Source: Enterococcus hulanensis
GTDB lineage: Bacteria; Bacillota; Bacilli; Lactobacillales; Enterococcaceae
Length of the DNA: 64,000 nt
Assembly (NCBI RefSeq): GCF_005405485.1
Contig: NZ_BJED01000020.1
Location: forward strand, 1 to 64,000
Direction: 5' to 3'
The notes beneath the pieces were generated by a model that worked only from the letters and a program-made list of their open reading frames with translations, did no database searches and was not told where the DNA came from. A program made the position numbers and the translations under genes. Positions 1-64,000 of the stretch are shown here, piece after piece. The stretch's first letter is position 1; every line of letters starts with the position of its first letter.

Positions 1-85
1 CTACTATAACCATGAACGTATGAAAGGAAAACTCAATTGGCAGAGTCCGGTACAATTTAGAGAGACGGCATTGAAAGCTGCCTAA
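1..85 (+). pseudogene. C-terminal end of an IS3-family transposase (cut by the window edge)
   Basis: Reading from base 2, the frame encodes YYNHERMKGKLNWQSPVQF and ends with TAA at 83-85. The Y-N-x-x-R-x-K-x-K-L-x-x-x-S-P-x-x-F/Y-R pattern is the usual C-terminus of the DDE transposase (OrfB) of IS3-family elements of the IS150/IS1485 kind. The rest of the gene lies upstream, so it may be intact; only this tail is visible. It is followed by a terminal inverted repeat ending at 166, which supports a real element end and not a chance match. Confidence 0.8.
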
Positions 86-108
86 TTAGAATTGGCAATA
101 AAAGCAAC

Positions 109-135
109 AAAAAAAGGAGTGGATTTCTCCACTCC
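109..135 (-). terminator. Hairpin inside the IS end, terminator-like for the fru operon
   Basis: GGAGTGGA (116-123) pairs perfectly with TCCACTCC (128-135) around a 4-base loop. Read on the minus strand, the stem is followed by seven T (complement of A 109-115). Transcripts leaving fruA would meet this structure about 55 bases after the stop codon. A third copy of the arm, GAGTGGA at 171-177, lies just outside the IS and could compete for pairing. Confidence 0.6.
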
Positions 136-189
136 GAAAAAAGTCTAACTTTTTGGGGTCACTACATAGAGAGTGGATTTTTTTTATTG

Positions 190-2115
190 TTATTGTGCTA
201 CCGGCTTTTTAACTAAACCGTAGATAACACCTGAAACGATTGCACCGATGGCGATGAATAAAAGGTAAAGCAATGGATGGCTTAACAGCAGAACAACAAA
301 GATTCCGCCGTGAGGAGCAAGCAATTTGATTCCTACAGCACCAACTAAGCCGCCAGCTAAAGCTGAACCAACGACGAAACTTGGGATCACACGGATAGGA
401 TCGGCCGCGGCAAAAGGAATTGCTCCCTCTGTTACAAAGGAAAGCCCCATGACGATGTTCGTCAAACCAGCATCAACTTGACTCTTTTCAAATTTGTTTT
501 TGAACAAACGAGTAGCAACAAAAATAGCTAATGGAGGAACCATTCCGCCGGCCATAACAGCCGCCATTACGATTGAGCCGCCTTGAGCAACAGTTGAAGC
601 TAAAGTGGCAGTTCCGAATACATATGCAGCTTTGTTAATAGGACCGCCTAAGTCGATCGCCATCATTCCGCCAAGCAAAGCACCTAATAAGATAGCGTTT
701 GAGCCGCTTAGTCCAGTTAAGAAACCATTTAAGCCGTCATTGATCGCTTTCATGGGAACATTGACTAATAGCATCAAGAAGCCGGTAATCATCAAGCCGA
801 AGAATGGATAGAAAAGAATCGCTTTGATTCCTTCAAGTGATTTAGGCAGGTTTTTAAACAATTTCTTCAAGAAGATGATGACATAACCAGCTAGGAAACC
901 ACCAATTAATGCACCTAAGAATCCAGCACCACCGGCGTTAGCTAAAGCACCAGCAGCAAAACCTGCGATCAAACCAGGACGGTCAGCGATACTTGATGCG
1001 ATAAATCCAGCAAGGACAGGAAGCATGAAGCCAAATGCAGCACCGCCGATTTGGTTGAACCAGCTGGCAGCTTGATTGTAATTACCTAGATTCGCAAGTT
1101 CTGATTGAGGCACACCCATAAATTGGTCGATCATGAAGGATAATGCAATCATGATGCCGCCGCCGATAACGAATGGCAGCATATGAGAAACGCCGTTCAT
1201 TAAATCTTTATAGATCTGTTGACCTACAGTTCCGTTATCACTTTTTTCTTCAGCAGCAGAAGTATCTTCTCCGCTTCCGTGATACACAGGGGCTTTGCCG
1301 CTCAACGCTAAGTTGATTAATTCTTCTGGTTTGCGAATCCCATCGCTGACAGGTCGGTTGACTAATTCTTTTCCATTGAAGCGATTCATTTCAACTTTTT
1401 TATCTGCGGCTATGATAACTCCGTCGGCACGAGCGATCTCTTCATCTGTCAGACGATGTTTGATTCCTTCAGAGCCGTTTGTTTCAACTTTGATATCCAC
1501 GCCCATTTCCTTCGCCTTTTTCTTCAAAGCGTCTTCGGCCATGTATGTATGGGCGATACCAGTAGGGCAGGCTGTTACGGCAACAACGTAGCGGCGATTC
1601 GTGTCTTTGATTTTTTCTTCTGCATCTGCTTGGGCTTCTGCTTTTTCTTCTGCAGCTTTTGCTTTTTCAGCGGCATCAAAGGTTGCTTGAACTTGGTCAG
1701 GAGTTTCCGCAGCTTTTAGTTTTGCTACAAAATCAGGGTTAATCAAAAGTCTGGATAATGCAGCCAAGGCTTGAAGGTGAGTATCATTGGCACCTTCTGG
1801 AGCAGCAATCATAAAGAATAGGTAAGTAGGCTGACCATCTAGTGATTCATAATCTACACCATTTTTACTTTTAGCGAATAAAACGGTTGCTTCTTTTACG
1901 GCGCTGTTTTTCGCGTGAGGCATAGCGATGCCGTCGCCTAGACCAGTAGACGTTTGCGCTTCACGGTTTAAAATACCTTCTTTATAAACAGCGATATCTG
2001 AAATCCGGCCGGCATCATACATTTTTTGAACCATTTCATCGATTGCTGCTTTTTTGGTTGTCGCTTGCAAATCCATGATCATGGCATCTTTGATTAATAA
2101 ATCGTTAATATCCAT
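190..2115 (-). CDS. fruA: Fructose-specific PTS enzyme IIABC
   Basis: Membrane permease that takes up fructose and phosphorylates it to fructose 1-phosphate. The 641-residue protein has the order EIIA-EIIB-EIIC. The EIIA phosphohistidine lies in GDGIAMPHAKN (about His67). An Ala/Glu/Lys-rich linker (about 148-175) leads to the EIIB phosphocysteine in TACPTGIAHTY (about Cys183). From about residue 300 a hydrophobic EIIC domain with many membrane segments follows. Two adjacent ATG codons are present; the second (2115) is preferred because GGAGG lies 7 bases before it and only 4 before the first. It is the last gene of fruR-fruK-fruA, 56 bases after fruK, and probably ends at the hairpin in the neighbouring IS element. 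Confidence 0.96.
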   Translation of the reverse strand: MDINDLLIKDAMIMDLQATTKKAAIDEMVQKMYDAGRISDIAVYKEGILNREAQTSTGLGDGIAMPHAKNSAVKEATVLFAKSKNGVDYESLDGQPTYLFFMIAAPEGANDTHLQALAALSRLLINPDFVAKLKAAETPDQVQATFDAAEKAKAAEEKAEAQADAEEKIKDTNRRYVVAVTACPTGIAHTYMAEDALKKKAKEMGVDIKVETNGSEGIKHRLTDEEIARADGVIIAADKKVEMNRFNGKELVNRPVSDGIRKPEELINLALSGKAPVYHGSGEDTSAAEEKSDNGTVGQQIYKDLMNGVSHMLPFVIGGGIMIALSFMIDQFMGVPQSELANLGNYNQAASWFNQIGGAAFGFMLPVLAGFIASSIADRPGLIAGFAAGALANAGGAGFLGALIGGFLAGYVIIFLKKLFKNLPKSLEGIKAILFYPFFGLMITGFLMLLVNVPMKAINDGLNGFLTGLSGSNAILLGALLGGMMAIDLGGPINKAAYVFGTATLASTVAQGGSIVMAAVMAGGMVPPLAIFVATRLFKNKFEKSQVDAGLTNIVMGLSFVTEGAIPFAAADPIRVIPSFVVGSALAGGLVGAVGIKLLAPHGGIFVVLLLSHPLLYLLFIAIGAIVSGVIYGLVKKPVAQ

Positions 2116-2171
2116 CATAATTCCTCCAAATTTTAATTTGATACATATTTTTACAGAAGAGAAGATCCAAA

Positions 2172-3086
2172 TTAGTTTACTTTTGTGATCTGTACTTCTG
2201 GTAATAATTCTTGAATAAACTCTGCGGTAGCTAAATCATCGGAAAAAGTAGTGGCACTGCCGCAAGCGACGCCCCATTTGAATGCTTCAACTGGGTCTTG
2301 CGTTTTAGTGAAGTTGCCGACAAAACCAGCAATCATTGAGTCGCCTGCACCGACAGAATTCTTAACTGGGCGTTTTAGGACATTTGAACGATAAATCCCA
2401 TCTTTGGTAAAAAGTAATGCACCGTCGCCAGCCATTGAAACTAGAGCATGTTGAGCACCTTCGTCTAATAAGCGTTGACCAAAGGGATAAATATCTTCTA
2501 CTGAGTGGAATGTTGTTTGGTATAGGTCTGCTAATTCATGATTATTTGGTTTCACTAATAAAGGACTCTTTTCTAAAGCATCCATCAAATCAGCACCAGT
2601 GGTATCAATGACAAAAGCAGCACCTTGAGCTTTAATGATCTCAATTAATTCTTGATAAAAGCCGGTTGGTATGCTGGCAGGCTTGCTGCCTGATAACACC
2701 ACGATGTCGTCAGTAGTTAAATGAGTCAACACTTTTTTCAATTCATCCATTTCATCCGCTGAAACGGCCGGGCCTTGTCCATTGATCTCAGTTTCTTCAT
2801 TGGCCTTTAGCTTGATATTGATTCGTGTATCGTCAGCAACAGGAGTAAAGTTTGTCTTTATAGTTTCACGTTCCAGCCATTCTTTAATAAAGTTTCCGGT
2901 AAAACCACCAAGGAAACCTAAGGCTGTTGATTCATTATTAATTCGTTTTAAGATTCGTGAAACGTTAATGCCTTTTCCGCCGGGTAATTTCAAATCGCTT
3001 TTCATTCGATTGACGTCGCCAATCGCAAGTTGATCGACGTGCACAATATAGTCGATCGATGGGTTTAGTGTCACTGTATAAATCAT
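2172..3086 (-). CDS. fruK: 1-phosphofructokinase
   Basis: Phosphorylates the fructose 1-phosphate made by FruA to fructose 1,6-bisphosphate, feeding glycolysis. The 304-residue protein is a PfkB/ribokinase-family kinase. It opens with the family start MIYTVTLNPSIDYIV, has the first PfkB signature GGKGINVSRIL (about residue 37), and the C-terminal ATP and catalytic signature NSVGAGDSMIAGFVG (about 240). The ATG overlaps the fruR stop codon by four bases (ATGA) and is preceded by AAGGAGG, so translation of the two genes is probably coupled. Confidence 0.96.
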   Translation of the reverse strand: MIYTVTLNPSIDYIVHVDQLAIGDVNRMKSDLKLPGGKGINVSRILKRINNESTALGFLGGFTGNFIKEWLERETIKTNFTPVADDTRINIKLKANEETEINGQGPAVSADEMDELKKVLTHLTTDDIVVLSGSKPASIPTGFYQELIEIIKAQGAAFVIDTTGADLMDALEKSPLLVKPNNHELADLYQTTFHSVEDIYPFGQRLLDEGAQHALVSMAGDGALLFTKDGIYRSNVLKRPVKNSVGAGDSMIAGFVGNFTKTQDPVEAFKWGVACGSATTFSDDLATAEFIQELLPEVQITKVN

Positions 3087-3835
3087 ACAGAAACCTCCTT
3101 CAAGGTAGTTTGCTCTGTGATTTGATCGTGAATAACCAAAGGACAGGTATCTGTGAGGATTGAAGCTGCTGATAGCGGCGCGACACTGACAAAGCTGGTT
3201 TGGTTAAACTTACTATGATCAACAAGAACAAAAGCTTCTTCTGCTTGCTGGATCGCTGCTCTTTTCAAAATCGCTTCTTCAGGGTCGGGAGTAGAGTAGC
3301 CGCTGTCGAGATGCACACCATTCATACCCATAAAGGCTTTATTGAAACGATATTGTTTTAATTGTTCTAACGCCTGTGAACCGACAACTGCGTCAGTAGT
3401 AAGTTTTATGCGGCCGCCCAAGACGATCGTAGCGATCTGCGCTTCAACTAAGTGGGCGGCAAGACCAACGGAATTCGTTACAACCGTTACTGCACGATCT
3501 TTCAGAAAGGGAATCATTTCGGAAGTCGTTGTGCCGGCATCCAGATAGATTACGTCACCCTCAGTGATGCAGTCTGCTGCATACTTAGCAACCAATTTCT
3601 TCTGATGAACGTTTTTGGCGGATTTTTCGATCATACCCAGTTCTTGCTCTAAATGTTGCGGACGTTTCGCACCGCCATGGATGCGTTCTAACATTCCCAT
3701 ATCTTCCAATTCCTGTAAATCTCTGCGAACTGTCGACTCTGAGGAATGTAACCATTGGATTAAATCCTGTGATTTTACTAATCCATCACGTTCTAGCCAG
3801 TCAATTATTTTTCTATGTCGTTCTTCTGTAAGCAT
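3083..3835 (-). CDS. fruR: DeoR-family regulator of the fructose operon
   Basis: Transcription regulator of fructose uptake. The 250-residue protein has an N-terminal DeoR winged helix-turn-helix (EERHRKIIDWLERDGLV, then SSESTVRRDLQELEDMG). The DeoR sugar-phosphate sensor domain follows (IYLDAGTTTSEMIPFL, ending with the VDHSKFNQTS region). The start at MLTEERH is chosen because GGAGG lies 7 bases upstream; an in-frame extension to 3916 would include the promoter. First gene of fruRKA. In this family the inducer is fructose 1-phosphate, as shown for the Lactococcus homologue (from memory). Confidence 0.93.
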   Translation of the reverse strand: MLTEERHRKIIDWLERDGLVKSQDLIQWLHSSESTVRRDLQELEDMGMLERIHGGAKRPQHLEQELGMIEKSAKNVHQKKLVAKYAADCITEGDVIYLDAGTTTSEMIPFLKDRAVTVVTNSVGLAAHLVEAQIATIVLGGRIKLTTDAVVGSQALEQLKQYRFNKAFMGMNGVHLDSGYSTPDPEEAILKRAAIQQAEEAFVLVDHSKFNQTSFVSVAPLSAASILTDTCPLVIHDQITEQTTLKEVSV

Positions 3836-3857
3836 TTTCAATCCTCCTTCAATTGAA

Positions 3858-3914
3858 ATACTACCACAAGTGTTTTCGTAATTCAACCATAAACAGTCAT
3901 AAACGTTCAAAAAC
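3858..3914 (-). promoter_or_regulatory. fruR promoter with three 10-bp direct repeats upstream
   Basis: On the minus strand TTGAAT (3881-3886) and TAGTAT (3858-3863) are separated by exactly 17 bases. Directly upstream, the plus strand reads CATAAAC at 3888 and 3898 and CAAAAAC at 3908: three 7-base units at an exact 10-base period, on one face of the helix. The first repeat starts one base from the -35 hexamer. This suits an operator for FruR. Confidence 0.75.
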
Positions 3915-3992
3915 ATTTAAAGATTATTTTTTGGGCCGTCTTATTATGAAAGAACTCTCATTTTAGGTATGATGGATATAGAGGTGAAGGTT

Positions 3993-5453
3993 ATGAGAAA
4001 ACAAACAATTTTACAGGGATTTGAATGGTATCTTCCTGCAGACGGCAACCACTGGAAAACGTTAGCCGAAAAAGCGGAAGAGCTGCACCATCTGGGGTTG
4101 AATGCAATTTGGATGCCGCCAGCATATAAAGGATCAGAGGGAGCCAATGATGTTGGTTACGGAACTTACGATCTTTATGATCTGGGCGAGTTCGATCAAA
4201 AAGGCAGCATTGCTACGAAATACGGAACAAAGGAAGAGTATTTAAGCAGTATCGTTGCATTGAAGAAGGCTGGATTAAAGATTTATGCGGATATCGTCTT
4301 CGATCATTTTATGGGAGCAGATGAAACGGAAGTGGTTTCTGCAGTTTCTTATCACTTTGATGATAGAACCAAGCCAAGTTCAGGTGAAGAGGAAATCGAA
4401 GCGTGGACTAAATTCACTTTTCCCGGCCGAAAAGGAAAATATAATGACTATCAATGGACCTGGAAGAATTTTTCTGGCGTTGATTATGATGCGCGTGAAA
4501 AAGATCATGCGATTTTTAATTTTGCCGATAAAGGCTGGGAGCCGAAGGTCGATGATGAGAATGGAAACTTTGACTACTTGATGGGTTGCAACCTGGATAT
4601 GGAAAATCCTGAAACGGTTGAACAATTAGACAAATGGGGTAAATGGTATCAAGAGTTGACCGGTGTTGACGGATATCGGTTGGATGCTGTAAAGCATATT
4701 CGATTTGATTTGTTCGTTGATTGGATTTTACATCGACGCGAAGAAAAAGCTGAAGAGCTTTTTGTCGTCGGCGAGTATTGGTCTGACGAATTAGAGAAGC
4801 TACAAGAATACTTAGATTCGTCTGGCAACTTGATTTCACTTTTCGATGTACCGCTGCACTTTAATTTATTTCAAGCAGCTTCGACTATGGGAGAATTCGA
4901 CATGCGGCAAATCTTTGCCGGTACGTTGATTGAAACACGACCTGATTGGGCCGTAACATTTGTCGACAACCACGATACCCAGCATGGGCAAAGCTTAGAA
5001 TCGTGGGTCGAAGGCTGGTTCAAATTACACGCCTATAGCCTGATCTTGTTGAGAAATGAGGGGACCCCGGTTGTTTTCTGGGGTGATCTTTATGGAACTG
5101 AAAATGCTGAGGCAGTTGGAGAAGGACTGAATGCCTTGATTAAATTACGTGAAACTCTAAACTTCGGTAATCAAGCAGATTATTTTGATGATCCAGATGT
5201 GATTGGTTGGACATTGACAGGCGATTTTGACGATGCTGAATCTGGTGCGGCGATTGTCATGACTAACGCAAAAGGCGGAGAAAAGGAAATGACCGTCAGT
5301 GCGATTCACGAAGGAGCAACGTTTGTCGACTTGTTAGGAAACAATGAGGCAAAAGTTGTTTTAGATGAAAACGGTCAAGGAATATTTCCGGTCAACGATG
5401 GACAGGTATCTGTTTATGTAAATGAAAAATTAGCAGAAAAAATACGAGGTTGA
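3993..5453 (+). CDS. Cytoplasmic alpha-amylase (GH13)
   Basis: Hydrolyses alpha-1,4-glucosidic bonds in maltodextrins or glycogen-like glucans. The 486-residue protein has no signal peptide, so it should act inside the cell. GH13 motifs are visible in order: DIVFDHFMGAD, the nucleophile in GYRLDAVKHI (Asp231), the acid/base in VVGEYWSDE (Glu261) and the transition-state Asp in TFVDNHDTQ (Asp328). The start TQTGF-type motif is present as TILQGFEWYLP, as in subfamily GH13_5. ATG 3993 is preferred over 3969 because GAGGTGAAGG precedes it. It converges with the ClC gene, and its stop codon lies inside the shared terminator. Confidence 0.93.
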   Translation: MRKQTILQGFEWYLPADGNHWKTLAEKAEELHHLGLNAIWMPPAYKGSEGANDVGYGTYDLYDLGEFDQKGSIATKYGTKEEYLSSIVALKKAGLKIYADIVFDHFMGADETEVVSAVSYHFDDRTKPSSGEEEIEAWTKFTFPGRKGKYNDYQWTWKNFSGVDYDAREKDHAIFNFADKGWEPKVDDENGNFDYLMGCNLDMENPETVEQLDKWGKWYQELTGVDGYRLDAVKHIRFDLFVDWILHRREEKAEELFVVGEYWSDELEKLQEYLDSSGNLISLFDVPLHFNLFQAASTMGEFDMRQIFAGTLIETRPDWAVTFVDNHDTQHGQSLESWVEGWFKLHAYSLILLRNEGTPVVFWGDLYGTENAEAVGEGLNALIKLRETLNFGNQADYFDDPDVIGWTLTGDFDDAESGAAIVMTNAKGGEKEMTVSAIHEGATFVDLLGNNEAKVVLDENGQGIFPVNDGQVSVYVNEKLAEKIRG

Positions 5454-5473
5454 GCATAGCTCAGCCTCGTATT
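5441..5473. terminator. Bidirectional terminator formed by the two converging gene ends
   Basis: AATACGAGGTTGAGC (5441-5455) pairs with GCTCAGCCTCGTATT (5459-5473) over 15 bp with one G-U pair and a 3-base loop. Both stop codons, TGA of the amylase (5451-5453) and TCA/TGA of ClC (5461-5463), lie inside the stem, so the hairpin is built from coding sequence. The T-rich tract is interrupted on both sides. Confidence 0.75.
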
Positions 5474-7035
5474 GCTTTGTCTTGCTTTTTAGCGATTGCT
5501 GCTTCGGAACGTTCACGAATCTGTTTGGTGATTTTTTGCGTATAGCCTTCATCCGTAAGAATCATTAACAGATCACCAACCTTCATGACAGTATCGCCAT
5601 GGGTCAATATTTCCGTCGAACCTCGTCGAATCGAAATCAATAGCATTTCCTTCGGCCAGTTAAAGTCTCTTACCATCGTGCCATCTAATGTACTTTCGGC
5701 AGTAACGGGGAATTCAATGATCGTCTTATTTCCAGTAATACTGGGCAGATGTCCATTAAGCAGACGTTCAAGTAATGATTCATAAATTGGATTTCCGCCT
5801 AATAGATCATTGATGACATAAGCTGTTAAGGAACAAACAGCCAGCGGCATTAAATGAGTGATATTGCCGACCATTTCAGTTACTAAAATAATCGCAGTCA
5901 ACGGCGCTTTACCGATAGCGGTAAAGTAGCCAGCCATCGCAAAGATTGCAAAGTCACGAATCAACATCGAATCTAAGCCAAACCATTGATGCAAAATAGT
6001 CCCATAAATCCCGCCGATCAAAGCCCCCAAAGTTAGAATCGGTAAAAAAATCCCTCCCGGAAGATTTGCCCCATAAGAAACCATTGAAAAAATGAAGCGT
6101 AGGAAAAATAAAAAAATCAGCACGGTTAAGGGAAATACATTTTCACCAATGGCTAAAACGATCTGATTTCCTCCGCCCAAGTAAATCGGGAAAAAGAAAG
6201 CGATAGGAATAATTAATAGAAATGGAATAATCCCATAAAGATAGTCTGGCAAATGGGTCTTTTTATAGATTTGCGGCAGCGCTAAAAGGACAACTTGATA
6301 AATATACCCGAGAACCCCTAAAATAACTCCCAGCAGAATCAATAAACCATAATATTTCAATGGCAGCGAAGGAACATTCGCAATGAATAAAACTGGCTTT
6401 AAACCGAAAAAGTTCAGTGACACTAAATTTGCGGTTAAGGCTGCCGTCAGTGAAGTAAGCCAAATTAAAGGCGAGAAATGATGATGCACTTCCTCTATCA
6501 CAAAGAGCAAACCAGCGATTGGGGCATTAAAGGCCGCGCCTAATCCAGCTGCTGCACCGCTGGAAATAAAAATTTTCTTTTCCGAAGTAGAGGCATGTGT
6601 GTATTCACCGAAGCCTTGTCCCACCATTGCGCCTAACTGGATGGAAGGACCTTCTCGGCCGAGAAATAGACCAGAGCCGACTGATAATACTCCGCCGACA
6701 AATTTTTTCCAAAGAATGGAAAACCAATTGAGCTTGATCTCGCCTTGCAAGGTTCCTTCAACCTGCGGGATTCCGCTGCCCTTGATATTAGGCTCTGACT
6801 TCATCAAAGCTCCAACGATAATGGCGAATGCCAGCATCACTAAAGCCCAAGGGATTAACCATAGAGGATTGTCGTGGAACCATTGGTAAAGAGTAACGAT
6901 GTGTTCCATCATTTTTTCGATCAGCAATCGAAAAAGGCTGACGATAACGCCGGCGATCGCTCCGATCAGGACACCCTTTAAAATAAAAATGACCTTGGTA
7001 CTATCTAAACGTTTAATTTCATGTTCTTTCTTCAT
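5461..7035 (-). CDS. ClC-type chloride/proton exchanger with C-terminal TrkA-C domain
   Basis: Integral membrane protein of the ClC family. The selectivity-filter motifs are present: GSGIPQVEG, GREGPSIQLGAM carrying the gating glutamate, and the second-half loop GGIFLPILTLGALIGG. The double Glu in LLFVIEEVHHHFSP corresponds to the proton-pathway glutamate region, which favours an H+/Cl- antiporter over a channel. After the membrane domain, a soluble tail (about 440-515, ending DTVMKVGDLLMILTDEGY) resembles an RCK_C/TrkA-C domain. The start at MKKEHEIKR (7035) has GGAGG 6 bases upstream; an extension to 7098 lacks a ribosome binding site. Likely role: anion or pH homeostasis, possibly acid resistance (inference). 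Confidence 0.93.
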   Translation of the reverse strand: MKKEHEIKRLDSTKVIFILKGVLIGAIAGVIVSLFRLLIEKMMEHIVTLYQWFHDNPLWLIPWALVMLAFAIIVGALMKSEPNIKGSGIPQVEGTLQGEIKLNWFSILWKKFVGGVLSVGSGLFLGREGPSIQLGAMVGQGFGEYTHASTSEKKIFISSGAAAGLGAAFNAPIAGLLFVIEEVHHHFSPLIWLTSLTAALTANLVSLNFFGLKPVLFIANVPSLPLKYYGLLILLGVILGVLGYIYQVVLLALPQIYKKTHLPDYLYGIIPFLLIIPIAFFFPIYLGGGNQIVLAIGENVFPLTVLIFLFFLRFIFSMVSYGANLPGGIFLPILTLGALIGGIYGTILHQWFGLDSMLIRDFAIFAMAGYFTAIGKAPLTAIILVTEMVGNITHLMPLAVCSLTAYVINDLLGGNPIYESLLERLLNGHLPSITGNKTIIEFPVTAESTLDGTMVRDFNWPKEMLLISIRRGSTEILTHGDTVMKVGDLLMILTDEGYTQKITKQIRERSEAAIAKKQDKAIRG

Positions 7036-7146
7036 GTTTTCCCTCCATACCCTTATTAAACTTAGCGCGAATTTATAAGAAAAACAAGTATCATTCAATG
7101 AATTCGTTTTTTTGAAATGTTGCTAGTGTCGCGAAACTTTCTGAGA

Positions 7147-7155
7147 TGCTATAAT
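7147..7155 (+). promoter_or_regulatory. Extended -10 promoter of pcrA-ligA
   Basis: TGCTATAAT (7147-7155) is a perfect extended -10 (TGnTATAAT). The -35 region is poor, which is usual for extended -10 promoters. It lies 33 bases before the pcrA start codon. Confidence 0.7.
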
Positions 7156-7187
7156 AAAAAAGATTGAATAGAGAAAGGACGTTTTGC

Positions 7188-9425
7188 ATGCCAAACAAAC
7201 AGGAGTTGTTAGCAGGACTAAACCCTAAACAAAAAGAGGCGGTGCTTCATACCGAAGGACCGTTATTGATTATGGCGGGGGCAGGAAGTGGAAAGACGCG
7301 AGTTCTGACCCATCGTATTGCTTATTTAATAGAAGAAAAAAATGTGAATCCTTGGAATATCCTAGCGATCACCTTTACCAATAAAGCGGCAAGAGAAATG
7401 AAGGAACGGGTCAACAGCATTCTAGGTCAGGGCGGCGAGGATGTGTGGGTTTCAACTTTTCACTCGATGTGTGTAAGAATCTTACGGCGCGATGTAGATG
7501 CGATTGGTTATGACCGGAATTTTACGATCTTGGATGGTTCAGATCAATTAACCTTAATGAAGCGAATTCTAAAAGAATTAAACATTGATCCCAAAAAATA
7601 TGATCCGCGCTCGATTTTAGGAGCAATCAGCAATGCCAAAAATGAGCTTCTGACACCAGAAACTTATGCTGAACGGCAAGGTTCATTCTTTGAAGAAATC
7701 GTGGCACGCTGCTATGATGCGTATCAAAAAGCTCTGAGAAATAATCAAAGTATGGATTTTGACGATTTAATTATGAACACGATTCGCTTGTTCGAAGAAA
7801 ATGAAAAAGTTTTGACCTATTATCAAAATAAATTTCATTACCTGCATGTCGACGAATATCAAGATACCAACCATGCTCAATATACCTTAGTAAATATGCT
7901 AGCGGCACGCTTTCGCAACTTATGTGTCGTAGGAGATGCCGATCAAAGTATCTACGGCTGGCGCGGTGCGGATATGCAGAATATTTTGGATTTTGAAAAA
8001 GACTACAATGATGCAACTGTTATTTTATTAGAACAAAATTACCGCTCAACTAAAAGTATCCTAGATGCGGCCAACCAAGTTATTAAAAATAACAGTAATC
8101 GGCGTGACAAGAGCCTTTGGACGGACAATCAGGCTGGCGAACAAATCACGTATTATCGTGCCGATAGTGAACGAGATGAAGCGCAGTTTATCGTTAGCAA
8201 GATCAAAGAAGAAATTCAAAGCAATAATCGCAGCTACAATGATTTTGCAGTATTGTATCGAACCAATGCCCAATCTCGGGTGATTGAAGATACGTTAGTA
8301 AAATCAAACGTTCCCTACACGATGGTTGGCGGACATAAATTCTATGACCGTAAGGAAATCAAAGATATCATCGCCTATTTGAATATCATCAATAATCCTC
8401 GAGACGGCGTCAGTTTTGAACGCGTGATTAATACTCCTAAACGCGGGATCGGCGCTGCTTCTGTTGAAAAGCTAAGAAGCTTTGCAACGCTGCATGATTG
8501 GTCGATGGTAGAAGCTGCACAGAATATTGATTTGGCTAATATTTCAGGTAAAGCGGGTCGTATGATCGGTGAATTCGGCACGATGATCACACAGTTCCAA
8601 GAAATGGTTACTTATTTGCCAGTGACTGATTTAGTTGACCAAGTATTGGAGCGGACTGGTTATTTAGATGAATTAAAAAATCAACGTACCTTAGAAGCTG
8701 AGTCGCGTTTAGAAAACTTAGAGGAGTTTCGAACTGTCACGCAAGAATTTGATAAACGTAATGAGACACAAGATGAAGAAGAAGCACCTGAAGAAAAATT
8801 AGCAGTGTTCTTAAATGACTTAGCCTTGGTATCAGATTTAGATGATTATCAAGAAGAAAGTGCGCAAGTCACTTTGATGACGCTGCATGCAGCGAAAGGA
8901 CTAGAATTTCCTATTGTCTTTTTAATCGGTATGGAAGAAAAAATCTTCCCGCTTTCCCGTTCTTTAATGGAAGAAGCCGAACTAGAAGAGGAACGCCGTC
9001 TTGCTTATGTCGGAATTACTCGTGCAGAAGAAAGTTTGTATTTGACCAATGCGTTTTCCCGGACCCTTTATGGAAAAACTCAATACAACCAGCCTTCCCG
9101 TTTTGTCGCTGAGATTGACGACAGTTTATTAAACGCTGTTGGTATGCAGCCTCAACCTAAAGCGAGCTACAGTAATCCGTTCCAAAGTAAAATCATGCAG
9201 CCAAAATATCAGCATGCTACACGTGAACCTGTTACCAGCAAGACAGCATCTGGGGGAGAAAATGAAAGTTGGAACCCTGGTGATAAAGTTCAGCATAAGA
9301 AATGGGGCGTAGGGACTGTTGTAAAAGTCAGCGGTAATGCTAAAGACGTTGAATTAGATATCGCATTTCCACAGCAAGGTGTCAAACGACTGTTAGCTGC
9401 TTTTGCACCAATTGAAAAAATCTAA
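7188..9425 (+). CDS. pcrA: ATP-dependent 3'-5' DNA helicase PcrA/UvrD
   Basis: Superfamily 1A helicase for repair, removal of recombination proteins and clearing of transcription-replication conflicts. The 745-residue protein has the Q motif [11 protein letters not shown], Walker [13 protein letters not shown], motif Ia [10 protein letters not shown], motif II DEYQDTN, motif [17 protein letters not shown], motif IV QNYRS, motif [11 protein letters not shown] and motif [17 protein letters not shown]. The last 55 residues ([19 protein letters not shown]) form the Tudor-like domain that contacts RNA polymerase in Bacillus. ATG 7188 (MPNKQEL) follows AAAGGA. It is co-transcribed with ligA, 35 bases downstream, the usual Firmicute arrangement. 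Confidence 0.97.
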
Positions 9426-9439
9426 AACTTTCCATATAA

Positions 9440-11488
<2,049 letters not shown>

Positions 11489-11682
11489 ACAGTTTTGTCT
11501 AGAAGGCTGTTGACGATTCTATTAACGAACGAGTATTATAAAAAGCGTTGACTCTATTAGAATACGATTATTTTAAACTTGTTTGAATTGAACGATTTTT
11601 CAAAAAATTTCAAGAAAAAAACGTGAATTCTAACAGAGATATGATAAAATGATTGAAAATTGACAAAAGAAAGAGGGATATT

Positions 11683-11988
11683 ATGGCAATTAATGAAGAA
11701 CAAGTGAAACATGTCGCAAAACTTGCGAAGCTTTCTTTTTCAGATGATGAATTGACCGGTTTTACGGATCAATTAGGAAAAATAATCGACATGGTCGAAC
11801 AACTTGGGGAAGTTGATACAGAAGGTGTGCCATTTACTTCCAATGTATTAGAAACAATTAATGTCATGCGTGAAGACGTTGCCGATGAAGGCTGGTCGCG
11901 TGATGAGTTAATGAAAAATGTTCCGGAAAGTGAAGATGGCTTCATCAAGGTTCCGGCAATCATTGACAATGGAGAGGCTGGTGCATAA
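11683..11988 (+). CDS. gatC: Asp/Glu-tRNA amidotransferase subunit C
   Basis: Small structural subunit of the GatCAB complex, which converts Glu-tRNAGln (and Asp-tRNAAsn) to Gln-tRNAGln (Asn-tRNAAsn). At 101 residues it has the usual size and the family pattern [20 protein letters not shown], with the C-terminal [14 protein letters not shown] and FIKVPAIID blocks. ATG 11683 is chosen after AAGAGGG; the upstream TTG frame is not needed. First gene of gatCAB; its TAA shares one base with the gatA ATG. A weak promoter (GTGAAT, 16 bases, TAAAAT at 11645-11650) lies just upstream. Confidence 0.95.
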
Positions 11989-13457
11989 TGGAAAAATTAT
12001 ATGACAAATCGATTGAAGAATTACACAGTCTGCTAGTATCAAAAGAAATCACAGCGACTGATTTAACAACTGAAACCTTTGATCGCATCAAGGAAACAGA
12101 AAAAGATATTGATGCTTTCATTACTTTGAATGAAGAAAAAGCATTAGAAATGGCAAAAGCCGTTGATGCAAAAGGAATCACAGAAGATAACGTATTGGCT
12201 GGTATTCCGATCGGGATTAAGGACAATATCGTAACAAAAGGCCTATTAACGACTGCAGCATCTAAAATTTTATCAAACTTCGAACCAATTTATGATGCGA
12301 CAGTCATGGAAAAAGTATATAGTTCGGATTTAATTCCAGTTGGTAAGCTGAACATGGATGAATTTGCGATGGGAAGTTCAAGCGAGACCTCTTATTTTAA
12401 GAAGACAAAAAATGCTTGGGATCAAACAAAGGTTCCCGGCGGTTCTTCTGGTGGTTCGGCCGCAGCAGTAGCGGCAGGTGAAGTACCAGTTTCTTTAGGG
12501 AGCGACACTGGCGGTAGTATTCGACAACCTGCAGCTTTCAATGGTGTTGTAGGATTGAAACCAACTTATGGACGTGTGTCTCGTTTTGGCTTGATTGCTT
12601 TTGCATCATCGTTAGACCAAATCGGACCATTTACTCGTACAGTTAAAGACAATGCTTTAGCACTGAATGCTATCAGCGGCTATGATCCAAAAGACGGCAC
12701 TTCAGCAGGTGTTTCTGTACCTGATTTTGCTTCTGGTTTAACTGGTGATATCAAAGGAATGAAGATTGCTTTGCCAAAAGAATTCATGGCAGAAGGAATC
12801 GAACCTGGTGTTAAGGCGGCAATCACTAAAGCGGTTGATACTTTTAAAGCTTTAGGTGCGACCGTTGAAGAAGTCAGCTTGCCACATTCAAAATATGGGG
12901 TAGAAGTGTATTACATCATCGCTTCATCTGAAGCTAGCTCTAACTTGCAGCGTTTCGATGGTATCCGTTATGGTTTCCGTTCAGAAGATGTGCAAAACTT
13001 GGAAGATGTTTATGTAAATACACGTACTGAAGGTTTTGGCGATGAAGTAAAACGTCGGATCATGTTGGGAACATTCTCACTTTCAGCAGGATACTACGAT
13101 GCGTATTTCAAAAAAGCGGGACAAGTGCGTACATTGATTAAACAGGACTTCGATAAAGTCTTTGCTGATTATGATTTGATCATTGGTCCAACATCTCCAA
13201 CTGTTGCTTTCCGCATCGGTGAAAACATTGATGATCCAATTACAATGTATCTAAATGATATCTTAACGATCCCTGTGAACTTAGCAGGATTACCAGGTAT
13301 GTCAGTTCCAGCCGGCTTCTCAGAGGGATTGCCTGTTGGTCTGCAAATCATCGGAAAACATTTTGATGAATCAACTATGTATAAAGCTGCTTATGCTTTT
13401 GAACAAGCAACTGATTTCCATAAGCAAAAACCAGTGATTTTAGGGGGGGACAAATAA
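11988..13457 (+). CDS. gatA: Asp/Glu-tRNA amidotransferase subunit A (amidase)
   Basis: Releases ammonia from glutamine for the transamidation carried out on GatB. This 489-residue amidase-signature protein shows the catalytic Ser-cisSer-Lys triad: Lys in [11 protein letters not shown] (about 79), the Gly/Ser-rich loop [16 protein letters not shown] (about 150-165) and the nucleophile in [13 protein letters not shown] (about 178). It overlaps gatC and gatB by one base at each end (TAATG), so the three subunits are translationally coupled. Confidence 0.97.
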
Positions 13458-14887
13458 TGAACTTAGAGACTGTCATTGGACTTGAAGTCCATGTGGAATT
13501 AAAAACAAACTCTAAAATCTTTTCACCTGCGCCCGCTCACTTTGGTGCAGAAGCAAATACCAATACAAATATTATCGACTGGGGCTATCCAGGTGTCTTG
13601 CCGGTCATGAATAAAGCTGCGATTGAATTTGGAATGAAAGCCGCTCTTGCCTTAAACTGCGAAGTTTCAAAAAATATGCACTTTGACCGTAAGAACTATT
13701 TCTATCCAGATAACCCAAAAGCATATCAAATCTCACAATTTGACGAACCGATTGGTCATGATGGTTGGATCGAAATTGATGTTAACGGTAAGAAGAAAAA
13801 AATCCGCATCGAACGAGTTCACTTAGAAGAAGATGCTGGTAAAAACATGCATGGTATCGGCGGCTATTCCTATGTCGATTTAAACCGTCAAGGGACACCA
13901 TTGATCGAGATTGTGTCTGAGGCAGATATGCGTTCGCCTGAAGAAGCAAATGCTTATTTAGAAGCGTTGCGGTCAATCATCCAATTTACTGGTGTCAGTG
14001 ATGTGAAGATGGAAGAAGGATCAATGCGCTGTGATGCCAACATTTCTTTGCGTCCTTATGGACAAGAAGAATTTGGTACAAAAACAGAATTGAAAAATCT
14101 GAACTCAATCAGTTTCGTTAAAAAAGGCTTGACCTTTGAAGTTCAACGTCAAACCAAAGTTTTGCTTTCTGGTGGAACAATCCAACAAGAAACACGCCGT
14201 TATGACGAAGGAACCAATAAAACAATTTTGATGCGTGTTAAGGAAGGTTCAAGTGACTATCGTTACTTCCCAGAACCAGATATTCCGCGCTTTGAAATCG
14301 ATGATGCATGGATTGAAGAAGTTCGTGAAACGTTACCTGAAATGCCAGCGGCACGTCGCGAACGTTATGTGAATGATTTAGGATTACCAGAATATGACTC
14401 AATGGTTCTAACCTTGAGCCGTGAAATGTCTGACTTCTTTGAAGACACACTGAAGGAAGGCGCAGATGCTAAGCAAGCATCTAACTGGTTGATGGGTGAA
14501 GTGTCTGCTTATTTGAATAGTGAAAAACTGGAGTTAGCCGATACTAAATTAACACCAAGTAATTTAGCAGGCATGATTACGCTGATCGCAGACGGCACTA
14601 TCAGTTCTAAGATCGCGAAGAAAGTCTTCCGTGAGCTGATCCAAAATGGTGGAGACGCAAAAGAGGTTGTTGAAGCGAAAGGACTTGTTCAGCTATCTGA
14701 TCCAGCTCAATTATTGCCAATGATTAATGAAGTGCTTGATAATAATGATCAATCCGTTGAAGACTTTAAGAACGGAAAAGATCGAGCTGTTGGTTTCTTA
14801 GTTGGACAAATCATGAAAGCAACTAAAGGAAAAGCTAATCCAGGCGTAGTAAATAAATTGCTTCAAGAGGAATTAGCGAAAAGGTAA
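13457..14887 (+). CDS. gatB: Asp/Glu-tRNA amidotransferase subunit B
   Basis: Binds the misacylated tRNA, phosphorylates the tRNA-bound glutamate or aspartate and completes the transamidation with ammonia from GatA. The 476-residue protein begins with the family signature [19 protein letters not shown] and contains [11 protein letters not shown] and the [16 protein letters not shown] block. The C-terminal helical and YqeY-like tail (about 325-476) binds tRNA. Last gene of the operon; a hairpin-rich region follows. Confidence 0.97.
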
Positions 14888-14900
14888 AAAATGTCAATAT

Positions 14901-14960
14901 CAGTTTCACCGATGAATTTAAATTCACTTGGTGGAACTGTATTCGACGTGAACTTTTTTT
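14901..14960 (+). terminator. Possible terminator after gatB
   Basis: CAGTTTCACC (14901-14910) pairs with GGTGGAACTG (14930-14939) with one G-U pair, enclosing an AT palindrome. The T-run (14954-14960) is 15 bases downstream and not directly attached, so the exact terminating structure is uncertain. Confidence 0.45.
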
Positions 14961-14995
14961 AGAATAATTATTTTAAATGAACAAGGAGCTCGACC

Positions 14996-16006
14996 ATGAG
15001 AAAAGCACGACTGATTTATAATCCAGTATCTGGAAAAGAGATCATGCGCAATAATTTGGCAGATATTTTAGATGCCATCGAAAAAGCAGGTTATGAAGCA
15101 AGTGCCTTTGCTACGACTCCTGAACCTGATTCAGCGAAAAATGAGGCTACTCGTGCTGCTAAAGCTGGTTTTGAACTAGTCGTTGCGGCAGGGGGAGATG
15201 GAACCATTAACGAAGTTGTCAATGGAATTGCTGGCTTAGAAGAACGCCCCAAGATGGCGATCATTCCAGCCGGCACAACCAATGACTATGCTCGCGCTCT
15301 GAAAGTCCCGCGTAATAGTGTGAAGGCCGCGGCTGAAGTTATCCAAAAACAACAAACAGTTAAAATGGATATTGGTAAGGCGGCTGACACTTATTTTATT
15401 AATATTGCTGCCGGCGGCTCATTAACTGAATTAACATATGAGGTGCCATCTGAATTGAAAAGTATTTTTGGCTATTTAGCTTATTTAGCTAAAGGGGCCG
15501 AAATGCTTCCACGAATCAAACCGACTAAAATGCGTTTGGTTTATGAGGGTGGCGAATACGAAGGCAATGCTTCGATGTTTTTCCTAGGATTAACAAATTC
15601 TATCGGTGGTTTTGAAACGATTGCTCCGGATGCTAAATTAGATGACGGCAAATTTTCATTGATCGTAGTGAAAACAGCAAATCTTTTTGAAATCGTTCGT
15701 TTGATTACGTTAGTCTTAAATGGCGGAAAGCACGTTAATGATTCAAAAGTTTTGTATGTTAAGACAAGCTTTCTGGATGCCAGTTTAATTGATACGGATA
15801 AGAAAATGATGATCAATTTAGATGGCGAATACGGCGGCGATGCACCGATGCGATTTGAGAATTTGCATCAGCATATTGAATTTTATGCCAATACGGATGA
15901 AATTAACGATGACGCAATTTTAGGCCCAGATGATCAAAAGCGTGAAGCCGGAATTGAACTAGTTAAAGAATATGAAAAAATCCAAGATGAAGATTCAGAC
16001 GAGTAA
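14996..16006 (+). CDS. dagK: Diacylglycerol kinase
   Basis: Soluble lipid kinase of the DagK/YegS fold that phosphorylates diacylglycerol to phosphatidic acid. This recycles the diacylglycerol left when lipoteichoic acid is built from phosphatidylglycerol. The 336-residue protein has ARLIYNPVSGKE at the N-terminus, the nucleotide-binding GGDGTINEVVNGIAG (about 63-77) and PAGTTNDYARAL (about 90). The GEYGGDAPM block lies near the end, before an acidic tail. ATG 14996 follows AAGGAGCTCGACC. It is monocistronic, between the gatB region and a strong terminator at 16013-16044. Confidence 0.92.
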   Translation: MRKARLIYNPVSGKEIMRNNLADILDAIEKAGYEASAFATTPEPDSAKNEATRAAKAGFELVVAAGGDGTINEVVNGIAGLEERPKMAIIPAGTTNDYARALKVPRNSVKAAAEVIQKQQTVKMDIGKAADTYFINIAAGGSLTELTYEVPSELKSIFGYLAYLAKGAEMLPRIKPTKMRLVYEGGEYEGNASMFFLGLTNSIGGFETIAPDAKLDDGKFSLIVVKTANLFEIVRLITLVLNGGKHVNDSKVLYVKTSFLDASLIDTDKKMMINLDGEYGGDAPMRFENLHQHIEFYANTDEINDDAILGPDDQKREAGIELVKEYEKIQDEDSDE

Positions 16007-16012
16007 TATCTA

Positions 16013-16044
16013 AACGTTTCTGTCGTAAGACGGGAACGTTTTTT
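16013..16044 (+). terminator. Terminator after dagK
   Basis: AACGTTTCTGTC (16013-16024), loop GTAA, GACGGGAACGTT (16029-16040): 12 bp with two G-U pairs, followed by T to 16044. Confidence 0.88.
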
Positions 16045-16118
16045 GTGTTCTCATTTATTAATGAACTGGCTAGGGTTCATTCTTATGGAACTCTTAAGAG
16101 TATAGACTTGATGTTACC

Positions 16119-16147
16119 TTGCTTTTTCTATTAGAATTCATTAGAAT
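16119..16147 (+). promoter_or_regulatory. Predicted promoter of the rlmD-like gene
   Basis: TTGCTT (16119-16124), 17 bases, TAGAAT (16142-16147), 29 bases before the start codon. Confidence 0.5.
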
Positions 16148-16175
16148 AGACAAATCAGCCTTGAAGGAGAATGAA

Positions 16176-17540
16176 ATGACCACAGTAGAAAAAAATCAAA
16201 CATACACCGTCACGATCGATGATTTATCACATGAAGGTTTAGGTGTCGCGCATATCGATGGTTATCCGCTATTTATTGAAAATGCTTTGCCGGAAGAGGA
16301 AATAAAAGTTAAAGCAGTTAAAGTCGGAAAGAAATTCGGATATGGAAAAGTAATGGAGCGTTTCAACGCAAACCCTGAACGTCAAGAAGTGAAAGATCTA
16401 GATCTTTTAAGAAGTGGGATCGCACCTTTAAGCCATATGACTTATGATTATCAATTACGCTTTAAACAACAGCAAGTTGTAAAGGTTCTGAAAACAATTG
16501 CGAAGTTGCCTGAGTTACCAGTAGCTTCAACTTTAGGCATGGAGAACCCCTTTGAATATCGCAACAAGGCACAGATTCCTGTTCAAAAAGTTGACGATCA
16601 ATTGATGACTGGTTTTTACCGCAAAAATTCACATATTTTATTACCAATTGAAAATTATCTGATTCAAGATCCAAAAATTGACCAAGCAATCATCGCAGTT
16701 CGGAATATTTTGCGGCGGTTTAACGTCAAAGCCTACAATGAACGTGAAAATACTGGCTTTATTCGTCACATCATTATTCGTCGTGGTCATTACAGTCATG
16801 AGATGATGGTGATTCTGGTTACTAGAACAGAACGGTTCTTTAAAGGAACTGAAATTGCTGAAATAATCAAAGCCGAACTACCTGAAGTGGTTTCTGTGAT
16901 CCAAAACATCAATCCAGAAAAGACGAATGTCATCATGGGTCGAGAAGAAAAAGTGTTGTACGGCAAATCAGCGATTAATGATACATTATTAGGCAAAACT
17001 TACCAAATTTCACCGCAGTCGTTCTATCAAGTAAATACGGAACAGACAGAAGTGCTTTATCAAACAGCTATTGAATTTGCTGAGTTAGATTCTGAAGATA
17101 TCGTAGTTGATGCTTATTGTGGAATTGGAACAATTGGTTTGTCATTAGCGAATAAAGTCAAACATGTTTATGGTGTTGAAATCGTTCCTCAGGCTATCGA
17201 GGATGCGAAAGCAAATGCAAAAGCTAATGGGATTGAAAATGCCAATTATGAGATTGGGAAGGCAGAAAAACTTATGCCGCGCTGGGCTCGTGAAGGCATC
17301 GAACCTTCTGTGATTTTTGTTGACCCGCCAAGAAAAGGCTTGGATGAAAAATTCATTGAAGCATCAGTAGCAGTAAATCCTCAAAAAATCGTTTATATTT
17401 CATGTAATCCTGCTACCTTAGCTAGAGATTTGCGAAGATATGAAGATCTTGGATACCATGCAGTTAAGGTTCAGCCAGTAGATTTATTTCCGCAAACATA
17501 TCATGTAGAATCAGTAACTTTACTGATAAAGGCGGTGTAA
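16176..17540 (+). CDS. rlmD: 23S rRNA (uracil-C5)-methyltransferase, RlmD/RlmCD type
   Basis: SAM-dependent RNA m5U methyltransferase of the TrmA/RlmC/RlmD class, 454 residues. An N-terminal TRAM domain (about 5-60, ending KKFGYGKV) is followed by the catalytic domain with SFYQVNTEQTEVLY, VVDAYCGIGTIGLSLA (SAM binding), FVDPPRKGLD and the nucleophile loop YISCNPATLARDL. The region that holds the Fe-S cysteines in E. coli RlmD reads RSGIAPLSHMTYD and has none, so the cluster is absent. The target base (U747, U1939 or both) cannot be read from sequence. ATG 16176 follows GAAGGAGA; the earlier ATG at 16171 is out of frame. Confidence 0.9.
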   Translation: MTTVEKNQTYTVTIDDLSHEGLGVAHIDGYPLFIENALPEEEIKVKAVKVGKKFGYGKVMERFNANPERQEVKDLDLLRSGIAPLSHMTYDYQLRFKQQQVVKVLKTIAKLPELPVASTLGMENPFEYRNKAQIPVQKVDDQLMTGFYRKNSHILLPIENYLIQDPKIDQAIIAVRNILRRFNVKAYNERENTGFIRHIIIRRGHYSHEMMVILVTRTERFFKGTEIAEIIKAELPEVVSVIQNINPEKTNVIMGREEKVLYGKSAINDTLLGKTYQISPQSFYQVNTEQTEVLYQTAIEFAELDSEDIVVDAYCGIGTIGLSLANKVKHVYGVEIVPQAIEDAKANAKANGIENANYEIGKAEKLMPRWAREGIEPSVIFVDPPRKGLDEKFIEASVAVNPQKIVYISCNPATLARDLRRYEDLGYHAVKVQPVDLFPQTYHVESVTLLIKAV

Positions 17541-17542
17541 AT

Positions 17543-17671
17543 ATGAATCAAAAAGAGAAAATGTTAGAGCTGATCAAAAAGAAACAAGGCGGCGGACGTT
17601 CCCAAAAAATGGAAACGCCGAAAAACGATCGCAAGAACATGCGTAAAGGACCAAAGATTTATAACAAGTAG
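17543..17671 (+). CDS. Small basic protein of unknown function (42 aa)
   Basis: The ORF starts two bases after the rlmD stop and encodes 42 residues, about one third Lys/Arg (MNQKEKMLELIKKKQGGG at the start, RKNMRKGPKIYNK at the end). It contains no Cys, Trp or membrane segment and looks like an N-terminal helix followed by a flexible Gly/Lys-rich tail that could bind nucleic acid. GGCGGTG upstream is a plausible ribosome binding site, overlapping the rlmD stop. The packing against rlmD and the Zn-ribbon gene suggests co-transcription. I do not recognise a named family, and the function is unknown. Confidence 0.7.
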   Translation: MNQKEKMLELIKKKQGGGRSQKMETPKNDRKNMRKGPKIYNK

Positions 17672-17694
17672 CATTACAGAAAGGGGCAATTTCA

Positions 17695-18108
17695 TTGGGA
17701 AGTATTTGGATGCAGCGGCTAACAAAATTTTATCAAAAATATGCGTATTTGATGCGCGGACGTTATGGCAGATTGGATCAAATCAATAAGGCATTATTGA
17801 TTGTTTGGGCAGTGATGATGATTTTTGACCGTTGGATTCCGTTTTACATCGGGAACACTTTAGCGTTAGCAGCTTTTGCGTTAGTGATTTATCGGTTTTG
17901 TTCGAAGAAAATCTATCCACGAAGCAATGAAAACCAAAAATTCATCCAATGGATTGCTCAGATGAAGGATTTCTTCAAAGGAAAGAATGGTACGTATCGT
18001 TACTTTAAATGTCCCGAATGCAAACAAAAATTGCGTGCACCAAAAGGACGAGGAAAAATCAAAGTAACTTGTAAAAATTGTCATACGCAATTCGTAAAGA
18101 AGGTCTAG
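17695..18108 (+). CDS. Membrane protein with C-terminal zinc ribbon
   Basis: This 137-residue protein has two hydrophobic segments separated by a short turn (ALLIVWAVMMIF, about 34-45, and IGNTLALAAFALVIYRF, about 52-68). A basic linker follows, then a four-cysteine zinc ribbon, CPEC (about 105) and CKNC (about 127). The start is TTG at 17695, 8 bases after AAGGGG; the next in-frame ATG (17710) is too far away. It lies 23 bases after the 42-aa ORF and probably belongs to the same unit. The function is unknown; similar small proteins are annotated as conserved membrane proteins in enterococci. Confidence 0.75.
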   Translation: MGSIWMQRLTKFYQKYAYLMRGRYGRLDQINKALLIVWAVMMIFDRWIPFYIGNTLALAAFALVIYRFCSKKIYPRSNENQKFIQWIAQMKDFFKGKNGTYRYFKCPECKQKLRAPKGRGKIKVTCKNCHTQFVKKV

Positions 18109-18129
18109 TTTTTAAAACTAGGCTTTTTC
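18105..18129 (+). terminator. Weak terminator overlapping the zinc-ribbon gene stop
   Basis: CTAGTT (18105-18110) and AACTAG (18116-18121) pair around an AT loop, followed by GCTTTTTCT. The stem is short and the stop codon TAG lies in it. Confidence 0.5.
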
Positions 18130-18158
18130 TGATATTCTTACAACGAGAAGGTGAGAAT

Positions 18159-18827
18159 ATGAAACTAATTTTAGTCCGTCATGGCGAAAGTGAAGCCAAT
18201 TTCCAAAATTATTGGACTGGGTGGCTGGATGTAGATTTAACAGAAAAAGGGATCGAACAGGCTAAAGAGGCTGGCAAAAGAATAAAAAATGCGAGCTTAT
18301 TAATAGATGTGGCGTTTGAATCTGTTCTTAAACGCTCGATCAAAACCGCAAAAATGATCTTGCAGGAAGCAGATGCAAGCTTTGTTCCAGAATATAAAAC
18401 GTGGCGTTTAAATGAGCGTCATTACGGTGCATTAGTTGGGAAGAATAAGGATATTATTGCCCAGCATTTTGGAGCTGACCAAGTAAAGAAGTGGCGAAGG
18501 GGCTTTGATGAAGTTCCGCCTTTAACAAAAGATAATCATTTCGATCGACGATATAATCAGCTTGATCCTCGATTGATCCCGACCGGAGAGAGTTTGCATA
18601 TGACTTCGCAACGTGTCGTACCGTTGTGGCAGGATCAGTTAGCACCGAATTTGATGGATGGAAAAACAGTGTTAGTTTGTGGTCATGGAAATAGTTTGCG
18701 TGCGTTGGTTCAATTTCTTGAAGCTGTTCCAACCGATCAAGTCGATCAAATCGATATTCCTAATGCGACTCCGATAGTTTACACATTTAATTCGCGCTTA
18801 GAAATTATTCAAAAAGAGATTCTATAA
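18159..18827 (+). CDS. 2,3-bisphosphoglycerate-dependent phosphoglycerate mutase paralogue
   Basis: Histidine-phosphatase protein of 222 residues, close to the length of GpmA. The phosphohistidine motif is LVRHGESEAN, followed by WTGWLDVDLTEKG, NERHYGALVGKN, the PPLTKDNHFDRRY block and the second histidine in CGHGNSLRAL. These blocks are those of cofactor-dependent phosphoglycerate mutases, not of broad-specificity phosphatases. The Trp of the usual RHGxSxWN motif is Ala here, which suggests a diverged paralogue and not the main glycolytic enzyme. ATG 18159 follows AAGGTGAG; the longer frame from 18078 overlaps the upstream gene and lacks a ribosome binding site. Confidence 0.85.
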   Translation: MKLILVRHGESEANFQNYWTGWLDVDLTEKGIEQAKEAGKRIKNASLLIDVAFESVLKRSIKTAKMILQEADASFVPEYKTWRLNERHYGALVGKNKDIIAQHFGADQVKKWRRGFDEVPPLTKDNHFDRRYNQLDPRLIPTGESLHMTSQRVVPLWQDQLAPNLMDGKTVLVCGHGNSLRALVQFLEAVPTDQVDQIDIPNATPIVYTFNSRLEIIQKEIL

Positions 18828-18857
18828 AATTATTATGTTTACTTAGAAAGGATTCGT

Positions 18858-19463
18858 ATGAATTATATTTGGGATTTTGATGGCACATTGTATGATACTT
18901 ATCCAATTATGTTGAAGGCATTAATGCGGACTTTTAAAGAGTTTGATATAAACAAGGATGAAGAAACAGTCTACAAAAAGATAAAAATGGAATCGATTCG
19001 ACAAATGATCGTCGATTGGCATTTGCCTGCGCCTGATTTTGATCAAAAGTACCATGCTTACGAGGCAGAGCAAAACAAAGCCTCTTATCCCTTTGCAGAA
19101 ACCAAAGAAACGTTAGAAAAACTGCAGGAAAGGGGTGGACAGCATTTTATTTTAACCCATCGAACGGTCGAATCGACCTGGAATCTGTTAAAAAGAGATG
19201 GATTGGATGCATTGATTGTCGATATTATCGGCAGTGATTCAAATTATCCTAGAAAACCAGATCCATCCGCGATCAATTCTTTTATTGATAACTATCAATT
19301 AGATCGGAATAAAACAGTAATGATCGGAGATCGCAAGTTAGACATTGAGGCAGGAAATAATGCAGGTGTTCAGACGGTCTTCTTTGATATAGATTATTTT
19401 AAACAGGATATTAAGTCAGCTTATTTTATAAATAATTTAAAAGAAATGGTACAAATTTTCTGA
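18858..19463 (+). CDS. HAD-superfamily phosphatase (phosphoglycolate phosphatase-like)
   Basis: The 201-residue HAD subfamily IA hydrolase shows motif I WDFDGTLYDTYP (nucleophile Asp8 and Asp10), motif II ILTHRTV, motif III lysine in RKPDPSAIN and motif IV MIGDRKLDIEAGNNAG. The helical cap lies between motifs I and II. The substrate cannot be told from sequence; phosphoglycolate or another small sugar phosphate is likely. It follows the mutase gene by 30 bases with its own AGAAAGGA site, so the two are probably co-transcribed. Confidence 0.88.
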   Translation: MNYIWDFDGTLYDTYPIMLKALMRTFKEFDINKDEETVYKKIKMESIRQMIVDWHLPAPDFDQKYHAYEAEQNKASYPFAETKETLEKLQERGGQHFILTHRTVESTWNLLKRDGLDALIVDIIGSDSNYPRKPDPSAINSFIDNYQLDRNKTVMIGDRKLDIEAGNNAGVQTVFFDIDYFKQDIKSAYFINNLKEMVQIF

Positions 19464-19510
19464 GCAGAAAGCTATAATTAGAGTAAGGAAACAGTTGGTA
19501 AAATAGCTAT

Positions 19511-19541
19511 TAGTAAAAATAATAAGCTACAATTTTTACTA
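19511..19541. repeat. Perfect 10-bp inverted repeat upstream of the DUF1149 gene
   Basis: TAGTAAAAAT (19511-19520) and ATTTTTACTA (19532-19541) are separated by 11 bases. It is AT-only apart from one pair and lacks an attached U-run, so it is either a weak terminator of the HAD gene or a protein-binding site 30 bases before the next start codon. Confidence 0.55.
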
Positions 19542-19570
19542 TTTGATTAATTTGAACAAGGAGGTGCGAA

Positions 19571-19954
19571 ATGGAATTACAACGCGATCAGGAAGTCGTA
19601 GAGTCATTTAATTATGGACTTCCTCCGAAAGACCAAGTAGTAAAACAGAAATTGCTGATTAATTTTAGTCCATTGGAAGCAATGGACCCGGGATATCCAG
19701 CTGAAAATAGTATTATGGGTGTTCGGATTGAGTTCGTACTCCCTTTCGAAGAGTTTATTATTGGCGGTGTATTTTCTCAAGTCATCCATGTGATTGGGCG
19801 CCAAGTTAAACAACAAAATGATTTGACCGAGGCTGAGGCCAATGAGATGATTCGTCCAATTTTAAGATTGATTGAGCGAATGGTTTATGAAATCACCGAA
19901 ATTGCTTTGGATAAGCCAGGCGTAAAAATCAATTTTTCTTCAAATACTATTTAA
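19571..19954 (+). CDS. DUF1149 family protein
   Basis: The 127-residue protein matches the pattern of the DUF1149 family of lactic acid bacteria (VVESFNYG near the start, NSIMGVRIEFVLPFEEFIIGG in the middle, ending KPGVKINFSSN). Family structures are reported to resemble the SecB chaperone fold (from memory), and no function is established. No signal peptide or membrane segment is present, so it should be cytoplasmic. GGAGGTG stands 6 bases before the ATG. It is monocistronic, ended by a strong terminator. Confidence 0.82.
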   Translation: MELQRDQEVVESFNYGLPPKDQVVKQKLLINFSPLEAMDPGYPAENSIMGVRIEFVLPFEEFIIGGVFSQVIHVIGRQVKQQNDLTEAEANEMIRPILRLIERMVYEITEIALDKPGVKINFSSNTI

Positions 19955-19970
19955 AACGATAATTTTACCT

Positions 19971-20027
19971 CCACTTTGAGGGACTTCTAGTTCGTGTTAT
20001 TAGAGTCTAGTCAAAGTGGTTTTTTTT
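19971..20027 (+). terminator. Terminator after the DUF1149 gene
   Basis: CCACTTTGA (19971-19979) pairs with TCAAAGTGG (20011-20019), with further pairing inside, and eight T follow (20020-20027). Confidence 0.9.
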
Positions 20028-20070
20028 ATGAATATCATTATGAAAATTTCCATGCAACAGTGCAAAATGT

Positions 20071-20099
20071 AAGACAGATTATTTTATCTAGGTTATAAT
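20071..20099 (+). promoter_or_regulatory. Promoter of the cystine symporter gene
   Basis: AAGACA (20071-20076), 17 bases, TATAAT (20094-20099). Initiation near 20106 would give a leader of about 120 nt before the start codon. Confidence 0.75.
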
Positions 20100-20109
20100 T
20101 CTTAAGTCA

Positions 20110-20199
20110 CTAAAATTTAGGAATCGCGCAGCTATATTTTAGGGTATTTCACTGAAGAGTGAGTACCGGGAACCTTTACTTCCTTTGACAGACTTGTCA
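20110..20199 (+). promoter_or_regulatory. Structured 5' leader of the cystine symporter gene
   Basis: Three consecutive stems can form. The first pairs CTAAAAT (20110-20116) with ATTTTAG (20136-20142). The second pairs GGTA-T-TTCACT (20143-20153) with AGTGAG-TACC (20158-20167) around loop GAAG. The third pairs TGACA (20186-20190) with TGTCA (20195-20199). No S-box, T-box or other known consensus is recognised. No attached U-run is present, so control, if any, may act on translation. Confidence 0.5.
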
Positions 20200-20229
20200 T
20201 TATAGAAAGTTATTTTAAGGAGGAATACA

Positions 20230-21621
20230 ATGACAACTCTGTTCACTGTATTAGTGATCTTAGTGTTCGTTGCATTGCTTGTGGCATTCTATCAAATGCA
20301 AAAAAGACATGTGAAATTTTCTAATCGTGTATTTGCGGGATTAGGCGCCGGAATTATTTTTGGCGGAATTTTACAATTACTTTTAGGTAATGGTAGTAAG
20401 GTCATTTCTCAAGCGATGGAATGGATCGGGATCGTTGGTAATGGTTATATTTCTTTATTACAAATGTTGGTTATGCCCCTAGTATTTATTTCAATCGTTG
20501 GTGCTTTTACCAAAATGAAATCCAGCAAGAAGCTCGGTAAGATCAGTGCGAATGTGTTAGTTACACTATTAGCTACAACCGCAATCGCTGCTTTGATCGG
20601 AATTTTGGCTGTTATGGTCTTTGGACTAGATGGCGCGACATTTACTAAGGGAGCTGCAGAAACTGCTCGAATCAAAGAATTGGCGGATCGCCAAACAATG
20701 GTTCAAAACTTCTCAATCCCGCAACAAATTCTATCCTTCATACCAACCAATGTTTTTGCTGATTTTGCAGGCACTCGTCCAACTAGTACGATTGGTGTGG
20801 TAATTTTTGCGGCTTTTGTTGGCATCGCCTTTTTAGGAGTACGTCGTAAAGCACCAAAAGAAGCAGAATTTTTTGCGAATCTGATTGACAGTCTATATAA
20901 AATCGTTATGCGTATCGTAACATTAGTGTTGCGCTTAACTCCATATGGTGTTTTCGCATTAATGACGAATGTTTTAGCAACGAGTGATTTTGAAGCAATT
21001 GTTAACTTAGGTAAATTTATTTTGGCTTCTTATAGTGCATTGATTGTTGTGCTTTTAGTACATTCTGTGATTCTCTTAGGTGTCAAAGTAAATCCGATCA
21101 ATTTCTTTAAGAAAGCTTTTCCAGCGTTAAGCTTTGCGTTTACTTCCCGTTCAAGTGCCGGAACTTTGCCGATGAACATTGAAACGCAAACGAAAGCATT
21201 AGGTGTTGACGAAGCGACAGCAAACTTTGCTGGCAGCTTTGGTATCTCGATTGGTCAAAACGGCTGTGCCGGTGTTTATCCCGCTATGCTTGCGACAATC
21301 GTAGCACCAACTGTTGGTGTGAATGTTTTTGATTTGAAATTTATCGTGATGTTGATCGCTATCGTAACTATCAGCTCATTTGGTGTAGCTGGTGTCGGTG
21401 GTGGTGCGACTTTCGCTTCATTAATTGTACTGGGTGCTATGAACTTGCCTGTAGCTATCGTTGGATTAGTAATCTCTGTTGAACCAATGATCGATATGGC
21501 TCGTACAGCTGTGAATGTTAGCGGCAGTATGGTAGCAGGTGTCGTAACTAGTGAGCGAATCCATGAGTTGAACCGCGATATCCTACATGACGAAAATGCT
21601 TCAATTGAAGTGAATTCATAA
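20230..21621 (+). CDS. tcyP: L-cystine:cation symporter, TcyP type
   Basis: Secondary transporter of the dicarboxylate/amino acid:cation symporter (DAACS) family, 463 residues, the length of Bacillus TcyP. It has eight or so membrane segments plus re-entrant loops: LLQMLVMPLVFISIVGAF, the serine-rich hairpin FAFTSRSSAGTLPMN (about 310), the NGCAGVYPAMLATIVAP loop and the final VISVEPMIDMARTAVNVSG, whose Asp helps bind substrate. TcyP-type proteins import cystine for cysteine supply. AAGGAGG precedes the ATG by 7 bases. It is monocistronic behind a structured leader and followed by a strong terminator. Confidence 0.88.
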   Translation: MTTLFTVLVILVFVALLVAFYQMQKRHVKFSNRVFAGLGAGIIFGGILQLLLGNGSKVISQAMEWIGIVGNGYISLLQMLVMPLVFISIVGAFTKMKSSKKLGKISANVLVTLLATTAIAALIGILAVMVFGLDGATFTKGAAETARIKELADRQTMVQNFSIPQQILSFIPTNVFADFAGTRPTSTIGVVIFAAFVGIAFLGVRRKAPKEAEFFANLIDSLYKIVMRIVTLVLRLTPYGVFALMTNVLATSDFEAIVNLGKFILASYSALIVVLLVHSVILLGVKVNPINFFKKAFPALSFAFTSRSSAGTLPMNIETQTKALGVDEATANFAGSFGISIGQNGCAGVYPAMLATIVAPTVGVNVFDLKFIVMLIAIVTISSFGVAGVGGGATFASLIVLGAMNLPVAIVGLVISVEPMIDMARTAVNVSGSMVAGVVTSERIHELNRDILHDENASIEVNS

Positions 21622-21630
21622 TTATTTGAA

Positions 21631-21660
21631 AGGCTTGGCTAGCGCGACCAAGCCTTTTTT
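21631..21660 (+). terminator. Terminator after tcyP
   Basis: AGGCTTGG (21631-21638) pairs with CCAAGCCT (21648-21655), followed by T to 21660. Confidence 0.93.
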
Positions 21661-21724
21661 GGTACACTTTTTTTGATATTATAAGTTCAAAATAACGGAA
21701 TGATTGAATAAGGAGCGAAATGAT

Positions 21725-22096
21725 TTGTTTAATGAAGAGGTCAAAGTAATTTTATATGCTAATGATGTAAAGAAAGCTAGTTCTTTTTGGCAAAGTTTAG
21801 GTTTTGTGGAAATTAGTTTTGAGGAATTGGACGGTTCACAGGTTGCCGAAGTGGCTATGAGCAAAAACAGCACTACCCATTTAGTAATCTATGATCGTGC
21901 TTTTATTGAGAAAAATGACGACGAAGCGACTGAGCCATCACCAGCTTTGATTTTTGGCAGTGATGATGTGGTTGCTTTGTACAAAAAATTACAAACTATC
22001 GACGTGCAGTTAGGAGATTTAGCGCAAATCGGTGAGGAGTATGTATTCAATTTTGTTGATGCGGATGGGAATTACTTTGTCGTTTCAGGAAGATAA
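21725..22096 (+). CDS. VOC/glyoxalase-fold protein
   Basis: About 123 residues with the paired beta-alpha-beta-beta-beta units of the vicinal-oxygen-chelate fold: EEVKVILYANDVKKASSFWQ at the N-terminus and a C-terminal half ending FNFVDADGNYFVVSGR. The DADGN-x-F/Y/W pattern is typical of glyoxalase and bleomycin-resistance type proteins. The metal ligands of true glyoxalase I are not clearly present, so the activity is unknown. The best start is TTG 21725, 9 bases after AAGGAG; an upstream in-frame TTG (21704) would put the Shine-Dalgarno inside the gene. Confidence 0.75.
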   Translation: MFNEEVKVILYANDVKKASSFWQSLGFVEISFEELDGSQVAEVAMSKNSTTHLVIYDRAFIEKNDDEATEPSPALIFGSDDVVALYKKLQTIDVQLGDLAQIGEEYVFNFVDADGNYFVVSGR

Positions 22097-22127
22097 CGGA
22101 GGCCTTGGTTGGAAGGGGCGGAGATAA

Positions 22128-22856
22128 ATGAAACAAGTTTTTGTGATTGGTGACATTCATGGTGAATACGAGCTGTTTCAGGAGATTTTAAAAAAGTTTC
22201 AACCAGATAAACAGCAGTTGATTTTGATTGGCGATTTGAATGATCGAGGCCGTAAAAGCAAGGATTGTTGGTTATTAGCTATGGAACTGGTAGAAAAATA
22301 TCAAGCGGTGTATTTACGGGGCAATCACGAACAATATTTTCTGGAATTTATGGAGAGTCCTGAAGATTGGTTTCCAAGCTATTTGTATAATGGCGGTAAG
22401 GAAACGATCGAAAGTTTGCTGCACAAAGGTGCGACTGAGGAGTATTCACCAACGGAGATTGCCATGATGATTCGCAGTCGCTACAAGAAATTGCTGGAAT
22501 TTTTGAATGAGCGACCGTTATATTGCGAGTGGGGAGATTATCTTTTTGTTCATGCTGGTGTAGATTTAACAAAAGATTGGCATGAAACTTCTGTACAAGA
22601 TTTTTTATGGATTCGCGAGCCGTTCCATGAGGGCAAAAATAATACTGGGAAAACAATAGTTTTTGGTCATACGATAACGCCTATGCTGTATGGCGATATG
22701 CAGACCACAGCTCTTTGGCAATCTGATGGGAAAATCGGCATTGACGGAGGTGCGGTCTTTGGCGGAAGTCTCCATGGCGTAGTTTTTGATAATTCCGGTA
22801 TCGTTCACGATTATGAGATTCCAAATACGAGGGGACCATGGCAGCCTGATTTTTGA
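22128..22856 (+). CDS. Metallophosphatase (calcineurin-like, Ser/Thr phosphatase type)
   Basis: The 242-residue protein has the metal-binding motifs of the PPP-like calcineurin family: GDIHGEYELF (residues 8-17), GDLNDRGRKS (about 36), RGNHEQYF (about 64), then FVHAGVDLT and FGHTITPML for the last two histidines. It could act on phosphoproteins or on dinucleoside polyphosphates (ApaH-like); the sequence does not decide. It follows the VOC gene by 31 bases and has its own GGAG site, so the two may form a unit ended by the 22861 terminator. Confidence 0.87.
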   Translation: MKQVFVIGDIHGEYELFQEILKKFQPDKQQLILIGDLNDRGRKSKDCWLLAMELVEKYQAVYLRGNHEQYFLEFMESPEDWFPSYLYNGGKETIESLLHKGATEEYSPTEIAMMIRSRYKKLLEFLNERPLYCEWGDYLFVHAGVDLTKDWHETSVQDFLWIREPFHEGKNNTGKTIVFGHTITPMLYGDMQTTALWQSDGKIGIDGGAVFGGSLHGVVFDNSGIVHDYEIPNTRGPWQPDF

Positions 22857-22860
22857 TACC

Positions 22861-22891
22861 AAGCGGGATTCGAGGGAATCTCGCTTTTTTT
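22861..22891 (+). terminator. Terminator after the metallophosphatase gene
   Basis: AAGCGGGATTC (22861-22871), loop GAGG, GAATCTCGCTT (22876-22886), one G-U pair, with T to 22891. Confidence 0.9.
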
Positions 22892-23017
22892 CTGCAGCCT
22901 ATTGCTTAATTTCTTGCATAATGACATAGTATTTTTTATATACTTTAAAAAGGAATCAATATCTTACAAGAGAATCTTTTTGAGATGAGTTAGGATAAGC
23001 TGAGAAGGGGGACGATT

Positions 23018-23914
23018 ATGTCAGAAACAGTGAAGGGACATTTATCTGCCAGTTTGACTATTTTTATTTGGGCATTGACTTTTATTTCTACCAAAGTTCT
23101 GCTACAGGCTTTTTTACCGATTGAAATTCTATTTATTCGCTTTTTAATCGGCTTTATCGTCTTGACGGTGATTTCCAGAAAAGTTTTGAAATTTAAGGGT
23201 TGGCAGGAAGAATTTTATTTTATGATCGCCGGTTTGTTTGGAGTATTTCTTTATTATTATTTAGAAAACGTTGCTTTAACCTATACGCTGGCAATGAATG
23301 TTGGAATCATCGGGTCAGTAAGTCCGTTCATGACTGCATTGATCAGCCGTTTCATATTAAAACAGGGACAGATTCCTAGGTTGTTTGTTTTAGGCTTTGT
23401 TTGTTCAATGATCGGTATCTCATTGATTAGCTTCTCGGGAACCTTGAATGTTCATCCGATTGGTGACGGATTGGCTTTGATTGCGACTGTTTGCTGGGCA
23501 TCGTATTCTTTGATTATTAAAAAAATCAGCGAATTTGGCTACAGTACGATCGCGACAACACAGCGCATTTTCTTTTATGGTCTGCTGTTTATGCTGCCAG
23601 TTTTATTTTTTAGTGTGGATTCATTTGATGTTGCTCGCTTTAGTGAGACAGTAAATTTGGGGAATCTATTGTTCTTAGGCGTAGGTGCATCGGCCTTATG
23701 CTTTGTTACGTGGAATTTTTCAGTGAAAAATCTCGGCGCTGTTAGGGCAACGGTTTATATTTATTCGATTCCCATGTTGACAACATTAGCGTCTGTGTTG
23801 ATACTGGGAGAAACCTTGACCATCAAGTCAGCATTTGGAATTTTATTGACACTAACTGGTTTGGTTCTATCCGAACTGCCCAACCTTTTGCGTCAAAGAA
23901 AAAGAATAAGGTAA
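23018..23914 (+). CDS. EamA-family (DMT) transporter
   Basis: A 298-residue membrane protein with about ten hydrophobic helices in two EamA repeats (for example SASLTIFIWALTFISTKVLL in the first and GDGLALIATVCWASYSLII in the second) and a short basic tail (LLRQRKRIR). Members of this drug/metabolite superfamily usually export amino acids or other metabolites; the substrate cannot be read from the sequence. ATG 23018 follows AGAAGGGGG. It is monocistronic, ended by the hairpin at 23924-23950. Confidence 0.88.
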   Translation: MSETVKGHLSASLTIFIWALTFISTKVLLQAFLPIEILFIRFLIGFIVLTVISRKVLKFKGWQEEFYFMIAGLFGVFLYYYLENVALTYTLAMNVGIIGSVSPFMTALISRFILKQGQIPRLFVLGFVCSMIGISLISFSGTLNVHPIGDGLALIATVCWASYSLIIKKISEFGYSTIATTQRIFFYGLLFMLPVLFFSVDSFDVARFSETVNLGNLLFLGVGASALCFVTWNFSVKNLGAVRATVYIYSIPMLTTLASVLILGETLTIKSAFGILLTLTGLVLSELPNLLRQRKRIR

Positions 23915-23923
23915 CGCTTTTCG

Positions 23924-23950
23924 CTCACTTCCTCAGGTTGTGAGTTTTTT
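23924..23950 (+). terminator. Terminator after the EamA gene
   Basis: CTCAC (23924-23928) and GTGAG (23940-23944) followed by six T. Confidence 0.7.
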
Positions 23951-24025
23951 CGTTTTAGCGAATGAAGCAATCTTAGCGGATATATGATAAAATAAATAGG
24001 ATTTTGGATGAAATGAGGAATGGAA

Positions 24026-26206
24026 ATGGCAGAAGGTTTAAACCAAGAAATCATTCAACTATTGAATAAAGAATTGACGGATTATCGTCCGCAGCAAATC
24101 AAAGTTGTATTAAATTTATTAAATGAAGGTAATACGGTTCCGTTTATTGCTCGTTATCGAAAAGAAATGACGGGAACGCTGGATGAAGTACAGATCCGTG
24201 AGATTGAAGAGCGTTACAATTATTTGGAAAATTTGGAGAAGCGTAAACAAGAAGTCTTGCGCTTAATTGATGAACAAGGAAAATTGACTGAAGAATTGGC
24301 ACAAAAAATCCAGCAAGCAGTCAAAGTCCAAAAAGTTGAAGACCTATATCGTCCTTATAAGCAAAAACGCCGGACCAAAGCGACGATTGCTAAGGAAAAC
24401 GGCTTAGAGCCTTTAGCAGAATATCTACTGAGTTTTCCAGAATCTGGCGATGTTTATGCTAAAGCTGGAGAATTCATCGGAGAAAATGTTGCAAGTGCCG
24501 AAGAAGCTTTACAAGGAGCGCACGAGATCGTTGCTGAGCAAATCAGCGACAATCCAGATTTTCGGACATGGGTTCGCACCTTTACGAAGAACAAAGGGGT
24601 CTATCAAAGCAAAGTTAAGGATGCTGATAAAGATGAAAAAGGCGTCTATGAAATGTATTATGATTTTGCCGAGCCGATCAATAAAATGGTTTCGCACCGA
24701 GTATTAGCTTCTAATCGCGGCGAAAAGGAAGAAATTTTAAAGGTTTCCATTCTGGTGGAAGAAGAAAAAATCTTTGATTATTTGGAACGTCATTTGGTGG
24801 CAAACAATCGGTCAATCACAGTTGAATTTGTGCGTGAAGCTTATAAGGATAGCTATAAACGTTTTATCGGACCAGCGATTGAACGGGAAATTCGTAATGA
24901 ATTAACAGAAGATGCCGATGAACAAGCAATCAATATTTTTGGTGAAAACTTACGTAATCTATTATTGCAGCCACCACTGAAAGGAAAGGTTGTATTGGGC
25001 TTTGACCCAGCTTATCGTACTGGATGCAAAATAGCAGTTGTCGATGAAACTGGAAAAGTTTTAGCTATCGAGGTGATCTATCCTCATAAACCGGCTCCGC
25101 AAGCAAAACGTCAGGCTGCAGGCCCTGCGTTCCAAACACTGATCAAAAAACATGGTGTAGAGATGGTAGCAATCGGAAATGGTACAGCTAGTCGTGAATC
25201 TGAATTATTTGTAGCAGAACAATTGAAACAAATTCAACAAGAGGTATTCTATGTAATCGTCAATGAAGCTGGCGCATCAGTTTATTCTGCCAGCGATATT
25301 GCGCGGACGGAATTTCCTGATCTGCAAGTTGAAGAACGGAGTGCGGTCAGCATCGCGCGACGTCTACAAGATCCATTATCAGAATTGGTTAAAATTGATC
25401 CGAAAGCGGTCGGCGTTGGTCAATATCAGCATGATGTTTCCCAAAAACGTTTATCTGAAAGATTAGATTTTGTAGTGGAAACGGCCGTGAACCAAGTTGG
25501 TGTAAACGTTAATACAGCCAGTCCGCAGCTTTTACAATATGCGTCAGGTCTGAACAAGACAACTGCGCAAAATATCGTAAACTACCGGGAAGAAAACGGC
25601 GCTTTTACTTCACGCCCACAGTTGAAGAAAGTTCCGCGCTTAGGACCAAAAGCTTATGAACAAGCGATTGGGTTCTTGCGGATTCCAGGCGCAAAAAATA
25701 TCTTGGATACGACTGCGATTCACCCGGAAAGCTACGCAAGTGCAAAAGAAATCTTGGCATTGGCTGACGTTGATTTGAAGTCATTAGGTTCAGCAGAAGC
25801 AACAGAAAAAATCAAGGCGCTGCAATTGAATCAATTACAACAAGAGCTTGAGGTCGGCAAAGAAACGATCAAGGATATTTTACAGGCGCTGCTTCAGCCT
25901 GGACGCGATATGCGCGATGAAATGCCGGCACCGTTATTAAGACAAGATGTATTATCAATGGAAGATTTAAAACCAGGAATGGAATTGCAGGGTACAGTAC
26001 GAAATGTGATCGATTTTGGTGCTTTTGTCGATATTGGTGTAAAACAAGATGGTTTAGTTCATATTTCAAAATTGAGCAAAAAATATGTCAAACATCCGAC
26101 AGATGTCGTATCCGTTGGTGATGTGGTAACCGTTTGGGTCGAAGGCGTCGATGTGAAAAAAGGACGCATCAGTTTGACAATGATTCAAAGTGATAAAAAT
26201 GACTAA
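24026..26206 (+). CDS. tex: Tex-like RNA-binding transcription accessory protein
   Basis: A 726-residue protein with the standard Tex layout: helical N-terminal Tex domain (VPFIARYRKEMTGTLDEVQ, about 38-56), YqgF/RNase-H-like domain (VVLGFDPAYRTGCKIAVVD, about 325), and helix-hairpin-helix pairs (SPQLLQYASGLNKTTAQNIV; LKKVPRLGPKAYEQAIGFL). A C-terminal S1 RNA-binding domain follows (GMELQGTVRNVIDFGAFVDI, about 645-720). It probably acts on RNA at transcription or translation; in other species it affects toxin expression and resistance to antibiotics. The second ATG (24026) is preferred because GAGGA lies too close to the first (24020). The sprT-like gene overlaps its end by 8 bases. Confidence 0.95.
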   Translation: MAEGLNQEIIQLLNKELTDYRPQQIKVVLNLLNEGNTVPFIARYRKEMTGTLDEVQIREIEERYNYLENLEKRKQEVLRLIDEQGKLTEELAQKIQQAVKVQKVEDLYRPYKQKRRTKATIAKENGLEPLAEYLLSFPESGDVYAKAGEFIGENVASAEEALQGAHEIVAEQISDNPDFRTWVRTFTKNKGVYQSKVKDADKDEKGVYEMYYDFAEPINKMVSHRVLASNRGEKEEILKVSILVEEEKIFDYLERHLVANNRSITVEFVREAYKDSYKRFIGPAIEREIRNELTEDADEQAINIFGENLRNLLLQPPLKGKVVLGFDPAYRTGCKIAVVDETGKVLAIEVIYPHKPAPQAKRQAAGPAFQTLIKKHGVEMVAIGNGTASRESELFVAEQLKQIQQEVFYVIVNEAGASVYSASDIARTEFPDLQVEERSAVSIARRLQDPLSELVKIDPKAVGVGQYQHDVSQKRLSERLDFVVETAVNQVGVNVNTASPQLLQYASGLNKTTAQNIVNYREENGAFTSRPQLKKVPRLGPKAYEQAIGFLRIPGAKNILDTTAIHPESYASAKEILALADVDLKSLGSAEATEKIKALQLNQLQQELEVGKETIKDILQALLQPGRDMRDEMPAPLLRQDVLSMEDLKPGMELQGTVRNVIDFGAFVDIGVKQDGLVHISKLSKKYVKHPTDVVSVGDVVTVWVEGVDVKKGRISLTMIQSDKND

Positions 26207-26648
26207 TCAAGAATTACAGGCTCTAGTCGAAAAGATCTCGCAAGAATCTTTTCGACAGCCGTTTTGTCATAAAGCCAGCTTTAATCAACGATTGAAAACC
26301 ACAGGTGGACGCTATCATCTGAAAAGTCATGACTTAGACTTCAATCATCTAGTATTTGAAAAATATGGTGTGGAAGAATTGGCCAAAGTAATCAAGCATG
26401 AGCTTTGTCATTATCATTTGCACATGGCGGGTCGCGGCTATCAGCATAAAGATCGAGAATTTAAGCAGTTATTGAAAAAAACTGGTGGCTCCCGTTTTAC
26501 ACCGCCGCTGGTAACGATGACTTACCAAGTTTATCTATGTGAGAAATGTGGTCAAGAGGTCAAGCGTCGTCGGAAACTCGATACAAAAAGATACGTATGC
26601 GGAGATTGTCTGGGAAAACTTAAATTTTTGAAGACAATTGAAGCCTAA
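26199..26648 (+). CDS. SprT-like zinc metalloprotease-fold protein
   Basis: A 149-residue protein of the SprT family. The zincin motif HELCHYHLH (about 68) supplies two histidines and the catalytic glutamate, and a further histidine lies in GYQHKDREFK. The C-terminal half is a zinc ribbon (CEKC about 113, CGDC about 131). The eukaryotic relative Spartan cleaves DNA-protein crosslinks; the bacterial role is not established. The ATG at 26199 overlaps the tex stop by 8 bases and has only a weak ribosome binding site, pointing to translational coupling. Confidence 0.87.
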   Translation: MTNQELQALVEKISQESFRQPFCHKASFNQRLKTTGGRYHLKSHDLDFNHLVFEKYGVEELAKVIKHELCHYHLHMAGRGYQHKDREFKQLLKKTGGSRFTPPLVTMTYQVYLCEKCGQEVKRRRKLDTKRYVCGDCLGKLKFLKTIEA

Positions 26649-26678
26649 CTGCATCAAAGCTGCAGGGAGAATAAAAGA

Positions 26679-26707
26679 TTGCTATTTTTGCTGATTTATA
26701 TGATAAT
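26679..26707 (+). promoter_or_regulatory. Predicted murC promoter
   Basis: TTGCTA (26679-26684), 17 bases, GATAAT (26702-26707), 43 bases before the ATG. Confidence 0.6.
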
Positions 26708-26749
26708 GTGAACCGCAAACAATTTTGTACATATAAGGAAGAGGATTAA

Positions 26750-28084
26750 ATGAATAATAAAGATACGCTTTATCATTTTGTTGGAATCAAGGGTTCAGGT
26801 ATGAGCTCGCTAGCTTTGGTTTTACATGAAAAAGGCTACGATGTACAAGGTTCTGACGTCGAAAAATATTTTTTTACACAACGTGATTTAGAAAAAGCCG
26901 GCATTACTATTTTGCCATTTGACAAAGACAATATTAAAGAAGGCATGACGATCATTCAGGGAAATGCCTTTCCAGATACCCACGAAGAAATTGCTCGGGC
27001 AAAAGAATTAGGTCTAGAGATCGTACGTTACCATGATTTCATTGGACAATTTATTCAGCCTTATACAAGCATTGCCGTGACCGGTTCACATGGGAAGACT
27101 AGCACGACGGGCTTATTGGCTCACGTATTAAATGGTTTAGCACCGACGAGTTATCTGATTGGGGATGGAACAGGGCATGGTGTTCCCGATGCGAAATTCT
27201 TCGCGTTTGAGGCATGTGAATATCAACGTCATTTTCTTGCCTACGCTCCTGATTATTCAATCATGACGAACATCGATTTCGACCATCCAGATTACTTCAA
27301 GAGTATCGACGATGTATTCGAAGCGTTTCAGACATTGGCTTCACAAGTTAAAAAAGGCATTTTCGCTTATGGCGATGATGAATATTTACGTAAGCTAAAA
27401 GCGGATGTTCCGATTTATTATTACGGATTATCCGAAAATGATGACGTTCAAGCACGCAATATCGTTCGCACTACGAATGGTTCAGCTTTCGATGTCTATC
27501 ATAAAGAAAAATTCATCGGACGCTTCGCCGTTCCGTCATTTGGCAAACACAATATTTTAAATGCTTTATCTGTAATCGCAGTGGCTTACTTTGAAGGGTT
27601 AGATATGGATAAGGTCAAAGAAGAAATGTTGACTTTCTCTGGCGTAAAACGCCGCTTCACTGAAAAGAAAGTTGCCGACATGATTATCGTTGATGATTAT
27701 GCGCATCATCCAGCTGAAATCAAAGCAACGATCGATGCTGCTCGTCAAAAATATCCCGAAAAAGAATTGATCGCGGTATTCCAACCGCATACCTTTACTC
27801 GGACGATCGCTTTGATGGATGAGTTTGCTGAGGCTTTAGATCGAGCAGACAAGGTGTATCTATGCGATATTTTCTCATCTGCTCGGGAAACAGCCGGCGA
27901 TGTAAAAATTGAAGACTTAGGAGAAAAGATTCAAAAAGGCGGACAAGTAATCAAAGAAGAAAACATGTCTCCATTATTAGATCATGAGAATGCAGTAGTG
28001 ATCTTTATGGGTGCCGGCGATGTTCAAAAATTTGAACGTGCCTATGAAAATCTTTTAAGCAACACAACACGTAATGTATTATAA
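26750..28084 (+). CDS. murC: UDP-N-acetylmuramate--L-alanine ligase
   Basis: ATP-dependent cytoplasmic ligase that adds the first residue, L-alanine, of the peptidoglycan stem peptide. The 444-residue protein shows the N-terminal Rossmann motif [16 protein letters not shown], the Mur ATPase loop [18 protein letters not shown] (about 110) and the central-domain [12 protein letters not shown]. The C-terminal [19 protein letters not shown] is followed by FQPHTFTRT. It is a single-gene unit with its own promoter and terminator. Confidence 0.97.
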
Positions 28085-28090
28085 ATAAAA

Positions 28091-28130
28091 GAAGAAGGGT
28101 TCGGACATTTTTTGTCAGGGCCCTTCTTTC
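28091..28130 (+). terminator. Terminator after murC
   Basis: GAAGAAGGG (28091-28099) pairs with CCCTTCTTTC (28121-28130), with an inner GACA/TGTC stem. The U-run is short because it is part of the stem. Confidence 0.75.
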
Positions 28131-28245
28131 TAACCTAAGAAACGCTTTTTAACTTTAGAATTCTTTATACTAGATATGTACAAACTTGTGTTTTACTTAC
28201 GTTCTGATAAAATAATGGATAGAACATAATACGGAGGGAATGAAT

Positions 28246-28719
28246 TTGTATAATATGAAGGCTCGGAAAATAGGCAAAACGATTGACGAGATTGAGGAAG
28301 GTGACTCGTTATCGTTAACGGAATCGATCGAAGATAATCAGATTCTTTTATACTTAGGTTTGACAAATGATGCGAATCCTTTGTACATCCAACACGACTA
28401 CGCGAAAGAAACTGAGTATGAGCAACCGCTTGTGCCATCGATCATGCTGATGGGAATCATAACAAGTGCGATTTCTAAACATTTACCAGGACCGGGTTCT
28501 CACGTTGTGAACTTCTCGATCAATTTTATTGATCCAGTTTTTCACTATGAAACATTGACCTTTGAGTTTGAAGTAATCAAAGTAGATAAAATGAAAGATG
28601 TCGTTACTATTTCTGTGGAAGCAGTGGAAGCTACTGACAATGAAGAGAAACGTATCTTGGATGCTGTGGTAATGGTAAAACCGCCGCAAGCACACATAGG
28701 AGATGAGATAAATGAATAA
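28246..28719 (+). CDS. MaoC-like hot-dog dehydratase
   Basis: About 157 residues with the MaoC/(R)-specific enoyl-CoA hydratase pattern: a conserved Asp/Asn-rich loop TNDANPLYIQHDYA (the hydratase motif region), VPSIMLMGIITSAISKHLPGPG and the beta-strand VVNFSINFIDPVFHYETL. It may act on acyl-CoA or acyl-ACP thioesters; no neighbouring lipid genes support a specific pathway. TTG 28246 is the likely start, 8 bases after GGAGG; the ATG at 28240 is only 2 bases from it. The gene overlaps the following BI-1 gene by 8 bases, which suggests co-expression. Confidence 0.78.
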   Translation: MYNMKARKIGKTIDEIEEGDSLSLTESIEDNQILLYLGLTNDANPLYIQHDYAKETEYEQPLVPSIMLMGIITSAISKHLPGPGSHVVNFSINFIDPVFHYETLTFEFEVIKVDKMKDVVTISVEAVEATDNEEKRILDAVVMVKPPQAHIGDEINE

Positions 28720-29395
28720 TCAAGAAACTCAAGTTTACGGATTGAATCGTTTTTACGGAAAAATCTACGCGTTCCTCGCTTTAGGTATTGGAATCAGCGC
28801 AGTAATTTCATACATGGCTTTAGGACCATGGGCTTATCAAGTTGCAAGCTTCATCAATAATTTTCCGTTAGGCTTCTGGGGAATCTGGATCGCAGAGATT
28901 GCGCTGGTTATTTTTCTTGGCGCAAAAGCTCAAAAGAATCCAACATTAGCACTTAGCGGCTTTATCGTATATTCAGCTTTGAACGGCGTGACTTTGGCTG
29001 TCACACTAGCAATGTATGATTTGGGTACTGTAACGCAAGCATTTGTGACTGCATCGGCAACATTTTTAGTCATGTCGCTTGTCGGTTCATTTACGAAACG
29101 CGATTTATCGGGAATGGGACGCGCGGCTCTAAGCTGCTTGTTGGGAATTATCATTGCAATGCTATTAAACGTCTTTGTATTACACAGCAGTGCAGTTGAT
29201 TTCTTTATTTCTATTTTAATGGTAGTGATCATGTCGGGTATCACAGCTTATGACAATCAAATGATCCGTAAAATTTATCATGGAACGAATGGTGAAGCCG
29301 GAAATGGCGTGGCTGTCTTTATGGCCCTGCAGCTTTACTTGGACTTCATCAACCTGTTCATTTCATTCTTACGAATTTTTGGAAACAGCAAATAG
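28712..29395 (+). CDS. Bax inhibitor-1/YccA family membrane protein
   Basis: A 227-residue protein with seven predicted membrane helices and the family hallmark near the end, GITAYDNQMIRKIYHG, whose Asp forms the pH-sensing aspartate pair in Bacillus YetJ (a calcium-leak channel), followed by ALQLYLDFINLFISFLRIFG. It probably influences membrane ion permeability (inference from family). The start overlaps the MaoC-like gene and has GGAGATGAG upstream. The stop codon lies in the terminator stem. Confidence 0.92.
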   Translation: MNNQETQVYGLNRFYGKIYAFLALGIGISAVISYMALGPWAYQVASFINNFPLGFWGIWIAEIALVIFLGAKAQKNPTLALSGFIVYSALNGVTLAVTLAMYDLGTVTQAFVTASATFLVMSLVGSFTKRDLSGMGRAALSCLLGIIIAMLLNVFVLHSSAVDFFISILMVVIMSGITAYDNQMIRKIYHGTNGEAGNGVAVFMALQLYLDFINLFISFLRIFGNSK

Positions 29396-29422
29396 AGGCG
29401 AATATTCGTCTCTATTTTTTTT
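29391..29422 (+). terminator. Terminator after the BI-1 gene
   Basis: AATAGAGGCGAA (29391-29402) pairs with TTCGTCTCTATT (29405-29416) with one G-U pair and a 2-base loop, followed by T to 29422. The TAG stop is inside the stem. Confidence 0.88.
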
Positions 29423-29594
29423 GGATACGTCTTTATGATAAGAATCCTGAAAAAATCGGCTGCATTCTTTTCATTTCGTTCGATACTTTGTTAAAATGAA
29501 GCGTGAAGGTTTAGTGAGTTTTCTTATTTTGCTATTTTATTTAACTGAGGGTATACGAGAAAAAATATATTAATTGGAATTAGGAGTCGAAGCT

Positions 29595-32234
29595 ATGAGT
29601 GAAAAAAAATTATTATTAGTAGACGGAAACAGTGTTGCGTTCCGTGCTTTTTTTGCCCTGCATAATTCTTTGGAGCGTTTTAAAAATAAAAATGGTTTGC
29701 ACACCAATGCAATTTATGCGTTTAACAATATGTTTGAAAATGTAATGGATCGGGAAAAACCGACTCACGTATTAGTCGCTTTTGATGCGGGAAATACGAC
29801 TTTTCGGACAGCGATGTATTCTGAATACAAAGGCGGTCGTTCAAAAACGCCGGGAGAATTCCGTGAGCAGATGCCTTATTTACGCGAATTATTAGTCGGT
29901 TTAGGCGTAAAGCACTATGAATTAGATAATTATGAAGCCGATGATATTATCGGAACATTGGCCCATCGTGGAGCAGAAGAAGGGTTCGATGTAGTCGTTC
30001 TATCTGGTGACCGTGACTTGACGCAGTTAGCGACAGATAAAATCAAGGTCGATATCACAGTAAAAGGTGTTAGTGAAATCGAATCCTACACACCTGAACA
30101 TGTGGCGGAAAAATATGATGGCTTGACCCCTAATCAAATTATCGATATGAAGGGCTTGGCTGGGGATACATCAGATAATTATCCGGGTGTAACAAAGGTC
30201 GGAGAAAAAACTGCGATCAAATTATTGAAGCAATTCGGCAGCGTCGAAGGTGTTTACGAAAATATCGATGAACTGAAGAAAAGCAAAATGAAGGAGAACT
30301 TGATCAATGATAAAGATCAGGCTTTTCTTTCAAAAGAATTAGCAACAATTAAATTGGATGCACCTGTCGATATTTCAATTGATGAACTAGTTTATAACGG
30401 AAAAGATTTAGACAAGCTGGTTCCTTTCTTTAAGGAGATGGATTTCAAAGGCTTCTTAAGTAAACTGAATGTTGAAGAAGAGGAAGTTGAACTAGAAGAT
30501 ATTACATTTGACGTAGTTGATGAGTTTACTGAGGACATGTTCAGTGCGGATTCTGCCTTATATGTTGAGATGTTGGAAGATAATTACCATCTATCAGATA
30601 TCGTTGGTGTGGCATGGGGGACGAAAGAAAAAATCTATGTGAGCAATGAATTAGCGCTATTTGAGAGTGCTGTCTTTAAAAAGTGGTTAGAAACTGCCAA
30701 CGGTAAAAAAGTTTATGATGCAAAACGCACCTATGTGGCGCTAAATCGCTATATTACTAAAACAGAGGGAATCAACTTTGACGTTTTGTTGGCTGCTTAT
30801 CTGTTAGATACGAATGACAACAGCAACGATATTGCTGGGGTAGCACAGTATTATGGTTACACAGAAATCCAAACGGACGAACAAATCTACGGCAAAGGCG
30901 CTAAAAAAGGCTTGCCGGAAGATGATGAAGTATTCTTTGGTCATTTGGCACGTAAGATTAAAGCGATCCATTTCTTGAATGATAAACTAGAAAGCGAATT
31001 AGAAGAAAAGAAACAAGACAATTTATTCTATCAAATGGAACTACCGCTTTCTCGGATTCTAGCAGAAATGGAGATTGCCGGGATTACTGTCGATGCGCAA
31101 CGCTTACAAGCAATGCGAGGAGAATTCTCAAAGCGATTACAGGAAATCGAGCAAAAGATTTATCAAGAAGCCGGCGAAAAGTTTAACATCAATTCGCCTA
31201 AACAACTGGGTGTCATCCTATTTGAAAAAATGCAGCTGCCAGTAATTAAAAAGACAAAAACCGGTTATTCGACTGCTGTAGATGTTTTAGAACAGTTGCG
31301 AGAGCAAGCGCCGATCGTGGAGCATATTTTAGATTATCGGCAACTTGCTAAGATTCAATCAACGTATGTCGAAGGATTGCTGAAAGTGATCCAAGGTGAC
31401 AATAAAATTCATACGCGTTATATCCAAACACTGACTCAAACAGGCCGCTTAAGTTCTGTTGATCCAAACTTGCAAAATATTCCGATTCGTTTGGAGGAAG
31501 GGCGGAAAATTCGTCAGGCGTTTGTTCCGCGAGATGAGAACTGGCTGATCTATTCTTCCGATTACTCGCAAATCGAATTACGCGTTTTAGCTCATATTTC
31601 TGGTGACGAACATTTGAAGCAAGCGTTCCGTGATGGGATGGACATCCATACTAGTACTGCAATGCGTGTTTTCAATGTTTCTGAAGAAGAAGTAACGCCG
31701 AATATGCGTCGAAACGCGAAAGCCGTTAACTTTGGGATTGTGTATGGTATTTCTGATTATGGTTTGTCACAAAACTTGGGAATCACTCGTAAAGCAGCTC
31801 AAGAGTATATCGATACCTATTTTGAGAACTATCCAGATGTGAAACGCTATATGGAAGAAAGTGTACGCGAAGCAAAAGACAAAGGCTATTCAGCAACCTT
31901 ATACAATCGCCGACGCTATTTGCCGGACATCAATGCTCGTAATTTCAATCTGCGTTCATTTGCAGAACGAACGGCTATCAACACGCCGATCCAAGGAAGT
32001 GCGGCAGATATTTTGAAATTAGCGATGATTGAAATGGCTAAGCGTCTGAAAGAAGAAAAGCTGCAGGCGACAATGTTATTACAAGTACACGATGAACTTG
32101 TTTTTGAGGTGCCAGAGAGCGAATTAGAGCAATTAGATAAGCTGGTTAAAGAAGTAATGGAAAACACTGTTCATTTAGATGTGCCATTATTGACAGATAG
32201 CAATTGGGGAAAAACTTGGTACGAAGCGAAATAA
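29595..32234 (+). CDS. polA: DNA polymerase I
   Basis: Okazaki-fragment maturation and repair polymerase, 879 residues. N-terminal 5'-3' exonuclease (LLLVDGNSVAFRAFFAL; ADDIIGTLA; LSGDRDLTQL; GLAGDTSDNYPGV). The middle 3'-5' exonuclease domain is present but lacks the DxE metal ligands (DSALYVEMLED), so proofreading is probably lost, as in Bacillus Pol I. C-terminal family A polymerase with motif A SSDYSQIELRVLAHISG, motif B RRNAKAVNFGIVYGIS and motif C LLQVHDELVFEVP. ATG 29595 (MSEKKLLL) follows TTAGGAG; the in-frame extension to 29574 is not needed. Confidence 0.97.
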   Translation: MSEKKLLLVDGNSVAFRAFFALHNSLERFKNKNGLHTNAIYAFNNMFENVMDREKPTHVLVAFDAGNTTFRTAMYSEYKGGRSKTPGEFREQMPYLRELLVGLGVKHYELDNYEADDIIGTLAHRGAEEGFDVVVLSGDRDLTQLATDKIKVDITVKGVSEIESYTPEHVAEKYDGLTPNQIIDMKGLAGDTSDNYPGVTKVGEKTAIKLLKQFGSVEGVYENIDELKKSKMKENLINDKDQAFLSKELATIKLDAPVDISIDELVYNGKDLDKLVPFFKEMDFKGFLSKLNVEEEEVELEDITFDVVDEFTEDMFSADSALYVEMLEDNYHLSDIVGVAWGTKEKIYVSNELALFESAVFKKWLETANGKKVYDAKRTYVALNRYITKTEGINFDVLLAAYLLDTNDNSNDIAGVAQYYGYTEIQTDEQIYGKGAKKGLPEDDEVFFGHLARKIKAIHFLNDKLESELEEKKQDNLFYQMELPLSRILAEMEIAGITVDAQRLQAMRGEFSKRLQEIEQKIYQEAGEKFNINSPKQLGVILFEKMQLPVIKKTKTGYSTAVDVLEQLREQAPIVEHILDYRQLAKIQSTYVEGLLKVIQGDNKIHTRYIQTLTQTGRLSSVDPNLQNIPIRLEEGRKIRQAFVPRDENWLIYSSDYSQIELRVLAHISGDEHLKQAFRDGMDIHTSTAMRVFNVSEEEVTPNMRRNAKAVNFGIVYGISDYGLSQNLGITRKAAQEYIDTYFENYPDVKRYMEESVREAKDKGYSATLYNRRRYLPDINARNFNLRSFAERTAINTPIQGSAADILKLAMIEMAKRLKEEKLQATMLLQVHDELVFEVPESELEQLDKLVKEVMENTVHLDVPLLTDSNWGKTWYEAK

Positions 32235-32237
32235 AGT

Positions 32238-32264
32238 AAAGCTGGAAGAAATTCCAGCTTTTTT
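32238..32264 (+). terminator. Terminator after polA
   Basis: AAGCTGGAA (32239-32247), loop GAAA, TTCCAGCTT (32252-32260) and T to 32264. Confidence 0.93.
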
Positions 32265-32449
32265 GCCAGTTAATTACTTTAAAGAATGAAAACGATGCTA
32301 GTGAAACTAGTCCAGTTTTGTATTGCAAAACAAATCATTTCTTGCTTTTTCCGAAAAATGATAACGTAAATATGAACACGCTGTTCACTATTTAAGTATG
32401 CAGCAAGTTCAAAAGAATCAATAAATTAATGAGAGTTAGGATGATAGAT

Positions 32450-33283
32450 ATGCCGGAATTGCCAGAGGTTGAGACGGTCAGAAAAGGCTTGGTTTCTTTA
32501 GTTAAGGGGAAGACCATTGCAAAAATAGATGTTTATTGGCCGCGAATTATTGAGTTTCCCGAAGTTGAAATTTTTCAGCAGCAATTGGTTGGCGAGACCA
32601 TTGAAACGGTGGAACGACGCGGGAAATATTTGATTTTTCAATTTACTCATTGCGAAATGGTCTCCCATTTACGGATGGAAGGAAAATATGAATATTTTAA
32701 TGAACCCACACCGTTAGATAAGCATAGCCATGTACGGTTTATTTTTACAGATGGGACGGAGCTGGTTTATCATGATGTGCGAAAATTTGGACGCATGGCC
32801 TTATTAAAAAAAGGAACTGCAAACGAGTATAAGGGATTAATGCAGCTAGGACCGGAACCAACGGACGCAGATTTTAACTTAGCCGATTTCAAAGAGCAGC
32901 TAAAAAATTCTTCGACGATGATCAAGACTCTATTATTGAATCAAAAAGTTGTAGCAGGATTAGGAAATATTTATGTTGATGAAGTTTTATGGTTGGCAAA
33001 AATCCATCCAGAACAGCCTGCGAATACGCTGAGTGCTCAAACTGTGCGACGCTTGCGAGAAGCAATCATCGAGGTGATCACAAAAGCTAAAGAAGCTGGC
33101 GGAACGACGATTCGAACCTATTTAAATGCACTAGGAGAAGCTGGTCATTTCCAACAAGAGCTGCATGTATATGGTCAGACGGGGACTCCTTGTTCGCGTT
33201 GTGGAACACCAATCATTAAAATAAAAGTTGCTCAAAGAGGAACGCATCTTTGTCCCCATTGTCAGAAATTAAAGAAGGTGTAA
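32450..33283 (+). CDS. mutM: Formamidopyrimidine-DNA glycosylase
   Basis: Bifunctional glycosylase/AP lyase that removes 8-oxoguanine and formamidopyrimidines. At 277 residues it starts MPELPEVETV, with the catalytic Pro2 and Glu3, so the start must be ATG 32450 and not the upstream frame. The Lys57-region motif RRGKYLIFQF, the DVRKFGRM block, the helix-two-turn-helix NQKVVAGLGNIYVDEVLW and the C-terminal zinc finger (CSRCGTP ... CPHC) are all present. Three bases separate it from coaE. Confidence 0.97.
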   Translation: MPELPEVETVRKGLVSLVKGKTIAKIDVYWPRIIEFPEVEIFQQQLVGETIETVERRGKYLIFQFTHCEMVSHLRMEGKYEYFNEPTPLDKHSHVRFIFTDGTELVYHDVRKFGRMALLKKGTANEYKGLMQLGPEPTDADFNLADFKEQLKNSSTMIKTLLLNQKVVAGLGNIYVDEVLWLAKIHPEQPANTLSAQTVRRLREAIIEVITKAKEAGGTTIRTYLNALGEAGHFQQELHVYGQTGTPCSRCGTPIIKIKVAQRGTHLCPHCQKLKKV

Positions 33284-33285
33284 CG

Positions 33286-33885
33286 ATGAGTTTTGTACTA
33301 GGTATCACTGGCGGAATCGCCAGCGGAAAATCGACAGTTGTAGATTTTTTCAGAGCAAAGGGTTTTCCAATCGTAGATGGTGATATTGTGGCACGAGAAG
33401 TAGTCGAACCAGGAACAGAAGGCTTGAAGGCATTGGAAAAAGCTTTCGGTTCAGAGATTATAGAAAAAACAGGTGGTTTAGATCGCAAAAAATTAGGCGC
33501 GCTCATTTTCCATGATGAGGAAAAAAGAAACCTGTTAAATAAAACGCTCGATCCTTTTATTCGCGGAGAAATCAAACGACAAACGGAAGAAGCGAAAAAG
33601 TCAAATGACTTGGTAATTGTCGATGTACCGTTGTTGTATGAAGGAAAGTACGAAGTGATGATGGATAAAGCGGCCGTGGTCTATGTCACACCGGAAATCC
33701 AACTAAACCGCTTGATGGCAAGAAATAAGTTGACTAAAAAAGAAGCCTTAGAACGAATCAACAGTCAGCTTTCATTAAATGAAAAAAAAGAACGAGCCGA
33801 TATTCTTATCGATAATTGCGGCTCACAAGAAACAACGCGCCAGCAAGTGCTTGATTGGCTAAAAGAAAATAAATATGTTTCTTAA
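33286..33885 (+). CDS. coaE: Dephospho-CoA kinase
   Basis: Last step of coenzyme A synthesis: ATP-dependent phosphorylation of the 3'-hydroxyl of dephospho-CoA. At 199 residues it has the P-loop GITGGIASGKST (about 6-17), PIVDGDIVAREVV, and VDVPLLYEGKYE. ATG 33286 follows AAGAAGGTG, which overlaps the mutM end. The mutM-coaE pairing is common in Firmicutes. A strong terminator follows. Confidence 0.96.
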   Translation: MSFVLGITGGIASGKSTVVDFFRAKGFPIVDGDIVAREVVEPGTEGLKALEKAFGSEIIEKTGGLDRKKLGALIFHDEEKRNLLNKTLDPFIRGEIKRQTEEAKKSNDLVIVDVPLLYEGKYEVMMDKAAVVYVTPEIQLNRLMARNKLTKKEALERINSQLSLNEKKERADILIDNCGSQETTRQQVLDWLKENKYVS

Positions 33886-33892
33886 AGAATTC

Positions 33893-33920
33893 AGCGTCGT
33901 AGCCTTACGACGCTTTTTTT
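33893..33920 (+). terminator. Terminator after coaE
   Basis: AGCGTCGTA (33893-33901), loop of 4, TACGACGCT (33906-33914) and T to 33920. Confidence 0.94.
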
Positions 33921-34072
33921 AGCGCGCTGGTTATGGTAAACTCATGTTATATAAACAGATAATTTTTTTCTTTCTACAAACTTTTGTTTTTAAAAAATTA
34001 TTCTATATAACAAAAAAGATTTCACGTTTAACAAGTGAATTTAGTCAATATTAGGAAAGTGTGGGTGAAATT

Positions 34073-34546
34073 ATGCGTTGTCCAAGATGTAATCATAATA
34101 ATTCTCGAGTAATTGATAGTAGACAAACTGATGACGGGCGAGCGATTCGCCGTCGTAGAGAGTGTGAAAGCTGCGGATTCCGATTTACAACCTTTGAACG
34201 GATCGAGGCAGCACCTTTATTAGTCGTTAAACGTAATGGGGACCGTGAAGAGTTCAACCGCGACAAGATTTTACGCGGATTGATTCGTTCTGCCGAAAAA
34301 CGTCCAGTAGCAATGGAACAGATGGAGCAAATCGTGGATCGAGTAGAAAATCGTGTCCGCAGCATGGGTGAAAATGAGATTCCGACAAGTCAAATCGGTG
34401 AATTTGTCATGGAAGATTTAATGGAAGTTGATGAAATCGCCTATATCCGTTTTGCGAGTGTTTATCGCCAGTTTAAAGATATGTCTGTGTTCTTGAAGGA
34501 ATTACAGGAGATCGTTGATAAAGCGAAATCAACGGATGAAGAGTAG
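34073..34546 (+). CDS. nrdR: Ribonucleotide reductase repressor NrdR
   Basis: Zinc and nucleotide-binding repressor of ribonucleotide reductase genes, 157 residues. An N-terminal zinc ribbon ([17 protein letters not shown] ... [10 protein letters not shown]) is followed by an ATP-cone ([19 protein letters not shown], about 49-139). The start is placed at MRCPRC, the family's conserved N-terminus. First gene of nrdR-dnaB-dnaI, a conserved order that links the control of dNTP supply to the initiation proteins. AGGAGG of dnaB overlaps its end. Confidence 0.96.
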
Positions 34547-34558
34547 GAGGCATTTTAA

Positions 34559-35872
34559 GTGGCAGAAGAACTAAAACCCAGCACCTTTTATACGGTCTAT
34601 GGTGAGCCACAGCTTGATCAAAGTAAACAAGATGCTTTACTGTATTTATATCAACCGATCATAGGAAATGCTGCATTGAGTCTGTATTTGACTTTGATGA
34701 GTGATATTACGTTAGAAGGTAAAAGTCCCGGTTTGATGCACACCGATTTATTGGCGGCCGTTGATACTGGGTTAATGAATCTAGTGAAGGCGCGAGAACA
34801 GCTCGAAGGCATTGGTTTATTAGAAGCCTACGAAAAGACCGATAGTGAGATCGGTTTGAGCTTGATTTATCAATTGCGTCTGCCGCTTGGACCCAAAAAA
34901 TTCTTTCAAGACCCTTTGATGGCCTATTTGCTGATGGATAAAGTTGGAAAGCGCCGTTATGAACGACTAGTTGAACGTTTTAAACCTAACAGTTTTGAAA
35001 AAGGCACAGCGAAAAGCATCACCAAACGTTTTCGTGATGTTTATCGCTTCGACGAAACAGCTTTTGCCAGTCATAGCGAGGCTTTAGAACAAACACAAGA
35101 AGAATTTGCTGACAAATCAGATTTTGATTGGTCATTATTCACACAACAATTGAAACGCTTCAGCTTGATTTTGACTTTGGAAGAGCGGGAGAAACTGCAG
35201 ACATTTCAAACTTTGTACGGATTGAATGAACTAGATTTAGCAGAATATGTCGCCAAAGCCAGTGCCGGTGAAAAAGCAGGACTGAACTTCAATTACTTGC
35301 GTCAGCTGATCAATAAAGAAAAACGTCCGAATGTTGCTGCTGCTCCTAAAGAAACACCAGCAGAGAGTTCGACAAATGGCAGTAATTTTTCGCCGCAGGA
35401 ACTAGAAATTATCGCCCAAAGTAAAAAAATTGCACCAGTTACTTTTTTACGTGCGATTAAACGAGAGAAGGGCGGATTCGAGACTAATACGGAAGTCCGT
35501 TTATTGGAAGAGCTGATTGGTCGTAATTTATTACCCAAAAGTGTGATTAATATTATTATCAACTATATTTTGGTAATCCAAAATCAGGCGGTTATCAATG
35601 CAAACTATTTAAATGCGATCGCCAATGACTGGGCGCAGAAGAAAATCGCGACTCCAGAAGCAGCGATCACCCATGTGCGGGAAAACAGTCAAAAATTGGT
35701 TCGCAAACCGCAAGCAAGCCGACCAGCTTATCAAAAACGCGGAGCTGGAAGAAAAGAGGCTTTGCCAGAGCATATCAAGCAGCCGCCGCAAGAAAAGAAA
35801 TTAACACCCGAAAAAGAAGCAGAACTAAACCGTAAGTTAGCGGAATATTTGAGTAAAGAAGGTGACGATTGA
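34559..35872 (+). CDS. dnaB: Replication initiation and membrane attachment protein DnaB
   Basis: Firmicute primosome protein (not the E. coli DnaB helicase) that works with DnaD and DnaI to load the replicative helicase at oriC and at restarted forks. The 437-residue protein has an N-terminal winged-helix DDBH1 region (ALLYLYQPIIGNAALSLYLTL) and a C-terminal DDBH2 region (about 280-350, ending LLPKSVINIIINYILVIQN). A basic, disordered tail follows. The GTG start (34559) is set by AGGAGG 8 bases upstream. The dnaI ATG overlaps its TGA by one base. Confidence 0.93.
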   Translation: MAEELKPSTFYTVYGEPQLDQSKQDALLYLYQPIIGNAALSLYLTLMSDITLEGKSPGLMHTDLLAAVDTGLMNLVKAREQLEGIGLLEAYEKTDSEIGLSLIYQLRLPLGPKKFFQDPLMAYLLMDKVGKRRYERLVERFKPNSFEKGTAKSITKRFRDVYRFDETAFASHSEALEQTQEEFADKSDFDWSLFTQQLKRFSLILTLEEREKLQTFQTLYGLNELDLAEYVAKASAGEKAGLNFNYLRQLINKEKRPNVAAAPKETPAESSTNGSNFSPQELEIIAQSKKIAPVTFLRAIKREKGGFETNTEVRLLEELIGRNLLPKSVINIIINYILVIQNQAVINANYLNAIANDWAQKKIATPEAAITHVRENSQKLVRKPQASRPAYQKRGAGRKEALPEHIKQPPQEKKLTPEKEAELNRKLAEYLSKEGDD

Positions 35873-36798
35873 TGGAAGATGTAGGAAAAGAATTGAATCG
35901 CATCATTAGAAGCCGTGGGGTCGATGGTCGTTACCGCCAAATGATGGAGGAGATTTTGGCCGACCAAGATGTTCGTCAATTTATTGAAGAGCACAAAGAA
36001 AAACTAACTCAGGAAGATATCGAAAAATCCTTTGCTAAGCTCTATGAGTTTGTCCAAGAGAAGAAGAAATATTTGGCAGGCGATTCCTCGATGATTGCAC
36101 CCGGTTATGAACCGCAATTAAGTCTTAATTTTCATTTTATCGATGTGACTTATGTTCCGACTGATGAGTTGCTTAGAGTAAAACGCGAAGAAGAGATTCG
36201 TAATCGTGTGAACTCATTAGATATGCCAAAGGATATTCGCAAAGCTTCTATTCGGACATTCGAAGTTACTTCCGGCCGCAGCGAAGCTTTGGAAGCGTCA
36301 CTGGATTTTATCAATCAATACGAAGCAAGTCCCAAAATGTTTCATAAGGCATTGTTTTTAGTTGGTGATTTTGGTGTCGGCAAAACGTATCTATTAGGAG
36401 CTGTTGCCCATGAACTGGCTGTCAAAGGCTTTGAAACAACGCTCTTGCATTTTCCAACCTTTGCTGGTGAAATGAAGCAGGCAATATCGAATGATAAAGT
36501 CGGTCCTAAGCTGGATGAAGTGAAGCGTGCGCCGATTTTAATGATCGACGACATTGGCGCGGACTCGATGAGCGCCTGGATTCGTGATGAAGTTTTAGGT
36601 GTGATCTTGCAGCATCGGATGCAGGAGCAATTGCCGACGTTCTTTTCTTCTAATTTCAATATGAATCAGTTGGAGCAGCACTTGTCTGTTACGCAACGAG
36701 GAGATGAAGAACCATTAAAGGCTAAACGCATCATGGAACGTATCCGCTATTTAAGTAAGGAAATTTGGGTGATTGGTGAAAATCGCCGAAATGGTTAA
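35872..36798 (+). CDS. dnaI: Primosomal protein DnaI (helicase loader)
   Basis: AAA+ ATPase that loads the replicative helicase together with DnaB and DnaD. At 308 residues, it has an N-terminal helicase-binding region, then the AAA+ module with Walker A LVGDFGVGKTYLLGAV (about 160), Walker B APILMIDDIGADSMS (about 220) and sensor FFSSNFNMNQLEQHL. The ATG at 35872 overlaps the dnaB stop; the TTG one codon upstream is a weaker alternative. Last gene of the unit, before the 36826-36880 terminator. Confidence 0.95.
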   Translation: MEDVGKELNRIIRSRGVDGRYRQMMEEILADQDVRQFIEEHKEKLTQEDIEKSFAKLYEFVQEKKKYLAGDSSMIAPGYEPQLSLNFHFIDVTYVPTDELLRVKREEEIRNRVNSLDMPKDIRKASIRTFEVTSGRSEALEASLDFINQYEASPKMFHKALFLVGDFGVGKTYLLGAVAHELAVKGFETTLLHFPTFAGEMKQAISNDKVGPKLDEVKRAPILMIDDIGADSMSAWIRDEVLGVILQHRMQEQLPTFFSSNFNMNQLEQHLSVTQRGDEEPLKAKRIMERIRYLSKEIWVIGENRRNG

Positions 36799-36825
36799 AA
36801 AAAGAAAATTCTCTTAGAAAAAGGA

Positions 36826-36880
36826 AAACGCCCTATTAAAAAGCGCTGTCATTTAGCTCTTTTTAGGGGGCGCTTTTTTT
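36826..36880 (+). terminator. Terminator after dnaI
   Basis: A long imperfect stem pairs about 36827-36846 (ACGCCCTATTAAAAAGCGCT) with about 36854-36874 (AGCTCTTTTTAGGGGGCGCT), followed by seven T to 36880. Confidence 0.85.
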
Positions 36881-36915
36881 AAGGAGTGTTATAATCAATT
36901 TTAGGATGTGAAAAA

Positions 36916-37629
36916 ATGAACGCCAAAGATTTATCGCTTCGTTTACAAAAAGCAGCAGAATTTGTACCGCAGGATGCGCGTCTAGCCGACATCGGCTCGG
37001 ACCATGCCTATTTACCGGTTGCTTTGATGCTGCAAGAAAAAATTTCGTATGGTATCGCCGGTGAAGTTGTTGTCGGTCCGTATGAATCTGCCAAAAGGCA
37101 AGTTGCCAAAAATGGATTAGAAAAATCAATTGATGTTCGCTTAGCCGATGGACTTGAAGCCGTAGAGTTGAGTGATCAAGTTTCCGCTATTACCATTTGC
37201 GGAATGGGCGGTGTACTGATCCGCGATATTTTACAGCGCGGGAAAGATACAAATCGTTTATCAGGAAAAGAACGGCTGATTTTGCAGCCGAATGTTGGTG
37301 AGCGTCAATTACGACAATGGCTGGTAAATGAACATTATACGATTACCCATGAAGCCATTATTGAAGAAAATAATAAAGTGTATGAAGTAATCGTAGCTGA
37401 CAAACTTTCAGAGGCTCCTGAGTATTCAGCTAAAGAGCTCTTTTTTGGACCAATGCTATTAAATGATAAAAATGCTGTTTTCATTGCGAAGTGGCAGCAC
37501 AAATTAGAAAAAAGCGAAAAGATCCTAGCGAGCTTGCACCAAAGTGATCAGGATGTCGCTGAAAAAATTCAAGAAATTGCACAAGAAATTGAATGGATCA
37601 AGGAGGTACTTGCAGATGCAGGGAAGTGA
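36916..37629 (+). CDS. trmK: tRNA (adenine(22)-N(1))-methyltransferase
   Basis: SAM-dependent enzyme that makes m1A22 in tRNAs such as those for Ser and Tyr. At 237 residues it shows the SAM-binding RLADIGSDHAYLPVALM (about 22-38), GEVVVGPYESAKRQV, the family motif AITICGMGGVLIRDIL (about 92-107) and ERLILQPNVGERQLRQWL, then a C-terminal coiled coil (about 190-235). The following NIF3-family gene starts 14 bases before its stop, an arrangement conserved in Firmicutes. Confidence 0.94.
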   Translation: MNAKDLSLRLQKAAEFVPQDARLADIGSDHAYLPVALMLQEKISYGIAGEVVVGPYESAKRQVAKNGLEKSIDVRLADGLEAVELSDQVSAITICGMGGVLIRDILQRGKDTNRLSGKERLILQPNVGERQLRQWLVNEHYTITHEAIIEENNKVYEVIVADKLSEAPEYSAKELFFGPMLLNDKNAVFIAKWQHKLEKSEKILASLHQSDQDVAEKIQEIAQEIEWIKEVLADAGK

Positions 37630-38731
37630 ATTTATCCAACGTTTTAAGCAGTATTGCCCTGAGTGGTTAGCTGAAGAAGGCGATCCAGTCGGGCTGCATA
37701 TCGGCACTTTGAATAAAACGGTCGATCGGATCGTGATGAGTTTAGATGTTCGCCCGGCAGTTGTTGAAGAAGCGATCGCTAAGAAAATCGATTTGCTGAT
37801 CGTGAAGCATCCGCCGATTTTTCGTCCCGTTTCACGTTTAACAACGGATGACGTTCAAACGAAAATGTACGCTGATTTAATCAAACACGACATTGCTGTT
37901 TATGCGGCGCATACAAATATGGATATCATCCATAATGGATTGAATGATTGGTTCTGCGAGGCTTTAGACGTTTTTGATACGGATTATCTAATTCATACTC
38001 ATACTGTAAAAATGAAAAAGCTTGCGGTCTATGTGCCTCAAACTGATGCGAAAGCAATGCGTGAAGCATTAGCAAAAGCGGGTGCAGGCGAACAAGGGAA
38101 TTATCAAGCGACCTCATTCACGGTAAATGGAACTGGACGTTTCACCCCGACGAGTGCAGCGATACCTGCGATTGGTTCGGCTAATGTGCCGGAACAGGTT
38201 CAGGAAAGTAAAATCGAAGTGATCTTTCCAGAAACAAAACAAGCCGAAGTTGAATCAGCGATGTTAGCAGCGCATCCTTATGAGGAGCCGGCTTATGATA
38301 TTTATCAGCTTGATAATCTCGCTGAAAACTACGGGATTGGACGTGTCGGAGAGTTAAAAGAAGCGATGCCGACTGAAGATTTTATCACAAAAGTCAAAAA
38401 AACGTTCGATTTGGAAGGTTTACGTGTGATTTATCCTCATAATGAAAAGAAAATGATCAAACGAGTCGCGATTTGCGGCGGCAGCGGAGAGAAATTTTAT
38501 CGCGATGCTATAGCTGCGAACGCTGACGTTTATATTACTGGAGATGTTTATTATCATACTGCTCATGATATGCAGGAGACCGGTATGCTGGTAATTGATC
38601 CGGGGCATTACATTGAGTCGCTTTGTAAAGAAAAAATGGTGGCTCTATTTAATCAATGGAAAAATGAAGAGGACTGGAAGGTTGATTTCTTCGTGTCTGA
38701 GACTTCCACCAATCCTTTTTCATTTAAATAA
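37616..38731 (+). CDS. NIF3/YqfO family dinuclear metal-binding protein
   Basis: A 371-residue protein annotated in databases as Nif3-like or GTP cyclohydrolase I type 2 homologue. Metal-binding blocks [21 protein letters not shown] and [15 protein letters not shown] lie in the N-terminal half. A PII-like insert (about 135-240) follows, and [13 protein letters not shown] and DPGHYIESL are near the end. The biochemical role is unsettled. ATG 37616 has AGGAGG 9 bases upstream and overlaps trmK by 14 bases; the longer frame from 37544 overlaps trmK more deeply and lacks a site. Confidence 0.9.
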
Positions 38732-38754
38732 TTAGCATTAAAGGAGAGAGTAAG

Positions 38755-39984
38755 ATGTACGAAAATTTATTACCGCGTTTTTTAAACTATGTTAAGACAG
38801 AAACTCGTTCTGATGCGACAAGCACCACAACACCAACAACTCAAACACAGGTAGCTTTTGCTCATGAGCTGATGAAAGAATTAGAAAAAATCGGCATGAA
38901 AGATATTACTTATAATGAGACTAATGGCTATGTGATTGCGACTTTGCCAAGCAACCTTGACAAAGAAGCGCGGACTATCGGATTCATCTCTCACATGGAT
39001 ACCGCAGATTTCAATGCTGAAGGTGTCAACCCGCAAATCGTTGAAAATTATGATGGCGAATCAACCATCAAATTAGACGCTGATGGAAAATATACATTAA
39101 ATGTCAAAGATTTCCCTAACTTGAAAAATTATGCCGGTCAAACATTGATCACAACAGATGGTTCAACATTACTTGGCTCTGATGACAAGTCTGGAATCGC
39201 TGAAATCATGACCGCGATGGAACACTTGATTAATCATCCTGAAATCAAACACGGCGAAGTACGTGTCGGCTTTGGTCCCGATGAAGAAATCGGTATCGGT
39301 GCTGATAAGTTTGATGTTGACCAATTCAAAGCAGATTTTGCCTATACAATGGATGGCGGACCAATCGGTGAATTGCAATTCGAAACATTCAGTGCAGCAC
39401 AAGCTGAAATTACGATGCATGGTAAAAACGTTCACCCAGGTACAGCTAAGAACACGATGATCAATGCGCTGCAAATGGCGATTGATTTCCATAATCAATT
39501 ACCTGAAGACGAACGTCCAGAAAACACAGATGGTCGCCAAGGCTTCTATCATTTACTTGCTTTAGACGGAAATGTGGAAGAAGCGAAAATGACTTATATC
39601 ATCCGTGACCATGTTCGCGAAAAATTTGAAGCACGGAAACAAATGATTACGGATATCCAAGCAAAAATAAACAGCCAATTTGATGAAGAACGTGTGGAAA
39701 TAAACATGTATGATCAATACTACAACATGGGGGAAATCATCGAGAAGGATATGAGCGTCATCGACCTAGCGAAAGGTGCGATGGAAGAAGTCGGTGTTAC
39801 ACCAACTATTGAACCAATTCGCGGCGGTACTGACGGTTCTAAGATTTCTTTCATGGGTCTTCCTACACCAAACATTTTTGCTGGTGCTGAAAACATGCAT
39901 GGACGCTTTGAATTTGTTTCATTACAAACGATGGAAAAAGCCGTTGACGTGATTGTGAAGATCATTGAAAACAATGCTAAATAG
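38755..39984 (+). CDS. pepT: Peptidase T (tripeptidase)
   Basis: Cytoplasmic M20 zinc aminotripeptidase that completes hydrolysis of imported peptides. The 409-residue length is typical. Metal ligands and catalytic residues are in [12 protein letters not shown] (about 78), [14 protein letters not shown] (about 140), [17 protein letters not shown] (about 175), [12 protein letters not shown] and the final [18 protein letters not shown] single-gene unit: GGAGAGAG upstream, terminator at 39994-40032. Confidence 0.97.
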
Positions 39985-39993
39985 TTTTATTTC

Positions 39994-40032
39994 GAAAAAG
40001 CTTTGAGGAAACTTGAAGCTTTTTCTTTTTTT
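39994..40032 (+). terminator. Terminator after pepT
   Basis: GAAAAAGCTT (39994-40003) pairs with AAGCTTTTTC (40016-40025), then T to 40032. Confidence 0.88.
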
Positions 40033-40134
40033 GCTCATTCGCATGTGGTAGGCTATAGCAATAAAGAGAAATGATATAGATTTATTGCTATTTAAGAAAT
40101 AAAGTCATTTATCGGAATTAGGAGTTTTTTAAAA

Positions 40135-41169
40135 ATGAACCTATCAATCAATCGTAAATTGATTCTAAATATCTTGTTGTTTGTTGTAATGATCGGTGTA
40201 ATTATTTTTGTGATCCGTGATTCATTAAGCGATATTTTTACTGAGCTTGGCAGAACTTCTTTACCGGTGCTTTTAGGTGTGACCGGATTGGGATTACTTA
40301 GTCAGGTAATCGAAGGATATACTATCAAAAATATTGCTGGAGAGTTTAATCCAGACTTTACTGTTCGCGATGGTTTTTTTGCATCGGCATACGCGACCTT
40401 TTATCGGGTCGTTACTTTCGGAACGGGTTCAATCGTATCTGAGGTGATCTATTATCATAAGAAGGATCTGAGGTACTCTGAAGGGACAGGGACGAGTGCT
40501 TTGCGGATGGTCACCTACAAAATTGCCCTGATGATTTGGGCTTTGTTCTTCTTAGTCGTGAAAAGCAATGCGATTCAAGCGCATATTGCCAATGGGATTT
40601 TTTTGGTGCTTGCCGGGATTCTGGTGACTTTGCTGATTATCTCAGCTCTATTAGTTTTGAGTTTGAATATCAATGCCCAAGTGTTGCTGGTGATTATTTG
40701 TAATCGGCTGTTCAAAAGTCAAAAGCTGCGGAATATTGTGGATCAGGTGAACAATCAAGTCTATTCTTTACGAGGAGCAATCAAAACTTTTATTCAGGAT
40801 CGAAATGCGGTTCTTCGTGTCTTTTGTTCAAATATGGCAAAATTGGTTGTATGGTATTCGCTGCCGTTCTTTATTTTAGTAAAAGATTATCCTGATATCG
40901 ATCTGTGGTTGACGGTGGCATTGATCAGCTTTACGGTGATTATCGGAGGAATTTTACCAGCACCGGGAGGAATCGGCGGCTTTGAATTTGTTTATGTACT
41001 ATTATTCCGACATGTTGTTGGGAAAGTCGATGCGGTGTCTTCTTTGCTGCTATACCGCTATGCTACGTATTTATTGCCATTTCTGATCGGTATGATTTAC
41101 GTGCTCTTCAATAAGCAGCGTCAAATCAATCATGAAATTAAAGAAGCAAAAAAAGAAGTGAACGACTGA
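40135..41169 (+). CDS. UPF0104 / LPG-synthase-like integral membrane protein
   Basis: A 344-residue protein with about eight membrane helices of the lysylphosphatidylglycerol-synthase transmembrane (flippase-like) family. Typical blocks are FGTGSIVSEVIYYHKKDL (about 100) and ILPAPGGIGGFEFVYVLLF (about 272). The C-terminal aminoacyltransferase domain of MprF is absent, so it cannot make lysyl-PG; a lipid-translocating role is possible but unproven. It is monocistronic, and its stop codon is inside a terminator shared with the converging oxidoreductase gene. Confidence 0.83.
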   Translation: MNLSINRKLILNILLFVVMIGVIIFVIRDSLSDIFTELGRTSLPVLLGVTGLGLLSQVIEGYTIKNIAGEFNPDFTVRDGFFASAYATFYRVVTFGTGSIVSEVIYYHKKDLRYSEGTGTSALRMVTYKIALMIWALFFLVVKSNAIQAHIANGIFLVLAGILVTLLIISALLVLSLNINAQVLLVIICNRLFKSQKLRNIVDQVNNQVYSLRGAIKTFIQDRNAVLRVFCSNMAKLVVWYSLPFFILVKDYPDIDLWLTVALISFTVIIGGILPAPGGIGGFEFVYVLLFRHVVGKVDAVSSLLLYRYATYLLPFLIGMIYVLFNKQRQINHEIKEAKKEVND

Positions 41170-41189
41170 TTTCGTTGACTTCTTTTTTT
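41155..41189. terminator. Bidirectional terminator between the converging UPF0104 and oxidoreductase genes
   Basis: GAAGTGAACGA (41155-41165) pairs with TCGTTGACTTC (41172-41182) with one mismatch. Seven T follow on the plus strand, and A-rich sequence lies upstream for the minus strand. Confidence 0.85.
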
Positions 41190-41212
41190 GTCAAAATTTC
41201 TATATTCGTTAT

Positions 41213-42223
41213 CTAGTAATGTACAACCAGTTTGCCGATCATAGTATCTTCTTCGACAAATCGGTGGGCTTGATAGAAGACTCTAGGTGAAAACCCAGGA
41301 ATAATCTTGGTCAAGGTACTCTTGATTTTTTTCTCCTGCATCAGTTGAACGAGGAGTTCTAAAATCGCTCCTTGTGAGGCGATATTATGATCATAGTCGG
41401 TCTTAGCAAACATGTATTCCCAATCAAAGCTGCCGGATTTATTTTTCAATTTCGCCAAATTCAAGTCTTTATTTGTTCCAACGATCGAGCCAAGATGACC
41501 AAAAGGCTCAAGCAGGTCGCTCATTTCATCAAAGTAGCGATCGGTTGAATGTAGGATCAAAATATAAGGCAATGATTGGTAACCGATTTTCTTTAATTGT
41601 TTAGTCAGATCCTTATGATGATCGATAATATGGTCAGCGCCCATTTTTTCTGACCACTCCTTGCTTTCTTTGCGAGAGGCAGTAGTGATCACAGTTAGCC
41701 CAGCCCATTTTGCTAACTGGGTAGCTACTGATCCGACACCGCCAGCACCATTGATGATCAGGATCGATCCTTCATTCTGTCCTTCTTGAGGTGTTAAGCC
41801 CATTTTTTCAAACAACATTTCATAAGCAGTTATAAAGGTTAATGGCATCGCTGCTGCTTCGTCGGTTGAGATTCCGCCGGGCACCTTTGCGACGATTCGA
41901 GAATCGACCACTTGTCTATTGCTATAACTACCGAATCGTGTCGTTGTACCGGCAAATAATACCCGATCACCAATCTCGATATTTTTTACGTCACTGCCTA
42001 AATGAGACACAATACCCACGCTGTCAAAACCTAAGATATGGGGTTTTGGTATACTTTTGCTGTCTTGTCTCAGTTTTGTATCTACTGGATTGATCGAAAC
42101 AGCCAGATTCCTTACAACAAGATCAAATTTATTTAATTTAGGCAGCATGACTTCATATTTTTCAAAATGGTTTCCATCCTTAAGTTGAAATCCTCTTTCA
42201 AATCCGATTACGCGAGAAATCAT
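41213..42223 (-). CDS. Zinc-type alcohol dehydrogenase-like / quinone oxidoreductase protein
   Basis: A 336-residue MDR-superfamily NAD(P)H-dependent oxidoreductase. It has the GroES-like N-terminal domain (AVSINPVDTKLRQ; ILGFDSVGIVSHLG) and the Rossmann nucleotide motif INGAGGVGSVATQLAKWAG (about 155). The catalytic-zinc cysteine and histidine positions of true ADHs are replaced (NPVDTK), so it is probably a zinc-free quinone or enone reductase of the ZADH subgroup, despite the usual database name. AAGGAGAGTG precedes the ATG. It is transcribed divergently from clpB. Confidence 0.87.
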   Translation of the reverse strand: MISRVIGFERGFQLKDGNHFEKYEVMLPKLNKFDLVVRNLAVSINPVDTKLRQDSKSIPKPHILGFDSVGIVSHLGSDVKNIEIGDRVLFAGTTTRFGSYSNRQVVDSRIVAKVPGGISTDEAAAMPLTFITAYEMLFEKMGLTPQEGQNEGSILIINGAGGVGSVATQLAKWAGLTVITTASRKESKEWSEKMGADHIIDHHKDLTKQLKKIGYQSLPYILILHSTDRYFDEMSDLLEPFGHLGSIVGTNKDLNLAKLKNKSGSFDWEYMFAKTDYDHNIASQGAILELLVQLMQEKKIKSTLTKIIPGFSPRVFYQAHRFVEEDTMIGKLVVHY

Positions 42224-42521
42224 CGAATCACTCTCCTTATTTATCCTAAAGCCCTCATCCTTTTTTAGTGAAAGATGAGCTTGATTTTCACGTTTTTATA
42301 ATAATCCAGTTAGCATTTTACAGCTCATCTTATAAAAAATTGATGTGCTATAACGTAAATATACTAACTGTCGTCTTATTAGTAATGAAAGAATTGTAGC
42401 ATTATTTTGTTTTTCTTCATAATAATAAACTTGGAAAACGATGAGCTTTATTGTTTGACCTTTACTGACCAAAGTTATATACTAGTATATGTAAAAAATT
42501 GATTATGTCGGAGGTATGTTT
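42224..42521. other. Divergent intergenic region with repeated GATGAGC motifs
   Basis: The 298-bp gap between the oxidoreductase and clpB holds the clpB promoter and CtsR box (42454-42483). Three copies of GATGAGC lie here, at 42274-42280 (plus), 42323-42329 (as GCTCATC, minus) and 42440-42446 (plus), each followed by T-rich sequence, plus a related CTCATC near 42255. Copies can pair with each other as hairpins. No ORF is visible. Confidence 0.55.
42454..42483 (+). promoter_or_regulatory. clpB promoter overlapped by a CtsR operator
   Basis: TTGACC (42455-42460), 17 bases, TATACT (42478-42483) form the promoter. Positions 42454-42470, read on the minus strand, give GGTCAGTAAAGGTCAAA. This fits the CtsR consensus RGTCAAA-NAN-RGTCAAA with two mismatches in one half and a perfect second half. 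The operator covers the -35 box, as expected for repression lifted by heat. Confidence 0.82.
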
Positions 42522-45125
42522 ATGAATATCGAAAAAATGACGACAACTTTACAAGAGACGATCGCAGAAGCACAGCAGATCGCGGTAACAAGACATCATC
42601 AAGAAATCGATATCGCCCATGTGTGGAAGATTTTTTTACAGCCAAATCATTTTGGCCGAAATTTTTATACGGATGCTGGGATTGATGTTGACCAATTTGA
42701 ACGGGAAGTAGATAAGGCCTTGGATGAATATCCTACCATCAGCGGCGGCAACGTTCAGTATGGGCAAAACCTTAGCCAAAATCTCTTTAACCTGTTAAAC
42801 GAAGCAGATAAATTACGTGAAAAATTTCAAGATGATTTCTTATCAACGGAAATCGTCATCTTAGCGTTGATGAAATTAAAAAATTATTCCTTGACGAAAT
42901 ATTTGAACCAGCAAGGCTTGAATGAAAAAGAAGTACAAAAAAATATTGAAGAAATGCGAGGAGGGGATCGGGTGACCTCACAAAATCAAGAAGAAACTTA
43001 TAAAGCATTAGAAAAATATGGCGTTGATTTAGTTCAGCAAGTCAAAAACGGTAAGCAAGATCCAATTATCGGCCGTGATGAAGAAATTCGCGACGTGATC
43101 CGGATACTTTCACGTAAAACAAAGAATAACCCAGTGTTAATCGGTGAACCCGGTGTTGGTAAGACGGCCATCGTAGAAGGACTGGCCCAACGGATCGTGC
43201 GTAAAGATGTGCCTGAAAACCTCAAAGATAAGACAGTTTTCTCATTGGACATGGGCTCGTTGATTGCCGGTGCGAAATTCCGCGGCGAGTTTGAGGAACG
43301 CTTGAAGGCAGTATTGAAAGAAGTCAAAAAATCGGACGGTAGAATTTTGCTGTTTATCGATGAGATTCATAATATTGTCGGAGCAGGAAAAACAGAAGGC
43401 AGCATGGATGCTGGAAATATTCTAAAACCCATGCTGGCTCGCGGTGAACTGCACTTGATCGGCGCAACGACGCTCGACGAATATCGTCAATACATGGAAA
43501 AGGATAAGGCCTTAGAACGCCGCTTCCAAAAAGTATTAGTCAAGGAACCAACAGTTGAGGATACGATCAGTATTTTACGTGGATTGAAGGAACGTTTTGA
43601 AATCCATCACGGTGTCAATATTCACGACAACGCTTTGGTGGCCGCTGCAACACTGTCTGATCGTTATATCACCGATCGTTTCTTACCAGATAAAGCGATC
43701 GACCTAGTCGATGAAGCCAGTGCCAGCATCCGAGTGGAAATGAACTCGATGCCGACTGAGCTTGACCAAGTAACTCGTCGTTTGATGCAGCTGGAAATCG
43801 AAGAAGCAGCCTTGAAAAAAGAAAGCGACGACGCAAGTAAAAAACGCCTAGAAAATCTGCAAGAAGAATTAGCAGATCTGCGGGAAGAAACCAATGCGAT
43901 GAAATTGCAATGGGAAACCGAAAAAGAAGAAGTTAATGTGGTTTCTAATAAGCGGGCCGAAATCGATCAGGCCAAGCACGAATTAGAAGATGCTGAAAAC
44001 AACTACGATTTAGAACGCGCTGCGGTTCTTCGTCATGGAACGATTCCAAATTTAGAAAAAGAACTAGCTGAATTGGAAGAAAAGAATCAAAAGAATGACA
44101 TCAAGATGGTCCAAGAATCGGTGACTGAAAATGAAATTGCTCAAGTTGTCGGCCGTTTAACTGGAATTCCTGTAACCAAATTAGTCGAGGGTGAACGAGA
44201 AAAACTCTTGAGTCTAAACAGTACGTTGCATAAACGCGTAATCGGTCAAGACGAAGCGGTGGACGCTGTTAGTGATGCGGTATTACGTTCGCGTGCGGGT
44301 CTGCAAGATCCGAACCGTCCGCTAGGTTCTTTCCTATTCTTAGGTCCGACTGGTGTAGGTAAAACTGAACTTGCCAAAGCACTAGCAGAAAATCTATTTG
44401 ATTCGGAAGACCACATGGTACGGATCGATATGAGTGAGTACATGGAAAAACATTCAGTGTCACGACTTGTTGGAGCGCCTCCAGGTTATGTCGGTTATGA
44501 AGAGGGCGGACAATTAACCGAAGCTGTTCGTCGCAATCCTTATACGATCATTTTACTGGATGAAATTGAAAAGGCCCATCCTGATGTGTTCAATATTTTA
44601 CTGCAAGTATTAGATGATGGACGTTTAACAGATTCTAAGGGACGTTTAGTTGATTTCAAAAACACTGTGTTGATCATGACCAGCAATATCGGGTCACAGG
44701 TGCTGTTGGATGGAGTGACGGCTGACGGAAAAATCCCCGAAGCTACGAAAGAGCAAGTTTTAAGTATGCTGCGGGGCCACTTCAAACCAGAATTTTTAAA
44801 CCGTATCGATGATACGATTCTCTTCACACCGTTAAGCTTAGAGGATGTGAAAGGGATCGTTGAGAAAATCGTGCAGCATTTGTCACATCGTTTGGAAGAA
44901 CAAGAAATTCAATTAGCTATTACGGAAGATGCCAAGAGCTGGATCGCCGAAAAAGCTTACGAACCGCAATATGGTGCACGACCTCTAAAACGTTTCATCA
45001 CACGCGAAGTAGAGACGCCGCTAGCGAAAGAAATAATTGCTGGACGTGTCATGCCGAAAACAAAAGTTTCCATCGAATTATTCGATGATCAATTGGTTTT
45101 TCAGAACCAACAATTAGACGCATAA
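42522..45125 (+). CDS. clpB: ATP-dependent disaggregase ClpB
   Basis: Heat-shock AAA+ chaperone that rescues aggregated proteins with DnaK. The 867-residue protein has an N-terminal Clp repeat domain (about 1-145), first AAA+ with Walker [12 protein letters not shown] and Walker [11 protein letters not shown], a coiled-coil middle domain (about 410-530, heptads rich in Glu and Lys), and second AAA+ with Walker [15 protein letters not shown] and SNIGSQ sensor region. The middle domain length marks it as ClpB and not ClpC or ClpE. GGAGG is 7 bases before ATG 42522 and 1 base from ATG 42516, so the second is used. Controlled by a CtsR box. Confidence 0.96.
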
Positions 45126-45162
45126 AATAATTATGTAAACAAAATATAATTAGAAATTAAAG

Positions 45163-45204
45163 AGTGAAACAGCAGAAGCATTTTTTCTGCTGTTTCACTT
45201 TTTT
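45163..45204 (+). terminator. Terminator after clpB
   Basis: AGTGAAACAGCAGAA (45163-45177) pairs perfectly over 15 bp with 45185-45199, followed by T to 45204. Confidence 0.95.
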
Positions 45205-45329
45205 ACAAAATTATCGCAGTTAATAAGCTAGATACAAAAAAATCAAGTAGTTTAAAAGCGAAACATAACAACTTTTTCATTACGCATGTTACGAAGTAAT
45301 GACAAATTAGTGAATTTGTGGGATTTAAA

Positions 45330-45358
45330 TTGTTTGTTAATTGTTCTTGGATTATACT
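45330..45358 (+). promoter_or_regulatory. Promoter of the GH73-LysM gene
   Basis: TTGTTT (45330-45335), 17 bases, TATACT (45353-45358), 52 bases before the ATG. Upstream, at about 45280-45301, TCATTAC and GTAATGA form a small inverted repeat. Confidence 0.65.
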
Positions 45359-45410
45359 TTTAAAGTAATTAAAAATGGAGAGCTCTGTAAAGGTTTCTTG
45401 GAGGTATAGA

Positions 45411-46280
45411 ATGAACCAATTTAAAACCCGCATTGAAAAGTACAATTATATAAAAGCACAGCAAAAAGAAAAACGGCTGAAAACAGCAAAAAGAACAGTT
45501 CCTTTGTTAGGAACTGCGATGATCCTTTCACCCGCTGTTTTAAACATGAACACTGTAAAAGCCAACGCAGCTGAAACTGGTCAAGTTCAAAATCAATCCG
45601 CCTTCATCGAGCAATTAGGTGCTTCGGCGATGCAGGTCTCAGCATCAAGCGATCTTTATGCATCAATCATGGTGGCCCAAGCTTTGGTTGAAACCGGCTT
45701 TGGTACTTCTACCTTATCTGCTGCACCTTATTACAATTTATTTGGGGTAAAAGAATATAGCGGCGGACCATCAGTAACCATGAGTACACAAGAATATTTA
45801 AATGGGCAATGGGTAACAATGAATGAACCATTCGCTGTTTACAGCAGTTATGCTGAATCATTCCAAGCTCATGCCAGCTTATTAGCCAGCTCTTATTATG
45901 CAGGCGCGTGGAAAAGCCACACAAATAGTTACCAAGATGCGGCAGTTTATTTAACTGGTCGTTATGCAACAGACCCTAGCTATGCCAGCAAATTGATCTC
46001 ATTGATCCAAAGCTACAATCTGACCCGCTTTGACACACCGGGAGCAGGCACAGCGGTTCAGACAACGGATCAAACCCAGACTGCAGCTGATCAAGGAGTA
46101 CAGCAGGCTACTCAAACGACATCTTCATCACAAGCGAGCGGTCAATCTTATACTGTTCAATCTGGTGACTCAATCTGGGGGATTGCTGAAAAATTCGGTA
46201 TCAGTGTCGATCAATTATTGGCGGACAATGGTTGGACTACTGATTCAACAATCATGCCAGGCGACACTATTGTCATTTAA
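45411..46280 (+). CDS. Secreted N-acetylglucosaminidase (GH73) with one LysM domain
   Basis: Peptidoglycan hydrolase of 289 residues. A long basic N-region (about 1-28) and hydrophobic core (VPLLGTAMILSPAVL) form a signal peptide with a likely cut after ANA (about 53). The GH73 domain (about 60-215) has the catalytic Glu in QALVETGFGTS (about Glu94) and the YNLFGVKEY motif. A Gln/Thr/Ser-rich linker leads to a single LysM (YTVQSGDSIWGIAEKFGIS, about 247-289) that anchors it to the wall. It resembles enterococcal AtlA-type enzymes but is much shorter, with one LysM in place of several. GGAGG lies 6 bases before ATG 45411. A likely role is cell separation or wall turnover (inference). Confidence 0.9.
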   Translation: MNQFKTRIEKYNYIKAQQKEKRLKTAKRTVPLLGTAMILSPAVLNMNTVKANAAETGQVQNQSAFIEQLGASAMQVSASSDLYASIMVAQALVETGFGTSTLSAAPYYNLFGVKEYSGGPSVTMSTQEYLNGQWVTMNEPFAVYSSYAESFQAHASLLASSYYAGAWKSHTNSYQDAAVYLTGRYATDPSYASKLISLIQSYNLTRFDTPGAGTAVQTTDQTQTAADQGVQQATQTTSSSQASGQSYTVQSGDSIWGIAEKFGISVDQLLADNGWTTDSTIMPGDTIVI

Positions 46281-46285
46281 CTTCT

Positions 46286-46314
46286 AAAAATGGAGCAATC
46301 TGCTCCATTTTTTT
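46286..46314 (+). terminator. Terminator after the GH73-LysM gene
   Basis: AAAAATGGAGCA (46286-46297), loop ATC, TGCTCCATTTTT (46301-46312), with T to 46314. Confidence 0.93.
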
Positions 46315-46367
46315 GTCGATTTAATTTCTCGTAAATGCTAGGGACACTTTTAGATTGATCTAAGAAT

Positions 46368-46376
46368 TGGTATAAT
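46368..46376 (+). promoter_or_regulatory. Extended -10 promoter of cysK with leader hairpins
   Basis: TGGTATAAT (46368-46376) is an extended -10. The leader of about 120 nt contains AGGTTC/GAACCT (about 46384-46402) and CTTAC/GTAAG (about 46473-46487) stems. The second is close to the ribosome binding site. Confidence 0.6.
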
Positions 46377-46505
46377 AAGTATAGAGGTTCGTTGATTGAA
46401 CCTTAAGAAAATGTCTGTATAGAGCTTTTAAAGTCGAAATTCTCGCATCTTTTCTTATTATTCGTTAAGATAACTTACATAAGGTAAGAAATGGAGCGAG
46501 GAAAA

Positions 46506-47435
46506 ATGACAAAAATTTATAATTCGATTTTGGATACAATTGGCGAGACACCTATCGTAAAACTGAGACACATGACAACCGACGAGATGGCGCAAATTTA
46601 TGTTAAGGTAGAATCATTTAATCCTGGCGGCAGTGTTAAAGACCGAATCGCATTGAGAATGATTGAAGACGCAGAAAAAAGTGGTAAGCTAAAAGCTGGA
46701 ATGACAATTATAGAACCAACTTCTGGTAATACTGGAATTGGTCTAGCAATGGTTGGCGCAGCAAAAGGTTATCCTGTCACTTTAGTAATGCCGGAAACGA
46801 TGAGTATTGAACGTCGCAAGTTGATGCAAGCTTATGGTGCCAATTTAGTTTTAACGCCCGGATCAGAGGGGATGAAGGGCGCGATCGCAAAAGCGAAAGA
46901 ACTAGCAGATGAAAATGGTTGGTTCGTTCCAGCACAGTTTGACAATCCAGCAAATCCCAAAGTTCATGAAGAAACAACGGCTAAAGAGATCGTTAACGCC
47001 TTTGAAAAAAATGAATTGGATGCATTTGTTGCAGGTGTAGGTACTGGCGGTACTATCACAGGTGTTGGAAATGAATTAAAGCGGATGTATTCAAACATCA
47101 AGATTTACGCGGTGGAACCAGAAGAATCTCCTGTTTTAGAAGGCGGACAATCAGGTCCTCACAAAATCCAAGGAATTGGTGCGGGATTTGTTCCAAGTAT
47201 TTTAAATACAGAGATCTATGATGAGGTTTTACCAGTAAACAGCAGTGATGCAATGGAAACGGCTAGAGAAATCGCGAAAAAAGAAGGGATTCTAGTAGGT
47301 GTATCTTCAGGTGCGGCATTGTTTGCAGCGTTGAAGGTAGCAAAAGAAATGAGTCCTGATCAGAAAGTATTGGTTTTATTACCGGATAATGGCGAACGCT
47401 ATCTATCGACCGAATTATTTGAATTTAACCAATAA
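46506..47435 (+). CDS. cysK: Cysteine synthase (O-acetylserine sulfhydrylase)
   Basis: PLP enzyme forming cysteine from O-acetylserine and sulfide. At 309 residues it has the PLP lysine in [14 protein letters not shown] (about Lys43), the substrate loop [14 protein letters not shown] (about 68-81), the phosphate-binding [12 protein letters not shown] (about 177) and [16 protein letters not shown] 46506 follows GAGGA; the frame start at 46491 would leave no ribosome binding site. No cysE or cystathionine genes are adjacent. Confidence 0.95.
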
Positions 47436-47528
47436 TTTTACAAAAACTTTTAATTTTTGAATCGAACTAGTATTTCCCCTCAGATAATAGTATCATTTTA
47501 ATATAGAATCCAATTAGGAGGGGCTTAT

Positions 47529-47966
47529 ATGGTAAATGAGGCAGTCGATAAAGCGGTCAAGGAATTGAAGGCCGGCGGAGTCCGAATCACGCCACAACGT
47601 TATGCCATTTTAGAGTATTTGATCCAGTACCGTAATCATCCAACAGCTGATGAAATTTTTCGTTCACTAGAAAGCCGCTTCCCAAATATGAGCGTGGCTA
47701 CTGTGTACAACAATTTGAGAAAATTTGTTGAGATTGGTATCGTTCAGGAAATGAATTATGGTGATGCAGCAAGTCGTTTTGATTTTACGAATCAGCAGCA
47801 TTATCATGCAATTTGTACTGACTGTGGGAAGATCGTTGACTTTTTCTATCCTGGGCTGGAAGATGTTGAAATGGCATCTAGTAAATTGACAGGTTATCAG
47901 ATTAATAAGCATCGCTTAGAAGTATACGGTTTATGTCCAGATTGCCAAAAAAAAGCTGAGGAATAA
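47529..47966 (+). CDS. perR: Fur-family peroxide sensor PerR
   Basis: Metal-dependent repressor that senses H2O2 by oxidation of an iron-ligating histidine. The 145-residue protein aligns block by block with Bacillus PerR: ITPQRYAILEYL winged helix, the regulatory site residues His37 region, SRFDF (Asp85), HYH (His91/93) and GKIVDF (Asp104), and two CxxC zinc pairs (CTDC, CPDC). Asp at position 104 favours PerR over Fur and Zur. TTAGGAGG precedes the ATG. The stop codon forms the loop of the terminator. Confidence 0.9.
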   Translation: MVNEAVDKAVKELKAGGVRITPQRYAILEYLIQYRNHPTADEIFRSLESRFPNMSVATVYNNLRKFVEIGIVQEMNYGDAASRFDFTNQQHYHAICTDCGKIVDFFYPGLEDVEMASSKLTGYQINKHRLEVYGLCPDCQKKAEE

Positions 47967-47982
47967 TTCCTCGGCTTTTTTT
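47951..47982 (+). terminator. Terminator after perR
   Basis: AAAAGCTGAGGAA (47951-47963) pairs with TTCCTCGGCTTTT (47967-47979) with one G-U pair. The TAA stop is the loop, and T continue to 47982. Confidence 0.92.
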
Positions 47983-48303
47983 GTTATCATTTAAGATAAC
48001 AGAAAATCCATTTCAACTAATGAGAGTAATCACATAATTTTATGGCAGCGTTTGCTGTATTTTTTATTAAAAGAACTTTTTTAAGAGAAGATATAAAACT
48101 AAAATGAAAGTATTCTTATCTAATAATGCTGATATAACAGCGTTTTTGGGTATTTTTTTTTATTTAAATGAAGATGTATTTAAAATAAATGAGATATCAA
48201 TAACACTTGAGGCATGATCGTTGCTTATAAAAGGCATTGTGATATATTAAACTTGTTCCGAAGTTAAAGAACTTCAATAATAAATCTATAGGAGTGATTT
48301 ACA
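47967..48303. other. AT-rich intergenic region upstream of ald
   Basis: This 337-bp gap has no convincing ORF. It contains a GTTATC/GATAAC stem (47983-48000) and a CAGC-GTTT-GCTG hairpin with TATTTTTTATT after it (48046-48068). A related CAGCGTTT...GTATTTTTT sequence starts at 48139. The ald promoter is TTGCTT (48221-48226), 16 bases, TATATT (48243-48248). The hairpin with T-run could end a small RNA, but no clear upstream promoter is seen. Confidence 0.5.
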
Positions 48304-49413
48304 GTGAAAATTGGCGTAATTAAAGATCCAAAACAAGGTGAGGCACGTGTAGGCATGACACCTGAAAACGTAAAGATTTTAGTAGAAGCAGGAAATGAAG
48401 TATTAGTGGACGATAATGCTGGTGCAGGTTCAGGCTTTACTAATGAACAATATATTGAAGCAGGCGGTAAAATTGTCGATACAGATACTGCATGGACTGC
48501 AGAACTGATCGTGAAAGTTAAAGAACCAATGGAAAGCGAATATCACTATTTCAAAAAAGGACAAATCATTTGGGGCTTCTTGCATTTAGCCGCCAATAAA
48601 GCCTGCGTTGAAAAAATGATGGAAGTTGGCGTAACGGCTTTATCAGGCGAAAATATTTCAATCAACGGTGTTTTAGAATTATTGAAACCAATGAGCGCGA
48701 TCGCTGGACGCCGTGCAGTAAACTTAGGACAATATTATTTAGAAAAACAACACGGTGGTGAAGGAATTCTACTTCCGGGTATCGATGGTGTTGAAGCTGG
48801 AACGGTTGTCATTTTAGGCGGCGGTAATGCGGCTGAAAATGCAGCAGATATGGCTGTTGGTATTGGTTGCCACGTAATTATTCTTGAAGTGAACGAAAAC
48901 CGTATCAAACAATTGCAAGATCGCTACAAAGATCATAACGTGGATGTACTTGTTTCAAATACAGAAAACTTAGCAGAAAAAATCAAAGAAGCTGATGTAT
49001 TTATTTCAACTGTCTTGATTCCAGGAGCTAAACCACCCAAATTAGTTAAAGAATACATGGTTGAATCAATGAAACCGGGTTCTGTAATCGTTGATATCGC
49101 GATCGACCAAGGTGGTACGGTTGAAACAATCGACAAACCAACGAACCATGCAGATCCTGTATTTACTAAACATGGAGTTATCCATTATGCGGTTCCAAAT
49201 ATGCCAGGCGCAACACCAAGAACAGCAACGATCGCATTAGCTAAAGGAAATATCTCATTCCTTAAAGATGTTAGCGTGAAAGGTTTGGAAGATGCCTTGA
49301 AATCTGATGAATCACTATTATCAGGTTTGAGTGTTTACAACGGAAAAGTCGTTTCTAAAGCTTTAGCAGATTCAATCGATGTTACTTATACCGAGGTAGG
49401 AGATGTTCTGTAA
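48304..49413 (+). CDS. ald: Alanine dehydrogenase
   Basis: NAD-dependent interconversion of L-alanine and pyruvate plus ammonia. The 369-residue protein opens MKIGVIKDPKQGEARVGMTP, with the substrate region VKVKEPMESEYHYF and GQIIWGFLHLAANK, LLKPMSAIAGRRAV, and the Rossmann motif VILGGGNAAENAADMAVG (about 170-187). The nucleotide loop differs from the common GGGVAGTNAA form but keeps the glycines. The GTG start is set by AGGAG 9 bases upstream. Its TAA overlaps the ATG of the threonine dehydratase gene by one base, so the two deaminating enzymes are coupled. Confidence 0.93.
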   Translation: MKIGVIKDPKQGEARVGMTPENVKILVEAGNEVLVDDNAGAGSGFTNEQYIEAGGKIVDTDTAWTAELIVKVKEPMESEYHYFKKGQIIWGFLHLAANKACVEKMMEVGVTALSGENISINGVLELLKPMSAIAGRRAVNLGQYYLEKQHGGEGILLPGIDGVEAGTVVILGGGNAAENAADMAVGIGCHVIILEVNENRIKQLQDRYKDHNVDVLVSNTENLAEKIKEADVFISTVLIPGAKPPKLVKEYMVESMKPGSVIVDIAIDQGGTVETIDKPTNHADPVFTKHGVIHYAVPNMPGATPRTATIALAKGNISFLKDVSVKGLEDALKSDESLLSGLSVYNGKVVSKALADSIDVTYTEVGDVL

Positions 49414-50420
49414 TGACTGATACAATGACAAAGTTGCCTGTATCTATTGAAGATATTCATGAAGCCAAGAATGTTGTAAAACAATACGGCCGTGTAACAC
49501 CATTGATCCAATCAATGTTTCTAACTGCCAAAACCGGCGGTCAAGTATTCATGAAGTTGGAAAATATGCAATTGACTGGTTCATTTAAATTCCGAGGCGC
49601 ATTTAACAAAATCGCTCACTTAACTAAAGCGGAAAAAGATAAAGGGGTTATCGCTGTTTCTGCTGGTAACCACGCACAAGGAGTTGCTTTGACTTCTAAA
49701 CTATTAGGAATCCAAAGCACGATCGTCATGCCGGAAACTGCACCTAAAGCAAAGGTTGAAGCAACGGAAGGCTATGGTTCAAAAGTAATCTTGCACGGCG
49801 CTGGTTTTGATGATGCAAAAGCTTATTGCGAAAAGATCGTTGAAGAAACTGGTGTGACCTACATTCCACCTTATGATGATGAGTTCGTAATGGCAGGACA
49901 AGGAACGATCGGTCTTGAAATTCTAGATTCAATCTGGGATGTTGATACTGTGATCGTGCCAGTCGGCGGTGGTGGATTGATCGCTGGTATTGCAGTCGCA
50001 ATGAAAACATTTAACCCAAATATCAACATTATCGGTGTCCAAGCAGACAATATTCATGGAATGACCGCTTCTTTCCGCGCTGGTCATAAAGTAGGATATA
50101 AAAAAGCTGCGACGATCGCTGATGGCTGTGCGGTAGAGTTCCCAGGGAATCTTACCTTTGAAGTTGTCGAAGAATTAGTAGATGATATGGTAACTGTCTC
50201 TGAACAAGAGATCGAACTTGCGATGAAGGATTTGATTCAACGGACAAAAATCGTCGTTGAAGGGGCTGGCGCTTTGGCTACAGCAGCGATTCTCTCAGGT
50301 AAAGTGGATAAATATGTGAACGGTAAAAAAGTTGTTGCTGTCGTATCCGGCGGAAACGTTGACTTGAACCGCATCACTGATGTTATCGGACACTTCTCAG
50401 TAGCAAATGAATTAAAATAG
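49413..50420 (+). CDS. tdcB: Catabolic threonine/serine dehydratase
   Basis: PLP enzyme that deaminates threonine to 2-oxobutyrate (and serine to pyruvate). The 335-residue protein has the PLP lysine in TGSFKFRGAFNK (about Lys59), SAGNHAQGVAL, the phosphate loop PVGGGGLIAGIAVAM (about 189) and VVSGGNVDLNRI. It lacks the C-terminal ACT-like regulatory domains of biosynthetic IlvA, and no isoleucine genes are nearby, so a degradative role fits. Together with ald it forms a two-gene amino acid deamination unit ended by the 50427-50463 terminator. Confidence 0.9.
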   Translation: MTDTMTKLPVSIEDIHEAKNVVKQYGRVTPLIQSMFLTAKTGGQVFMKLENMQLTGSFKFRGAFNKIAHLTKAEKDKGVIAVSAGNHAQGVALTSKLLGIQSTIVMPETAPKAKVEATEGYGSKVILHGAGFDDAKAYCEKIVEETGVTYIPPYDDEFVMAGQGTIGLEILDSIWDVDTVIVPVGGGGLIAGIAVAMKTFNPNINIIGVQADNIHGMTASFRAGHKVGYKKAATIADGCAVEFPGNLTFEVVEELVDDMVTVSEQEIELAMKDLIQRTKIVVEGAGALATAAILSGKVDKYVNGKKVVAVVSGGNVDLNRITDVIGHFSVANELK

Positions 50421-50426
50421 ATCAGC

Positions 50427-50463
50427 AAAAAGAAGTAACGGCAGCTGTCGTTACTTCTTTTTT
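50427..50463. terminator. Bidirectional terminator between tdcB and the CorA-like gene
   Basis: AAAAGAAGTAACG and CGTTACTTCTTTT pair perfectly (about 50428-50440 with 50449-50461). T-runs or A-runs lie on both sides. Confidence 0.93.
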
Positions 50464-50487
50464 ATGGATTGAATTCGAAAAATCATT

Positions 50488-51405
50488 TTATGCATCGTAA
50501 TCTTTTTTAAATAGATAAATCCCGCTTACGATGGAGACAAGCAACGCCAATAGAACGACCATGATCGAGCCAATCTCCGAATCGCGCCATAGCAGCCCAC
50601 CTGTGTTAATCCCCCATAGACTGAAAATCAAAGTCGGCAACGCCAGTAAAAGAGAGGCAGTATTAAGAAATTTCATCAATTGATTCAACCGATTGTCCAT
50701 CATACTGTCAATCAAGCCGCTGATGGAGCTTAACATCTCACGATAAATTTGGACCGAGGTAGTCGCTTGTTTTGTTTGCAGTTCAATCTCGATCGCTAAA
50801 TCTCGATCCGAAGCAACTAAGCTAGAATCTAAAAGATGGGTGATCGTCTTACGTTGTTCCTTTAAGAGATTATCGATGTAGACTAAATTTTTTTCAGTGT
50901 GGGTGGTTTTTTCTAAAATATTTTTATTAGAGCCGTTTGATGTACCTTGGCTGATCACTTCAATTGTTTCTCGCTGTTTTTTTAAAAAAATCAGATAATG
51001 TTCATTGATAATTTGCAAAGTATGCAGGATCAAGCCTGCTTTAGTAAAAATTTCTGATTTGTAATTATCTAAAACCTCATCAATCAACGGGCTCTCGCTC
51101 ACGGTAATCAAAACATCCTGTGTTAGGAAAACTGTAACGGCCGAGGATCGTGACTCTGGTTCATCAATGGAGTCAATGTTGATAAAGAGCATTAGACAAT
51201 GCGGTTTTTCATCTTCGGTTTGATATTTCTTGAAAAAGGAGACATGGGAATATTTTTCTCCGAGGGAAAAGAAATTTTTGGGTAATTCATAAGCTTCATG
51301 TAATTGTTCTTTCTCACGGTCGGTTGGATTGCAGACCGATAACCAATTACCTTCGCGAATATTTTTTTGTACTCCTTCACTTGAAATAGAAAAGTAATCA
51401 ATCAA
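50488..51405 (-). CDS. CorA/ZntB-family divalent cation transporter
   Basis: A 305-residue 2-TM-GxN protein: a large soluble N-terminal domain ending in a long helix, then two membrane helices (LLALPTLIFSLW, about 250-266, and IGSIMVVLLALLVSIVSGIYLF, about 278-299) and a basic end. The signature that is GMN in CorA reads GIN (LWGINTGG). The periplasmic loop is WRDSEIG. The substrate is uncertain (Mg2+, Co2+ or Zn2+). The TTG start at 51405 is 8 bases after AAGGAGG; no better ATG is available. It converges on tdcB. Confidence 0.85.
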   Translation of the reverse strand: MIDYFSISSEGVQKNIREGNWLSVCNPTDREKEQLHEAYELPKNFFSLGEKYSHVSFFKKYQTEDEKPHCLMLFINIDSIDEPESRSSAVTVFLTQDVLITVSESPLIDEVLDNYKSEIFTKAGLILHTLQIINEHYLIFLKKQRETIEVISQGTSNGSNKNILEKTTHTEKNLVYIDNLLKEQRKTITHLLDSSLVASDRDLAIEIELQTKQATTSVQIYREMLSSISGLIDSMMDNRLNQLMKFLNTASLLLALPTLIFSLWGINTGGLLWRDSEIGSIMVVLLALLVSIVSGIYLFKKDYDA

Positions 51406-51490
51406 CGAAGAAACCTCCTTATCATGTAGTCATGTTTATCTAATCATCTCAAATTGGCCGATGATTGCCAAATTTTTTGAATCATTAAAT

Positions 51491-51526
51491 TTGTTAACGA
51501 GGGATTTCTTCCTATATAATAGGAAG
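51491..51526 (+). promoter_or_regulatory. Possible promoter with an inverted repeat over its -10 box
   Basis: TTGTTA (51491-51496), 18 bases, TATAAT (51515-51520). CTTCCTAT (51508-51515) and ATAGGAAG (51519-51526) form a perfect 8-bp inverted repeat around ATA, centred on the -10. It may be an operator, or only a hairpin in a longer xpt leader. Confidence 0.45.
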
Positions 51527-51593
51527 AGCTTTTGATAAAAGTGAGATAATTATTTAATTCAGCTATAATTCTTCTCATTTGAAATAATTCTAG

Positions 51594-51621
51594 TTTACAG
51601 ATAGCCTGTATCTGCTATAAT
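51594..51621 (+). promoter_or_regulatory. Promoter of xpt-pbuX
   Basis: TTTACA (51594-51599), 16 bases, TGC-TATAAT with the -10 at 51616-51621. Transcription would start near 51628, about 40 nt before the purine aptamer. Confidence 0.75.
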
Positions 51622-51667
51622 AGGCTTCATATTTCATAAACTTCAATGAAAATTTTCATTGAAGACC

Positions 51668-51785
51668 ACTTATATATCGTCATAATATGGATGACAGTTT
51701 CTACCTTGTGCCGTAAACGCAAGACTATAAGTAAAAATCGTACGGTTACGTACCTTTTTTGCTTTGCAGATAAGGTGCGTTTTTT
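51668..51785 (+). promoter_or_regulatory. Purine riboswitch (guanine class) with terminator
   Basis: P1 is ACTTATA (51668-51674) with TATAAGT (51726-51732). P2 is GTCAT/ATGAC with loop AATATGG (51684-51690). P3 is CTTGTG/CGCAAG with loop CCGTAAA (51711-51717), and the J2/3 segment reads GTTTCTACC. The specificity base in GACTATAAG is C (51725), the guanine/hypoxanthine/xanthine-sensing form, not the adenine form. Downstream, ACGTACCTT (51748-51756) pairs with AAGGTGCGT (51772-51780) before six T, giving a terminator that would close when ligand is bound. Confidence 0.95.
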
Positions 51786-51823
51786 GTATTAATCAAAAAA
51801 CGACAAAAAAGGAGAAGAGTATA

Positions 51824-52405
51824 ATGAAAGAATTGACAGATCGTATCAAGAACAACGGCCGTGTTTTAGGTGAAGGGGTACTCAAAGTTGATGAATTCAT
51901 CACCCACCAAGTAGATCCTGAATTGATGGATGCAATGGGAAAGCGTCTAGCTGATGTGTTTGCCGACAAAAAGATCACTAAAGTAGTGACTATCGAAGCT
52001 TCGGGAATCGCCCCGGCAGTCTACGCAGCCCAAGCATTAAAAGTGCCTATGATCTTTGCCCGCAAATCAAAAAGCCTGACAATGGACGAAGAATTATTGA
52101 CGGCCTCTGTATACTCTTTTACCAAACAGGTGACAAGTACTATTTCTATTTCTCGTAAATTCCTTTCTGCAGAGGATAATGTCCTATTAGTCGATGACTT
52201 TTTAGCGAACGGTCAAGCCGCAAAGGGATTGATTGAATTGTGTCAGCAAGCTGGTGCTAGTGTTGCCGGAATCGGGATTTTGATTGAAAAATCATTCCAG
52301 GATGGCCGCCAATTGATTGAAGACATGGATATTCCAGTTGTTTCCCTAGCGAGAATCTCTTCCTTACATGACGGTAAAGTAACATTTATCGAGGAGGACG
52401 CATAG
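51824..52405 (+). CDS. xpt: Xanthine phosphoribosyltransferase
   Basis: Salvages xanthine to XMP with PRPP. The 193-residue protein has the type I PRTase fold: [18 protein letters not shown], the flexible loop, and the PRPP motif [21 protein letters not shown] (about 122-142). ATG 51824 (MKELTDRIK) follows GGAGAAGAG; the longer frame from 51764 would run through the riboswitch terminator. Operon with pbuX, controlled by the purine riboswitch, so both are switched off when guanine-type purines are plentiful. Confidence 0.95.
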
Positions 52406-52406
52406 A

Positions 52407-53690
52407 GTGACAAGCGAGACAGGAAATGGAAAATCAGCAGTATTAGGTCTGCAGCATTTATTAGCGATGTATGCAGGAGCAGTAGCGGTACCACTTTTGA
52501 TCGGAACAGGTTTGGGATTCAATGAAGCGCAAATGACGTATTTGATTTCTATCGATATTTTTATGTGCGGTATTGCCACTTTGCTGCAATTGACAGTAAA
52601 TAAATTTTTCGGTATCGGTTTACCGGTTGTTTTAGGCTGTGCCATCCAAGCTGTAGCACCATTGATTTTGATTGGACAAACACATGGTGTTGGAACCGTC
52701 TATGGGTCAATTATTGCTGCTGGGATTTTTGTTGTATTGATCTCAGGTATTTTTTCTAAGGTAGAAAAATTATTTCCGCCAATCGTAACCGGAACTGTAA
52801 TTACAACGATTGGGTTGACTTTGATTCCCGTTGCGGTCACAAAAATGGGCGGTGGCGATGCTGCGGCGAAATCTTTTGGTGATACAACGAACTTATTATT
52901 AGCTTTTGTAACGATTATTTTGATTTTAGCCGTGCAGGTTTTTGGACGGGGGTTCATCCGATCAATCGCTGTGCTAGTCGGTTTAGTTGGCGGAACGGTT
53001 CTTGCGGCGCTTTTAGGTCAAGTTGATCTAGCGGCTATCGGTCATGCACCGATGTTCCACGTACCTCAACCATTTTATTTTGGTACCCCAAAGTTTGAGC
53101 CATTTTCGATTATATTAATGATCATTATTTCGATTGTAAGTATGGTGGAATCAACAGGTGTTTATTTTGCCTTAGGCGATATTGTTGGTAAAGAGGTAAA
53201 AGAGGATGATTTGAAGCGCGGGTATCGTGCAGAAGGATTAGCCGTTATCTTAGGCGGATTGTTCAATACATTTCCTTATACCGGATTTTCACAAAATGTT
53301 GGACTAGTACAACTATCTGGTATCAAAACGCGACGTCCAATTTATTTTTCAGCTATCTTTTTGATTATTCTAGGACTTTTTCCCAAGGTAGGCGCACTGG
53401 CTCAAATTATTCCTGAACCTGTTTTAGGCGGCGGGATGCTGGTAATGTTCGGCATGGTGGCTGTACAGGGAATGAAGATGCTGTCTAAAGTTGATTTCAA
53501 CGATGAAAAGAATTTATTGATCATTGCGATCTCGATCGGTTTTGGTTTAGGCTTTAACGCATTACCAACATTGTTCGCGAAGTTACCGGAGACTGTTCAA
53601 ATGTTTACCGGCAATGGTATCGTCATGAGCAGCTTGTCAGCAATAGTATTGAATCTTTTATTTCATGGGTATAAAAAGGAAACGAAATAA
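52407..53690 (+). CDS. pbuX: Xanthine permease (NCS2 family)
   Basis: Membrane symporter for xanthine uptake, 427 residues with about 14 membrane segments. NCS2 signatures include LGLQHLLAMYAGAVAVPLLIG near the N-terminus, the substrate-binding MVESTGVYFALGDIVGKEV (about 240) and NTFPYTGFSQNVGLV (about 285). The GTG start has GAGGAGG 9 bases upstream and lies 2 bases after the xpt stop. It supplies the substrate of Xpt. Confidence 0.95.
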   Translation: MTSETGNGKSAVLGLQHLLAMYAGAVAVPLLIGTGLGFNEAQMTYLISIDIFMCGIATLLQLTVNKFFGIGLPVVLGCAIQAVAPLILIGQTHGVGTVYGSIIAAGIFVVLISGIFSKVEKLFPPIVTGTVITTIGLTLIPVAVTKMGGGDAAAKSFGDTTNLLLAFVTIILILAVQVFGRGFIRSIAVLVGLVGGTVLAALLGQVDLAAIGHAPMFHVPQPFYFGTPKFEPFSIILMIIISIVSMVESTGVYFALGDIVGKEVKEDDLKRGYRAEGLAVILGGLFNTFPYTGFSQNVGLVQLSGIKTRRPIYFSAIFLIILGLFPKVGALAQIIPEPVLGGGMLVMFGMVAVQGMKMLSKVDFNDEKNLLIIAISIGFGLGFNALPTLFAKLPETVQMFTGNGIVMSSLSAIVLNLLFHGYKKETK

Positions 53691-53726
53691 AAAGTAAGCG
53701 CGGCTTTTGTCGTGCTTACTTTTTTA
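53690..53726 (+). terminator. Terminator after pbuX
   Basis: AAAAGTAAGCGCG (53690-53702) pairs with CGTGCTTACTTTT (53711-53723) with one G-U pair, with T to 53725. Confidence 0.92.
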
Positions 53727-53734
53727 ATCATTAA

Positions 53735-53811
53735 AAACACGAACATTAGATTAAAAATCACTTTTAATATTCGAATTACGTTTTGACTTACCATAGGGGT
53801 CTTGCTAAAAT
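53735..53811 (+). promoter_or_regulatory. purE promoter with a pair of inverted PurBoxes
   Basis: AAACACGAACATT (53735-53747) matches the PurBox AWWWCCGAACWWT at 11 of 13 positions. An inverted partner TAATATTCG (53665+100, i.e. 53765-53773) faces CGAACATTA (53740-53748) across 16 bases. The promoter is TTGACT (53783-53788), 17 bases, TAAAAT (53806-53811) with a TG extension. The first PurBox centre lies about 76 bases before the expected start site. Confidence 0.82.
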
Positions 53812-53893
53812 AAGTTTGAATAATGGTAAAGCTTATCAATTGACTTGATTTCTCTAAAGGAATCAAGCCTTTAACAGGAGAAGGGAGCAATTT

Positions 53894-54382
53894 ATGAATC
53901 CAGAAGTTGCAGTTATTATGGGCAGTACCTCTGATTGGGAAACGATGAAGCATGCGTGTGAAAGCCTTGATGAATTAGGTGTCGCATATGAAAAACGGGT
54001 CGTTTCGGCACATCGAACACCTGATCTAATGTTCGACTTTGCAGAAAAAGCTCGCGAAAAAGGAATCAAAGTGATTATCGCAGGTGCTGGCGGTGCAGCG
54101 CACTTACCGGGAATGGTAGCCGCGAAGACCACCTTACCAGTAATCGGCGTACCCGTTCAATCGAAGGCATTGAACGGTTTGGATTCTCTGTTGTCGATCG
54201 TGCAAATGCCGGGCGGAATTCCAGTTGCTACGACAGCCATTGGAAAAGCTGGTGCAACTAACGCCGGACTACTTGCGGCACAGATGCTTTCAATGTATGA
54301 TAAAAAAGTAGCTGAGCGCTTGGAAGAAAAGCGCCAGCAAATGACACAATCTGTATTGGAAAGTAGTGAGCAACTTGGTTAA
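53894..54382 (+). CDS. purE: N5-carboxyaminoimidazole ribonucleotide mutase
   Basis: Class I PurE, 162 residues, converts N5-CAIR (made by PurK) to CAIR in purine synthesis. The N-terminal [22 protein letters not shown] (active-site His-Arg region, about 41-47) and [16 protein letters not shown] (about 68-83) are characteristic. GGAGAAGGGAG precedes the ATG. purK overlaps its end by 17 bases, so the pair forms one unit under the PurBox promoter. Confidence 0.97.
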
Positions 54383-55496
54383 ATCGATAAAACCAGGCTC
54401 TACGATTGGTATCGTAGGCGGAGGACAATTGGGCCGGATGATGGCTATCAGCGCAAAGGAAATGGGTTTTCGTACGGGCGTGATCGATCCGACAGAAGAT
54501 TGTCCGGCTGCGCAAGTTTCGGATTGGCATATCGTAGCTGATTATGATGATCAAACGGCTTTGGAAGAAATGGCTCGTAGATCACAAGTTATTACGTATG
54601 AGTTTGAAAATGTTGATGTGGACACGATCAATCATATCCAGCATTTCGCGAATATTCCTCAAGGGACCGACTTGTTAGCAATCAGTCAGGATCGTTTGAT
54701 GGAAAAATCTTTTTTAGAAAACAATAATATTGTGATCGCTCCATACGCGACGATCATCAGTCCAACGGATATCCAAGATGCTATCGAGGGTATCGGTTAT
54801 CCTTGTGTGTTGAAAACAACGCGCGGCGGTTATGATGGACATGGTCAGTACGTGTTGAAAAGCACGGCTGATTTAGCACCTTCGATGAATCTGCTGCGGC
54901 AAGGAACCTGTGTTTTGGAAGCGTGGATTCCTTTTGAAAAGGAATTGTCTGTTCAAGTGGCAGGAAATAATATCGGTGATTACGTAACATTTCCAGTAGT
55001 AGAAAACGTTCATCGTAATAATATTCTTCATGAAACGATTGCACCAGCAGGAATTGATACAGCTGTGGCGAAGGAAGCGACTCGTATCGCGAAAGTGATT
55101 GCGCAAGGTGTGGATTTAGTCGGCACCTTATGTGTAGAATTCTTCCTTACAAAAGCAGGCGCATTATACGTGAATGAAATTGCCCCTCGGCCACATAATT
55201 CGGGACACTACACGATTGAAGCCTGCAGCATGAGTCAATTTGATGCGCATATTCGCGGAATTTGCGGCTGGCCGTTGAGTGAACCAAAGTTATTATCAAA
55301 CGCAGTAATGGTCAATGTCTTAGGGGAAAATCTTTTGAAGACATACGAAATGATTGATTTATGGCCAGACTGGCATTTCCATTATTACGGCAAAGCAATG
55401 CCGAAAAAAGGTCGCAAGATGGGACACGTTACCATTCTGACCGACAGTATTCAACGAACCTTAGACGATGTTAAAAAAACCGAAACTTGGGATTAG
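54366..55496 (+). CDS. purK: N5-carboxyaminoimidazole ribonucleotide synthase
   Basis: ATP-grasp enzyme that carboxylates AIR with bicarbonate to N5-CAIR. The 376-residue protein has the N-terminal [20 protein letters not shown], the ATP-grasp loop [17 protein letters not shown] (about 140-156), [17 protein letters not shown] and [22 protein letters not shown] split over 267-288. The start is the GTG at 54366 inside purE, with GGAAAG just upstream. No terminator is seen between its stop and the tandem leader before purB, so read-through is possible. Confidence 0.96.
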
Positions 55497-55510
55497 TAAT
55501 CACAAGCAAC

Positions 55511-55644
55511 AGTAAATTAAGTAAATAGTGGAACAACAAACCATTAAACTATCAGCGTAAAAACAGATAGCAGAATGATATACGGCGCGACAATCAGACT
55601 CATTTTTTCTTAGGAAAAAAAGACTACATTAATAGGAGCAAGGA
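55511..55644 (+). repeat. Tandem leader element, copy 1 (upstream of purB)
   Basis: The 95-nt core at 55550-55644 recurs at 55703-55797 with only two differences (55610 T/A and 55621 A/T). The 39 nt before it (55511-55549) are repeated at 55664-55702 without gaps at 26 of 39 positions. Each core carries a hairpin (copy 1: 55600-55609 with 55614-55623, one A-A mismatch), the sequence ATACGGCGCGAC and an AGGAG site near its 3' end. In copy 1 the AGGAG serves the 9-codon ORF at 55644. Confidence 0.9.
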
Positions 55645-55673
55645 TGTCAGTTCTGCTCTTCCCAGTTAACTAA
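55644..55673 (+). CDS. Nine-codon ORF in the purB leader (possible leader peptide)
   Basis: ATG at 55644, 5 bases after AGGAG (55634-55638), encodes MSVLLFPVN and ends TAA at 55671-55673. It sits where purB sits relative to copy 2 of the repeat. Whether it is translated is unknown; the good ribosome binding site is the only evidence. Confidence 0.4.
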   Translation: MSVLLFPVN

Positions 55674-55797
55674 GTAAAGCATGTAACACCAAAGTTTTAT
55701 GATATCAGCGTAAAAACAGATAGCAGAATGATATACGGCGCGACAATCAGACTCATTTTTTCATAGGAAAAAATGACTACATTAATAGGAGCAAGGA
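55664..55797 (+). repeat. Tandem leader element, copy 2 (carries the purB ribosome-binding region)
   Basis: The core at 55703-55797 is 93/95 identical to copy 1, displaced by exactly 153 nt. Its hairpin TCATTTTTTC (55753-55762), loop ATAG, GAAAAAATGA (55767-55776) is a perfect 10 bp. The element ends in AGGAGCAAGGA, which includes the purB Shine-Dalgarno, so folding of this RNA could directly control purB translation. Confidence 0.9.
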
Positions 55798-55805
55798 GAA
55801 ATATA

Positions 55806-57101
55806 ATGATACCTCGATATGCAAGAGCTGAAATGGCAAATATTTGGAGCGATGAAAATCGTTATAAGGCATGGCTGGAAGTGGAAATCTTAGCGGATGA
55901 AGCTTGGGCTGAGTTAGGAGAGATTCCAAAAGCCGATGTAGAAAAAATTCGTGCAAATGCCGGATTTGATATTGATCGTATTTTAGAGATCGAACAATCA
56001 ACAAAGCATGATGTGGTAGCTTTTACCCGTGCTGTTTCTGAAACTCTAGGAGAAGAAAGCAAGTGGGTTCATTATGGCTTGACCAGTACCGATGTGGTGG
56101 ATACTGCGTACGGGTATTTATATAAACAAGCAAATGATATTTTGCGCCAAGATTTACAAGACTTTTTAGCAATCATTGGTGAAAAGGCGAAAGAGCATAA
56201 AAACACTGTAATGATGGGGCGAACTCATGGTGTTCATGCGGAGCCAACAACATTTGGACTGAAATTAGCTACTTGGTATTCAGAAATGAAGCGAAATATC
56301 GAACGTTTCGAACATGCGGCTAAAGGTGTTGAAGCAGGAAAAATCTCAGGAGCGGTTGGTACGTTTGCGAATATTCCGCCATTTGTGGAAGAATATGTTT
56401 GTGAGAAATTAGGGATTCGACCACAAGAAATTTCAACACAGGTTTTACCTAGAGATTTGCATGCGGAATACTTCTCAAGTCTTGCATTGATTGCAACATC
56501 AATCGAACGTTTTGCCACTGAAATCCGTGGTTTACAAAAATCTGAAACGCGTGAAGTCGAAGAATTTTTCGCGAAAGGGCAAAAAGGGTCTTCTGCTATG
56601 CCCCATAAACGCAACCCAATCGGTTCTGAAAACATGACTGGTTTGGCCCGAGTGGTGCGTGGACACTTGATCACTGCTTTTGAAGATGTAGCTTTGTGGC
56701 ATGAACGTGATATTTCTCATTCTTCAGCGGAGCGGATCATTACACCAGATACGACTATTTTAGTGGATTATATGCTGCATCGTTTCGGCAACATCGTTAA
56801 GAATTTGACGGTCTTCCCAGAAAATATGAAGCGCAACATGCAAGCTACTTTTGGTTTAATCTATAGCCAACGTGTGATGTTGAAGTTGATTGATAAAGGA
56901 ATGACACGTGAACAAGCCTATGATTTAGTTCAACCCAAGACGGCTTATGCTTGGGATCATCAAACACAATTCCGTCCGTTACTGGAAGACGATGAAAAAA
57001 TCACCAGCATTTTATCAGCTGCGGATTTAGATGATGCGTTTGACTATAACTATCATTTGAAAAACGTCGATAAAATTTTCGAACGTGTAGGAATCAAATA
57101 A
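55806..57101 (+). CDS. purB: Adenylosuccinate lyase
   Basis: Acts twice in purine synthesis: SAICAR to AICAR plus fumarate, and adenylosuccinate to AMP plus fumarate. The 431-residue protein shows the fumarase/aspartase superfamily blocks: [30 protein letters not shown] (general acid His), and the signature [18 protein letters not shown] split around 260. The start is ATG 55806 ([10 protein letters not shown]) after AAGGAG; an in-frame start at 55773 falls inside the repeat element. It follows a duplicated leader and ends at a strong terminator, so it can be expressed apart from purEK and purC. Confidence 0.97.
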
Positions 57102-57102
57102 A

Positions 57103-57136
57103 AAAAATCTCTTGCCGCTGGGCAAGAGATTTTTTT
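57103..57136. terminator. Bidirectional terminator after purB
   Basis: AAAAATCTCTTGCC (57103-57116), loop GCTG, then GGCAAGAGATTTTT (57121-57134). It is perfect and serves purB and the converging minus-strand ORF. Confidence 0.95.
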
Positions 57137-57138
57137 AT

Positions 57139-57510
57139 TTATGCGTATGAATAGACATCTACAAAACAACTTTCGTGAAGCTTTGCTAAAAGGCAATCAA
57201 TCAATTGATAGTCATAGTTCTCTGAATTCAGCAGGATTTCAATCCGATAAGAATTCTTTAGGAAAGAATGATCCTTAAATTGTCGAATAACTAATTTATC
57301 TTGGGCGGTATTAGCAAACTGCAGAGATTGCATAGCTTGAGATTGTCTTGGATGCAAAAGTTTTTTTAGGTTACGGTAGGAATAAAAGCTCGTGTTGCGA
57401 TTAAGATTGTGGGTCGTATCTAATCCTAATAAAGCATTTAATAAATGTTGCTTATCTGTTTCGTTCATTGAGTTTAGAAATTTTTGAGCTGCTGCCGGCG
57501 CATCTAACAT
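57139..57510 (-). CDS. Protein of unknown function inside the purine cluster (123 aa)
   Basis: An ORF with a good ribosome binding site (GGGGGAATTATT before the ATG), ended by the purB terminator. The N-terminal third looks helical (MLDAPAAAQKFLNSMNETDK; HLLNALLGLD). The rest mixes basic and hydrophobic residues, with LVIRQFKDHSF and YRIEILLNSENYDYQLIDCL, and two cysteines lie near the end. No signal peptide, membrane segment or motif that I recognise is present. It lies antisense to the pur genes and is divergent from purC. It may be a lineage-specific insertion; function unknown. Confidence 0.65.
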   Translation of the reverse strand: MLDAPAAAQKFLNSMNETDKQHLLNALLGLDTTHNLNRNTSFYSYRNLKKLLHPRQSQAMQSLQFANTAQDKLVIRQFKDHSFLKNSYRIEILLNSENYDYQLIDCLLAKLHESCFVDVYSYA

Positions 57511-57618
57511 AATAATTCCCCCATATATTTCATTCGAATTAAATATAGCACCATTTTCACAAAATGTAAACGCTCTCTTAGAGTGGGTTTGATTTTTAAC
57601 TAAATAGACAAGGTTTTA

Positions 57619-57694
57619 AACACGAACATTAGATAGTTTATTTCATTATAATATCCGATAAATTGTTGAAATATTTTTTTCCTGTTGTTACACT
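57619..57694 (+). promoter_or_regulatory. purC promoter with a pair of inverted PurBoxes
   Basis: AAACACGAACATT (57618-57630) is identical over 13 bases to the purE box. CGAACATTA (57623-57631) faces TAATATCCG (57649-57657) across 17 bases. A promoter TTGAAA (57666-57671), 17 bases, TACACT (57689-57694) puts the first PurBox about 76 bases before the start site, as at purE. A TATAAT at 57647-57652 overlaps the second box and is an alternative -10. Confidence 0.8.
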
Positions 57695-57767
57695 AAAGAT
57701 GAAATTGAGAAACGAACGATTTTTAATGATTTGTTTTAGAATGTTCATCAAAAGGGAGCGTTATGAC

Positions 57768-58484
57768 GTGGAAAAAGGAACTTTATTGTATGAAGGAAAA
57801 GCAAAACAATTATTCCGAACGGATGATCCAGAAGTTATCTGGGTCGAATATTTGAACCAAGCGACAGCTTTGAACGGTGCTAAGAAAGACCAAATCAGCG
57901 GTAAAGGCGAACTTAACAATCAAATCACTGGATTGATTTTTGTTTTCTTGAAAAGTAAAGGAATTAAGAATCATTTTATCCAGCAACTTTCCACGAACGA
58001 ACAGCTGATCCAAACAGTTGGAATTATTCCTTTAGAAGTAGTCGTGCGCAATGTCGCAGCGGGCAGCTTTTCAAAACGACTAGCTATTCCAGAGGGCACA
58101 GCTTTAAAAACACCTATCGTAGAGTTTTATTACAAAAACGACGAGTTGGATGATCCGATGGTCGTTGACGATCACATCAGAATTTTGGGAATTGCAACGA
58201 CTGAGGAGATTGCGCAATTGCGTCAAATGGCTCTGGAAGTTAATGAGGCGCTGATCGAACTATTTGACTCGATAGACATTAAGCTGATTGATTTTAAGTT
58301 AGAATTTGGTCGTCAAAAAGACGGTACAATTTTATTGGCAGATGAAGTTTCGCCAGACACTTGTCGTTTGTGGGATAAAAAGACGAACGATCATTTAGAC
58401 AAGGATATTTATCGTCGCGACTTAGGCGACATCATTCCGGTTTACCAAGAAGTACTAAATAGATTAGAAAAGCGAGGAAAATAA
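57768..58484 (+). CDS. purC: Phosphoribosylaminoimidazole-succinocarboxamide synthase
   Basis: ATP-dependent joining of aspartate to CAIR, giving SAICAR. The 238-residue protein starts MEKGTLLYEGKAKQLF and shows EVVVRNVAAGSFSKRL (about 84-99), IKLIDFKLEFGRQKDG and LADEVSPDTCRLWD. The start is GTG 57768, 9 bases after AAGGGAG; the ATG at 57763 is out of frame, and the in-frame extension to 57663 overlaps the promoter. First gene of purCSQLFM. Confidence 0.96.
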   Translation: MEKGTLLYEGKAKQLFRTDDPEVIWVEYLNQATALNGAKKDQISGKGELNNQITGLIFVFLKSKGIKNHFIQQLSTNEQLIQTVGIIPLEVVVRNVAAGSFSKRLAIPEGTALKTPIVEFYYKNDELDDPMVVDDHIRILGIATTEEIAQLRQMALEVNEALIELFDSIDIKLIDFKLEFGRQKDGTILLADEVSPDTCRLWDKKTNDHLDKDIYRRDLGDIIPVYQEVLNRLEKRGK

Positions 58485-58486
58485 GG

Positions 58487-58741
58487 ATGTATTTTGTAAA
58501 AGTTTATGTAACGTATAAGGACTCTGTATTGGACCCACAAGGAGAAGCAGTAAAGGGCGCTGTTCACCGCTTAGGTTATGATGAAATTGAAGATGTTCGA
58601 ATCGGCAAGTACTTCGAAATCAAAGTTGCTAAAAGCGATCGGCCAGTTGAAGAAATGATTGAAGAAGTTTGCGACAAATTGTTAGCCAACGTCAATATGG
58701 AAACGTATCGTTATGAAATTTTAACATCGGAGGAAGTTTAA
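58487..58741 (+). CDS. purS: FGAM synthase subunit PurS
   Basis: Small structural subunit (84 residues) of the three-part formylglycinamidine ribonucleotide synthase with PurQ and PurL. Typical blocks: [31 protein letters not shown] and [19 protein letters not shown]. It lies 2 bases after purC and 1 base before purQ, with GCGAGGAAAATAAGG as ribosome binding region. Its presence explains why PurL is of the short form. Confidence 0.96.
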
Positions 58742-58742
58742 C

Positions 58743-59423
58743 ATGAAATTTGCGGTCATTGTGTTTCCTGGCTCAAATTGTGATCTGGATATGTACTGGG
58801 CAATGAAAGAAATCATGGGAGCTGATTGTGAGTATGTTCGCTATGATGCAGACAGCTTAGAGGGCTTCGATGGTGTGCTATTGCCGGGTGGGTTCTCTTA
58901 TGGGGATTACTTGCGTTGTGGAGCGATTGCTCGTTTTGCCAATATTATGTCCGAAGTCATTCGTTTCGCGGAAGAAGGTAAGCCAGTTTTCGGTACGTGT
59001 AATGGATTCCAGATTTTGACAGAAGCCGGTCTATTACCAGGGGCTTTGCGTCGGAATGAGTCATTAAAATTTATCAGCAAAATTACGCCGTTAAAAGTTG
59101 TGAACAACCAAACAAAATTTACATCCGAATATGCTGCAGATGAAGTAATCCAAATTCCTGTCGCCCATGGTGAAGGAAATTATTATTGTGATGAAGAAAC
59201 TTTGGCTGAGTTGAAGGAAAATAATCAAATCGTTTTTACTTATGAAGGTGAAAATATCAACGGCAGCGTGGAAAGCATCGCTGGAATTACCAACAAAGCA
59301 GGAAATGTTTTAGGAATGATGCCCCATCCAGAACGAGCAATGGAGAAATTGCTAGGTTCGGATGATGGCAAGAAATTCTTTGCTTCTATTTTAACTAATT
59401 TTGGAAAGGTGACTGCAAACTAA
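58743..59423 (+). CDS. purQ: FGAM synthase glutaminase subunit PurQ
   Basis: Class I glutamine amidotransferase that supplies ammonia to PurL. The 226-residue protein shows the catalytic Cys in [14 protein letters not shown] (about Cys86) and the His-Glu pair in [10 protein letters not shown] (about 196). [20 protein letters not shown] is the oxyanion-hole region. The purL ATG overlaps its TAA (TAATG). Confidence 0.97.
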
Positions 59424-61642
59424 TGATGAAATTAGAACCAACGGCTCAAGAAATCAAAGATCAGCGTATTTACGCTGGATGGGGTTTGACCGATGAAGAA
59501 TATCGCTTAATTTCAGAAGACATTCTTGGTCGCCTGCCCAATTATACTGAAACAGGACTATTCTCTGTAATGTGGAGCGAACACTGTTCTTATAAAAACT
59601 CAAAACCAGTTTTACGTAAATTCCCGTCCGATGGTCCGCAGGTTTTGCAAGGACCAGGTGAAGGCGCTGGGATCGTCGATATTGGCGATGGACAGGCAGT
59701 CGTTTTCAAAGCGGAAAGCCATAATCACCCATCAGCAGTTGAACCTTATGAAGGAGCGGCAACCGGTGTCGGCGGAATCATTCGCGATATCTTTAGTATG
59801 GGTGCTCGCCCGATTGCTATTTTAGATTCGCTGCGTTTTGGTGAATTAGATACACCTCGTACTAAGTATTTATTAGAAGAAATCGTCGCTGGAATCAGCG
59901 GATACGGCAACTGTATCGGAATTCCGACTGTCGGCGGTGAAGTTGCTTTTGATCCTTGTTATGAGGGAAATCCTTTAGTAAATGCTATGTGTGTGGGCTT
60001 GATGGACCATAAAGACATTCAAAAAGGACAAGCCAAAGGTGTCGGCAACTCAATCATGTATGTTGGTGCAAAAACCGGCCGTGATGGGATTCATGGTGCG
60101 ACCTTTGCCTCTGAGGAATTTGTTGAAGGAGAAGAACAACAACGTTCTGCCGTTCAAGTAGGCGATCCTTTTATGGAAAAATTATTATTGGAAGCGTGTC
60201 TGGAACTTATTCTGGAGCATTCTGATATTTTAGTCGGCATTCAAGACATGGGAGCAGCTGGGTTAGTTTCATCTAGTTCAGAGATGGCTTCTAAAGCTGG
60301 TTCAGGCTTGAAACTTTATTTGGATGATGTACCGCAACGGGAAACGAATATGACACCATACGAAATGATGTTGTCAGAATCACAAGAACGGATGCTGATT
60401 TGTGTTGAACAAGGACACGAAGAAGAAGTTGTTGAATTATTCAAACGTTATGAGTTAGATGCTGTGACGATCGGTGAAGTTACAGATGATGGCATGTATA
60501 GCTTATATCACCATGGCGAAGAAGTAGCCAATTTACCAGTTGATGCTTTGGCCGAGGATGCTCCTGTTTATGAGAATGAAAAGAAAGAGCCTGCGCGTAT
60601 TCAAGAATTTGCGAACATGGCAGTTTTCAAACCAGAAGTAAAAGATGCGAGTGAAACATTGCTTGCTTTATTACAGCAGCCGACGATTGCTTCGAAGAGA
60701 ATGATTTACGAAACGTATGATTCACAGGTTCGGACGAATACTGTCGTGCGTCCGGGAAGCGATGCAGCAGTAATGCGTGTGCGTGGAACGAATAAAGCGT
60801 TGGCGATGACGACTGACTGTAATGCTCGTTATCTTTATTTAAATCCAGAAGTTGGCGGACAAATTGCGGTTGCAGAAGCGGCTCGTAATATCGTAGCGTC
60901 TGGTGGACAGCCTTTAGCAATTACAGACTGCTTGAACTATGGTTCACCTGAAAAACCAGAAGGCTTCTGGGAACTATGGACTTCAGCCGATGGAATATCT
61001 GAAGCATGTCGTACGTTGAATACACCAGTTATCTCTGGAAATGTTTCGATGTATAACGAAACGAACGGTAAAGCGATCTACCCGACACCAATGATCGGTA
61101 TGGTAGGTTTGATTGAAGACTTGAATCATATTACGACGCAAGAATTCAAACAAGCCGATGATTTGATCTATGTAATCGGAGAAACAAATGCTGACTTTAA
61201 CGGCACAGAGATTCAAAAAATGCAAAAAGGGTTGATCGAAGGTAAATTGATGGACTTTGATTTAGCTGTTGAAAAAGAAAATCAAGAATTGGTACTTTCA
61301 GCAATCAAAGCCGGTTTAGTAGCAAGCGCGCATGATTGTGCAGAAGGCGGCTTAGCCGTGGCAATTGCAGAAGCAGCTTTTAATAATCAATTAGGTGTTG
61401 ATGTTGAAGCAGCGATGCCGGTTGAGAATCTTTTTGCAGAAACCCAATCACGCTTCGTTTTATCGATTCATTCTGAAGATCAAGCAGCCTTTGAAGCTTT
61501 AGTCGGCGAAAAAGCAGTGAAAATCGGTAAAACAACCAATACTGGTGAATTGAAAGTAACTGCTGACGGCGGTGAAATCAAGGTTGCTACGCAAAAGGCA
61601 GAAGAATTATGGGAGGAAGCCATTCCATGTCTAATGAAGTAA
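59423..61642 (+). CDS. purL: FGAM synthase catalytic subunit PurL (small type)
   Basis: ATP-dependent amination of FGAR to FGAM. At 739 residues it is the Gram-positive short form that needs PurS and PurQ. The N-terminal part has [18 protein letters not shown] (about 46-63), then [21 protein letters not shown] split over 96-116, [18 protein letters not shown] (about 273) and [19 protein letters not shown] (about 635). Two ATGs stand in tandem at 59423 and 59426. purF starts 16 bases before its stop. Confidence 0.97.
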
Positions 61643-63066
61643 GAAGTTTAAATGAAGAATGTGGCGTATTTGGCATCTGGGGTCACCCAGATGCTGCTCG
61701 CGTCACTTATTTTGGCTTGCATAGTTTGCAGCATCGAGGTCAAGAAGGTGCTGGGATTGTCAGTAATGACGGCGGGAATTTGATCAGCACTCGAGGATTA
61801 GGCTTGTTGTCAGAGGTTTTTAAAGACGAACGCCAATTAAATCAATTGACCGGCCAAGCAGCCATCGGTCATGTACGTTACGCAACGGCAGGAACCAGCA
61901 GTGTTGATAACATTCAGCCTTTCTTGTTTAATTTTTATGATGGAGACTTTGCTTTAGCCCACAATGGAAATTTGACGAATGCGAAAAGTTTGCGAAAAGA
62001 GCTGGAGGTCGACGGTGCGATTTTCCATTCGAACTCTGATACGGAAATCTTGATGCATTTGATTCGCCGCAGTCAAAAGGAAACGTTATGTGAGCGAATG
62101 AAGGAAGCGTTAAACACCGTAAAAGGCGGTTTTGCTTATTTGATGTTAACTGAGGAATCGATGGTTGCTGCTCTTGATCCGAATGGTTTTCGACCGTTGT
62201 CAATTGGTCAAATGGTCAATGGTGCTTATGTTGTCGCTTCTGAAACATGCGCATTAGAAGTTGTTGGCGCAAAATTTATCCAAGATGTTAATCCTGGTGA
62301 GATCATTACGATCAATGATGACGGATTGAAAGTGGAACGCTTCACTGAGGATACTCAGCATGCGATTTGTTCAATGGAATATATTTATTTTGCTCGACCT
62401 GACTCAAATATTGCCGGTGTCAATGTCCACAGCGCTCGAAAAAATATGGGACGCATTTTGTCACATGAAGCAGAGATTGAGGCGGATATGGTTGTCGGTG
62501 TTCCTAACTCCTCACTATCAGCCGCGAGTGGTTATGCGGAGGAATCTGGTATTCCTTATGAGATGGGTTTGGTAAAAAATCAATATGTTGCAAGAACCTT
62601 CATTCAGCCAACCCAAGAATTGCGGGAGCAAGGTGTGCGTATGAAGCTTTCTGCTGTGCGGGGTGTCGTTGAAGGAAAACGGGTGATTATGGTTGATGAT
62701 TCGATTGTACGAGGAACGACCAGCCGCCGAATTGTAAATCTTTTAAAAGAGGCCGGTGCGAAAGAAGTTCATGTAAGAATTGCTTCACCACCTTTACGCT
62801 ATCCATGTTTTTACGGCATTGATATTCAAACACGCAAAGAATTGATCGCTGCGAACCATTCAATCGAAGAAATTCGCGAAATGATCGGCGCAGACTCATT
62901 GTCATTCCTAAGCGAAGACGGATTGATCAATGCTATCGGATTAAATTTCGATGCACCATATTCAGGATTATGTATGGCATATTTCAATGGAGATTATCCA
63001 ACGCCGCTATATGATTATGAAGCACATTATCAAGCAACACTAAAAGAAAAAACTTCATTTTATTAA
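61627..63066 (+). CDS. purF: Amidophosphoribosyltransferase
   Basis: First committed step of purine synthesis: PRPP plus glutamine to phosphoribosylamine. The 479-residue protein has a short propeptide ([11 protein letters not shown]) cleaved to expose Cys12 of [10 protein letters not shown], the N-terminal nucleophile. The glutaminase domain has [17 protein letters not shown]; the PRTase domain has [18 protein letters not shown] (about 354). Of the four Fe-S cysteines of Bacillus Pur[19 protein letters not shown] and GLCMAYF give three; the last reads Tyr. ATG 61627 has GGAGG 10 bases upstream and overlaps purL. Confidence 0.96.
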
Positions 63067-63102
63067 AAATGAATACTTAATTATGAGTAAGGGGCGAATC
63101 GA

Positions 63103-64000
63103 GTGGGAAATGCATATTCTAAAGCTGGCGTTGATGTGGAAGCTGGTTATGAAGTAGTTGAACGCATCAAGAAGCATGTAAAGAGAACCGAACGTTTAGG
63201 TGTAATGGGAGCAATCGGCGGTTTCGGCGGCTGCTTCGATCTAAGTCAATTTCAATTGAAAGAGCCTGTTTTAATTTCTGGAACAGATGGAGTAGGAACA
63301 AAATTAATGGTGGCGATCCAAGCAGATAAGCATGATACGATCGGGATCGATTGTGTCGCCATGTGTGTGAATGATATCGTGGCTCAAGGCGCAGAACCGT
63401 TATACTTTTTAGATTATATCGCGACAGGTAAAAATGTTCCCGCCCGATTAGAGCAAGTAGTTGCAGGCGTGGCAGAGGGGTGTGTTCAGGCTGGCGCTGC
63501 CTTGATTGGCGGAGAGACAGCAGAAATGCCTGGTATGTATGGCGAGGATGATTATGATTTAGCTGGTTTTACAGTCGGTATTGCTGAGAAAAGTCAAATG
63601 ATCACCGGCGAGAAAATCAAAGCTGGAGATATCTTAGTCGGTTTGCCTTCAACAGGGATTCATTCAAACGGCTATTCCCTTGTTCGAAAAATTTTCTTTG
63701 AAACACATAATTTTTCAGTTGACGAAAAATTACCGGAATTAGCTGAAACATTGGGAAATGAAATTTTAACGCCGACACGAATCTATGTTGAAGCGATTCT
63801 GCCTTTAGTCAAAAAAGAATTAGTGAACGGTATTGCACACGTAACTGGCGGAGGCTTTGTCGAAAACTTGCCGCGGATGCTGCCGGAAAATCTGGCTTGC
63901 GAAATCGAATTAGGTACATGGCCAGTTTTACCGATTTTTGATGCGTTAGCCAAATATGGCGAAATTCCTGAAATGGAAATGTATGAGATCTTTAATATGG
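63103..64000 (+). CDS. purM: Phosphoribosylformylglycinamidine cyclo-ligase (cut by the window end)
   Basis: ATP-dependent closure of FGAM to AIR. The visible 299 residues cover most of the usual 340-350. Recognisable blocks: [19 protein letters not shown] at the start, [52 protein letters not shown] split over 87-109, [13 protein letters not shown] and [17 protein letters not shown]. The GTG start (63103) follows AAGGGGCG; no ATG lies near enough. It is 36 bases after purF with no terminator between. Confidence 0.95.

Follow-up and report, generated by a model that had tools for sequence, protein, structure and literature searches.

The twin sequences before purB in Enterococcus hulanensis look like copies of a little-known mobile element and not like a purB switch

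Directly upstream of purB (assigned by NCBIfam TIGR00928) in the window, i.e. the 64,000-nt stretch of Enterococcus hulanensis DNA analysed here, two near-identical sequences lie in tandem. A preliminary description interpreted them as an undescribed tandem cis-regulatory RNA or a duplicated translation-control site. Upon recomputation, positions 55550-55644 and 55703-55797 are indeed 93/95 identical at an offset of 153 nt, the 39 nt preceding each core agree at 26/39 positions, and the next 30 nt further upstream agree at 8/30, i.e. show no homology. An independent repeat finder returned a single 135-nt family (55510-55644 and 55663-55797, spacing 153, 89%), and the hairpin (in copy 2 at 55753-55776), the AGGAG and the 9-codon ATG...TAA frame behind copy 1 were all found in place. 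The duplication as such was thus reproduced, but its boundaries had to be redrawn: the true copy 2 covers 55645-55797, starts with TGTCAG right behind the AAGGA of copy 1 and ends with the AGGA of the purB Shine-Dalgarno sequence (SD), while copy 1 has lost its 5' arm (no left arm was found). The features are collected in Table 1.

Table 1. Features of the repeat units in the window (P1, HP2 and P3 are the helices of a unit)
Feature	Position	Strand	Basis or remark
Unit 1, upstream copy	55510..55644	+	left part decayed; core 55568-55644 is a profile match; ends AAGGA; P1 5' arm unrecognisable
Unit 2, complete, 153 nt, TGTCAG to AGGA, joined to the purB SD	55645..55797	+	sequence, profile match
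P1 5' arm, TGTCA-G(bulge)-TTCTGCT	55645..55657	+	10/10 pairs with the 3' arm; positional test, 31 distinct junctions
P1 3' arm, AGCAGAA-TGAT-AT	55722..55734	+	inter-arm loop ~64 nt (long type)
P3 5' strand, CGC-GA-C	55739..55744	+	mutual information; covariation counts
HP2 hairpin, TCATTTTTTC-ATAG-GAAAAAATGA	55753..55776	+	repeat finding, fold, covariation counts
P3 3' strand, G-GA-GCA	55788..55793	+	outermost pair C-A unformed in unit 2
AGGAG, formed by the terminal AGGA of unit 2 and the next G, as purB SD	55794..55798	+	purB ATG at 55806
Likely decayed right-half tail remnant (AAAAATGAATACTTAATTATGAGTAAGGG) between purF and purM	63067..63095	+	weak profile matches: E 0.06; 9.5 bits, E 0.012

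Copies read in register reveal a unit of ~105-157 nt with a 5' hairpin containing a bulged G (P1), a second hairpin (HP2) and a short helix around HP2 (P3), in the layout TG-NNN-G-NNNNNNN / loop / NNNNNNN-NNN-TAT-NCGN-xyz-GA-n ... HP2 ... n'-GA-z'y'x'-AG-GA. The first and second N blocks pair around the bulged G to form P1, and most units end in AGGA. Among 133 units of the named loci the P1 loop measures 13-19, 28-29 or 61-68 nt, with only three exceptions (45, 101 and 111 nt). This anatomy explains the contrast between flank and core identity, which is real and had been attributed to constraint or homogenisation of the core: the 39 nt of the flank fall in the variable loop of P1, whereas the core consists mostly of the P1 3' arm and P3/HP2.

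In two earlier surveys of P1 the left arms had been picked by complementarity, which biases the outcome, and our claim for this hairpin therefore rests on a retest in which arms were taken solely by their position after AGGA. At 97 junctions (31 distinct), 96.5% of the pair cells form with the arm of the next unit, compared to 84.7% (sd 1.1, maximum 89.0) in 1000 shuffles and 76.5% with the arm of the preceding unit; 21 of the 31 distinct junctions are perfect, and the bulge is a G in 30 of them. HP2 and the new helix P3 emerged from mutual information. All three helices show covariation, and the covarying stems that the preliminary description had proposed to look for were thereby borne out. 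Alignment A1 contains 45 of 71 profile matches, hand-picked as fairly complete and aligned with MAFFT, and gives a less biased count than A2 (150 of 181 matches, 136 distinct), since A2 was fitted to the model. In A1 we counted 74 double-changed cells vs 26.8 in shuffled alignments, with 85.1% vs 74.4 of cells paired, and the covariation score also exceeded the shuffled one; the number of pairs in which both partners had changed (7, shuffled 6.1) and that of additional pair types (20, shuffled 18.4) were unremarkable. For P3/HP2 in A2, 229 double-changed cells compare with 74.6 shuffled, and one P3 pair occurs as AU 46, UA 31, GC 30 and CG 6 times. P3 is weak at its outermost pair, which is unpaired in 74 of 135 cases in A2, and the helix carries two conserved GA steps opposite each other.

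The core of unit 2 (55721-55797, G000:C20) is matched by the covariance model at E 9.5e-13. In the minimum-energy fold of this unit P1 and HP2 form and the SD is left free; excess folding stability was rejected for it, with a z of -0.27 relative to shuffled sequence. A search of Rfam (release 15) yielded no match overlapping a unit in the window (52000-58000), at 10 further loci or at L040, in agreement with the earlier statement that no consensus from a list of known regulatory RNAs (purine, ZTP, PRPP/ykkC, THF, glycine, T-box) fits. At L062:2348-2457, near the element and outside it, lies a match to Lacto-3 RNA (Rfam Ref68, 46.4 bits). Where the right end of a unit continues into AGGATGTCAG or AGGATGCCAG (84 units), the reading frame opened by the ATG there spans 5 to 113 codons. 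There is thus no conserved leader peptide, a leader peptide behind copy 1 was ruled out, and the 9-codon frame is a by-product.

How widely is this unit distributed? A blastn search with the purB region found 56 places, many in tandem, in the window's own 4.74-Mb genome and gave long match lists in other genomes of the genus too. A profile search started from the two purB cores and iterated (threshold E up to 1e-3) detected 71 copies in 28 of 32 fetched stretches of the own genome and in the window; the weakest copies, in L063 (about 20 bits) and L064 (about 18 bits), may be remnants or have arisen by chance. At the level of the order, the covariance model R1, built from 45 own-genome cores, matched 17 of 295 genomes; at that of the family it matched 43 of 105, in 5 of 17 genera, with all 20 genomes of the genus among them. 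Eleven of these 20 hold at least 45 copies each and one, G015, only 3. Beyond the genus, g11 and G326, the number of R1 matches per family genome stays at 11 or below; G326 itself has at least 45, compared to 8 or fewer in the listed members of its own genus. With a degenerate pattern we found 82 stretches in named genomes, 80 of them listed as loci and all from Enterococcus (avium, raffinosus, malodoratus, devriesei, viikkiensis, pallens, pseudoavium and others), and on five plasmid records of E. raffinosus, each about 1 Mb long, 6-9 places are present per record. Runs of N, be they assembly gaps or withheld stretches, interrupt the tandem arrays L044, L057 and L042, and copy numbers there are thus lower bounds. 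The repeat is a small (about 105-157 nt), non-coding, structured and dispersed sequence, present in dozens of copies in many Enterococcaceae genomes.

The placement of the units falls into two classes. Class A units end in AGGA and stand, sense-oriented, directly before the remainder of a gene's SD. With matches lacking a right end left out, an ORF start follows 3-18 nt on for 21 of 23 last units of arrays in the own genome and 77 of 81 at the named loci, compared to 1/18 and 1/75 of the internal units and to 511 of all 2104 AGGA on both strands of the own stretches and the window, and therefore the AGGA of the unit serves as the SD. The downstream genes that could be named, among them purB, gyrA, glmU, the genes for the DNA polymerase III alpha subunit and fructose PTS IIA, der (behind a degenerate unit) and, in G032, mraY, share no common theme. 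The smaller class B ends in TAGC, carries no SD and does not use AGGA; at most arrays read, its units start directly behind terminator T-runs. At L040 (2585-3448, minus strand), a three-unit class B array (2860-3155) lies between two same-strand T-box leaders (RF00230, 104.9 and 108.5 bits), right after the terminator of the first and before trpE.

Orthologous sites with and without the unit are informative on how unit and SD were joined. At gyrB-gyrA, 13 of the 20 genus genomes are empty, six are filled (with two units in G010) and G012 contains the right part only. Twelve empty sites read AGGAGGATC and that of G014 reads AGGGGGATC, while the right junction AGGA/GGATC is common to all seven occupied sites, the six filled ones and the truncated one. 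The left junction reads AGGA/TGTCAG in G000 and G018 and AGGA/TTTCAG in G006, and has drifted in G008, G010 and G011; in G018 about 190 nt of other sequence precede the unit. With regard to a target-site duplication, AGGA, which is also the usual end of the element, flanks the unit of G000 on both sides and occurs once in the empty site. A three-gene tree distributes the filled genomes over different clades, with G003, G015 and G017 as empty relatives, and thus this SD was either a target several times over or the place of an old insertion with later, precise losses. The pattern at gyrB-gyrA reads as precise insertion into an SD that rebuilds the SD. Before glmU, nine of 20 genomes have 1 to 5 units, all ending at the same SD; units also occur upstream of hprK in 5/20 genomes (one a weak partial match) and at the 3' end of metK in 1/20. 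Arrays of 0 to 5 units are found at the same SD, and in many related genomes the orthologous sites without the element keep an intact SD. Upstream of hprK, at L328 (G003) and L330 (G012), a terminator T-run is followed without a gap by the 3' strand of HP2 (CCGTTTTTTGGAAAAAT), which looks as though recombination had put the T-run in the place of the 5' strand of HP2. In the purF-purM gap, full units are present in G010 (three) and G011 (two), with four weak matches elsewhere. An altered C-terminus of PurF due to the remnant in the window was rejected, as unit-free relatives also end in ...EKTSFY or similar and the C-terminus is unchanged.

Adjacent units resemble each other more closely (right half 0.85, loop 0.74 alike; n = 37 pairs) than units at different loci (0.70 and 0.58; n = 1908), which points to growth of the arrays in place and to an old dispersal. 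Among 63 units of the own genome we found no near-identical pair of full units at distant loci, the best pairs reaching 0.86 in the right half with 0.96 in the loop, or 0.98 with 0.56, which argues against recent transposition. In the distant loci L045 (2917-2996) and L055 (3162-3241) the right halves are 98% identical and the loops only 56%, and it seems that the two parts of a unit can be exchanged independently of each other. Two unit types alternate (A-B-A-B or A-B-A) at L048:2507-3001, L046:2642-3018 and L041:3010-3391, which suggests that a pair of units was duplicated as a block.

Is the unit tied to purB? Within 600 nt upstream of purB, the profile detected no unit in the other 19 genus genomes, the best other match reaching 5.1 bits (E 0.3, G001), and at this site the unit was thus detected in 1 of 20 genomes, the window's own. 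By eye, and below profile detection, stretches before purB in G018 and G005 resemble the left end and the tail, and the insertion at purB may therefore predate its apparent age. The preliminary description had itself named absence from the purB leader of close relatives and scattering through the genome as observations that would speak against its reading. Both were found, and a link of the twin repeat to purB is not supported. A conserved purine-responsive leader RNA of purB was rejected on the same count of one genome in 20. The proposed undescribed tandem cis-regulatory RNA holds insofar as the sequence is structured, tandem, placed at a translation start and undescribed as far as searched; it does not hold as something specific to purB. 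The repeat is a real and unusual dispersed element that was misread as a purB leader.

We consider it very probable that a dispersed mobile element of Enterococcaceae, without any special link to purine control, is present in the purB leader as two units in tandem. Units would have entered by site-specific insertion 3' of AGGA, with an inserting enzyme that would act in trans and read one strand of the folded ends; tandem arrays would then grow by further insertion or unequal exchange, and their upstream units would decay afterwards. At purB, the element would have entered this lineage only, as far as detected, and then been duplicated, presumably with no special tie to purine control, and any effect on translation would be a by-product of having ~150-300 nt of folded RNA ahead of an SD that stays intact. 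Class B, whose units do not use AGGA, and the lack of excess folding stability in unit 2 count against this account.

A more specific form of this explanation is single-strand transposition by an HUH/Y1 enzyme, supplied in trans and inserting 3' of AGGA in the manner of IS200/IS605 or REP/RAYT. REP/RAYT and IS200/IS605-derived elements have folded ends, a bulged stem and strand-specific insertion, and lack inverted repeats. The enterococcal repeat shares the folded sub-terminal hairpins, the bulged base in P1, the absence of terminal inverted repeats and, as we infer from its single orientation relative to the target and its precise empty sites, strand-specific insertion. In IS608, guide and cleavage sequences pair, and P3 resembles this pairing by joining the right end to a segment 5' of HP2. 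Unlike in those elements, P3 encloses HP2, the target is an SD and no associated Y1 gene was found. A Y1 transposase match is present in 12 of the 20 genus genomes (mostly draft assemblies; past enzymes may be lost), but five of the eight genomes without one (G001, G009, G010, G011 and G017) contain at least 42 R1 matches each; a 743-nt IS200 common to three G004 loci has ends unlike those of the repeat; and at 20 Y1 loci no Y1 gene was found flanked by the repeat, with two weak profile matches (E 0.09 and 0.83). The HUH/Y1 form of transposition is therefore a tentative possibility and not our expectation, and IS200/IS605 was rejected as the parent because of the differing ends and the enzyme match missing in the five copy-rich genomes.

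Matches to reverse transcriptase (RVT_1) occur in 15/20 genus genomes; G011 has neither a Y1 nor an RVT_1 match, yet at least 45 copies. Neither enzyme thus seems needed today, and a group II intron or other process driven by reverse transcriptase was rejected as the mover on the evidence of G011. Among the candidates tested in the 20 genus genomes (Y1 transposase and reverse transcriptase), no mobilising enzyme was found. We also searched the 80 named loci for an extended, autonomous form whose P1 loop would contain a gene. The 5' arm was sought as far as 3500 nt upstream, the length of the locus permitting, and no gene-sized loop was seen: the arm lies within 130 nt in 133 of 147 complete cores, and two of the other 14 (both at L261) have candidates at 225 and 543 nt. 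Omitted from this search were 39 of 186 core matches, which were incomplete or within 140 nt of the edge of a locus.

Does the repeat belong to a known kind of element? Like a MITE it is short, non-coding (its frame is not conserved) and dispersed; the terminal inverted repeats of a MITE are missing, as its ends TGTCAG... and ...AGGA are by eye not inverted repeats of each other. The bcr1 repeat of the Bacillus cereus group is dispersed and has the character of a mobile element, and we know of no SD target for it. By description, bcr1 is alike in dispersal, mobile character and length (147 and 167 bp in a table of PMC2267715). The nearest kind, again likened by description, are BOX, RUP and SPRITE, small interspersed repeats of another Gram-positive coccus, Streptococcus pneumoniae, of which BOX has variable tandem modules and which are judged parasitic and slow-moving; they are enriched between convergent genes, a location where little harm results from them (PMC3049150). 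BOX and RUP have terminal inverted repeats (PMC3049150), whereas the enterococcal repeat has a right end fused to the SD in nearly all last copies of class A.

The nearest single description is that of Efa-1 of E. faecalis, a sequence of 163 bp with 65 copies (18 complete), intergenic and folding into a pair of adjacent stem-loops, according to Petrillo et al. 2008 (PMC2267715). Genus name, size, copy number, intergenic placing and paired adjacent stem-loops all agree, and this likeness is one of description, not of sequence. However, the exact-pattern scan gave no E. faecalis among the 80 named loci, and the ceiling of 11 R1 matches per family genome outside the genus, g11 and G326 also counts against identity, with a set of genomes that may or may not include E. 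faecalis. That the repeat is Efa-1 already described is in our judgement unlikely. Apart from this possible account, we recognised no report of an SD-inserting Enterococcus repeat in the open-access literature, subscription literature being mostly outside the scope of the search, and save for a possible identity with Efa-1 the repeat is undescribed as far as searched.

It is improbable that we are dealing with a class of element that targets the SD itself (AGGA^G), owes its movement to an enzyme outside the known types of transposase and places the same folded leader on dozens of unrelated genes per host. A domesticated regulon appears a doubtful reading as well: the element would have moved in the past, and its copies would now act as common leaders for translation or mRNA stability, bound by one protein, sRNA or ligand. 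The covarying helices, the fusion to the SD, concerted evolution within arrays and retention at the same genes across species (mraY in the four g14 genomes G032, G149, G096 and G213, by eye, and gyrA in two genera) fit such a regulon, but the presence at orthologous genes is patchy, the named downstream genes have no common theme, several upstream units have decayed, and the covariation may also stem from a need for structure during transposition. A tandem riboswitch or attenuator specific to purB and sensing a purine intermediate can practically be dismissed, as the two near-identical structured units directly 5' of the purB SD that suggested it are undetectable before purB in 19 other genus genomes, precede gyrA, glmU, a fructose PTS IIA gene and others, also occur behind terminators, and have no Rfam match.

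In summary, the mobile element that we prefer as the source of the purB twin carries a warning: a duplicated structured leader beside a metabolic gene can mimic a tandem riboswitch, and annotators of Enterococcus genomes could mask such units with a model of this kind. The repeat occurs within operons, at the point where an mRNA is most sensitive; that its end copies the target may be what makes it tolerable. If there were indeed a class of element that targets the SD, it would amount to a portable translational regulon built by transposition. The repeat offers a clean system for studying its recognition of the SD, the enzyme behind its movement and a possible common control gained by dozens of genes.
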